The notes under the pieces are model-generated. The model worked only from the letters and a program-made list of their open reading frames with translations. It did not search any database and had not been told where the DNA came from. The translations under genes and the position numbers were made by a program. This document shows, one piece after another, positions 1 through 32,893 of a stretch of DNA of 32,893 nucleotides; position 1 is the first letter of the stretch; every line of letters starts with the position of its first letter. Origin of the DNA: a virus; IMG/VR virus record IMGVR_UViG_3300035698_025639, positions 1 through 32,893 of that record; one strand, written 5' to 3'.

Positions 1-2
1 TA

Positions 3-137
3 AGTTCTGGTGGAGTTTTTGACGCCATCGGTGGTTTCTCTGATAATGGTTCTGTCGGTGTTAATGGGACATTCGATGACAAGGACGGGAATACAATCAC
101 AGTCAGTGGTGGTCTCATTACTGATCTGACTACATAG
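3..137 (+). CDS. C-terminal end of an unidentified protein (partial)
   Basis: An open frame enters from the left edge and ends at TAG 135-137. The visible 44 residues are rich in glycine, serine, threonine and aspartate, with no charged C-terminal tail. Such composition is common in phage structural or fibre proteins, but no family can be named from this fragment. The stop lies 9 bases before the next ATG, and an AGGAG ribosome binding site (137-141) sits just after it, so this gene probably heads the short rightward operon. Confidence 0.55.
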   Translation, partial: SSGGVFDAIGGFSDNGSVGVNGTFDDKDGNTITVSGGLITDLTT

Positions 138-146
138 GAGTTTACC

Positions 147-689
147 ATGGGACAAACACGGCGAGAATTTTTCGGCTCTGCGTCGGCTGCGACGCTGGCC
201 ATGAAAATGGATACAATTCAAAGAAAACGAATTCCCAAACATCAAGGCAGAGCGTGGGAAGCCATCAGGCCCTATCGGTATGTGCGCAAGGACCACATCG
301 CTGATCCGGTCGCACGCCAAGATTTTGATTTGGCCGATGACGCAAAGCCTACTACTATTTGTGATGCTGTGATGATGGATATGCCGGGTGGGCTGCCGGT
401 TCGTAAATCATTGGTGGAGCGGTTGTTTGATTTGCGAGAACTGCCGGGTGTCGAGCAATGCTTGATTGACATCATGTATGGCGATTCAGCGGAGATTTAT
501 CTGGACCTGAAACTGATGCCGGAGCCAATCCGGAAGGCCATTGTGGCCTGTGAAGATTTGTCGAAGGATGAGCGCGAATGGATTCATGCGTTGGTGGAAA
601 TTGCGGAAAAGAATTTGGAACCAACGCACGCTCCAGCTACTGGTGAGAATGAACTGCGGAAATGCAAAGAGAAGGAGATTGAAAAATGA
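147..689 (+). CDS. Hypothetical protein with Tat-like N-terminus
   Basis: A 180-residue protein of unknown function. The ATG is preceded by AGGAG at good spacing. Residues 4-17 (TRREFFGSASAATL) resemble a twin-arginine export signal with the RR-x-F-F core and a small-residue stretch after it, although the hydrophobic region is short and no clear AxA cleavage site follows. The rest is soluble-looking, and the tail is highly charged (Lys/Glu). It overlaps the next gene by ATGA, so the two are probably translated together. I do not recognise the family; export by the host Tat system is only a suggestion from the N-terminal motif. Confidence 0.75.
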   Translation: MGQTRREFFGSASAATLAMKMDTIQRKRIPKHQGRAWEAIRPYRYVRKDHIADPVARQDFDLADDAKPTTICDAVMMDMPGGLPVRKSLVERLFDLRELPGVEQCLIDIMYGDSAEIYLDLKLMPEPIRKAIVACEDLSKDEREWIHALVEIAEKNLEPTHAPATGENELRKCKEKEIEK

Positions 690-988
690 GAATTCATGTG
701 ATGGACGTGCTTTTTGGATTGGCCGCAGTGGCTTTGGTATGCGCGGTGGCTTTGGTGTCTCATGCTGAAATCATAGCGGAGCCGATTACGTGGGTGGTTC
801 CGGATAAAGACCTGCTCACCAGTACTCTCCAGGACCACGATCAGCGGTGGGTGTTGATCGGGAAACTGGAGACTACGTTGACAGCGAGAGAAGGTGCAGA
901 CTTGTGGACTGTTTTGGGTTCCCCACACCATCCACTCGTATGCTTCGGGAAGAGTACCAAAATATATTGCGTCGTGCGCGTCGAATAG
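686..988 (+). CDS. Small exported or membrane-anchored protein (zero-frame product)
   Basis: A 100-residue ORF whose ATG overlaps the stop of the previous gene (ATGA), with GGAG just upstream. Residues 7-27 form a hydrophobic helix ending in SHA-E, consistent with a signal peptide or membrane anchor; the rest would be periplasmic. The last ~25 residues of this frame look less protein-like than the overlapping -1 frame (847-1083), which carries a charged helix and a proline-rich tail. The heptamer T TTG GGT at 913-919 fits the X XXY YYZ slippery pattern, so the real product may be a 686-1083 fusion made by -1 frameshifting, or the break may be a sequence error in the TTTTGGG run. No family recognised. 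Location in a cluster of small exported proteins may suggest a lysis or envelope role. Confidence 0.6.
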   Translation: MRIHVMDVLFGLAAVALVCAVALVSHAEIIAEPITWVVPDKDLLTSTLQDHDQRWVLIGKLETTLTAREGADLWTVLGSPHHPLVCFGKSTKIYCVVRVE

Positions 989-1083
989 GAGATGCCAGCC
1001 TTCAATCCGATATAATAACAAGGTTGGAAAATCTACCTCCAGTTCCAGTGCCGGTAGAAACTCCAATTGAAATTGTTCAGTGA
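847..1083 (+). CDS. Likely distal part of the 686 gene in the -1 frame
   Basis: Open frame in -1 relative to the 686 gene. It has only a GTG start (847) with no convincing ribosome binding site, so it is unlikely to be an independent gene. From about 913 the sequence becomes protein-like: FPTPSTRMLREEYQ, then a basic helix and a proline/valine tail ending at TGA 1081-1083. Joining the 686 frame to this one at 913-919 gives about 132 residues with an N-terminal signal or anchor, a middle domain and a charged helical tail. No function can be assigned. Confidence 0.4.
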   Translation: MGVDRETGDYVDSERRCRLVDCFGFPTPSTRMLREEYQNILRRARRIGDASLQSDIITRLENLPPVPVPVETPIEIVQ

Positions 1084-1123
1084 ACAAATAGGCTGAAATA
1101 GGCTGAAACAGGAAGGAAGAAAA

Positions 1124-1414
1124 ATGCGAAACATGAAGAAAGCAATACTGGTTGGATTGGTTTTGATTGCGGTGGCGGCGGCAGCGCTGGCCCAAAACCA
1201 GAAAAAGCAAAAGCCACAATACACCCCTCGGCAAGCCTTCAGCGTAATGGTTCAAATGAGTCAAGCGTGGTTGGCTGGTACGGAAGAAACGATGCCAGCC
1301 AAATCGTGGAATCAGAACAAGGCAACGTTTAACGCAGCAGCAAAAACTCTGGATGCTGTTATATCCTCCAATGAGATATATCAAGCCTTTTTGAAGGCTG
1401 ATAAAAAACAGTAG
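1124..1414 (+). CDS. Small secreted protein with signal peptide
   Basis: A 96-residue protein. The ATG follows AGGAAGGA with good spacing. Residues 1-24 form a classical Sec signal peptide: Lys at 5 and 6, a hydrophobic core, and ALA-Q as the likely signal peptidase I site. The mature region is short, basic at first (KKQKPQ), then helical with Trp residues and a lysine-rich end. It is probably periplasmic. Nearby 5' sequence (1086-1110) holds a short direct repeat of AATAGGCTGAAA. I recognise no family. It sits between another exported small protein and a lipoprotein, so the three may act together at the envelope. Confidence 0.75.
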   Translation: MRNMKKAILVGLVLIAVAAAALAQNQKKQKPQYTPRQAFSVMVQMSQAWLAGTEETMPAKSWNQNKATFNAAAKTLDAVISSNEIYQAFLKADKKQ

Positions 1415-1451
1415 AAATAATGGAAACGGTAAAAAAAGAAGGAGAGAAGAA

Positions 1452-1784
1452 ATGCGATTGAGTTGTAAAAGCCAAATGATTTTTGTGATAATGGCGATGT
1501 TGGCGTTGGTTCCAGGATGTGGCACTACTCCCGATACTGAGGTGGATGTTTCGTCCATTATTGAATCGGCCACGGGGTTCATTGAGCAAGCTGAAACGAT
1601 GTACTTGGCTTACCTGGAGGCTGGACAAAAACCAGGGTTGCTCGAACAGGTAGAATCGTTGTTGGATATGGCCGATGACGCTTTTGACTTCGTGAATCGC
1701 CTGACAGGTAATACAAAGAGTGCGAGCGTGAATACCATTGAACTTCAAGTGAGGGTGGATGCGCTCAGGCTAAGAATGAAATAA
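1452..1784 (+). CDS. Small lipoprotein
   Basis: A 110-residue protein with a type II signal peptide: basic N-region, hydrophobic core, and a lipobox LVPGC that would place the lipidated cysteine at residue 23. The mature part begins with a Thr/Pro/Asp linker followed by two acidic helices, suggesting an outer- or inner-membrane-tethered periplasmic protein. The ribosome binding site is AAGGAGAG. It is the last rightward gene and is followed by a strong hairpin terminator. Lipoproteins beside small exported proteins in phages may be spanin-type lysis proteins or exclusion lipoproteins, but this one is longer than typical o-spanins and shows no proline-rich signature. The function is unknown. 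Confidence 0.75.
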   Translation: MRLSCKSQMIFVIMAMLALVPGCGTTPDTEVDVSSIIESATGFIEQAETMYLAYLEAGQKPGLLEQVESLLDMADDAFDFVNRLTGNTKSASVNTIELQVRVDALRLRMK

Positions 1785-1802
1785 GAATTTGTCCACTTGA
1801 AT

Positions 1803-1867
1803 TTTGGTGAGCCCAGGATACCTTCCTGAAGGAACGTCCAGCCCGTTTCTTTCCTGGGCTCACCAAA
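1803..1867. terminator. Bidirectional hairpin terminator between convergent genes
   Basis: A 13-bp perfect inverted repeat (1806-1818 with 1852-1864) extends by three A:T pairs on the outside. Its loop holds a second small hairpin, TTCC-TGAA-GGAA. It lies exactly between the end of the rightward lipoprotein gene and the end of the leftward gene at 1872, with T-rich flanks on both strands, so it can stop transcription from both sides. Confidence 0.85.
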
Positions 1868-1871
1868 TTCT

Positions 1872-2336
1872 TTATTTGGGGGCATTGATAAGTGGATGCA
1901 CCCATCGTATAGGAAGTGCTATGGGTTCGTGCTTGGGTTTGTTTTCTTGGATTTCCCTTTCCAATTTTGAACGATAGAAGGCCAATTTTTTATCCAACCA
2001 AGGTTTTTGGTTTTTTGCATAGGCGTAGGCTATTTTACCATACACATAATATGCGCTATAATGAGCAAAATTACATTTGGGACAATTCTTGTTTTCTTTC
2101 TTTTTTTCTTGACGAAAAACCCATTCACAACTTGCGCAAACTCTAAGTTTAGCCCATTTTTGAACAGGCCTTCCGGGCGGACGGTGGCGAACGGCTTCCA
2201 AATCCTTCGGATGGATACGCCAATCCCGTCCGGCTTTCCGGCCTTTCAATCGCCTGGCCAAGAGTAATTGGCGCACGCGACCATCGGTAACGCCCAATTC
2301 TTTAGCCACTTCCTGCACCGTCATCATTGTAGACAT
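1872..2336 (-). CDS. Excisionase-type helix-turn-helix protein with zinc ribbon
   Basis: A 154-residue DNA-binding protein. Residues 5-50 match the excisionase/MerR-like winged helix: MTVQEVAKELGVTDGRVRQL followed by the wing (GRKAGRDWRI-HPKDLE). Residues 67-88 form a probable zinc ribbon, CASC then CPKC. The C-terminal half is basic and aromatic with no clear motif. The start is ATG at 2336, overlapping nothing, one base after the stop of the SbcC C-half gene; GGAG lies 10 bases upstream. It is the last gene of the leftward transcript. It could be a transcriptional regulator or a DNA-architectural protein; an excisionase role is not supported because no integrase is in the window. Confidence 0.75.
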   Translation of the reverse strand: MSTMMTVQEVAKELGVTDGRVRQLLLARRLKGRKAGRDWRIHPKDLEAVRHRPPGRPVQKWAKLRVCASCEWVFRQEKKKENKNCPKCNFAHYSAYYVYGKIAYAYAKNQKPWLDKKLAFYRSKLEREIQENKPKHEPIALPIRWVHPLINAPK

Positions 2337-2337
2337 A

Positions 2338-2904
2338 TCAGAGAATCTCCATAATGGTTCCTGTTTTGAGAGTGGGAATATGGGTGACCATTAGGAATTG
2401 AATTTTCATTTCATTGGACAGCGTGTCCAGAAGAATTCGTACACGGTCTTGGTACTCTTCGGAAACGAATTTGAACGGCTCATCCATTATCAGGATTCGG
2501 CGCAATGTCGGTTTATTGAGCACCAAGCAACTCAAACGCAAAGCGAAAGCAGCCACATCCACCACCCCACCACCGGATGCCGTCATTGGATCAACTTCTT
2601 TTCCGTTGCGTTCAAAAACCAAGCGTGCCTCTGTCTTATTTCGCTTGCGTTCAAAGTGGATACGGAATTCATATGGTTCATCAAAAACAGCAGTGAGACA
2701 TCGGCTCACTACAACCGCAATCCGGTCATGGGCTTGTTGCTGAATCGCTTGGGCCACGTATTGGATGAGGGTCAGTGCTTCAGCGGTGTTCTGGGCCTTC
2801 TCCTTGGCTGTAGCCACGTTTTCTATTATATCCTTGTGTAGTTGTACAGCCGTTCTGCGTTCTTGGCGTTTCTGGTTGATTTTCTTTCGGTATGAGGCAA
2901 TCAT
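2338..2904 (-). CDS. SbcC/Rad50-like ATPase, C-terminal half
   Basis: A 188-residue protein corresponding to the C-terminal lobe of an SbcC/Rad50/gp46-type ABC ATPase. Residues 1-65 are a short coiled coil. The ABC signature is ASGGGVVDVAAFALRLS (~110-126), Walker B with the catalytic Glu is ILIMDEPFKFV (~139-149), and the switch histidine lies in FLMVTHI. It lacks Walker A and the Q-loop, which are in the separate gene at 4624. Together with SbcD (3740) the pieces should form a nuclease complex acting on DNA ends. AAGGA lies at good spacing before the ATG. Between the two ATPase halves lie SbcD, a small coiled-coil gene and an HNH endonuclease gene. Confidence 0.85.
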   Translation of the reverse strand: MIASYRKKINQKRQERRTAVQLHKDIIENVATAKEKAQNTAEALTLIQYVAQAIQQQAHDRIAVVVSRCLTAVFDEPYEFRIHFERKRNKTEARLVFERNGKEVDPMTASGGGVVDVAAFALRLSCLVLNKPTLRRILIMDEPFKFVSEEYQDRVRILLDTLSNEMKIQFLMVTHIPTLKTGTIMEIL

Positions 2905-2913
2905 TTTTTTCCT

Positions 2914-3516
2914 TCAAAAGGGAACGTTTATGTCTTTGGAATGGGCTGCGTTTACGGCTTTGGAGTCTAACAGAATCAGAACCTTTTCCAAACAGTTTTG
3001 AGCCGTTCTTTCAAAGTCCTCCCACCAATCTTCGTTCCCTGCTAGAATGGCGAGTTCTCGTGCGATTGGGTGCCAGGGTTGTTCCATATTTTCAACCTTA
3101 TGACTTGCGTTATCAATCCATTTCAAGATACGAATATTGTCAACTTGGTAAGACAACCGTGGGTTGATTCGATCAATGGTTATTGAATTGTGATTCTGCC
3201 TATCGCGCCGAGAGAAATAATTCGTGCGTTCATCGAATTCGAGTAGTTCTTCAAACGTCAGATGAAAGGGAATGTTTCGTGCGTCTGCACTGTTTTTGAT
3301 CATGCGGTATATGTATCGTTTGGGATTACGAATTCGGTACAAACGCGTGCGACAAGTATTGCATCGGTAATGTTGAAATTGAGGAGAAGCTTTACGGGAG
3401 CATCCCCATGAAACACAAATACCTTTTGCCTTATTTCGTTTGATAGTTTCTTCCGAAACTGACTTGAAAAGATACTTATGCGGGAAAGAAGGTTTCATTT
3501 CAGAATATTGCCCCAT
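2914..3516 (-). CDS. HNH endonuclease (possible homing or free-standing mobile gene)
   Basis: A 200-residue protein (194 if the internal ATG at 3498 is used, which gives an ATGA overlap with the preceding coiled-coil gene and is my preferred start). An N-terminal zinc-binding region has a Cys pair and CNTC. The HNH core is at about 125-155: HNSITIDRINPRLSYQVDN then IRILKWIDNASH, typical of phage HNH nucleases. It interrupts the SbcCD cluster, lying between a coiled-coil gene and the SbcC C-half. The position and family are typical of free-standing homing endonucleases that invade phage genomes. Its target is unknown. No strong ribosome binding site precedes either start, which fits translational coupling. 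Confidence 0.8.
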   Translation of the reverse strand: MGQYSEMKPSFPHKYLFKSVSEETIKRNKAKGICVSWGCSRKASPQFQHYRCNTCRTRLYRIRNPKRYIYRMIKNSADARNIPFHLTFEELLEFDERTNYFSRRDRQNHNSITIDRINPRLSYQVDNIRILKWIDNASHKVENMEQPWHPIARELAILAGNEDWWEDFERTAQNCLEKVLILLDSKAVNAAHSKDINVPF

Positions 3517-3740
3517 TTTTGTTCAAAGGATTCCATTGCGGTCTCAAACTCTTGTTGGGCTTCCTTTTCAGCTTGTTCCAATTCTTGGAGTTTGGTCTTG
3601 GCTTGCTTCAAAGAGGACACGCCGAAATTTTCTTTCATTTGAGTTTTGTTTGCGTCCAATCGGCCTTGTGCTCTGTCGCGTTGCTGTTGTAGGTCTGCAG
3701 CCTTTTGTTTGAGGTTTTCAAGTTGGCGTGTGCGATTCAT
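3495..3740 (-). CDS. Small coiled-coil protein, possible SbcC arm piece
   Basis: An 81-residue, almost wholly helical protein rich in Gln, Glu, Lys and Ala, with heptad-like spacing (LENLKQKAADLQQQRDRAQ; LQELEQAEKEAQQEFE). It has no enzyme motif. Its ATG overlaps the stop of the SbcD gene (TAATG). Because the N-terminal SbcC gene ends right at a zinc-hook CPLC and the C-half starts with only a short helix, this protein may supply the returning coiled-coil arm of Rad50/SbcC as a separate chain. That is inference from composition and gene order; it could instead be an unrelated helical protein. Confidence 0.75.
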   Translation of the reverse strand: MNRTRQLENLKQKAADLQQQRDRAQGRLDANKTQMKENFGVSSLKQAKTKLQELEQAEKEAQQEFETAMESFEQKWGNILK

Positions 3741-4651
3741 TATTCCATAGCCTCCATTACAAGTTGTCTTACGGAATCCGAGCGGCCAACCAAGGCCTGT
3801 TTCACGGTTTCCGTGAAGTCTAATTCCTCGTGTTCCAGTCCGGTCAATTCTTCAAGGAAATCTTTCAGGTCTGGATCATCCTCTTTCTTTGGTTTTGCAG
3901 TTGTCTTAATTATATCGGCTGAACAGTCGAGATGATGGCGTTCAACCATTCCGTTTCGGTGTATCAAACCAACGCAAGGTTCGTAATCTATCTCATCGGC
4001 TTTGCGTCGTTGAAGTCCACCGCAATTGAAGATGGATGGCGTGCCTTTCTTTTCAACCAAGAAATTTTGATGGTTGTCTCCGAATACCACCACGTCCCAT
4101 CCGTCAGCCTTTTCCATCAGTTTTTTTCCCACTTGGGCTTCTTTAGGGGCGCCAGGATAGGATTTCCCGTTCACCCAAAGGTATTGATGAATCAAAGCGA
4201 TATGAACTCGATCATCTTCCTTGAATTCACACGGTCTTAAGTCTCTCCCCCATGGGAAGCCTTGTACTATTATTTCGGAGGATTCCCAAGTGGTTTTTTC
4301 ATCACTCAAATCGCCCATACGAATATGAGAACAGAGATTCCAATAGGCTGATTGATGGATGAGATCAAGACGATGATTAGGAAGGTCGTGTTGGCCTGGA
4401 ATGGCCACTAGTGGTGGCATTTTATTCAAAGCCCAATTCGCCAAAGACACCGGACAATTCCAACGATCAAAAACGTCTCCAGCGCAAAGCACAGGGATTC
4501 CCAATTCTTGAGAGAGTTCTTTGATTTGCTCCAAGGGACGTGCTTGGGCTTTCAGCCAGTCGGGTTCGTCTGAACGCGCAATAGGTGGTTTGGCCGTCAG
4601 GTGAATATCGGAGCATGCAATGGCTACAATTTTGTTTCGCATAATGGACAA
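3740..4651 (-). CDS. sbcD: SbcD/Mre11-like nuclease subunit
   Basis: A 303-residue calcineurin-like metallophosphoesterase (300 if the ATG at 4642 is used; the longer form begins with TTG, 4 bases after GGGAG). Metal-binding motifs appear in order: SDIH (14-17), GDVFDR (58-63), GQHD (86-89, the GNHD motif), LIHQ (153-156) and GDNH (191-194, in place of the usual GHxH). This is the standard SbcD/gp47 layout. Length fits phage gp47-type proteins. It lies between the N-half of SbcC and the coiled-coil gene. It should cleave DNA ends or hairpins in cooperation with the ATPase, supporting recombination-dependent replication. Confidence 0.88.
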   Translation of the reverse strand: MSIMRNKIVAIACSDIHLTAKPPIARSDEPDWLKAQARPLEQIKELSQELGIPVLCAGDVFDRWNCPVSLANWALNKMPPLVAIPGQHDLPNHRLDLIHQSAYWNLCSHIRMGDLSDEKTTWESSEIIVQGFPWGRDLRPCEFKEDDRVHIALIHQYLWVNGKSYPGAPKEAQVGKKLMEKADGWDVVVFGDNHQNFLVEKKGTPSIFNCGGLQRRKADEIDYEPCVGLIHRNGMVERHHLDCSADIIKTTAKPKKEDDPDLKDFLEELTGLEHEELDFTETVKQALVGRSDSVRQLVMEAME

Positions 4652-5631
4652 ACATCTCCCAATTGTTCGCGAAAGGTTTCTTGGGCTTCCTTCGCATCTT
4701 GTTTCAATTTCCGATTCTGGGATTCTGCCGATTCAATTGATGCGAGTTGGTCACGCAGAAGTCCGGCTTTCTTCTCCGCTTCCTTCCATGTGAGATGAAG
4801 TTGAATCAGAGGCTTTACATTTGGAATTGGTTGCTCAGCTTGTATTGTGAGAATCTCAGAAAGACGGATCAATTCCAATAGGGTTTTTCTGTCGGATTCG
4901 ATGCGGTTGAGTTTTTCACATTTTTGGACCAAAGATTCCATCTCTTGAAGGCGTTCAGCAGTGTTTTTCACCACTTCACCAACACTTCGTACTAGGGATA
5001 GGTGTGAAACCAAGCCTTGAGCCAATACGGCGGCTTCCTGCCAATCCTGGTGCTTCCTCTCAACGTCTTCTAAGTCTTCGTGGGCTCTGCGTACCCATTT
5101 CATGGAATTTCGACGGTTTGCGGCTTCTTTTTCCTGCCGTTCCCAGGCTTTGGTTTCCGCTTGCGAATCTCGATTTGTTCTATCTAGATTGCTGAGAGTC
5201 CGGTCAATGATCGAAAGGTCCACGATGGCATTCAATTGCCGGCTGACTTCTCCAGCGGTTTCGTTGAACCACCAAGGAGAATCGTGTTGGTGTTGAATGT
5301 TCACGATTCCTACGTTGAGCAATCGGGCAATTTCGTATGGCACGTCATTTCCAAATGCTATGAACTCTTTCCCATCGAGTTCATAAATGTTTCCGGCTTT
5401 GCCACGAATGCGGCGGATTATGTGTCCATCGAGTTCAAGAGTGACGGTTGTGGTTTCTGCTCCGTCACGAATAAATTCCATCCCAGCTGGACGATTGGTC
5501 ATGAGCCAAATCAATGCCCGAAGGATAGCAGATTTTCCGACATCGGTTGGGCCCACAATCGTGGTTACGCAATCATCAAGTTCAATTTCTCGATGCTTAT
5601 GAGCCTGGAAGTTTTCGAGCGTGAGTTTCAT
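4624..5631 (-). CDS. SbcC/Rad50-like ATPase, N-terminal half ending at the zinc hook
   Basis: 335 residues from ATG 5631. This start gives the classic N-terminus MKLTLENFQAHKH and lies 8 bases after the stop of the small 5640 gene; a longer frame to 5691 would overlap that gene. Walker A is GPTDVGKSAIL (~27-37), with the Q-loop region IVNIQHQHDSPWW at about 108-120. A long coiled coil follows, and the protein ends in DVCPLCETKL, a Rad50 zinc-hook CxxC at the very C-terminus. The ABC signature and Walker B are missing and are encoded separately at 2338. The chain thus stops just after the hook, whereas ordinary SbcC continues back along the coil. Confidence 0.85.
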   Translation of the reverse strand: MKLTLENFQAHKHREIELDDCVTTIVGPTDVGKSAILRALIWLMTNRPAGMEFIRDGAETTTVTLELDGHIIRRIRGKAGNIYELDGKEFIAFGNDVPYEIARLLNVGIVNIQHQHDSPWWFNETAGEVSRQLNAIVDLSIIDRTLSNLDRTNRDSQAETKAWERQEKEAANRRNSMKWVRRAHEDLEDVERKHQDWQEAAVLAQGLVSHLSLVRSVGEVVKNTAERLQEMESLVQKCEKLNRIESDRKTLLELIRLSEILTIQAEQPIPNVKPLIQLHLTWKEAEKKAGLLRDQLASIESAESQNRKLKQDAKEAQETFREQLGDVCPLCETKL

Positions 5632-5639
5632 TTCTTTGG

Positions 5640-5798
5640 TTAACTCCCTTCTCTGAGTTTCCAGTATATAACCTGTCTCATTTCTTCGCATATTTCTTCA
5701 GAGAATCTCATTCCGCTTCGTGCTTTCAAAAAAAGGAATATGCGGTCACGTATGTTCACGGCCATGTTCATATTTTCTATGTGGGTTCTTTCAGTCAT
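5640..5798 (-). CDS. Small hypothetical protein (52 aa)
   Basis: A 52-residue ORF from ATG 5798 to TAA 5640. Its start overlaps the end of the preceding gene by 8 bases, and its last codons carry the GGGAG that probably serves the SbcC N-half gene. The product is charged and helical (IRDRIFLFLKARSGMRF, then EEICEEMRQVIYWKLREG). No family is recognised. The close fit into the operon with overlaps at both ends, and filling what would otherwise be a 160-base gap, support it as a real gene. Confidence 0.65.
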   Translation of the reverse strand: MTERTHIENMNMAVNIRDRIFLFLKARSGMRFSEEICEEMRQVIYWKLREGS

Positions 5799-6150
5799 GC
5801 TTATTCTCCGCTTTGATCAGTTTCGGCAAGGCTTCGCAGATAATCCAAAAAGCATCGTCCACCGGCACCGTCACGGATACGCCTGATTTCTCATCTACCA
5901 ATTCTAAAAAATGAGCATGGTCCAAATGGATAACAACGGTTTGGTGATGGACGATAGTAGTTGAACAGATGCCAATGTCTACAAAATCAATCAATCCCTT
6001 ACTATCAAGCAATATTCCATTACTTAATATTAAATCTTCATTTGTGATCCATTCATCTTCGACAGCAGGAGGTTCCATAGCGGAAAGACCAGCCCACATG
6101 GTTCCAACTAAGACGATACCGAAGGCACTCAATTTGATCAACTCGAACAT
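5791..6150 (-). CDS. Small membrane-anchored or exported hypothetical protein
   Basis: A 119-residue protein with an N-terminal hydrophobic stretch (residues 4-23) that may act as an uncleaved anchor or signal peptide. The rest is acidic and predicted to be extracytoplasmic. Ribosome binding site GAGGGG lies 9 bases before ATG 6150. It directly follows the candidate endolysin gene (13-base gap), so a role in lysis, such as a holin partner or signal-arrest function, is conceivable; but it has only one hydrophobic segment and no recognisable holin features. Confidence 0.7.
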   Translation of the reverse strand: MFELIKLSAFGIVLVGTMWAGLSAMEPPAVEDEWITNEDLILSNGILLDSKGLIDFVDIGICSTTIVHHQTVVIHLDHAHFLELVDEKSGVSVTVPVDDAFWIICEALPKLIKAENKHD

Positions 6151-6163
6151 ATCTTATTTCCCC

Positions 6164-7174
6164 TCATCGGCCCAATAGTGCGTCCAGATTCGGTCCAAAA
6201 ATGGTACGGAATCCTTTGGCTGTTTCCGGTCCATAGATTCCGTCTATTTCCAAGAAAAAACCACGGTTACGAATCATGTGTTGAAGTGCTTTCACGGATG
6301 GTCCCTTGTCCCCAAAATTCATAGACCCTTCATGAAGATGCGTGGCCAACTTAATCGGAATGATAGGAGACATGGTTTTTTCTTTTTCGGCCTTGAGAAA
6401 GTTTACCACGCTTCTGTAAGCACCCCAATTTCTAAGCAGAGAATCCATAGACCAAAACCACACGCGGTCAAATCCTTTTTCTTGACAATACTTGTAAGTA
6501 CGGATGAAATCTTCTGAGATGATTTTCGGATCGGTACGCCCATCTCCTGTGTACAGACGTAAGCATGGTTCGCTTTGCTCCGTGCCATAGATTTGAATCA
6601 TTTGATCAATCTGTTTGATTGGGTGCATTCCGTAGCATTGACCGGATAATTTTCCGGGAAGGCTGGGTATATCTAGGAACGCAGAATATGGAAATGTCGG
6701 ATGAGCGGTGCGTTGCGCAAAAGTGGAAAGCGTGTAATTGGACAAGGACAAGGAAGACGCAGCCAATGTCTCCACGAATTCCATTGCGTGAACCTCAGTT
6801 CTAGTTATAGGAAGGTGCCAGCCGGGGTTTGCGGCCATTGCGAGACAAGACCAATCGTTTGTCTTGAATTCGATTTCTGCGTTGATGCAAAGCAGGTCTT
6901 GATCAGCGCCACTTTCATGATACGCATTCGCAAAAGCTTCGGCGCTGGCCATTGGAGCGTAAGGGGAAATATAAGCCCATGCACCGACAGAGGGAAGGAG
7001 AGAAGACAAGTGAAATACCTCTGGCATGTCTTTGATTCGAGGATGAGCAGGGGAATTTTTCCGAGCACGGTTCATAATTTTGCATGAAGGAAGGATTCCC
7101 AATTCTTCGCAAACGTCAGCAAGCCGTTGGGCTCCGAATTTGTGAGCTTGCCAAACCATTCCGATTATTTTCAT
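6164..7174 (-). CDS. Candidate endolysin: TIM-barrel-like domain plus peptidoglycan-binding domain
   Basis: 336 residues from ATG 7174, chosen because AAGGAG lies 7 bases upstream and the ATG overlaps the previous stop (ATGA); the frame extends to 7216 but without support. The C-terminal ~50 residues match the PG_binding_1 repeat (GDKGPSVKALQHM, then EIDGIYGPETAKGF). The N-terminal ~260 residues alternate strands and helices in a TIM-barrel-like way, with INAEIEFK and RVWFWSMDSL as possible barrel strand ends; this resembles glycoside-hydrolase folds but I cannot name the family. Cell-wall hydrolysis at the end of infection is the most likely role. No signal peptide is seen, so it would need a holin to reach the wall. 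Confidence 0.7.
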   Translation of the reverse strand: MKIIGMVWQAHKFGAQRLADVCEELGILPSCKIMNRARKNSPAHPRIKDMPEVFHLSSLLPSVGAWAYISPYAPMASAEAFANAYHESGADQDLLCINAEIEFKTNDWSCLAMAANPGWHLPITRTEVHAMEFVETLAASSLSLSNYTLSTFAQRTAHPTFPYSAFLDIPSLPGKLSGQCYGMHPIKQIDQMIQIYGTEQSEPCLRLYTGDGRTDPKIISEDFIRTYKYCQEKGFDRVWFWSMDSLLRNWGAYRSVVNFLKAEKEKTMSPIIPIKLATHLHEGSMNFGDKGPSVKALQHMIRNRGFFLEIDGIYGPETAKGFRTIFGPNLDALLGR

Positions 7175-7755
7175 GTCAGTTCTCCTTTGTTTGTTTTTAC
7201 AGCGGCAACCACCCATGTGGGATGGACGTTATCAAGGAAATTCTGAAGGGTGAATCCGTAGATGGTTCCTAGTTTCAATCTTAGCACCATATAGGGTTTG
7301 TTCAAATGATATTTCAATTCTAATATACGCCAAATATTGGTAGGGACATACACCATGGGCTGCTTTTGATTGCGTTGAAAAATCAGCATCCATCCTACGG
7401 AATTGGCGTTTATGCTTTCGTTTTCAGCTTGGCTGAAAAAGCCTAGAATGGTAGATTTATGAGTGGGTTGGAGTTTGTCGAAAATATGTTGAGCGGTTTG
7501 ACCGGAGTATCCGTGCTTGAGTTCGATGGTACACAAATCAATCAACGGTTGGCCGATGGGGTCTGTAGCTTGGATGTCGCCTTCTTGGCCAAATGTTTTC
7601 TGTTTCGTTTTTCGACGCTGAGTGGCGCGTGCTCCAGACGTTTGGGAACGCCAAAAAACATCATCCCGTTCACCGAAGGTCCACCACAGAGAAAGTTGTT
7701 TGGCTATCTTGCGCTCAAAGGAACTTCCTTTGCCGGCACATTTACGTTTGGCCAT
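7171..7755 (-). CDS. PDDEXK-type nuclease, Holliday-junction-resolvase-like
   Basis: 194 residues from ATG 7755, which follows AAGGAAAATTC and overlaps the end of the 5' nuclease gene by 14 bases. The N-terminal part has the order expected of archaeal-type resolvases and related phage nucleases: GSSFERKIAKQLS (Glu), an RS-x-SGA segment, EGDIQA (catalytic Asp), then IELKHG (the E-x-K motif). The C-terminal half (~100 residues) has a mixed alpha/beta pattern. It likely cleaves branched DNA during recombination or packaging, which fits its position between the FEN-type nuclease and SbcCD. A restriction-type or generic phage endonuclease of the same fold remains possible. Confidence 0.75.
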   Translation of the reverse strand: MAKRKCAGKGSSFERKIAKQLSLWWTFGERDDVFWRSQTSGARATQRRKTKQKTFGQEGDIQATDPIGQPLIDLCTIELKHGYSGQTAQHIFDKLQPTHKSTILGFFSQAENESINANSVGWMLIFQRNQKQPMVYVPTNIWRILELKYHLNKPYMVLRLKLGTIYGFTLQNFLDNVHPTWVVAAVKTNKGELT

Positions 7756-8647
7756 GAATTTTCCTTTTTCGGGTTCTGACTTTTCGGCCTTCAAAGAAGG
7801 CAAGCCATTCAGCGCGTCTGGGTTCTTGAAGGTATGATCGGAATCCATATCGCTCACAAAAACCAAAGAAGGTTTCTGCGTTGAATTCCGGTTCTTGGAG
7901 ATTTATAGGTTTGGTTTTGGGATGAGGCAAACTCACCAATAGTCGATTGCGTTCTGCAATGCGAATCCCTTCAAGAGATTCAAAGGCTTGGAAAGTTTTA
8001 TAATGCATCGGCAATTTCCCACCGATATATTTGATAGCGGTTTTCTCCCCTACTCCAGGAATTCCCGGAACACCATCACCAGAACATCCAGTAAAGGATT
8101 TGATTGTGGACCATAACGTTGGAGGAATCCCTTTGGTGTTTTCAAAGGAGATGGGGTTGAACCATTTTTTTCGAGATGGGTCAAACCAGGAGATATTATG
8201 GTCGATGCATTGCCACAAATCTCCATCTGCTGTGACGATGATTCCTTTCTGTCCGGTTGCGCTGATTTGCAAGGCAGCCTGGGCCATCAGATCATCGCTT
8301 TCACAACCAGCTTGGAGGTAGGTGGGGAATCCTATGGCTGGAAGTAGTTTTTGGCGTAGCAGCCGAATTTGGCCATACATCGAGTCCATCTGTTGGATTT
8401 CTTCAGGGGTCAAATCCGTTCCACGTTTGGCTTTATATTCAGGAAAGAATCGTTTGCGGTATGAGTGCTTGGAATCGAAAAATAGTAAAGCCTTGGTTGA
8501 GTTCAATTCTTCACAGATAGTTCGGAGTTGTTCCCAAAATCCAAACAGAACTCCGGTATTGAAATCCTCAAATTCGAGATTGCCGCTAGCATATTTTGCG
8601 CGGTACGCAAGGTAGCTGGTGTCAATAAGTAGCCAAGGATTTTTCAT
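7742..8647 (-). CDS. 5'-3' exonuclease / flap endonuclease (FEN, T5 D15-like)
   Basis: 301 residues from ATG 8647; the ORF reads further upstream, but this start gives the canonical N-terminus MKNPWLLIDTSYLAYRA and overlaps the previous stop (ATGA). Motifs: N-terminal metal Asp (LLIDT), FFDSKHSYRK with the arch helix, GCESDDLMAQ, VTADGDLWQ, and the helix-hairpin-helix region GCSGDGVPGIPGVGEKTA. These are the standard acidic sites and DNA-binding H3TH of FEN/PIN nucleases. It is expected to remove RNA primers and flaps. The family A polymerase of this phage carries no such domain, so this is its partner nuclease. Confidence 0.9.
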   Translation of the reverse strand: MKNPWLLIDTSYLAYRAKYASGNLEFEDFNTGVLFGFWEQLRTICEELNSTKALLFFDSKHSYRKRFFPEYKAKRGTDLTPEEIQQMDSMYGQIRLLRQKLLPAIGFPTYLQAGCESDDLMAQAALQISATGQKGIIVTADGDLWQCIDHNISWFDPSRKKWFNPISFENTKGIPPTLWSTIKSFTGCSGDGVPGIPGVGEKTAIKYIGGKLPMHYKTFQAFESLEGIRIAERNRLLVSLPHPKTKPINLQEPEFNAETFFGFCERYGFRSYLQEPRRAEWLAFFEGRKVRTRKRKIHGQT

Positions 8648-8841
8648 AATTTTTTTTGCTTTTGAATTGCAGCTTGGATGGCGACGTCTATAGCATTTTC
8701 GCATTCTTTGCATACTCTTGTACCAAAAGCAGCAAAGGTTACGGAATTTACACCATACAAACCATTGTACAAGGATATGGAAAGGGTATTGAATTTCTTT
8801 TTGTCTGAAACCTTTCCACAAATCTTACAAGCGTTTTGCAT
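8644..8841 (-). CDS. Small zinc-finger protein
   Basis: A 65-residue protein with two Cys pairs, CKICG near the N-terminus and CKECE at about residue 45, likely one zinc site. The rest is basic, with a Lys-rich end (QKQKKL). AGGA lies 9 bases before ATG 8841. Its stop overlaps the ATG of the 5' nuclease gene. It may bind nucleic acid or act as a small adaptor; no specific family can be given. Confidence 0.7.
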   Translation of the reverse strand: MQNACKICGKVSDKKKFNTLSISLYNGLYGVNSVTFAAFGTRVCKECENAIDVAIQAAIQKQKKL

Positions 8842-8853
8842 TGTTTGTGTTCC

Positions 8854-9138
8854 TTATGATTCCGTGTTCCAAACATCTTGAGCTTTCCGACAAACGGATT
8901 CAGCCTTTTGAATAGACCGCAAAGCCAAATCAGCAAGAATATTTTTCTGTCGAGTCACGTCACAGACTTCCGCCACGAGTTTACCTTGTTCACGTTCGTA
9001 GTCTTCCAGATTGATCGACACCGCTCGCATATCTCGAATAGCTTGAACGCTGTGGCGTTGAGCCTGGACGCAAGCCAGGATTGCGAACCCCATAGCCATC
9101 ACGAGTAGTCCGGTAAAAATATTTGAAATCCAACGCAT
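8854..9138 (-). CDS. Membrane-anchored coiled-coil protein (i-spanin-like topology)
   Basis: 94 residues from ATG 9138, supported by AAGGAAAATTC just upstream. Residues 5-25 form one transmembrane helix (IFTGLLVMAMGFAILAC), followed by a long helical region with Gln, Arg and Glu. This N-in/C-out layout resembles Rz-type inner-membrane spanins, but the location among DNA-metabolism genes and the lack of an adjacent lipoprotein weaken that reading. The gene is preceded by a 63-base structured leader and a possible promoter. Confidence 0.65.
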   Translation of the reverse strand: MRWISNIFTGLLVMAMGFAILACVQAQRHSVQAIRDMRAVSINLEDYEREQGKLVAEVCDVTRQKNILADLALRSIQKAESVCRKAQDVWNTES

Positions 9139-9153
9139 GAATTTTCCTTTCGT

Positions 9154-9216
9154 GCCTCCATCGACAGGGTGGAAAGGTTTTGTGGAACCTGTTTCCAAGT
9201 CCCCATCGATGGAGGC
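9154..9216 (-). promoter_or_regulatory. Structured leader hairpin upstream of the 9138 gene
   Basis: An 11-bp perfect outer stem (9154-9164 with 9206-9216) encloses an inner imperfect stem (9171-9179 with 9186-9196). In the minus-strand transcript it lies between a promoter-like TATACT and the ribosome binding site of the 9138 gene. There is no T-run after it, so it is not a standard terminator; RNA processing, stability or translational control are more likely. Function inferred only from structure. Confidence 0.5.
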
Positions 9217-9241
9217 CAACTCGATTCAAATGTCTCTGTAT

Positions 9242-9270
9242 AGTATATCGTGTTAGTCCTTCTGAATGAA
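9242..9270 (-). promoter_or_regulatory. Possible promoter for the 9138 gene
   Basis: On the minus strand, TATACT (9242-9247) fits a -10 box and TTCATT (9265-9270) is a weak -35 at 17 bases. The wider context CGATATACTA also occurs at 27136 and, as CGTTATACTA, in the duplicated leader, suggesting a shared promoter type. The -35 lies in the end of the helicase gene. Confidence 0.4.
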
Positions 9271-9777
9271 GCCCAAGAAACGTTTTGAACGGGTCAAAGC
9301 CACGTATTCAATATTGCGTTCTTGTTGGATTTCTTCATCCGTCTTCGCATATTTGGAAGGCATCAGGTGGGGATAGAGGATGTACACGGACCAGGATTCA
9401 AGACCCTTGGCCTTGTGGACGCTGGAGCAAACAACGCCCTCCTTTTCGTCATCCTGAAACAAATCCCAAATGAACGTTACCACGGCATCAATATTGTTCA
9501 TATCAGGCTTCGTGGCGATGGCAACTATCACGGAATATTGATCATGAATAGCTTGAACGCCTTGGCCGTTTCCTTGCTCCGTCAATTTCTGTGCTTTGCG
9601 GCTGGCGCTGATTTGGAGTTTGGCGAGAAGGTCTTTCAGATTCCGCGCTTTCATTTCTTCAATCCAGTCCACCAAATTCTTGCCGATGTCACGGCCTTTG
9701 ATTGTGGCCTTCATCCCCCGTTCAATCAGGGAGAAACAGAGACTCACGAGCGGAGCGTTGGAACGGCAAAGTACCAA
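9253..9777 (-). CDS. UvrD/Rep-like helicase, C-terminal part (after in-frame stop)
   Basis: 174 residues in the same frame as the gene at 9811, separated from it only by TAA 9811-9813 and 11 codons. It carries the C-terminal SF1 motifs: motif IV-like VLCRSNAPLV, motif V VCSSVHKAKGLE and motif VI ERNIEYVALTRSK. The ORF begins with TTG 9777, which has AAGGA at 7 bases, so separate translation is possible; alternatively the stop is a mutation or sequence error in one ~560-residue helicase. Alone it lacks the Walker A and B motifs and could not hydrolyse ATP. Confidence 0.65.
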   Translation of the reverse strand: MVLCRSNAPLVSLCFSLIERGMKATIKGRDIGKNLVDWIEEMKARNLKDLLAKLQISASRKAQKLTEQGNGQGVQAIHDQYSVIVAIATKPDMNNIDAVVTFIWDLFQDDEKEGVVCSSVHKAKGLESWSVYILYPHLMPSKYAKTDEEIQQERNIEYVALTRSKRFLGFIQKD

Positions 9778-9810
9778 GTCACCATCCTTGAGTTGGTTAA
9801 TGACTTCGCT

Positions 9811-10926
9811 TTATTGGTAGTTCTCGATGATACCGGGAATTGCCGTCTCAGTCGATTCGATTTGCGGCACCAGTGCCTTTGCCAATTCTACGTGGCGAGA
9901 GGGGCATCGGTAGCAGATACTGAGCGGAAGTACCTTAGCATCGAGTTTTTCTGTCAGGAGCGAAATCGCGTGGGTGTTCGCGCCACGGAATCCATAGATG
10001 CTTTGGCACCGGTCACCGACAGCGATGATTCGGCCATGGACAGGCTTCGCCATTTTCAACAGGACTTCCATCTGGAGGTTGTTCAAATCCTGCGCTTCAT
10101 CGACCACCACCCAATTGTATTTCTTGATGGGAACATCGTGAATATGAACGTGCCAAATCATATCATCAAAATCGAGCACGTCACGATTTTGCGCGCATTC
10201 TTTCAAGACATGGGGCAAGAGTTCAATGGCAAGTTCAGCGCGTTCAGCGCAACTGAAGTCAATGTTGTATTCTTGGATCATTTGACGCACCACGGCGTTG
10301 TCGCAATACGGTGTGCTTTCTTCCTGTCCAGGATCAACATAAAATCCTATCAAGGTGCTTTTGGCCAGGCTGGCGAGTTTGGTGAGTCGCGTGGTTACTT
10401 CTCTTCGTGTACTCTGTTCGGAATCCGAAACCTCTTTGTCCACGAGGATCTTGACGATGGCTCGTGTTTTTCCACCATCGATTTTCACGATGTGCTCAGA
10501 TTGAATAGCCCGAAGACACAAGGAGTGCATCGTGCCGCAGGTAACGTGGTTGGGAACCTTGGAACCCAACTCATCAGCGATGTGCTTGTTGAAGGCCAGG
10601 AAGACGGAATCTTCAGATTTGGGAAAAAGGTTGGCGGCATGAACCATGGTGGCCGTTTTGCCAGAACCGGCAACGGCTTCCACCACCGCATTTCCACTGC
10701 CGAATTGAATCCAATCGAAAACGTCTTGTTGGTAAGGGGAAGGATTTTCGATTAGCTTTCCAAGGCGCACATTTTCACGGTATGGGCGAAATCCTCGGCA
10801 ATTTGGGAATGAAGAACATCCCCAAAATATTTGATTCGTTTTCCGATTCTTGCGTTGCTTCATGACACGTCCACAATTGGGACATTCGGGCACGTTCGGG
10901 TCAATTTTCGCTCTTGGCTTGGGCAT
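9811..10926 (-). CDS. UvrD/Rep-like SF1 helicase with topoisomerase-type zinc ribbon, N-terminal part
   Basis: 371 residues from ATG 10926, which matches the leader shared with the 27483 gene. An N-terminal zinc ribbon (CPNCG...CSSFPNC) of the topoisomerase I C-terminal type precedes the helicase: Walker A AVAGSGKT (~85), Walker B/motif II VVVDEAQDL, motif III VGDRCQSIYGFRGA and the start of the second domain (CYRCPSRH). It ends at TAA 9811-9813 just before motif IV, where homologues continue. The missing part is in frame downstream (9253-9777). Likely role: DNA unwinding in repair or recombination next to RecA and SSB. The in-frame stop makes function uncertain. Confidence 0.75.
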   Translation of the reverse strand: MPKPRAKIDPNVPECPNCGRVMKQRKNRKTNQIFWGCSSFPNCRGFRPYRENVRLGKLIENPSPYQQDVFDWIQFGSGNAVVEAVAGSGKTATMVHAANLFPKSEDSVFLAFNKHIADELGSKVPNHVTCGTMHSLCLRAIQSEHIVKIDGGKTRAIVKILVDKEVSDSEQSTRREVTTRLTKLASLAKSTLIGFYVDPGQEESTPYCDNAVVRQMIQEYNIDFSCAERAELAIELLPHVLKECAQNRDVLDFDDMIWHVHIHDVPIKKYNWVVVDEAQDLNNLQMEVLLKMAKPVHGRIIAVGDRCQSIYGFRGANTHAISLLTEKLDAKVLPLSICYRCPSRHVELAKALVPQIESTETAIPGIIENYQ

Positions 10927-10954
10927 CTTTAGTTCCTTTCGGTTTGGCCTCACT
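10924..10954 (-). repeat. Partial third copy of the shared 5' leader
   Basis: 31 bases identical to 27481-27511, including the ATG and AAAGGAAC ribosome binding site of the helicase gene. It is the gene-proximal part of the 114-bp leader repeat, without the promoter half. The GAGGCC/AAAGGC segment may form a small stem. Confidence 0.75.
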
Positions 10955-10992
10955 CAGCCTTTTTGGTTACTTGTTTTTGTTCGCTTCGTGGA

Positions 10993-11334
10993 TCACGTTG
11001 GCGGATTTGGAGTCTTGGGCTTGGAAAGCGGGGTTTCTTCAATGTCGATTTCAACGTTTCGATTTTTGCCGGTCGTTGGGAAAGTTTTTTTACAACTGAT
11101 ACAAGGACCAAGGTCTTGGTAGGATTCATTTTTCCAAATCGGGATGGGAGCGGAATCAAGGGTAGCAGACAGAAGGTGACCACGGGTGGTGATTTGTGCC
11201 GCGCATTGGGCGCAAAGAAAAACATCCGTATCATCGCAAGAAATGTGCCAACCCCGGAGCTGATTGTTGGTATATGTCGCAGGGATGCCTTCTTTGGCGT
11301 TGTTTGAAAACTCTTTATACTCTTTCGCGTTCAT
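10993..11334 (-). CDS. Zinc-finger protein with a RecA-derived segment
   Basis: 113 residues from ATG 11334 (AAAGGAACC upstream); a frame running back to 11442 only translates the promoter leader. Two Cys pairs, CAQC and CISC, suggest a zinc-binding fold. Residues near the C-terminus, TGKNRNVEIDI, are identical to a segment of the adjacent RecA-like protein (residues 276-286), and the DNA is also nearly identical there, so a piece of the recombinase gene was probably copied into this gene. Function unknown; its place between recombinase and helicase suggests a DNA-related role. Confidence 0.7.
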   Translation of the reverse strand: MNAKEYKEFSNNAKEGIPATYTNNQLRGWHISCDDTDVFLCAQCAAQITTRGHLLSATLDSAPIPIWKNESYQDLGPCISCKKTFPTTGKNRNVEIDIEETPLSKPKTPNPPT

Positions 11335-11339
11335 GGTAG

Positions 11340-11453
11340 GTTCCTTTCGGTTTGGCCTCACTTGGCCTTTTGACTCACTCGATTCAACTAAACTATAATT
11401 AGTATAACGTATTCTTTTTCCAAAAGTAAAGTCTTTTCTCAACTTATTTTCAA
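11340..11453 (-). repeat. 114-bp perfect direct repeat, copy A (promoter leader)
   Basis: Identical base for base to 27489-27602. It spans a promoter, the 5' untranslated leader and the ribosome binding site of the 11334 gene, and starts just after the stop of the RecA-like gene. Perfect identity over non-coding sequence in a compact genome suggests recent duplication or selection for co-regulation. Confidence 0.95.
11401..11430 (-). promoter_or_regulatory. Promoter in leader copy A
   Basis: Minus-strand -35 TTTACT (11425-11430) and -10 TATACT (11401-11406) with 18-base spacing in an AT-rich stretch, followed by the leader and the AAAGGAAC ribosome binding site of the 11334 gene. It is a good sigma70-like match apart from the -35 third and last bases. 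The same promoter drives the 27483 gene. Confidence 0.65.
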
Positions 11454-11457
11454 GAAA

Positions 11458-12555
11458 TCAATATTTGGTTTTTCGCTTGGGTTTCATGGCCTTTTCAATA
11501 CCGTTCCAACATTTTTCCACGATTTGCTTAAGACGTTTCTCCAGATTCTCTGATTCGATTTTCTGAATCAGCTTCTCCCGAGTACACGTCAATTCAAACT
11601 CTTTGGCCACGATAGATTGTTTGCTTTTCTTCCACCATTCCTCATCGACCAGGAAATCAACACAAGTTCCGATGTCATCAATTCCATATTCGGGATAGAT
11701 GTCAATTTCAACGTTCCGATTTTTGCCGGTCAATCGGTTTTTTTTCCCCTTGATCAAGACGTTGATTCCGGTCTGGCGTTTCTTCCCCTGGACTATTTTG
11801 CTGATAGTTCCACAAACGCTACACCAGAGTTCTAGGGTAGCGTAAAATTTCAACGCTCTTCCACCGGAGCGTGTTTTCTTTTCCATCCCCATTCCTAAGT
11901 TATCCCGAGTCTGGCTGATGATGATAAGGATGGAACCGGTGTCCCGGAGTCCTGTGAGAATCTGACGCAAACCTTCGGAATTTTTTTTTGCCTTTCCATC
12001 TCCATAGGAACCAGCTTCATCTCCCCGTTTTCCTTTCCCACGGCGCACGCGTTTGTGAGCTTGGAATTTGTCACCTTCATAAACGGAAGTTAAACCATCC
12101 ATTGAGTCCAGAACGAAAATGAAAGGGCGTTTCACTTGTAGAGCATCATCTAAGTGATCATAAAAATCCTCAATCGTTTCACTGAAAACCGGCTCACCCT
12201 CTTCGGTGATCGAGGGGTATTCAATTTTGTCAGCTACTTGTTGGCCGAACAAGCCCACCAAATCCATGTTGCATCCATCTTCAACGTTATCGTAGATGAG
12301 ACGATAATTTTTGAACCCACGATTTTGCATCGCTTCAGCAAAACACGTCATGGACAAAAACGTTTTTCCACTGGTGGAATCTCCCACAAGAAAATAGTAT
12401 TTGCCAGCAACCAATCCGCCATGACGGCTTCCACTACAGGCCAGGTCCAGAAGGGTGGAACCGGTGGACAACAAATCCTCTTTTTCAAATGGAGTGGTAT
12501 TGGTACGGGTTTTTGCTGCGTCTTCGATTTGTTGGACTTGGTCTTTCGTGTTCAT
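11458..12555 (-). CDS. RecA/UvsX-like recombinase
   Basis: 365 residues. RecA-fold ATPase: Walker A GDSTSGKT (58-65), Walker B FIFVLDS (145-151), a basic loop around 165-190, then IIISQTRDNLGMG and the GGRALKFYATLELW segment typical of phage and archaeal RecA-like proteins. A CSVC Cys pair at 245-248 is unusual, and KKNRLTGKNRNVEIDI (271-286) matches the conserved C-terminal core strand. The protein should form filaments on single-stranded DNA and drive strand exchange, with SSB and the UvsY-like protein encoded just upstream. Ribosome binding site GAAAGG. Confidence 0.85.
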   Translation of the reverse strand: MNTKDQVQQIEDAAKTRTNTTPFEKEDLLSTGSTLLDLACSGSRHGGLVAGKYYFLVGDSTSGKTFLSMTCFAEAMQNRGFKNYRLIYDNVEDGCNMDLVGLFGQQVADKIEYPSITEEGEPVFSETIEDFYDHLDDALQVKRPFIFVLDSMDGLTSVYEGDKFQAHKRVRRGKGKRGDEAGSYGDGKAKKNSEGLRQILTGLRDTGSILIIISQTRDNLGMGMEKKTRSGGRALKFYATLELWCSVCGTISKIVQGKKRQTGINVLIKGKKNRLTGKNRNVEIDIYPEYGIDDIGTCVDFLVDEEWWKKSKQSIVAKEFELTCTREKLIQKIESENLEKRLKQIVEKCWNGIEKAMKPKRKTKY

Positions 12556-12572
12556 ACCTTTTGCCTTTCAAA

Positions 12573-12608
12573 GAAAAAAAGAGGGAAGGCCCATTACAGA
12601 CCTTCCCT
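12573..12608 (-). terminator. Intrinsic terminator after the SSB gene
   Basis: On the minus strand an 8-bp perfect stem (12582-12589 with 12601-12608) with an 11-base loop is followed by a run of seven T's (12574-12580). It lies between the end of the SSB gene and the RecA gene, so it may lower RecA expression relative to the abundant SSB. Confidence 0.8.
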
Positions 12609-12627
12609 TCATTATCGCGTGTAGGGA

Positions 12628-13389
12628 CTATTCGTCATCGTTCCAATCATCATCGTCATCATCATCGTCAGCGGGTTTCTTGACAGCCTGTTTCTTGGCC
12701 TTCTTGGGAGCTGCCTTTTTCTTGGCCTTCTTGGGAGCTGGCTCCGGCTCATCATCGTCATCGTTCCAATCATCATCGTCATCATCGTCAGCGGGTTTCT
12801 TGACAGCCTGTTTCTTGGGAGCTGGCTCCGGCTCATCATCGTCATCATCATCTTCCTCTTGGAAGAAAATGGATTTGAGTTGATCATAAGGCATCACCAC
12901 GATGCACTCTTCAAAGCAAACAACCTTGTCCAGAATTTCGTCTTCATCCATCTCATCACGTGCGCGGAAATCGATGCGTGTTGCCTTCAGGAATTTCTTG
13001 CCTTCATAGGCGTCTTCGGTGAATCGGACACGTAGTGTGCGACCATCTTCGTTGACGTCAAAGAAAGCCAGGTGCTCTTCGTTGTCCGGGTCTTTCAGTT
13101 CTCCCTCCAGCGTCACAGCGAATTTTCCACGGCTCATCGCAAACAAATTGATCTTGCCGGAATCCTCGGGATCAAGAACGTTGTATGCGACAAACTTCTG
13201 AGGACGCAGAGAATTTGTGATGTCTTCGTTGCCGTCTGAATCTTCTTTGAACAGGCGGTTGCGTTCTTCGCAAATCGGACATCGCTTTCCCACGCTCTGC
13301 GGACACACCAAGGATTGGTTCTGCGCACCCACTTGATGATGTACCATGAAAGGGAATTTGTACCAGAGGCATCCCGGGTTCAATATCAT
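12628..13389 (-). CDS. gp32-like single-stranded DNA-binding protein, main body
   Basis: 253 residues as an open frame, but the first ~10 are probably not the true N-terminus. Family features: a zinc-type motif VCPQSVGKRCPICEERN, the following FVAYNVLD and beta-rich OB-like region, and an acidic C-terminal tail of Asp runs with WNDDE ends, separated by Ala/Lys/Pro linkers. Phage gp32-like proteins use such acidic tails to contact partners. The expected upstream region (the strands before the zinc site) is found in other frames at 13390-13583, so the intact gene would be ~12628-13583 with several frame breaks. Neighbours (UvsY-like, RecA-like) fit a recombination module. Confidence 0.75.
   Translation of the reverse strand: MILNPGCLWYKFPFMVHHQVGAQNQSLVCPQSVGKRCPICEERNRLFKEDSDGNEDITNSLRPQKFVAYNVLDPEDSGKINLFAMSRGKFAVTLEGELKDPDNEEHLAFFDVNEDGRTLRVRFTEDAYEGKKFLKATRIDFRARDEMDEDEILDKVVCFEECIVVMPYDQLKSIFFQEEDDDDDDEPEPAPKKQAVKKPADDDDDDDWNDDDDEPEPAPKKAKKKAAPKKAKKQAVKKPADDDDDDDDWNDDE
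12635..12818 (-). repeat. Imperfect repeat encoding the duplicated acidic tail of SSB
   Basis: A ~61-64 bp segment occurs at 12635-12698 and 12758-12818, nearly identical apart from one 3-base unit. It encodes the poly-Asp/WNDD and AVKKPA linker units twice. The repeat unit is a codon multiple, so the copy-number change keeps the frame; this suggests in-frame slippage or duplication of the tail. Confidence 0.8.
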
Positions 13390-13424
13390 CGGGGATGGTC
13401 CTTGGATTTGACTTCATAGGGGAA

Positions 13425-13583
13425 TTATGTCCCAAGGTGTATCGTCCAGCCTTTTGGCGGTATAAACCTTCCTACGTCTTCAGGTGTTGTAAACCAATCA
13501 GAGCCACCGCGTGCTCCTTTGGCTGCGTTCTCACGTGTTTTGTCGCGTGACACTCGTTTCCTCTTGTTGCTACGTTTCTTCAT
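13425..13583 (-). pseudogene. N-terminal piece of the SSB gene, out of frame
   Basis: From ATG 13583 (AAGGAACG upstream) the frame reads a basic N-terminus, RGGSDWFTTPEDVGRFIPPKGWTIHLG, then TAA at 13425. The continuation expected for gp32-like proteins (DIIPYEVKSKDHP, then DDIEPG, then LWYKFPF) is present in the DNA but alternates between frames at GGG 13431-13433, the four-base C runs (minus strand) at 13419-13422 and 13391-13394, and CCCGGG 13373-13378. All breaks fall in homopolymers. Either the assembly has indels here or the gene is truly broken. Confidence 0.55.
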
Positions 13584-13701
13584 CGTGTTCGTTCCTTTCT
13601 TCTTTGAGGGTTTTTGCAATTCCTCGTGTTACGAATCTTGCCGCTATGTATACCCAAATCAATCCAAACAAAGACCAACCCAGGATAGACAAAGGGTGCA
13701 T
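13570..13701 (-). CDS. Small membrane protein (43 aa)
   Basis: ATG 13701 lies 3 bases after the stop of the UvsY-like gene, with AAAGGA at 6 bases; the ORF ends at TAG 13570, overlapping the start of the SSB N-terminal piece. The first ~25 residues form a transmembrane helix with Trp residues (ILGWSLFGLIWVYIAARF), followed by a charged tail. No function is known. The tight spacing and good ribosome binding site argue that it is real. Confidence 0.6.
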   Translation of the reverse strand: MHPLSILGWSLFGLIWVYIAARFVTRGIAKTLKEERNEHDEET

Positions 13702-13704
13702 AGA

Positions 13705-14211
13705 TTATCCTTTCTTCCTGCGTCGTGTTTTTGCTTTCTGTTGGGTGTTTACGTTGTTTTCTATTCCTTGTTGATGCTCCTTCCAATCCGCCACCAAGTC
13801 ACGAGGGACACTTGGGCCAGCGAAGTACTGTTGGCCGTGAAGCGTAACCAAGACTTCAATCATACGCTTTTTTTGCTCCATCGTATTGACAGCCGCATCG
13901 AGTATTTTGGAATCCTTCCGTGCTTCAAGTAGGCTTTCTTGCACATGTTGGTATTTTGAGCAACTTTTGATTGCCGCGTCAACTCCGGCTTCGGAAATCT
14001 TGACCAGACCATAGTTCCCAGGATTTATGCGACAATCCAATTCCAAATTAGCTTTGGTAATGTCCAATAGAAACTTGAGCCGGTCTACTTCTGCTGATGC
14101 TTTGATGGCCTGTTGGGCCCAATGGAAAAATCGTTCCGGTTGAAGTACGCACTCAAGGTCTAGTTGAGATGGGTTGATAGTTTTGTCTTGTTGAAACCGA
14201 TTTGTGTCCAT
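13705..14211 (-). CDS. UvsY-like recombination mediator (tentative)
   Basis: A 168-residue, largely helical protein. The arrangement (ERFFHWAQQ, then VDRLKFLLDITKANLELDCR, then NPGNYGLVKISEAGVD, later TLHGQQYFAGPS) resembles phage proteins placed beside SSB and UvsX that act like T4 UvsY, which loads recombinase on SSB-covered DNA. The basic C-terminus is KTRRRKKG. Ribosome binding site GGAAGGA. Its location two genes upstream of SSB and three upstream of the RecA-like gene supports this. Sequence similarity to UvsY itself is weak and the call rests on layout and context. Confidence 0.5.
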   Translation of the reverse strand: MDTNRFQQDKTINPSQLDLECVLQPERFFHWAQQAIKASAEVDRLKFLLDITKANLELDCRINPGNYGLVKISEAGVDAAIKSCSKYQHVQESLLEARKDSKILDAAVNTMEQKKRMIEVLVTLHGQQYFAGPSVPRDLVADWKEHQQGIENNVNTQQKAKTRRRKKG

Positions 14212-14251
14212 GAAAAATCCTTCCGTTTCTGTCCTTAGTTATATCGTATTT

Positions 14252-15163
14252 TCACTCACAAACTGCTTCATAACAAGCACGGGTCAAGCCAGCCTGTTTT
14301 GAATCAAAAAAATTGTCTTCAAAGCAACAGATGATATGCGCAGCTTGTTTGTTTTGTGTCTTGAGCAGAACTGCGTTGGCGTAACCCAAAACCGCATATC
14401 GCACGGACTCCGGCTCACCCTTGAGTCCACGAAGAATTACGCTGACGTCACGCCAATTTGCTTTTCTGAGCAGGGCACGACAAAGTTCAATCGATTCGTT
14501 CTCTTCCTCCATTGCGGATTGAACTCCTGCCACTTGATCGGCTTCGGAAAGATTCAAGACTTTATCCAGGAGCACGAGTGCTGTGCGAGCAGAACCTTGC
14601 GCGGTGTCCATAATTTCTTCCACCGCATCATCTACAATGGTGGCTTTTTCCCGTTTGAGAATTCGACGCACCAGAGTTTCAATCTCATTATGCGTGAGAA
14701 GACGCACAGGCATTTCACAACACCGTGTACGAATGGTCTTGAGCAACTTCTGTGGGTTCGTAGTGCATAGGAAAAAGTAAACGTGATCAGGAGTATCCTC
14801 CAGGATTTTCAGCGCTGCGTGTTGGCCGTCCTTGGACAATTGATGAACTTCGTCCAGGAGCCAGACACGAACGGTCCCACCGGTTGGAGCCAAGTACATA
14901 TTTCGGGTGATGCTACGAACAGTTTCAATACCACGAAAATTGGAACAGTTTAGTTCATGAAAGTCTAGATCATTGCAGTCCAAGGCTTTCCTGACAATTC
15001 TCGCCAACGTGGTTTTTCCACATCCGCTTGGGCCGTGGAAAAGGATAGTGTGCGGAATGGTTTTCCGCTTAATCATATTTTCAAGTGCGCGCACGGATTC
15101 TTCCGCACCCAGCATTTGTTTGAGTGTTTTGGGTCGATGTTTCTTGTAGAGTTCTCCGCTCAT
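14252..15163 (-). CDS. Clamp-loader ATPase subunit (RFC/DnaX-like)
   Basis: 303 residues from ATG 15163, which has AAAGGAAAA upstream and overlaps the polymerase stop (ATGA). AAA+ motifs: LYKKHRPKTLKQMLG at the N-terminus, Walker A HGPSGCGKTT, Walker B VWLLDEVHQLS, sensor 1 FLCTTNPQKL and RTRCCEM, the SRC arginine-finger position. The C-terminal third is helical, as in clamp-loader collars. It should open and load the sliding clamp encoded at 18176. Only one loader subunit gene is visible, unlike T4's gp44/gp62 pair. Confidence 0.85.
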   Translation of the reverse strand: MSGELYKKHRPKTLKQMLGAEESVRALENMIKRKTIPHTILFHGPSGCGKTTLARIVRKALDCNDLDFHELNCSNFRGIETVRSITRNMYLAPTGGTVRVWLLDEVHQLSKDGQHAALKILEDTPDHVYFFLCTTNPQKLLKTIRTRCCEMPVRLLTHNEIETLVRRILKREKATIVDDAVEEIMDTAQGSARTALVLLDKVLNLSEADQVAGVQSAMEEENESIELCRALLRKANWRDVSVILRGLKGEPESVRYAVLGYANAVLLKTQNKQAAHIICCFEDNFFDSKQAGLTRACYEAVCE

Positions 15164-16584
15164 GTAATTTTCCTTTCCTTTTTCTGAAACCAATTTCCGT
15201 TTATGGGCGTGACTTCTGCTTCAATCTCAATAGGGACGTTGATCCATTTCCATGCCTTCTTCAATCCGTCGACCATAATGTGTTGAGCTAATTGGAGGAA
15301 TTCTTCCATTTCCTTTTCAGGGACGTCGGCCACAATACTGTCATGAATCTGTCCAATGATCAGCGTCTTCATTTTGCGTTTTCTGATCAGGTTCTGAAGA
15401 CGGATGAGAGACCAGAGAAGGCAATGGAAAGCAGAACCTTGGACCGGATAATTAATGATTTCATTTCGCTTGGCAAAGCCTTGGCAGATGAACCCTGTTT
15501 TCGTTTTCATCCATCCTTGTTTTTGGTATTGATCCACCCAGGTTTTCTTCCATCGATTGTAGGTGGGAAAACGTTTGTTCCAGAATCGGTGTTCCACTTT
15601 CTGGATGCGATATTCAAAGGTGCCTTTTCTTGGTCTTTCCATCGGGTTCAAGTCACCCAATTCCGTAATACCGATTCGGCGTAAATGTTCCTTCACTGGA
15701 GTTCCGTCTGCGCAGCGGAGTCCCATGTTGTCGATGGCCGTCCAGAGATTGCGAGCACAATCGATGTACCAGTCACCGTAAAATTGCGGAAAGACAAACA
15801 TATTCTTGCCACAGTAACGAATGTTCTTGGCTCTACGCACTTCCTCTGAATTGTTCTTGTCTGCTATGGTCATATCTTGGGAAGATAAACCATAGCATTC
15901 TTGCGCCATATCCCGGTGCATATCCTTGGTATCGTCTTTCAAATATTCAATCAGTTTTGGGTCTTGATGATAGCACGCGGCAATACAAACCTCAATACCG
16001 CTGTAGTCCAATTCTACAATTTGTCTTCCTGGTCTAGGGATGAAGGCTTGGCGGATGAGCTTTCCGATTTTCGGGTCACGAATGGGGATGTTTTGGAAGT
16101 TGGGCGAATCTGAGGAAGACCGGAAAGTGCGCACCAAGTGGAGGTTGAAAGAAGGATGAATAAAACCATTCACCACTTCTCTTTGGATGCCGCGAAAATA
16201 GGTGTTTTGAGCGTGTTGTAGTTTCTTGATTTTCAAGTAGTCTTTGACAAAAAGGTTATCAATGGTAGATAGGGTTTTCTCATCGGTTTTGTATCGTCCC
16301 GTGGGCGTGTATGCAGGACAATCGTATCCCATGATTTCAAACAGTACATAGCCCAACTGATCGGTAGAATTGAGATTGGTTCGGCTTTTGAAATACCCCT
16401 TCCAATGATCGATTACGGGAGAATGTCCAATGGCTGATTGAAGACGTTCTATGCGACAATCCATTTTGCGAATAGTTTTGGTCAGATAATCGACATCAAT
16501 CCGAATTCCGTTGGCCTCAACTTCCGCCAAAGCGATGGAACCTTCATGGAGTAATCTATATGCCTTTTGAGTATACGGAATCAT
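15160..16584 (-). CDS. Family A DNA polymerase, polymerase domain only
   Basis: 474 residues. Pol I palm-fingers-thumb motifs: TFRSSSDSPNFQNIPIRD (~153-170), motif A ELDYSGIEV (191-199), motif B region with RRAKNIRYCGKNMF and YG 269-270, NYPVQGSAF (379-387) and motif C GQIHDSIV (411-418) with catalytic Asp 415. There is no 3'-5' or 5'-3' exonuclease domain; the proofreading domain is encoded by the gene at 16976 and the 5' nuclease at 7742. Its ATG overlaps the stop of the MazG-like gene. It is probably the replicative polymerase, working with the clamp and loader encoded nearby. Confidence 0.93.
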   Translation of the reverse strand: MIPYTQKAYRLLHEGSIALAEVEANGIRIDVDYLTKTIRKMDCRIERLQSAIGHSPVIDHWKGYFKSRTNLNSTDQLGYVLFEIMGYDCPAYTPTGRYKTDEKTLSTIDNLFVKDYLKIKKLQHAQNTYFRGIQREVVNGFIHPSFNLHLVRTFRSSSDSPNFQNIPIRDPKIGKLIRQAFIPRPGRQIVELDYSGIEVCIAACYHQDPKLIEYLKDDTKDMHRDMAQECYGLSSQDMTIADKNNSEEVRRAKNIRYCGKNMFVFPQFYGDWYIDCARNLWTAIDNMGLRCADGTPVKEHLRRIGITELGDLNPMERPRKGTFEYRIQKVEHRFWNKRFPTYNRWKKTWVDQYQKQGWMKTKTGFICQGFAKRNEIINYPVQGSAFHCLLWSLIRLQNLIRKRKMKTLIIGQIHDSIVADVPEKEMEEFLQLAQHIMVDGLKKAWKWINVPIEIEAEVTPINGNWFQKKERKIT

Positions 16585-16979
16585 TCACAAACTCCACGAT
16601 GTTTCTGAAGTGTTTTCCGATCCACGTTGGACTGAGCAACGCTGCCCAAAGACAAATCGAGTTCCCACGTCAAAATGGCAAGATGCCAAAGCAGGTTTCC
16701 CAGTTTAATTTTCGCTTTTCTCTTGAATTCTTCGGAGATGGTTCCTTTGTTTTTCAGAATGTCTTGTTGAAGTTCTCGACTGAATAAAGTCAATTCATGA
16801 GCCATCCCCATGGTTGGAAAAACAGGTCGTGCTATTTTGGTTGTGTTCTCCCGAATCAATTGGGCTTCTTCAGACAGGCCCATCTTCTCCAATTGAAAAG
16901 CAACCGCATTTTCGAGTTCTGCGCAAGGCACGGTGTCTTGAACTCGGGTTTGGTAGGCGTTCAAGGAAAGGTTATTCAT
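16581..16979 (-). CDS. MazG-like protein, possibly lacking catalytic residues
   Basis: A 132-residue all-helical protein with MazG/NTP-pyrophosphohydrolase layout: LNAYQTRVQ near the N-terminus, MGLSEEAQLIRE (~33-44) as the first metal-binding helix and IKLGNLLWHLAILTWELDLSL (91-111) for the ELGDxLW helix, then VAQSNVDRKTLQKHRG. The second motif has K and N in place of the usual E and D, so metal binding and hydrolysis are doubtful. The gene lies between the exonuclease and polymerase genes with ATGA overlaps on both sides, as if co-produced with the replicase. A structural or nucleotide-binding role is possible. Confidence 0.65.
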   Translation of the reverse strand: MNNLSLNAYQTRVQDTVPCAELENAVAFQLEKMGLSEEAQLIRENTTKIARPVFPTMGMAHELTLFSRELQQDILKNKGTISEEFKRKAKIKLGNLLWHLAILTWELDLSLGSVAQSNVDRKTLQKHRGVCE

Positions 16980-18172
16980 GATTTCATCAATTCCTTCTGG
17001 CGTTCCGCCACTTGAAATTCCAATAAACTATCCAGACCGTTGTACAGCAACAAGTCCTTGATATCTATCTCGTGAATTCGATTCATTTCATTCGCGGAAT
17101 CGGATTGAAGCAAATGCGTTACATGGCTGCTATAATCTCCGATTCCGAGCAGAGTGAAGGCTTGAAATTTCACCGATGTTATGCCTGTACGATTGTCTAG
17201 ACAATGGGCTGCTAACATCGTGTCGAAATCCCAAGGGAAAACGGGGTGCCCGAGTTTCTTTCTGGTCCACCGTTCTTCAAATTTTAGATTGGAAGCAATC
17301 TTATGAAGATTGGGGTTCCGAAGTACACGAGATATTCCACCCCATAGTCCCTTGGTTACCGGGAAGGCAAAGGTGTCTTCTCCTTCAAAGCAAAATGAAA
17401 CGGAAACAATCTGCTGTTCTTGTCGTTCTGGTTTGAGTCCTGTGGTCTCATAATCGAAAGCCAGTAGACCAGATTTCTTCAACAAGTCTTTCAGGCGCAA
17501 TTTCGCCATACGTTCTTGCTGAATTATCTCCACTTCTGCTTCCAATTCCTTCAACGTAGGAACCCCCAATGGTCTTCGTTCCATCGTCAGAGCACTCCGA
17601 AGATGATCCATCATGATTCGTCTCATCAAAGGATTCTCTTTTTTGTCGATGAAATCCTGTGGATGAAACGTAGGGCACACCCAAGCACCATATTCCTGAA
17701 TTGGAATCTTCCATCCCACCCATCGCCCAATCGGCCCAAGTGCTTTTTTCCACAAGGGTTTCAAAAGACTATGGATGGCGTTTTCTCCCAGAGGGATAAT
17801 CACTGATGGTTCTTGTTCCTTGATGAATTTGAATATCGTTGGGCGACAGGAATCTATATGCTTCCCTTTCACTTTTCCTTGTGGTGGCCTGCAAAGAACG
17901 GCATGCCCCAACCCACATTCTTCCAGGTCCACACCCATTTCGTCTAACATATCCCGTAAGACTTCGCCAGCTTCATGTATAAAATGGGCACCTTGTCTAT
18001 CCTCATCTTCAGACGGAGTATCGGACAGGAAAAGTATTTTGCGCTTCCCTACGCCACAGGGAGCCATTTTGGGAGAATGGCATTTCTTTGCCAATCCGCA
18101 TAAACCGCATCGTGCCAAAGTGGGTTGTTTTTTCTCTTGGCTGCGCCATGAGCTTTTGTGGAAAAAAGTCAT
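16976..18172 (-). CDS. Uracil-DNA glycosylase-like domain fused to 3'-5' exonuclease
   Basis: 398 residues. The N-terminal ~200 residues resemble family-4 uracil-DNA glycosylase with a 4Fe-4S site: Cys 22, 25, 94 and 109 (CGLC, LCRPP, SCRP), the first motif LSDTPSEDED (49-58) in place of GEAPGxxE, and FHPQDF (169-174) for the HPS motif. The C-terminal ~180 residues are a DnaQ/Pol I-type proofreading domain: exo I FDYETTG (D240, E242), exo II ASNLKFEE (with E where D is usual) and exo III YNGLD (Y377, D381). It is probably the proofreading half of a split family A replicase. The altered GEAPG motif means glycosylase activity is uncertain. Confidence 0.85.
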   Translation of the reverse strand: MTFFHKSSWRSQEKKQPTLARCGLCGLAKKCHSPKMAPCGVGKRKILFLSDTPSEDEDRQGAHFIHEAGEVLRDMLDEMGVDLEECGLGHAVLCRPPQGKVKGKHIDSCRPTIFKFIKEQEPSVIIPLGENAIHSLLKPLWKKALGPIGRWVGWKIPIQEYGAWVCPTFHPQDFIDKKENPLMRRIMMDHLRSALTMERRPLGVPTLKELEAEVEIIQQERMAKLRLKDLLKKSGLLAFDYETTGLKPERQEQQIVSVSFCFEGEDTFAFPVTKGLWGGISRVLRNPNLHKIASNLKFEERWTRKKLGHPVFPWDFDTMLAAHCLDNRTGITSVKFQAFTLLGIGDYSSHVTHLLQSDSANEMNRIHEIDIKDLLLYNGLDSLLEFQVAERQKELMKS

Positions 18173-18175
18173 TGG

Positions 18176-19195
18176 TTATTCCGGCTCAACCAAGGCCACA
18201 ACAAATTGAATATTGTCCGTCTCAATCTTCATGCGATGTTTGCTGGAAATGAGAACGGTGGGTGTCCGTTGGAGTATCTCCAACAAGAATTTGGGATGGA
18301 TATCAAAAGCCATGTCGTCACTCGTCCACGTGATTTTCCCACGTTCACGATACCAACCGGAGTCCTTCCGGCTTTCCACTTCCACTTGGCCCTTGGATAA
18401 TTTAATTCGGATTTTCGGTTCCTCATCCGTAGACATCATGATGGTAGTCCGTTGGATGATTCCTCCCAAAGTCTTCGGCAATTCCACTTCCTCTGCATCT
18501 TCCATCACGAACAATCTGTCCAACCCTTCATGGAATTGTTCGTAAGAAGACCGAATAGAAATAATCTGTTTATCTACCAGTCGGAAATGAACCCAACCTT
18601 CTCCCATAGATACGGCCTTGATATCCAGACCGTTCAGTTTCATCACGGAGATGGCAGGTAGTAAAGCTTCCTTGGTGAATCCGGTCTTGAGTTCTGCGCG
18701 GAACATGCGCCAATTGTCACATGCCTCTACCATGTCTTCCGTAACGTGGACCACGGTGGTCAATTCCTGAGTGATATCGTTGCCGCAAGTCCGTGCAGCC
18801 TGTTGGAGCATTTCGGCTGTTTCCGCACCAATCTTTTTGAACTTGGGTGGAGCAGGAACTGCATCATAGGGCAGAAGGATTTCGTTGAAAGAGTTGATGC
18901 CGGCTTGCTTGCTTTTTCCCTTCAAGATGAGTTGGCCACCTTTCACGGAAACGTCTACTTCCTTGTCGGGAAGTTTTTCAATCAAACGGAGAAATTCGTC
19001 AGCCAAAACGGCAACGTTGACATCTTCCATTCCAGCCGGAACTGGACCTTGCGTTTTAATTTCGTCATCAAAGGTGACGATTTGCCCGTCCACGAAAACG
19101 AAGGCATTCGACTGTTCCAGGGTTTCACCACGGCTGGGAGTTCCCAGTCGGGCAAAACGCAAGGCGTCCAAGAGGTTTTCACGATTGATTTTCAT
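18176..19195 (-). CDS. DnaN-like sliding clamp
   Basis: A 339-residue protein with the three-repeat beta/alpha pattern of bacterial beta clamps: MKINRENLLDALRFAR at the N-terminus, VFVDGQIVTFDDEI, later CDNWRMFRAEL, DRLFVMEDA, and a C-terminal end FVVALVEPE. Length (339) is close to phage beta-clamp-like proteins. It should tether the polymerase to DNA and be loaded by the AAA+ protein at 14252. The stop is 3 bases before the exonuclease gene. The upstream leader (19219-19277) is structured. Confidence 0.85.
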   Translation of the reverse strand: MKINRENLLDALRFARLGTPSRGETLEQSNAFVFVDGQIVTFDDEIKTQGPVPAGMEDVNVAVLADEFLRLIEKLPDKEVDVSVKGGQLILKGKSKQAGINSFNEILLPYDAVPAPPKFKKIGAETAEMLQQAARTCGNDITQELTTVVHVTEDMVEACDNWRMFRAELKTGFTKEALLPAISVMKLNGLDIKAVSMGEGWVHFRLVDKQIISIRSSYEQFHEGLDRLFVMEDAEEVELPKTLGGIIQRTTIMMSTDEEPKIRIKLSKGQVEVESRKDSGWYRERGKITWTSDDMAFDIHPKFLLEILQRTPTVLISSKHRMKIETDNIQFVVALVEPE

Positions 19196-19218
19196 TGATC
19201 TTCCTTTCTGTTAGTGGA

Positions 19219-19277
19219 GGGATGGATAGGGATTTCACCCACCTGGTGCACCATCCTCTCATTGCTGAGGCCATCCC
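19219..19277 (-). promoter_or_regulatory. Structured leader before the sliding clamp gene
   Basis: A 7-bp stem (19219-19225 with 19271-19277) encloses two smaller inverted repeats, including CACC-A-GGTG, giving a possible multi-branch structure. It fills the 83-base gap between the 19279 gene and the clamp start. AAAGGAAG (19200-19207, minus strand) is the ribosome binding site. No promoter or T-run is clear. Confidence 0.4.
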
Positions 19278-19278
19278 A

Positions 19279-19575
19279 TTATTCTTCTTTCATCAAACCT
19301 TCTTTTTTGGTTGGTCCTTCATACTTCCATTTTTGGATTTCTTCCACCAGTTCATAAGCACTGGCTGCGCCAATAAGACATCCCTTAGAACCCCTAATGC
19401 GAATAAAGGCGCGATATTCTTTGCAATGCCCGTTCAGCTTTTCTTTGTGGGTGGGATTTGCCTTGGGCGTAATGACTTCGATGATGCGCATAAGTGCCGC
19501 AGAAATGGTTCTGTTTTCTTTCAACGCTCGCCAAACGTCTGCTTCTATCGCAATTTTACCATCTTTTACTGACAT
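19279..19575 (-). CDS. Hypothetical protein (98 aa)
   Basis: A 98-residue protein of mixed alpha/beta character: a helix (AALMRIIEVI), a basic segment with GHCKEYRAFIRIRGSKG and a Lys/Glu-rich tail. Ribosome binding site AAAGGAACC, the same as for the 11334 gene, is well placed before ATG 19575. It lies between the acyltransferase-like gene and the clamp gene. I recognise no family. Confidence 0.75.
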   Translation of the reverse strand: MSVKDGKIAIEADVWRALKENRTISAALMRIIEVITPKANPTHKEKLNGHCKEYRAFIRIRGSKGCLIGAASAYELVEEIQKWKYEGPTKKEGLMKEE

Positions 19576-19587
19576 GCTAGGTTCCTT

Positions 19588-20475
19588 TCAGTGACTGTAG
19601 ATTCGTTGAACGATATGTGGATTCAATTTCATCTTGAAACGGGCCAGATTCTCGTTGCCCAAATCTCCACCATCATTCACCCATTGTTTTTCTTGGACCC
19701 AAGGGGAAGTATAAAAACAGTGGCGCAAATATTCGTTCAAGAACGGTGTTCCATCATCCAAGCAATATCGATAAATGGCGTGAGCCCAATTAGTATCTCC
19801 CACGTTTATACCTACCAATTGATCATCTTGAAACAACCCCCAACGAAGTGAACCATAAAAAAGAAAACGAATCATCGTGTCTAGGTCTTGTATTTCTTTC
19901 CCTTCAGACCATTTCAACAGCAAAGTCTCAATTGTTTCTTCGCCTTCTCTTTCATCCAATCTCCGATATGTGAGCTTCCCACTGCATCGAATAGGATACT
20001 TGCGGATGTTCCTCCGATACGTTTTCCATTTTCCACCTTCCAGATTCAAGAATTGATGAGAATCGTATATGTATTGGTGATCCAGAAATTGAATGCCCTT
20101 TTTGTCTGGCCAACCAGCCCATATCCGTGGAGGTTGAGAAGGATTCTCAGAAAAATAAAGTGGAGGAAGGAACCATTCAGAATTATCAAGGCTTGGATCC
20201 ATCCACCCCCATTCTTCTTTCTGTTCAGTCCATTCCAGTTCTGCCATCACCACGTATTCTGGAGTCATCCAGAAATTAGGAATTTTTCCCGTTCTTTTCA
20301 AGATTGTCCAATAGTCCTGAGGATTTGGATTTGGAAGGTTTGGTATTACCACACCCTGGAGGCAAGTGGCCTTTTGCTGGTTTGCCTGATTTAATTCGGT
20401 TGATGAGTGCTTTGCTGACCCCACCGCTTTTTCGGCTTTTTCCGCCCATGGTTTATTCTCCTGTTTGGCGCACAT
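19588..20475 (-). CDS. GNAT/DUF2156-like acyltransferase (tentative)
   Basis: 295 residues. The C-terminal ~130 resemble GNAT-fold proteins of the DUF2156 type (as in aminoacyl-lipid transferases): a ETIETLLLKWSEG helix, GLFQDDQLVGINVGD strand pair, and VNDGGDLGNENLARFKMKLNP near the end, the conserved loop-helix of that family. The N-terminal ~60 residues are low-complexity and polar. It would transfer an acyl or aminoacyl group to an unknown acceptor. Its neighbours are a glycosyltransferase-like protein and radical SAM enzymes, so a modified nucleotide or DNA base is one possible acceptor; this is inference. Confidence 0.6.
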   Translation of the reverse strand: MCAKQENKPWAEKAEKAVGSAKHSSTELNQANQQKATCLQGVVIPNLPNPNPQDYWTILKRTGKIPNFWMTPEYVVMAELEWTEQKEEWGWMDPSLDNSEWFLPPLYFSENPSQPPRIWAGWPDKKGIQFLDHQYIYDSHQFLNLEGGKWKTYRRNIRKYPIRCSGKLTYRRLDEREGEETIETLLLKWSEGKEIQDLDTMIRFLFYGSLRWGLFQDDQLVGINVGDTNWAHAIYRYCLDDGTPFLNEYLRHCFYTSPWVQEKQWVNDGGDLGNENLARFKMKLNPHIVQRIYSH

Positions 20476-20674
20476 TGATTCTTCTCTTCAATTTTCGTTT
20501 GATCGAAAAAAGAAAATCTTGTTGTTGAGGCGTCATAGAGCATATAGCGTTTTCCAGAAAGAAAAGTAACGCCAAGACTTCTGGAAATTTCAGTTGGATT
20601 CTCATGGTTCCGTTCTCGTTAGCATCAATCCAACTCAAATTGGATTGGTTGTTTATGATGATTCGTTCATTCAT
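20453..20674 (-). CDS. Small hypothetical protein (73 aa)
   Basis: 73 residues, overlapping the glycosyltransferase gene by 8 bases upstream and the acyltransferase gene by 23 downstream. It has a beta-rich N-terminus and a basic C-terminal helix (SIKRKLKRRINVRQ). No clear ribosome binding site, which fits coupling to the upstream gene. Family not recognised. Confidence 0.6.
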   Translation of the reverse strand: MNERIIINNQSNLSWIDANENGTMRIQLKFPEVLALLFFLENAICSMTPQQQDFLFSIKRKLKRRINVRQTGE

Positions 20675-21485
20675 CGTGACACGTTTTCTTTGTTAGTTGT
20701 CCCAATAGTCCAACAGGTTCGTGTGTTTCACTTTGTTGTTCCATCCATTTTTTCCAAAGTTGCCATCTGGTGCGCAAGTCATTTCTTTGTGCATCATATT
20801 CTATGACATTAAAACCCAAACTTTCATTTGCTATTCTGATAGCACGTTTGATTTTTTCTTTCGTCTTGAAACCTGTTGTTCCACCACATTCATAACGGAC
20901 TTTGGTAAACTTCAGAGGTTTATATATCCAAGTGGGGTTGTTTGGGTAGAAATGTTTTCTGAAACGCAGAATGAGTTCTTGGTCTTCTATGTAATATAAA
21001 TCAGGATTGAATGGGATTCTGAACAAGATTTTCGTATCAAGGAAAGCAACGACACCAGCACATTTTGTGGATGGATATAGGTCTGGTTGTTCGGTTGCAT
21101 TTTGAGAAAGATCATAGTATGAATAATGTCCAGCGACATAATGGATGTGTTTTCTTGTTCGCAAAATGTCTAAGACTTCTGGAACAACGTCGATGTTGAA
21201 CTTCGCATTATCATCAGAATATCCAACATATCGATATTTCTTTTCATGTGCGTAGTCGCCCAGAAATCTTCTTGAGTATCCGGTTCCTTTTCCAGATTCT
21301 GGAAGAGTCAAGAGAGTAATATTGTCTTGTTTGCCATATTCTTTGATGGCTTTTTCGTATGCGGCTGCATCTTCCTTTTCTACAGCTATGGCATAATCCC
21401 ATTCTTCACGAAAATGATTTTCCAACCATCTCTTGAACACAATGGGTCTTTGTTTTGATGGCACGACTATCAGCAATTGTTTCAT
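20667..21485 (-). CDS. GT-A-fold glycosyltransferase, possibly TAGT-like
   Basis: 272 residues. N-terminus LLIVVPSKQRPIVFKRWL is typical of GT-A enzymes. YVGYSDDNAKFNID (~86-99) provides the DxD-like metal/nucleotide-sugar site, and YYIEDQELILRFRKHF matches the ED acceptor-side motif. These features recall the TET-associated glycosyltransferases (TAGT) that modify phage DNA bases, but no TET/JBP dioxygenase or hydroxymethylase gene is visible here. It may glycosylate DNA, another nucleotide derivative or a protein. It follows the clamp-like gene by 5 bases. Confidence 0.7.
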   Translation of the reverse strand: MKQLLIVVPSKQRPIVFKRWLENHFREEWDYAIAVEKEDAAAYEKAIKEYGKQDNITLLTLPESGKGTGYSRRFLGDYAHEKKYRYVGYSDDNAKFNIDVVPEVLDILRTRKHIHYVAGHYSYYDLSQNATEQPDLYPSTKCAGVVAFLDTKILFRIPFNPDLYYIEDQELILRFRKHFYPNNPTWIYKPLKFTKVRYECGGTTGFKTKEKIKRAIRIANESLGFNVIEYDAQRNDLRTRWQLWKKWMEQQSETHEPVGLLGQLTKKTCHDE

Positions 21486-21490
21486 TCAGA

Positions 21491-22216
21491 TTATTCCTCG
21501 TGACACGTTCCCAATTCATCGTATCGGCACTTGGAAAGTAACACACGCATTGGCATCGTCTTCTTGGGATTAGTGACAGCGATGAAGCCATCAGGAAGGA
21601 GATGGAAATTTAAGTCCGTAGCGAAAGCAAACAAAGCAAAGAAATCGTTAGTGCGAAGACCAAAGGTGCCAAAATCTTCCAGGTTTTTCTTTTGCTTTAT
21701 CAGACCACCTTTGTGTCTTCTGGGACAGATGGAGATAACGGCACCACTGTAGATATTTCGCTGAACAAATTGAAGGCGCCCATCTTCCTTGATGGAGAGT
21801 TCAATGTGACTGAGACTTTCATCGAGTAACTGCAAAATTTCCGTAGGAACCAAGGCTGTGTTCTGTGGTTTAATTTTGTAGCTACGGAACATTTGATCTA
21901 CTTTCTCGGGAGTCATATCTGGCGTTCTACAGGATTTGATTCGCTCAAACCCCGTAGTGTTCTGGATGAACTGAATCCGCCCATTATGGACCTCAATGGT
22001 GTCGCTGTCATAATCGTTGGCGTTGAAGGAAACCGGCTCATCAAAATGAAGTCTGTCCACTTCGGAACGAAGAGGAAAACACATCATGACGGTGTGGTCT
22101 TGGTTCAAGATATACACACGGTCATTCAGGCAATAAATTGTAGAGCGTAAACGTCCACTTTGTTCCAGTGCGACGGCGTGCGCAAAAATGTCTTCCAATC
22201 GTTTCGGTATCTTCAT
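21491..22216 (-). CDS. Second clamp-like protein (gp45/PCNA-like fold, tentative)
   Basis: A 241-residue protein with a strand-rich, two-halved pattern: DRVYILNQDHTVMMCF and IEVHNGRIQFIQ in the first half, ILQLLDESLSHIELSIKEDGRLQF in the second, and NDFFALFAFATDLNFHLLPDGFIAV near the end. This strand/helix order resembles T4 gp45-type clamps. No catalytic motif is seen. Ribosome binding site AGGAG lies before ATG 22216. It sits among radical SAM and glycosyltransferase genes, away from the DnaN-like clamp. It could recruit modification enzymes to DNA; the fold call is by eye. Confidence 0.5.
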   Translation of the reverse strand: MKIPKRLEDIFAHAVALEQSGRLRSTIYCLNDRVYILNQDHTVMMCFPLRSEVDRLHFDEPVSFNANDYDSDTIEVHNGRIQFIQNTTGFERIKSCRTPDMTPEKVDQMFRSYKIKPQNTALVPTEILQLLDESLSHIELSIKEDGRLQFVQRNIYSGAVISICPRRHKGGLIKQKKNLEDFGTFGLRTNDFFALFAFATDLNFHLLPDGFIAVTNPKKTMPMRVLLSKCRYDELGTCHEE

Positions 22217-22228
22217 TTGTTTCTCCTG

Positions 22229-23653
22229 TTATTCTTCGATGCCTTCAAGTAAATCTTGTCGGAAATCCTTGCCAGAATTGTATCCCCAAATGATTCCATC
22301 TTTATCCCAACCCGCAGCTTCAATGCCAGGAGCCCAGCCATGGGAGTAGGCCATGTTGCCTTCAAAATTCCATAGTGCGTGAACGTCGTTCTCCAAGGAC
22401 TGAGAAAGGAAACCACCAGTAGAGTAGACCCAATCCCGGAACATAGACCAAGAGGATACTTTTTCGGGAGCGTTCTCCATAATGAAGTGAGCAGCCATAA
22501 CGGAACATCCGTTATTGAATCCTGATTTGTCAAACCAATTTCCTACTTCGCAGCAAATTGAGTCATCGTTGGACGGAGCATTCCCCATGTCGAAGGTGGA
22601 ACAACTGAAACCTTCTTCGCGGAAAATATCCATAAATGCTCCCAAGAGAATAGAACCCAAACCTTGCGAATCGCAACCAATCAGAAAAATCCGTTCCCAG
22701 TCGATGTTACTGTTGATAAAAGCCTGTCGAATCCCCTGGTTGTTGGCGCTGTAGGAGTAGGTGTCAAACGTGATATGGGTGACTCCGATTTCCCTCAAAT
22801 CCCCGATATACTTACGAACGAATTCCGGCTCATCACAAACGTAGGGCAAAAAGGGTTCAATGCGTGCCACTACTTGGATGCCTTCACCAACCAAAGTTTC
22901 CATGGCCTGTATTCGTTCCTGGTAGGATGGCGCACCAGGTTCAATGTTTTTGAGAATTCGATTATCAGCAGAAATGAGAGTGACGTGAACTGCAGCACGC
23001 CCAGGATTGCTACTTAAAGCGTCCAGGTAGGCATCTTTGGCTACCAGGCTGGGCTTAGTGTTGATCATCGTTGGATAAGCCTGCTCCGCCAAATACCGAA
23101 GCAATTCCAGGCTCACGCCTTTTTCCTCTTCGGCAGAAATGAAATCCTCAAACCGGATTCCGAAACGCACCGGCATTTCCATGGCGAATGCTTTTCCAAC
23201 ATCGTTGTTTATGCTGTGCGGGTCTTTCCCCCGGAGGGTCATGTATTTGTCCATTTCACGTTTGAATTTGTCAGGATTACAAGACCGAAATCCCATGGTC
23301 TTGGAGTTGTCAAAAAAAGCGGTGTACAGGGATGCGCGGAAGGCATTGGCAAAACAGTATTTGCAATTGAACGGGCAAGTGAGCCCATCCCATACATCGA
23401 GGTTCAACGGCATCGGACAGGCCGCAGCGCGCACGGAAATCTCAGCAAAGGAATTGATTTCGTCTTGGTTCAGAAGACGTTCTTGCTTGACCCATTTGCG
23501 TTGATTCAGTTTGAATTCGCTGTAGTCCTTTTTTCGGCCTTTCTCCCGTACCATTCCTTGGTGCTTGCGTTGATGAAATAATTGCGTCATTCGTGGAACC
23601 ATCTTGGCTACACGGCTGCGCAAATCGTAGTATCGTTCAAAGGCTGTCATCAT
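22229..23653 (-). CDS. SplB-like radical SAM enzyme 1
   Basis: 474 residues. The radical SAM 4Fe-4S motif CPFNCKYC (93-100, CX3CX2C) follows LDVWDGLT. Later NPGRAAVHVTLIS, NIEPGAPSYQERI and GIQVVARIEPFLPYV match the SplB (spore photoproduct lyase-like, COG1533) barrel. The C-terminal part has NAPSNDDSICC, which recurs in the second radical SAM gene. SplB-like enzymes are known to reverse thymine lesions, but most members have unknown substrates. It overlaps the AKR stop (ATGA). An N-terminal basic extension of ~60 residues could contact nucleic acid. Confidence 0.82.
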   Translation of the reverse strand: MMTAFERYYDLRSRVAKMVPRMTQLFHQRKHQGMVREKGRKKDYSEFKLNQRKWVKQERLLNQDEINSFAEISVRAAACPMPLNLDVWDGLTCPFNCKYCFANAFRASLYTAFFDNSKTMGFRSCNPDKFKREMDKYMTLRGKDPHSINNDVGKAFAMEMPVRFGIRFEDFISAEEEKGVSLELLRYLAEQAYPTMINTKPSLVAKDAYLDALSSNPGRAAVHVTLISADNRILKNIEPGAPSYQERIQAMETLVGEGIQVVARIEPFLPYVCDEPEFVRKYIGDLREIGVTHITFDTYSYSANNQGIRQAFINSNIDWERIFLIGCDSQGLGSILLGAFMDIFREEGFSCSTFDMGNAPSNDDSICCEVGNWFDKSGFNNGCSVMAAHFIMENAPEKVSSWSMFRDWVYSTGGFLSQSLENDVHALWNFEGNMAYSHGWAPGIEAAGWDKDGIIWGYNSGKDFRQDLLEGIEE

Positions 23654-24645
23654 TCATATTCCTCTTCGATTTCTTCTATATACTCGGAAGTGAGCCGCAT
23701 ATGTCTGGCGTTTGTGTTTTGCTTTGCATGTTCCAAAGAGTTTGTGCGAGGAATAGGCACAACTCCTTTATGGCTCATCAACCAAGCCAACGCTACTTGT
23801 GAAGCAGTTCCATCTGTTCGATGGGCCACATTTTCTAAGATTGGATGATTGAACTTTTTGAAGTTTTGGCCGAAAGGACTATAGGCCAAAACGCAGATTT
23901 TGTGCTTCTGACAATACGGCAATAACACGGATTCTATTCGTCTATCTTGTAGATTGTATTGCATCTGAAGAAAACGAATTTTCAATCCAATTCGAGAAAG
24001 CATCAGTTGTGCCATCAAGAGCATATCTAAACTACAATTCCCTATTCCAACACTGATGGCATTTCCGTGTAGGACTTCTTGGCCCATATTCTTGATGGCT
24101 GTTGGATATTTGTCATTGGGAAAATGTAGTTGGATATGAAAAGGGAACCCCAGTTTCTTTTGGCTTCGCTGAATGGCTTTTTTCATTGCGGAAGGACTCA
24201 TGTGGTCTCTTCGCACCTTGGTCAATAATTGGGTTTCTTTTAACCCATTTATTTCTTGAAAAACTTTTCCCAATGCTATTTCTACTCGACCATAACCATA
24301 CCCTTCAGCAGTGTCGATTACGGGAATTCGTTTCTCAATAGCGTGTTGGATAATTTGCGGATCATATTTCCATCCGTATGTGCCAAGACCCACTCCTTTT
24401 CGGAAAATCCATTTTGAGTTTGGTTCTGAATCGAATTCTCGATTCATCAATTCGAGTCTTCTCAAACTGTATTGAATAATTCGTTGCTTATATTTTTCCA
24501 AGGCTTGAGGAAGATACATGAAACGGATATTGAGTCCCCACATAGAGCCATAGAGCGTGTCTAAACTCAATTGACTGAGTTCATGTAGGCTGGTAGTATT
24601 GTTCTTGAATTCCAATAATTCTTGAGTGGTTTCTTGCCAATCCAT
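23650..24645 (-). CDS. Aldo/keto reductase with N-terminal extension
   Basis: 331 residues from ATG 24645 (a TTG six bases upstream is the alternative). The first ~80 residues are helical and not part of the AKR barrel. The barrel follows: GVGLGTYGW, VIDTAEGYGYGRVEIALGK (Asp and Tyr of the tetrad), LLTKVRRDHMS (Lys), IQLHFPNDKYP (His), then VGIGNCS, QYNLQDRR and LAYSPFG. These are the standard NAD(P)H-dependent aldo/keto reductase sites. Substrate unknown. It is coupled by ATGA to the radical SAM gene, suggesting sequential chemistry. AKRs are unusual in phages. Confidence 0.82.
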   Translation of the reverse strand: MDWQETTQELLEFKNNTTSLHELSQLSLDTLYGSMWGLNIRFMYLPQALEKYKQRIIQYSLRRLELMNREFDSEPNSKWIFRKGVGLGTYGWKYDPQIIQHAIEKRIPVIDTAEGYGYGRVEIALGKVFQEINGLKETQLLTKVRRDHMSPSAMKKAIQRSQKKLGFPFHIQLHFPNDKYPTAIKNMGQEVLHGNAISVGIGNCSLDMLLMAQLMLSRIGLKIRFLQMQYNLQDRRIESVLLPYCQKHKICVLAYSPFGQNFKKFNHPILENVAHRTDGTASQVALAWLMSHKGVVPIPRTNSLEHAKQNTNARHMRLTSEYIEEIEEEYE

Positions 24646-24647
24646 TT

Positions 24648-24731
24648 TCAATAACCAAGTAGATGTTGTTTCAATTCTTTGGAATCCTGTTCCATAATAG
24701 ATGCTGTTCTGTTGTAGGATACTTTTTTCAT
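24648..24731 (-). CDS. Possible 27-residue ORF in the gap before the AKR gene
   Basis: The 120-base gap 24652-24771 holds an ORF from ATG 24731 to TGA 24648 coding 27 polar residues. Its stop is just before the AKR ATG. There is no strong ribosome binding site. The gap is otherwise AT-rich, with no clear promoter or terminator. It may be a leader peptide or chance. Confidence 0.2.
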   Translation of the reverse strand: MKKVSYNRTASIMEQDSKELKQHLLGY

Positions 24732-24771
24732 TCTTAGATTTTTTTCATTTTCATTTTATTTCCCTCTTGTT

Positions 24772-25518
24772 CTAATCGAAGAAACCTTTGCTTTGCTTCT
24801 TTTTCAGTTTGAAAGTCTTTCCATCTCGTTTCAACAACATCTCAGATGGAGGTATATGAAGAATGGCGCCAGGCTTTTTTTCTTCAAGAAGGATAGTAGA
24901 AGCATTCATGAAACTACTCACAACTGTGATGCGTTTCTTGATTCCGTTCTTTGCTAAATGCCCATCTAACAAAGTGTAATAATCTTCCGCTTTGTCAATT
25001 CCGTAATGGCGCATATTTCCAAACTTGAAACCGAAGCAAGCACCATCAGCAATGATGAAATATTTGCAGATAGAACCCCATCGTTTCAATGTGTCCATCC
25101 ACGCATCAATGATGTGAAGAGTGAAGTGGTCGAAGTCTAGCAAGACTATGTCACATTTTGTTTTTGGAGTCCATTCTTTGATGTTGTGATTGGTTATCTT
25201 TGCATCAGGAAAATTGCGTTGCAGGTACGGATTACAAGAAGCATCTTCCTCATTCAAAAGCAAATGGCATTTTGTCCAATGATTACGAAAAACAGCTCCC
25301 CAAAAACCGGCACGCGCAATACCATCGATGATTTTTACATGGCCTGAATCCCGAGGAATGGAAATGTGCTCACAAACGGTGTCCAATGTTCGACAGGTTT
25401 CTGCAACATCTCGCCAAGGCACTACTTGTCTGGGAGTTCTAGTTTTGCGAGATTTTGTTAAGTCACGGCCTTTGTATTCGGAGATGGACAACGTTTGGGA
25501 ACCAATGGTGTATATCAT
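24772..25518 (-). CDS. Methyltransferase-like Rossmann protein
   Basis: 248 residues. VKIIDGIARAGFWGAVFRNH resembles the SAM-binding motif I, LLLNEEDASCN motif II, DAKITNHNIKEW motif III and CDIVLLDFDHFTL motif IV. There is no NPPY or PC catalytic motif of DNA amino- or C5-methyltransferases. The C-terminus is Lys-rich (KLKKKQSKG). The fold call is fair; activity is uncertain. Its ATG overlaps the stop of the second radical SAM gene (ATGA). It may alkylate, or bind SAM, as part of the accessory pathway. Confidence 0.6.
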   Translation of the reverse strand: MIYTIGSQTLSISEYKGRDLTKSRKTRTPRQVVPWRDVAETCRTLDTVCEHISIPRDSGHVKIIDGIARAGFWGAVFRNHWTKCHLLLNEEDASCNPYLQRNFPDAKITNHNIKEWTPKTKCDIVLLDFDHFTLHIIDAWMDTLKRWGSICKYFIIADGACFGFKFGNMRHYGIDKAEDYYTLLDGHLAKNGIKKRITVVSSFMNASTILLEEKKPGAILHIPPSEMLLKRDGKTFKLKKKQSKGFFD

Positions 25519-26564
25519 AGACCGGCATCCTTCATAGTGTAGTACTTTTCACTAGTTCCATGGAGGATAGTGTGAGCACGTTTCTTGTCTTCTTCGGTTC
25601 CAATACTTTCCCATGTGTTTTCTTCCAATTCCGTCTTCGTATTACCAGCTTGAATCCCACGACGCCAAGCGTGTGTATTGAAAGTGAAAGCGTTGGGGAC
25701 ATCTACTCCGCAACACGTGTTGGTTCCAAAACAGAAATTGCGCGGAGCGTTTACAAAATCAGGGCACCCTAATGTGATGTTTTCTTCCTCGGCAATTTGA
25801 CAAAGTTTTCTTTGGATTTGTCGCCAATTAGAATTCTGGTTGGCCGTCCACACTCGTTCAATATCCACTCCCACGCTATGGAGATTTTTCATAATCCAAT
25901 CGTTGGCGTGGAGATTGTAAGTATTATAGTTTGTTAGTCCAAATCGTTGGAGTTGGTGGAGCGTGGAACGGAATTGAGAAATAGTATGATAACCTGGGAT
26001 GAAAGGTTCTCCACGTATTCCTACTTTTGCGCCTTCTTCGATGAAACGTTTGGCAAGACGTAATCGTTGAGTAGGTGGATCAGTGCGTGAATTCTCGAAC
26101 AATGTCCAATCGGAATTTCCACCAGGCGTGACTTCAATCAGTAGGGTCAAATTTTTGCCTTTGCGAAACAGGTCTATATCACGGAAGGCAAGAGAAGGCC
26201 ACTTGGTGAGAAGGACAGCAGACCAAGATTGCTCGACCAGAAATTCCAAGATGTTTCGCGTCACTCCCATCTCAAATTCGATGGGTTGATATGGATCAGC
26301 TTTGCGTCCGATGAACAATGCTTTTTTCTGTTTGAGAGCATGGGAAAGTGGGGAACGGGGTTTCATAGTCAAACCCCGTTCCATCCGCTTTATCACTTTG
26401 TCTGGATTCACTGTCCGTTGTTCTGTACCCCAAATGTGGTTCAGTTTTCTACTTGGGCAATGAAGACATCCAGCTTCGCAGTACCAGTAGCATTCGAGTG
26501 CCAAGGGCAAAGGACAATTCAAGTGATCGGAACGTATGCGAAATGGTGTTTTGTACTCCTTCAT
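25515..26564 (-). CDS. SplB-like radical SAM enzyme 2
   Basis: 349 residues from ATG 26564, which overlaps the previous stop (ATGA); the frame runs to 26609 without support. Radical SAM cluster CEAGCLHC (29-36, CX3CX2C). ALFIGRKADPYQPIE, VLLTKWPSLAFRDIDLF, LLIEVTPGG and GIRGEPFIPGYH are SplB family signatures. NAPRNFCFGTNTCC near the C-terminus matches NAPSNDDSICC in the first radical SAM gene, so the two are likely paralogues with an extra cysteine site. The substrate is unknown. Confidence 0.82.
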   Translation of the reverse strand: MKEYKTPFRIRSDHLNCPLPLALECYWYCEAGCLHCPSRKLNHIWGTEQRTVNPDKVIKRMERGLTMKPRSPLSHALKQKKALFIGRKADPYQPIEFEMGVTRNILEFLVEQSWSAVLLTKWPSLAFRDIDLFRKGKNLTLLIEVTPGGNSDWTLFENSRTDPPTQRLRLAKRFIEEGAKVGIRGEPFIPGYHTISQFRSTLHQLQRFGLTNYNTYNLHANDWIMKNLHSVGVDIERVWTANQNSNWRQIQRKLCQIAEEENITLGCPDFVNAPRNFCFGTNTCCGVDVPNAFTFNTHAWRRGIQAGNTKTELEENTWESIGTEEDKKRAHTILHGTSEKYYTMKDAGL

Positions 26565-27100
26565 GATGCGGAGTAACAGCCATCTTCCTTCACAGCAACG
26601 ATTCCCCAAGCCAAGGCTGCAAAAAGGAGACCATGGGTTTGGTGTACCGTTTGGAGCAAATTGTCTTTTCCATCGTTTTCAACGAGCATCTCGTTGGCTT
26701 GGGCTGCAATTTCTTCCACTGACATTCGATCTGTCTTGGTGAAAGAAGAAATCACTTTGCAAATGGCATCTCCCCGTTTCATTTGCTTCTTGGCCTTCTT
26801 GGTCTTCTTGGTCTTGGGCTTGTCTTCGGCTCCGTCTCCACCATCCTCGGCAGCAGGTGCGGCATCTTCGGTGGCCTTCTTGGTCTTCTTTTTGGTCTTT
26901 GAAATTTCGTCAGTGGAAACGTCAAATCCGAGTTCCCGAAGAAGTTTACATTCCATCGAGGACAGGTCTTTCGGTACTTCATCCACGTCGAAATAGCGTT
27001 GAATTTTCTTGCATGCTCGATCAGTGGCGATTTTCTCCGTGTACGGAGCACCAATCTTTTTGAGAATATCAATGGCTACAGCACGCTTTGTGGTCTTCAT
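26561..27100 (-). CDS. Lysine-rich linker protein with two helical domains
   Basis: 179 residues. The N-terminal ~60 residues are helical; a central ~50-residue linker is rich in Lys, Ala, Thr, Glu and Pro (KTKKTKKAKKQMKRG) and the C-terminal ~60 residues look like a winged-helix-type domain (RMSVEEIAAQANEML, HGLLFAALAWGIVAVKEDG). AGGAGAAGAATT precedes ATG 27100. Basic linkers with a helical domain suggest DNA binding, but the function is unknown. It is first in the transcript from the 27136 promoter and coupled to the second radical SAM gene. Confidence 0.75.
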   Translation of the reverse strand: MKTTKRAVAIDILKKIGAPYTEKIATDRACKKIQRYFDVDEVPKDLSSMECKLLRELGFDVSTDEISKTKKKTKKATEDAAPAAEDGGDGAEDKPKTKKTKKAKKQMKRGDAICKVISSFTKTDRMSVEEIAAQANEMLVENDGKDNLLQTVHQTHGLLFAALAWGIVAVKEDGCYSAS

Positions 27101-27135
27101 AATTCTTCTCCTGTTTTGGACAATCTTGTCCTGTT

Positions 27136-27165
27136 AGTATATCGGGTTTTCTTCACCTATGTTGA
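27136..27165 (-). promoter_or_regulatory. Possible promoter for the accessory block
   Basis: Minus-strand TATACT (27136-27141) in the context CGATATACTAA, as at 9242. The -35 region is weak (TTCAAC at 19 bases). It lies between the 27170 terminator and the 27100 gene, so it probably starts the accessory operon. Confidence 0.45.
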
Positions 27166-27169
27166 AATT

Positions 27170-27194
27170 AACGGGGGAGAAATTCTTCCCCGTT
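27170..27194 (-). terminator. Terminator after the 27199 gene
   Basis: A near-perfect 25-base palindrome, AACGGGG...CCCCGTT with AGAA/TTCT inside, four bases past the stop of the 27199 gene. On the minus strand it is followed by TAATTTC, only moderately T-rich. It separates the short transcript from leader copy B from the accessory operon. Confidence 0.65.
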
Positions 27195-27198
27195 TGAT

Positions 27199-27483
27199 TT
27201 ATCCAATCACCAACACACGACGGTTGTGCGGTCCCGTCATTTCACGCCAAGGAATTCCAGCTTCCGACATACGGTCCAACAAACCGGCACGGCTTCGTGC
27301 ATATCGGTCACCGTATTGTTTGGCCTTTCCCCGTAGGGTGCTGCCGCTCAGGTTCTCATTTCCGAGCAAAAAATTGCGTTGGTAACAACCACGACAACAT
27401 TTTTCCGCTTTCGCCCACAGGGAATCGTTCATAAAAATCGTCCACGAAGCGGCCAGCTGTTCTGTTGTAAGATTGGTTTCCAT
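27199..27483 (-). CDS. Hypothetical protein expressed from leader copy B
   Basis: 94 residues from ATG 27483 (AAAGGAACT upstream). A frame back to 27591 only translates the promoter leader. The product has a helical N-terminus, two cysteines near residue 30 (CCRGC) and a basic Arg-rich C-terminal half (RGKAKQYGDRYARSRAGLLDR). No family is recognised. It has its own promoter, leader and terminator, so it is regulated as a single gene, in parallel with the 11334 gene. Confidence 0.75.
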   Translation of the reverse strand: METNLTTEQLAASWTIFMNDSLWAKAEKCCRGCYQRNFLLGNENLSGSTLRGKAKQYGDRYARSRAGLLDRMSEAGIPWREMTGPHNRRVLVIG

Positions 27484-27488
27484 CTTTA

Positions 27489-27602
27489 GTTCCTTTCGGT
27501 TTGGCCTCACTTGGCCTTTTGACTCACTCGATTCAACTAAACTATAATTAGTATAACGTATTCTTTTTCCAAAAGTAAAGTCTTTTCTCAACTTATTTTC
27601 AA
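27489..27602 (-). repeat. 114-bp perfect direct repeat, copy B (promoter leader)
   Basis: Identical to 11340-11453. It begins 40 bases after the stop of the DnaB-like gene and ends next to the start of the 27483 gene. It carries the same promoter: -35 TTTACT (27574-27579), -10 TATACT (27550-27555). Confidence 0.95.
27550..27579 (-). promoter_or_regulatory. Promoter in leader copy B
   Basis: Same promoter as in copy A: TTTACT-18-TATACT on the minus strand, followed by an identical leader with GGCC-type short inverted repeat and AAAGGAAC ribosome binding site. It drives the 27483 gene. Confidence 0.65.
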
Positions 27603-27642
27603 AGAATTTTCAAGGGGATAATACTCAATGAAATCAAGGCTA

Positions 27643-29058
27643 TCATAACGAAGCGCAATAAAAAGCACGGCCAATCGGCAAACATTGACCCACCCATAGG
27701 CATCTCCGTGCACTGAAAGGACTCTCCCGTAGAGCAATCCAATTCAATCGCATGACGTTTATAATTTTTTCCTCTTCAGTTTGATTCAAACCTAGCATTC
27801 CGGTCACGTGCGCCAGCTTGCGTTTGTCCTCAGAGAAATTTTTCATGGACATCGTGCGCGTATCGTAACTGGCGGCATCGGCCTGAGTCGGTGCGATGAC
27901 TAGACAATGCCGTTCTTGACTTAGTTTTCGCATCGCTTTCCATGAGGCATTCACTTGGTCTCTGGGGAGTGCACGAGAGTCTTCCGGTGCGAGAATATCA
28001 GCATAATCTATCACGATGACATCCGGCACAAAGTCTTCTATGACTTCCCACCTGTCCAAAATAATTGAGATGCCTTGTACATTGATCGAGGAATTGGGAT
28101 GAATAGAAACCTTGATGTAGGATTTTTTGGGGCTCAATCCGTATCCACGCATCAATCTCTTACAGGCTTTCAAGCATGCGCTTTTCGTCAAAGGTCGCGT
28201 GAATTTTCGTTCCTTCGTTTCAATTTCAGGCTCTTCCTCCATGTCTTCCGGTGGAGTTATTCCGATGGGTACTTGGTAAGTCTTACAGAGATGTGGCAAC
28301 GATGGACGCTGAGCCCAATACATTCCTAAACGTATCATGACTTGATGTTCGCTCAAATCACCCACCTGAAAGAAGGCCACCTTGCGCCTTTCCATGAGTG
28401 CACGAACAACAAATTCAATACACCAAAAAGTCTTGCCGCGTTTTTCCGGTCCTTGAATTCCAATCAGTCCATCTCGGGTCAATCCTGGATTCAGAAACTT
28501 TCCTGCATCACCAGGGAACGTGATAAGGGGCTCGGCTTCGACACTGAAGGCCCGTTCCCATGCGTCTGCGTCCCGTAGTGGGTCTATACCAGTCCCAGCC
28601 AGGACTTCTATCGGCTGAAAGTTTAGAACAGCTTCCTGGGCGTTCTCGCCATTCCCTGTGGTAAGTGAAAAATCTATGTTCTCTTGAAGTTTTTGAAGTC
28701 CTTTTTTTGTCAAGTAGGTTCGGAGATGGTCAAGCAAATACGGAACGTTTAACGGCTCATTCGATTCCTCATCACTCAGGTCTTCCAGTAGGTCTGCGAT
28801 GAGGTCTGCTTCATTACCTTCAATTTTATCTCCTTGGTCTTCCTCCCAAGCAGAAAAAGTGGTTTGAATATTTCGACCTGGAGAGTCTTGATATTCTCGG
28901 AAGTATTCCAAACACCATCCCGCTATTCGATGAAAATGAGGAACATCAATCAAATCCATGTCTAATACCATGGATGCCTGGGAAAGGAATTCTTTGGAGG
29001 TTATGAGCGCAATCAGCAATTGACGTTCAATGTATGATTCAATTTTCTTCCGCTTCAT
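27643..29058 (-). CDS. DnaB-like replicative helicase
   Basis: 471 residues. The N-terminal ~140 residues are helical, as in DnaB. RecA-fold C-terminal domain: Walker A GIQGPEKRGKTFW (~200-212), Walker B DVIVIDYADIL, sensor VIAPTQADAASYD and C-terminal arginine-finger-like region MLGLNQTEEEKIINVMRLNWI. It should form the ring that unwinds the replication fork, with the primase (29905) and loader/initiator (29055) encoded just upstream. The ATG overlaps the stop of the initiator gene. It ends shortly before leader copy B. Confidence 0.85.
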   Translation of the reverse strand: MKRKKIESYIERQLLIALITSKEFLSQASMVLDMDLIDVPHFHRIAGWCLEYFREYQDSPGRNIQTTFSAWEEDQGDKIEGNEADLIADLLEDLSDEESNEPLNVPYLLDHLRTYLTKKGLQKLQENIDFSLTTGNGENAQEAVLNFQPIEVLAGTGIDPLRDADAWERAFSVEAEPLITFPGDAGKFLNPGLTRDGLIGIQGPEKRGKTFWCIEFVVRALMERRKVAFFQVGDLSEHQVMIRLGMYWAQRPSLPHLCKTYQVPIGITPPEDMEEEPEIETKERKFTRPLTKSACLKACKRLMRGYGLSPKKSYIKVSIHPNSSINVQGISIILDRWEVIEDFVPDVIVIDYADILAPEDSRALPRDQVNASWKAMRKLSQERHCLVIAPTQADAASYDTRTMSMKNFSEDKRKLAHVTGMLGLNQTEEEKIINVMRLNWIALRESPFSARRCLWVGQCLPIGRAFYCASL

Positions 29059-29912
29059 GAAATGCGTTCCCCATCTGCGTTAACGTAAAATGGCAAACCT
29101 GTTTCTGTGTCGATTAATTTGAATTTCTTCTTGGTAAGGTCTGTTTCGTTCCCTTGTTTTTCAGCCCGTATTTTTTTCAGCCGCATCATAGCAGCTTCAA
29201 TTGCTATGAATTTCTTTCGGAAGGAATTTCCGGTATGCGCAATGGGAACGTAATCGCTGTTTTCTTGAATTAGGTCACCCTTTCTCAATTCTTGGCAATA
29301 CCAAACCAATACAACACGAATTCGTTCAATAGATTGTCCGTCCAATGAATGAATCTTGAAAAAGGATAGCGTCCAACTGGCAACATTACTTCTTGTATTG
29401 ACTTTCCTACTTTTTGCTATGGACCGTTTGAAATTCTCTGCCCATTTTTTCCAAGTGGGATGTTCTTTCGAGGAAGACATATTTCCCTTCGACACTTGTG
29501 GCGAAGAATGAGATTTAGATATAGTCTCTTTCCCTAATAGATCAGACTCGCGGTTTTCCGCTAGTCTGCCTAGCGGTTTTCCGCTAGTCTGCCTCGCGGT
29601 TTTCCGTAGTTTCGTGTTTGAATTGTAGGAAGGTGCCAGGTGTCGTTTGCGACCGTCGAAGGATGTTTGAATTAAGAGTTCTATACTTTTCAAGTGGCGT
29701 ATCATTTCACTGATTTGGCGTTCACTTGAATGAAGACGCACTCCAAGATATTCGTTTGAAGCAAAGCAATCTTCCCCTTTTGGGTCACATAGAGAATCAA
29801 TCATCATAAGCAAGATAGCTTCCTTGCTATTTATTTCCCTCTTTTCAATTTTCTCCATCACTTCTGGGCGAAGCCAAACACCACGAAAATACTGTTGGTG
29901 AGTTTCACTCAT
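29055..29912 (-). CDS. Replication initiator or helicase loader with winged helix
   Basis: 285 residues. The N-terminal ~95 residues have a winged-helix pattern (NSKEAILLMMIDSLCD, CFASNEYLGVRLHSSERQISEMIRHLKSI), as in phage O-type and DnaD-like initiators. The middle is polar and low-complexity; the C-terminal half is helical (WKKWAENFKRSIAKSRK and later). The gene lies between primase and DnaB-like helicase, and holds three 23-bp iterons at 29550-29606, as lambda O holds its origin. A role in origin recognition or helicase loading is likely; no ATPase motif is present. Start overlaps the primase end. Confidence 0.65.
   Translation of the reverse strand: MSETHQQYFRGVWLRPEVMEKIEKREINSKEAILLMMIDSLCDPKGEDCFASNEYLGVRLHSSERQISEMIRHLKSIELLIQTSFDGRKRHLAPSYNSNTKLRKTARQTSGKPLGRLAENRESDLLGKETISKSHSSPQVSKGNMSSSKEHPTWKKWAENFKRSIAKSRKVNTRSNVASWTLSFFKIHSLDGQSIERIRVVLVWYCQELRKGDLIQENSDYVPIAHTGNSFRKKFIAIEAAMMRLKKIRAEKQGNETDLTKKKFKLIDTETGLPFYVNADGERIS
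29550..29606. repeat. Three 23-bp iterons, candidate replication origin
   Basis: The 11-base core GCGGTTTTCCG occurs at 29550, 29573 and 29596, separated by near-identical 12-base spacers. Each core is an inverted repeat (GCGG-TTTT-CCGC in two of them). Since 23 is not a codon multiple, the same DNA is read in all three frames in the host gene, encoding RKTA, GKPL and AENR, so the repeat is not kept for the protein. It is flanked on the left by an AT-rich stretch (29510-29545). Iterons inside an initiator gene are the lambda arrangement. Confidence 0.75.
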
Positions 29913-30810
29913 TCGAGATTCCCTCCATTATTTCGTCAGCTTCTTGTTGATTCAAATCCCCAGGGTCGCAAAGCAAATCGGAAATGATTTCCGTAGTTCC
30001 GGGATACAGCGACAGGGTTTCACCAAGACGCTGAGCTTGACGTTGTGCGTTGGAATCTGGGTCCAGCATGATGAATCTTTGAGAGAAAGATTTCAGTTGA
30101 AATACCTGTTCCATCGTCCAATCGATTCCTAACAATGCAACGGCGCCAGGACCAAGACGCCAGACATCGGCTGGGCCTTCCACTATTACGCAGAAATCGT
30201 TGACGGCTGCGTGGATTCCGTATAGTAGCGAAGTGGGAGGAACAAGAATGTGCTTGTTGTCGCTCATCTTGTATTTGGGTTTGACTCCGCGTTGAACGGA
30301 ACGTCCACACCATGCTATTGGAGCACTTTCCCGATTACAAATTGGGAACATTATTCTCCAGTTCCAATCTTTGGAAAGGTGGCGTGTTCCTTTCAAGTCC
30401 CAGGTGGTGACCAAAGTATCAGGGTCAAATTTTCTTTTCTTCAGATACCTCCGGTGACGGGAGTTTATTGGTTGTACACCATGGGGAGTCCATAGGGTTT
30501 TTGGACGGCTTTTGACTGTGGGGATTTTCCGGTCACCGTCTGTGCGGAATTGCCCGAAGGCTTTGCGAACGGTGGGTTCATCCCGAAGGAGTCTGGTGAG
30601 AACGTCCCATACACGATGGCTTCCACACCGCCAGCAACTGAAATTACCTTTCGTCAAGGAGAAACCTAGGTGATATCCATGCGTTCCATCGGTACAAAAT
30701 GGACAATGGGTTTGAGCCCAACCCTCGTGGCAATGATGGTGGCCATTTTCAAGAAAAGGCAGATTATACTCCGCACATAAAGAGCGGAAATCAAGTGTGC
30801 TTTTTGACAT
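29905..30810 (-). CDS. DNA primase (zinc finger plus TOPRIM)
   Basis: 301 residues. An N-terminal CHC2-type zinc site: HCPFC then CWRC. After a ~90-residue middle domain comes a TOPRIM domain: FCVIVEGPADVWRLG (catalytic Glu), FIMLDPDSNAQRQA (DxD) and CDPGDLN. The order is that of DnaG-type and T7-type primases, without a fused helicase. It should make RNA primers with the DnaB-like helicase. Start overlaps the ribbon-helix-helix gene by 20 bases. Confidence 0.85.
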   Translation of the reverse strand: MSKSTLDFRSLCAEYNLPFLENGHHHCHEGWAQTHCPFCTDGTHGYHLGFSLTKGNFSCWRCGSHRVWDVLTRLLRDEPTVRKAFGQFRTDGDRKIPTVKSRPKTLWTPHGVQPINSRHRRYLKKRKFDPDTLVTTWDLKGTRHLSKDWNWRIMFPICNRESAPIAWCGRSVQRGVKPKYKMSDNKHILVPPTSLLYGIHAAVNDFCVIVEGPADVWRLGPGAVALLGIDWTMEQVFQLKSFSQRFIMLDPDSNAQRQAQRLGETLSLYPGTTEIISDLLCDPGDLNQQEADEIMEGISNE

Positions 30811-30967
30811 CTGCGATGAAGCCTCTCATCATATCCATGATAACGCTTTTCATGGGGATACCTTTTTTGGCGCACGCTGCTTTGAAATCATTTTTTACGG
30901 ATTCGGGAACACCCCAAATCAGTAGTGCTTTTTCTGCAATTTCTTCTCTAATTTTGTTGGAGGTCAT
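30791..30967 (-). CDS. Small ribbon-helix-helix-like protein (58 aa)
   Basis: ATG 30967 with AAAGGAAAAC upstream, overlapping the SNF2 gene end by 20 bases; TGA 30791 overlaps the primase start by 20. The C-terminal ~40 residues (IWGVPESVKNDFKAACAKKG, then MKSVIMDMMRGFIADV) fit a ribbon-helix-helix fold: short strand, two helices. Such proteins are dimeric DNA-binding regulators. It may control the replication operon. Confidence 0.65.
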   Translation of the reverse strand: MTSNKIREEIAEKALLIWGVPESVKNDFKAACAKKGIPMKSVIMDMMRGFIADVKKHT

Positions 30968-32393
30968 TTTGTTTTCCTTTGAATAGTTCTAAGATGCGAT
31001 TTCCACCATCCAGAACCTTTGTACATATATCGTGTTTGCTCTGGATTAGTTCGACTATTTTTTCTTCAACAGTATCCTTTCCCACCATGTAGAAAACGTT
31101 AACAGAGGAAGCATTTTGACCAATACGCAAGCATCGGTCTTCGGCTTGCTCGTGTTCCGAAAAATTCCAACCTAGTTCAACAAATAGAACGGTGGAGGCT
31201 ACTTGTTGAAGTCCGTCCAAACCAATTCCAGCTGCTTTCAATTGTCCCAAGAAGATTCGACATCGTGGGTCGTGTTGAAATTTCCAAACAGCCTTGGGAC
31301 GTTTCTTAGCTGGCACACCGCCATCGACGTGAGCGGAAGTGGGGAAGGTTTTGTGGAGTTCCTTCATGATGCGTTTGTGAACGCAGAAGATGACCAACTT
31401 CTCATTGGAAGATTCAAGGAAGTCCGTCACCCAGGTTTTCAAAGCGGAGATTTTCCCTTCACTGGCGATGCGTTTCAACGCTCCTAGTTTGGTCATCGCT
31501 ACTCCGCCGCTTTGATTGATTTGTTCTGCTTTTTCTTCTCCATATTTTTCCTTCATCCAGTTGAGAAAGGAATCTTCCGCTCGGGAATATTCCCGTTGAT
31601 TAGAAATGGACACGGGAATGACGGAACGAATTTTTGGAGGGAGTTCTTTGGCCACTTCCGTCTTCAAACGTCGAATCATAATCGACTGAAGACGCACATG
31701 TAGTTCGTCTAGGTTTGCGGCACCGGAAAAATCCCATCCACGACCACGGAATCCTTTTTTGGGATTACAATACTTGAAGGCATATTTCCAGAATGACTTG
31801 AATTCTTTGGGCGCAATTAGATTGAGGATAGGAAAGAATTCAATAGGTGCTTTTTCAATCGGAGTTCCGCTGGCTGCGATGATATGCGGGATACTCCGTC
31901 CCAGAGCGATGGCCGCACGAGTGCGAAGTGCTTCCCGGTTTTTAATGTAGTGGAACTCATCGAGGATGAGACACTCTGGATGAAGTTTTTTCAGTTCGTT
32001 GACCCAGGGAAAAATAGGCCGCATGCCCTTTCTTCGTTTGCCTCCAGGCCATTTGGCGGTGGCGAGAATTTTGTAGTTGAGAATGATAACGTTTCTGAGT
32101 GGTTTATATGGTTTGGTTCCTTCCAAGATTTCGGAATCAATACCAGCGTGTTCTTTGAGTTGTTCGGCCCATTGATATTTGATGTTGGAGGGACAGACGA
32201 TGATGACGGGATAGACCATCGGATTGAGCACAAGCCATCCAATTGCCTCCAGGGTTTTTCCGAGTCCCATATCATCACCCAGAATACCACGGCCTTGATT
32301 TCGTTCAAGATGGAGAATGGCTTGCCCCTGATACTTCTTGAGCTTCGTGTTCAAGGCTTTGTGCAGGAGTATTTTCAAGTCATTCAGTTTCAT
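30948..32393 (-). CDS. SNF2-family helicase/translocase
   Basis: 481 residues. SF2 motifs: KKYQGQAILHLERNQGRGIL, Walker A DDMGLGKTLEAIG (~40-52), motif II ILDEFHYIKN, motif III AASGTPIE, and in the second domain KLVIFCVHKRIM, FLGQLKAAGIGLDGLQ (motif V) and QAEDRCLRIGQ (motif VI). Layout matches SNF2/SMARCAL1-like annealing translocases, which occur in phages. Likely function: remodelling of stalled forks or branch migration, comparable to UvsW. First large gene of the leftward transcript seen in the window. Weak GAAGAAA ribosome binding site. Confidence 0.88.
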   Translation of the reverse strand: MKLNDLKILLHKALNTKLKKYQGQAILHLERNQGRGILGDDMGLGKTLEAIGWLVLNPMVYPVIIVCPSNIKYQWAEQLKEHAGIDSEILEGTKPYKPLRNVIILNYKILATAKWPGGKRRKGMRPIFPWVNELKKLHPECLILDEFHYIKNREALRTRAAIALGRSIPHIIAASGTPIEKAPIEFFPILNLIAPKEFKSFWKYAFKYCNPKKGFRGRGWDFSGAANLDELHVRLQSIMIRRLKTEVAKELPPKIRSVIPVSISNQREYSRAEDSFLNWMKEKYGEEKAEQINQSGGVAMTKLGALKRIASEGKISALKTWVTDFLESSNEKLVIFCVHKRIMKELHKTFPTSAHVDGGVPAKKRPKAVWKFQHDPRCRIFLGQLKAAGIGLDGLQQVASTVLFVELGWNFSEHEQAEDRCLRIGQNASSVNVFYMVGKDTVEEKIVELIQSKHDICTKVLDGGNRILELFKGKQNDLQQN

Positions 32394-32446
32394 TTTCTTC
32401 TTTTTTCATTTTCGAGTTTCGGTTGGTATGGAAGGGGCATTTCTCG

Positions 32447-32662
32447 TCAAGCAAGCACTTCGTCTTCAACAAGGCGTTTTTTCCCGAGTTCTGTCCATAT
32501 GCGGAAATGGGTGTCCATGGGGAATCGATAGCCATGTCTTACGATGGTTTCGTTTTTGATAGTGAGTTCAACGGTTTTGTTTGCTGGCGGTAATTCGGTA
32601 GTGTTTTTGGAAAGAGGAATCCACGCACGTATTTGCGCAAAGTTTTCATTATGAGTTGGCAT
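32447..32662 (-). CDS. Hypothetical protein (71 aa)
   Basis: 71 residues with predicted beta strands (TVELTIKNETIVRHGYRF) and a charged C-terminus. GGAAG precedes ATG 32662. No recognisable motif. The 53-base gap after it (32394-32446) holds only a 16-codon ORF and no clear signal. It lies between the partial edge gene and the SNF2 gene. Confidence 0.65.
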   Translation of the reverse strand: MPTHNENFAQIRAWIPLSKNTTELPPANKTVELTIKNETIVRHGYRFPMDTHFRIWTELGKKRLVEDEVLA

Positions 32663-32673
32663 CGTTTTTCTTC

Positions 32674-32893
32674 CTATGTCCTAGACAGACACTCACGGAT
32701 TTCCGAGGAAGCACTCTCAGCCACCTCAGGAGCCCAATCTAACACGTCAACCAAGTACTCGTACAGGTTTCGTTGCCTGGTGTGCTTAGAACGCCCACGG
32801 GTGGGCTTTACTTCATTCCATAGGTCTTTGGGAACGTCGATGAGAATATTGACCAAGGCTTGGCTTTCCTCGGATAATTCTTCCAGGAAGGAA
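32674..32893 (-). CDS. Unidentified protein, C-terminal part (partial at right edge)
   Basis: The frame is open to the right edge, so the gene starts outside the window; the TTG at 32856 is not a likely start. The visible 72 residues include EELSEESQALVNILIDVP, then a basic stretch (KPTRGRSKHTRQ) and an acidic tail. The VNILIDVPKDLW segment could be a ribbon-helix-helix strand, but evidence is thin. It ends 11 bases before the next ATG. Confidence 0.6.
   Translation of the reverse strand, partial: SFLEELSEESQALVNILIDVPKDLWNEVKPTRGRSKHTRQRNLYEYLVDVLDWAPEVAESASSEIRECLSRT

Follow-up and report, generated by a model that had tools for sequence, protein, structure and literature searches.

A probable DNA base hypermodification cassette with two radical SAM enzymes and a predicted second sliding clamp in uncultured phages

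In the thymidine hypermodification pathways of phages M6 and PaMx11, the radical SAM protein acts as an isomerase, the PLP enzyme as a decarboxylase and the flavin enzyme as a lyase. The DNA of phage M6 contains 5-(2-aminoethyl)dU (PMC6449724), and the M6-like gene set consists of a hydroxymethylase, aGPT-Pplase1, a kinase, rSAM, PLP and aGPT-Pplase2 (PMC9476957). Glucosylated hydroxymethylcytosine is the substrate of the TAGT glycosyltransferases from T-even phages (PMC13216743). In this study, we compared these systems with a gene block on a linear 32.9 kb virus contig (IMG/VR record IMGVR_UViG_3300035698_025639, positions 1 to 32,893, referred to here as the window). The contig is probably a fragment, so the absence of a gene from the window alone means little.

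The block at 19588-27100 consists of nine minus-strand ORFs flanked by genes for a DnaB-like helicase and a β-like clamp; ATGA overlaps occur at 26564, 25518 and 23653 (Table 1). The original prediction for this DNA had described both the coupling and the location, and both hold. Since the gene order is conserved across dozens of other contigs, the arrangement is not due to chance. Comparison of sequences and predicted structures suggests, with a probability of about 0.7, that these genes form a cassette for DNA base hypermodification within a replication operon. Most likely, the cassette adds chemical groups to phage DNA bases by early steps unlike those of the known routes.

Table 1. Cassette genes and flanking replication genes in the window.
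Feature	Coordinates	Strand	Evidence
DnaB-like helicase (flank)	27643..29058	-	phrog_19 4e-27
Acidic/Lys-rich protein, 179 aa, cassette gene 1	26561..27100	-	no family match
Radical SAM 2 (RSAM2), 349 aa, SplB/PA0069-like	25515..26564	-	PA0069 family E 1.5e-14
Methyltransferase-like protein (MT), 248 aa, middle module	24772..25518	-	alignment of 14 relatives; PDB methyltransferases weakly, E 0.006
Aldo/keto reductase (AKR), ~85-residue N-terminal extension	23650..24645	-	PF00248 E 5.6e-29
Radical SAM 1 (RSAM1), 474 aa, core enzyme	22229..23653	-	PF04055 E 6e-8; Rv2578c-type match 6e-15
Second sliding clamp (CLAMP), 241 aa, predicted two-domain PCNA/9-1-1 fold	21491..22216	-	AlphaFold pLDDT 91, pTM 0.87
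GT-A glycosyltransferase related to TAGT, 272 aa, optional	20667..21485	-	PF20691 E 5.7e-5; TIGR04440 E 1.2e-7; both below cut-off
Small ORF, 73 aa, overlaps glycosyltransferase end	20453..20674	-	no family match
Acyltransferase (GNAT), predicted GNAT/DUF2156/FemX fold	19588..20475	-	AlphaFold pLDDT 87.7
β-like replicative clamp (flank)	18176..19195	-	PF00712 E 3e-4, PF02768 E 1.5e-3, both below cut-off

The cassette is one version of a conserved viral set that recurs in some 60 further contigs of uncultured phages, and the co-occurrence in other phages that the original prediction had proposed as a check was thus found. The core genes had no close match in any record among 50,697 phages, nor did tblastn or pattern scans, run with individual proteins of the window, turn up close relatives. 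Faecal-phage matches to the radical SAM proteins were generic relatives in unrelated surroundings and were set aside, as were AKR matches in phage records, which resemble ordinary cellular enzymes. The core comprises two SplB-like radical SAM enzymes, a second clamp of predicted PCNA fold and an acyltransferase of predicted FemX/DUF2156 fold. RSAM1 has 63 viral relatives (47-63% identity). Counting only loci with enough sequence in view, RSAM1 is followed by GNAT in 55/55 and by CLAMP in 51/55, the beta clamp follows the cassette in 48/50, and RSAM2 lies upstream of RSAM1 in 44/51; the remaining seven are DUF362 loci that carry another radical SAM gene instead. In searches seeded with CLAMP and with GNAT, RSAM1 is upstream of CLAMP in 45/45 loci, CLAMP never occurring without it, and upstream of GNAT in 51/52. 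Comparable low-complexity proteins occupy the position of the acidic/Lys-rich first gene in many relatives.

The link to DNA base modification comes from the middle of the cassette, where relatives carry a PLP enzyme (32 loci), an FAD oxidase (DAO; four loci) with an AKR, or a methyltransferase-like protein with an AKR, as in the window; PLP and AKR occur together in one locus only. These modules are exchanged between relatives and switch repeatedly on the RSAM1 tree, 16 times compared with a shuffled mean of 17.9. The PLP enzyme matches M6 gp52 (38.8% identity over 99%), which adjoins gp53, annotated 'DNA repair photolyase', and the DAO module matches PaMx11 gp47 (HMM E 4e-41). Because these are homologs of the alternative tailoring enzymes of M6 and PaMx11, they connect the cassette with the modification of DNA bases. 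Neither homolog occurs in the window itself, which counts against our reading. As in M6, most cassettes combine the gp52 homolog with an adjoining SplB-like radical SAM gene in a replication region. The front end is different. With profiles built from M6/Pam3/FP1, aGPT-Pplase1, aGPT-Pplase2 and the 5-hmdU kinase were each found in 0/27 records including the window, while the M6 and PaMx11 controls were positive; these profiles took the place of HMUDK_hel PF18723, which gave zero matches in a search without a positive control. The pyrimidine hydroxymethylase/thymidylate synthase family (PF00303) was detected in only two of 40 relatives, a search set that did not include the window. Conversely, the cassettes differ from the M6 system in having two radical SAM enzymes, a clamp and a FemX-fold transferase, and GNAT, AKR, MT and CLAMP have no homolog in the examined regions of M6, Pam3, FP1 and PaMx11, a further point against our reading. 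The PaMx11 pathway, which uses a FAD enzyme plus an acetyltransferase, shares the FAD oxidoreductase, but in the cassette this enzyme is accompanied by an AKR and two radical SAM enzymes, and the cassette acyltransferase is larger and of another, FemX/DUF2156, type. Thus, the pathway unlike those described that had been suggested as a possibility is supported by this comparison, subject to the caveat that the contigs may be incomplete.

The two radical SAM enzymes claimed from the sequence are borne out by Rv2578c/PA0069-type NCBIfam matches to both and by the PF04055 match of RSAM1. RSAM1 has a CPFNCKYC motif and invariant C79, C125, C367 and C368 (cysteines kept in 51/51), and RSAM2 a CEAGCLHC motif and invariant C17, C284 and C285 (53/53). 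Both share the CxxxCxxC motif and overall profile of the SplB/Rv2578c/PA0069 group but score far below the curated cut-offs and carry extra invariant cysteines (C79, C367 and C368 in RSAM1; C17, C284 and C285 in RSAM2). Sequence searches against solved structures yielded nothing usable for either. Against M6 gp53, hhalign gave 93.5% for RSAM2 and 80% for RSAM1, consistent with a relationship that is only distant, which also counts against our reading, and the HMM matched the Pam3 enzyme at 5e-8 and not that of M6. The clamp-like protein of the original prediction is modeled as a two-domain PCNA-fold sliding clamp (Foldseek E 5e-11 to PCNA; VIA Z 15.6 over 216 residues). The acyltransferase, whose folded domain begins at about residue 46 and whose true start is uncertain, has in its predicted model the tandem-GNAT DUF2156/FemX fold of aminoacyl-tRNA-dependent transferases: Z is 20.7 to 2hqy, 14-15 to MprF/A-PGS/L-PGS and 11-12 to FemX and Sba18, and Pfam LPG_synthase_C matches below cut-off. 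The AKR identification stands on its Pfam match and an intact D-Y-K-H tetrad (17/17); its start is probably the ATG at 24645 and not the TTG at 24651. For the methyltransferase-like protein, the class I SAM methyltransferase pattern is present, while profile support is weak.

Membership of both radical SAM proteins in the SplB-like group could also indicate DNA repair, with the enzymes undoing UV or radical lesions and being delivered by the extra clamp, for which a dedicated 9-1-1-like clamp would fit. One RSAM1 relative weakly matches the spore photoproduct lyase model photo_TT_lyase (TIGR04070; E 0.002); it was the only match among 10 members tested, and this identity was set aside for RSAM1. 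Lesion repair, the other possibility raised in the original prediction, is nevertheless very unlikely because it leaves the exchangeable PLP, FAD, AKR, methyltransferase and glycosyltransferase genes, which have no role in lesion reversal, unexplained, and the PLP and FAD enzymes are homologous to thymidine-hypermodification enzymes. The cassette could instead act on a target other than a base, such as tRNA, the Lys-rich cassette protein, a clamp or a small compound. This would agree with the solved structures nearest the acyltransferase, which are enzymes acting on lipids, peptides and antibiotics, and with the Lys-rich proteins that travel with the cassette. However, the dedicated PCNA-fold clamp, the replication-operon position, the M6/PaMx11 link and the presence of TAGT glycosyltransferases and DNA methylases within or next to cassettes make a non-base target improbable; modification genes found there in relatives are TAGT, N4/N6 methylases, Mom and amidoligase.

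The glycosyltransferase could also be taken as central, with the remainder accessory to glucosylation of a hydroxymethyl-pyrimidine, in keeping with the substrate of the T-even TAGTs. The window enzyme is a GT-A type match to TAGT, and full-length TAGTs occur in cassette relatives L140, L147 and L165. However, the window enzyme is divergent (PF20691 23.6 bits against a gathering cut-off of 27.5, placing it outside the family by this measure), sequence searches against solved structures likewise yielded nothing usable, and a hydroxymethylase is absent nearby. TAGT was found in 3/41 records searched, the window's being below cut-off. Together with the rarity of the hydroxymethylase family and TET/JBP dioxygenases in 0/40 (a search without a positive control), this led us to set aside TET/JBP glucosylation, and we give a glucosylation pathway very little weight. 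The glycosyltransferase that had been predicted is therefore present as an optional extra, not as the center of the cassette.

Under base hypermodification, gene content, conservation, near-obligate linkage, predicted folds, intact catalytic residues and the PLP/FAD homology are directly supported, and we infer a base in DNA as the substrate, which base it is, the order of steps, the acyl donor and the product. With the early enzymes of M6 and PaMx11 missing or almost missing, the product of the cassette is probably a base modification of amino-acid type that is reached from another starting point, perhaps through radical SAM chemistry and aminoacyl transfer tethered to replicating DNA by the cassette's own clamp. 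The PCNA-like clamp would sit on newly made phage DNA and bring the modifying enzymes there; the radical SAM enzymes and the FemX-fold acyltransferase would form or rearrange a side chain resembling an amino acid on one of the bases, probably thymine; the exchangeable module would trim or cap it, by PLP in most relatives, FAD oxidase and AKR in a few and the methyltransferase-like protein and AKR in the window; and in the window the glycosyltransferase may add a sugar. Against this, none of the cassette genes encodes a known step to supply the first handle on the base. Tentatively, the pathway might start on an unmodified base, with a SplB-like radical SAM enzyme activating it (e.g. at the thymine methyl) and the FemX-fold transferase helping to attach an amino-acid side chain, on a modification-dedicated clamp and without hydroxymethylation, phosphorylation or an amino acid:DNA transferase.

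If base hypermodification is correct, a group of uncultured phages has kept the M6/PaMx11 tailoring half while radical chemistry stands in for the first half, and a second sliding clamp would link modification to replication. It would also provide testable enzymes for functionalizing DNA bases directly, suggest what SplB-like radical SAM proteins may do and offer, in the RSAM1-CLAMP-GNAT signature, a search handle for further hypermodified phages.

The methyltransferase-like protein of the window ends in KGFFD, and a C-terminal [PG]LF/GFF tail is common to the MT, MT2, Dam and MTd proteins (18/27 vs 68/1038); this is a lead and not a test because the tail was spotted first and counted later, on related sequences. 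In locus L277, which has neither radical SAM genes nor CLAMP, GNAT adjoins a TAGT-like gene, as judged by eye.

The window, a linear IMG/VR virus record of 32.9 kb, carries the replication half of a phage, with recombination genes, RecA-like and SSB-like proteins, a clamp loader, a family A polymerase split into two separate genes, a β-like clamp, a DnaB-like helicase, a primase and an SNF2 helicase. The minus-strand accessory block proposed in the original prediction is real, and both the aldo/keto reductase (AKR; PF00248, 5.6e-29) and the two radical SAM proteins (RSAM1 and RSAM2, both SplB-group) are well supported. For the predicted glycosyltransferase, a match to the TAGT family (PF20691) was found, yet its score lies under the gathering threshold, and the methyltransferase-like (MT-like) identity is based mainly on a motif pattern. 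Both copies of a 119-nt direct repeat sit ahead of unrelated ORFs, and the repeat looks like a promoter or leader used again.

Scans with individual window proteins did not find relatives. A degenerate DNA pattern of the radical SAM motif gave ten, and an alignment-based scan then recovered 63 viral loci (47–63% identity) and three contigs from metagenome bins. Gene maps show one cassette: DnaB, an acidic/Lys-rich protein, RSAM2, an exchangeable middle module, RSAM1, a second sliding clamp (CLAMP), an acyltransferase (GNAT), the β clamp and polymerase. The gene set co-occurs in other phages: among loci with enough sequence in view, counted with near-duplicate contigs and hence not independent, RSAM1 is followed by GNAT in 55/55, CLAMP in 51/55 and the β clamp in 48/50, and preceded by RSAM2 in 44/51. 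The remaining seven are DUF362 loci, where a different radical SAM protein occupies the RSAM2 position. Reverse searches gave the same picture, with RSAM1 upstream of CLAMP in 45/45 and of GNAT in 51/52; the single exception, L277, retains DnaB, GNAT and the β clamp and lacks radical SAM genes and CLAMP. Nothing close to the core was found among 50,697 phage records (CLAMP and GNAT, 0 matches each; RSAM1, one distant generic fragment only).

Positions of features in the window and at related cassette loci (L-numbers) on other viral contigs
Feature	Record	Position	Strand	Remark
Accessory block	window	19588-27100	-	nine genes, three ATGA overlaps
RSAM2	window	25515-26564	-	
RSAM1	window	22229-23653	-	
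CLAMP	window	21491-22216	-	
GNAT	window	19588-20475	-	
β clamp	window	18176-19195	-	
Polymerase 3'-5' exonuclease	window	16979-18172		fused with uracil-DNA glycosylase domain, PF03167 E 7e-19
119-nt direct repeat	window	11340-11458; 27489-27607		98% identical; partial copy 10924-10976
Mom-family protein	L166	13268-14176		PF25680 E 6e-33; adjoins cassette
Putative amidoligase	L132/L133	8517-9431		PF12224 E 4.5e-7; between PLP enzyme and RSAM1
Large SplB-like radical SAM protein	L134	11754-13265		extra, ahead of β clamp
Large SplB-like radical SAM protein	L167	12175-13734		extra, ahead of β clamp
TAGT-like glycosyltransferase	L277	3647-4789		by eye; fused to small protein that precedes TAGT elsewhere; at expected position of radical SAM genes

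The two radical SAM proteins, RSAM1 and RSAM2, are paralogous to each other (hhalign 97.5%, E 5e-12) and have only distant kinship to gp53 of phage M6. Besides the CxxxCxxC motif, all of their sequences (51/51 and 53/53, respectively) conserve a separate Cys ahead of it and two paired cysteines close to the C-terminal end; these extra cysteines are perhaps ligands for another Fe-S cluster. The catalytic tetrad of AKR (17/17) and the lysine of the PLP enzyme, one of the middle modules (31/31), are likewise kept. An intein-like in-frame insertion lies directly at the CxxxCxxC motif of RSAM1 in L161, L168, L170-L174 and L182-L185. At L125, L142, L147, L163, L176 and L180, RSAM2 is replaced by a DUF362 protein and a third radical SAM protein, the best scorer with the M6 gp53 profile (E 2e-8).

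CLAMP has a predicted PCNA/9-1-1 fold (50 sequences, pLDDT 91, pTM 0.87): Foldseek gives E 5e-11, and VIA a Z of 15.6 with an rmsd of 3.8 across 216 residues. It accompanies a distinct three-domain β-like clamp; these phages therefore encode two clamps. The predicted structure of GNAT (51 sequences, pLDDT 87.7) has a DUF2156/FemX fold, closest to 2hqy (Z 20.7), a protein of unknown function, and to MprF-type synthases (Z 14–15), with lower scores to FemX and Sba18/Sbb17. Because aminoacyl-tRNA is the substrate of many relatives of this fold, it is at most a candidate donor for GNAT.

The PLP enzyme, the most frequent middle module (32 loci), shares 38.8% identity with M6 gp52 over 99% of its length and also matches 64 other records, mostly M6/YuA-like. 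The rarer FAD oxidase module (4 loci) matches PaMx11 gp47 (HMM E 4e-41), a type of enzyme seen in only 18 phage records. These two enzymes are reported by Lee and colleagues (2022) to be alternative tailors of a glycine-bearing thymidine. The cassette thus shows these alternatives again: PLP and AKR occur together in one locus only, and on a tree of RSAM1 the middle modules switch repeatedly, with 16 changes against a minimum of 5 and a mean of 17.9 after shuffling. The neighbour of the PLP-enzyme homologue in M6, FP1 and Pam3 carries the annotation "DNA repair photolyase"; in Pam3, aGPT-Pplase genes lie next to it as well. M6 DNA contains 5-(2-aminoethyl)deoxyuridine (PMC6449724), and M6-like cassettes comprise a hydroxymethylase, Nmad5, aGPT-Pplase1, a kinase, rSAM, the PLP enzyme and aGPT-Pplase2 (PMC9476957).

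In records of up to 172 kb, none classed complete, so that a far-diverged or missing gene is possible, the M6/PaMx11 front-end genes aGPT-Pplase1, aGPT-Pplase2 and the kinase were found in 0/27 (window included; both control phages positive), the hydroxymethylase/thymidylate synthase family in only 2/40 relatives and TET/JBP in 0/40, the last by a search without positive control. On the simplest reading, the cassette modifies bases through a pathway that shares its tailoring half with M6/PaMx11 and opens with other enzymes. RSAM1, RSAM2 and the FemX-fold transferase would stand in for the M6/PaMx11 front end, and the second clamp would bring the modifying enzymes to new DNA; the substrate, base, product and order of steps are what we infer. 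In the window version, the middle module is the MT-like protein with AKR, and there is an added TAGT-related glycosyltransferase. The window is without PLP and FAD homologues, and its membership therefore rests on the shared core.

Other modification genes accompany the cassettes, including N4/N6 methylases between RSAM and β in 8/62 loci, the Mom-family and amidoligase genes of L166 and L132/L133, and TAGT genes in or beside the cassettes of L140, L147 and L165. Short C-terminal [PG]LF/GFF tails, picked after inspection, are common to MT-type proteins and phage DNA methylases and may be clamp-binding peptides.
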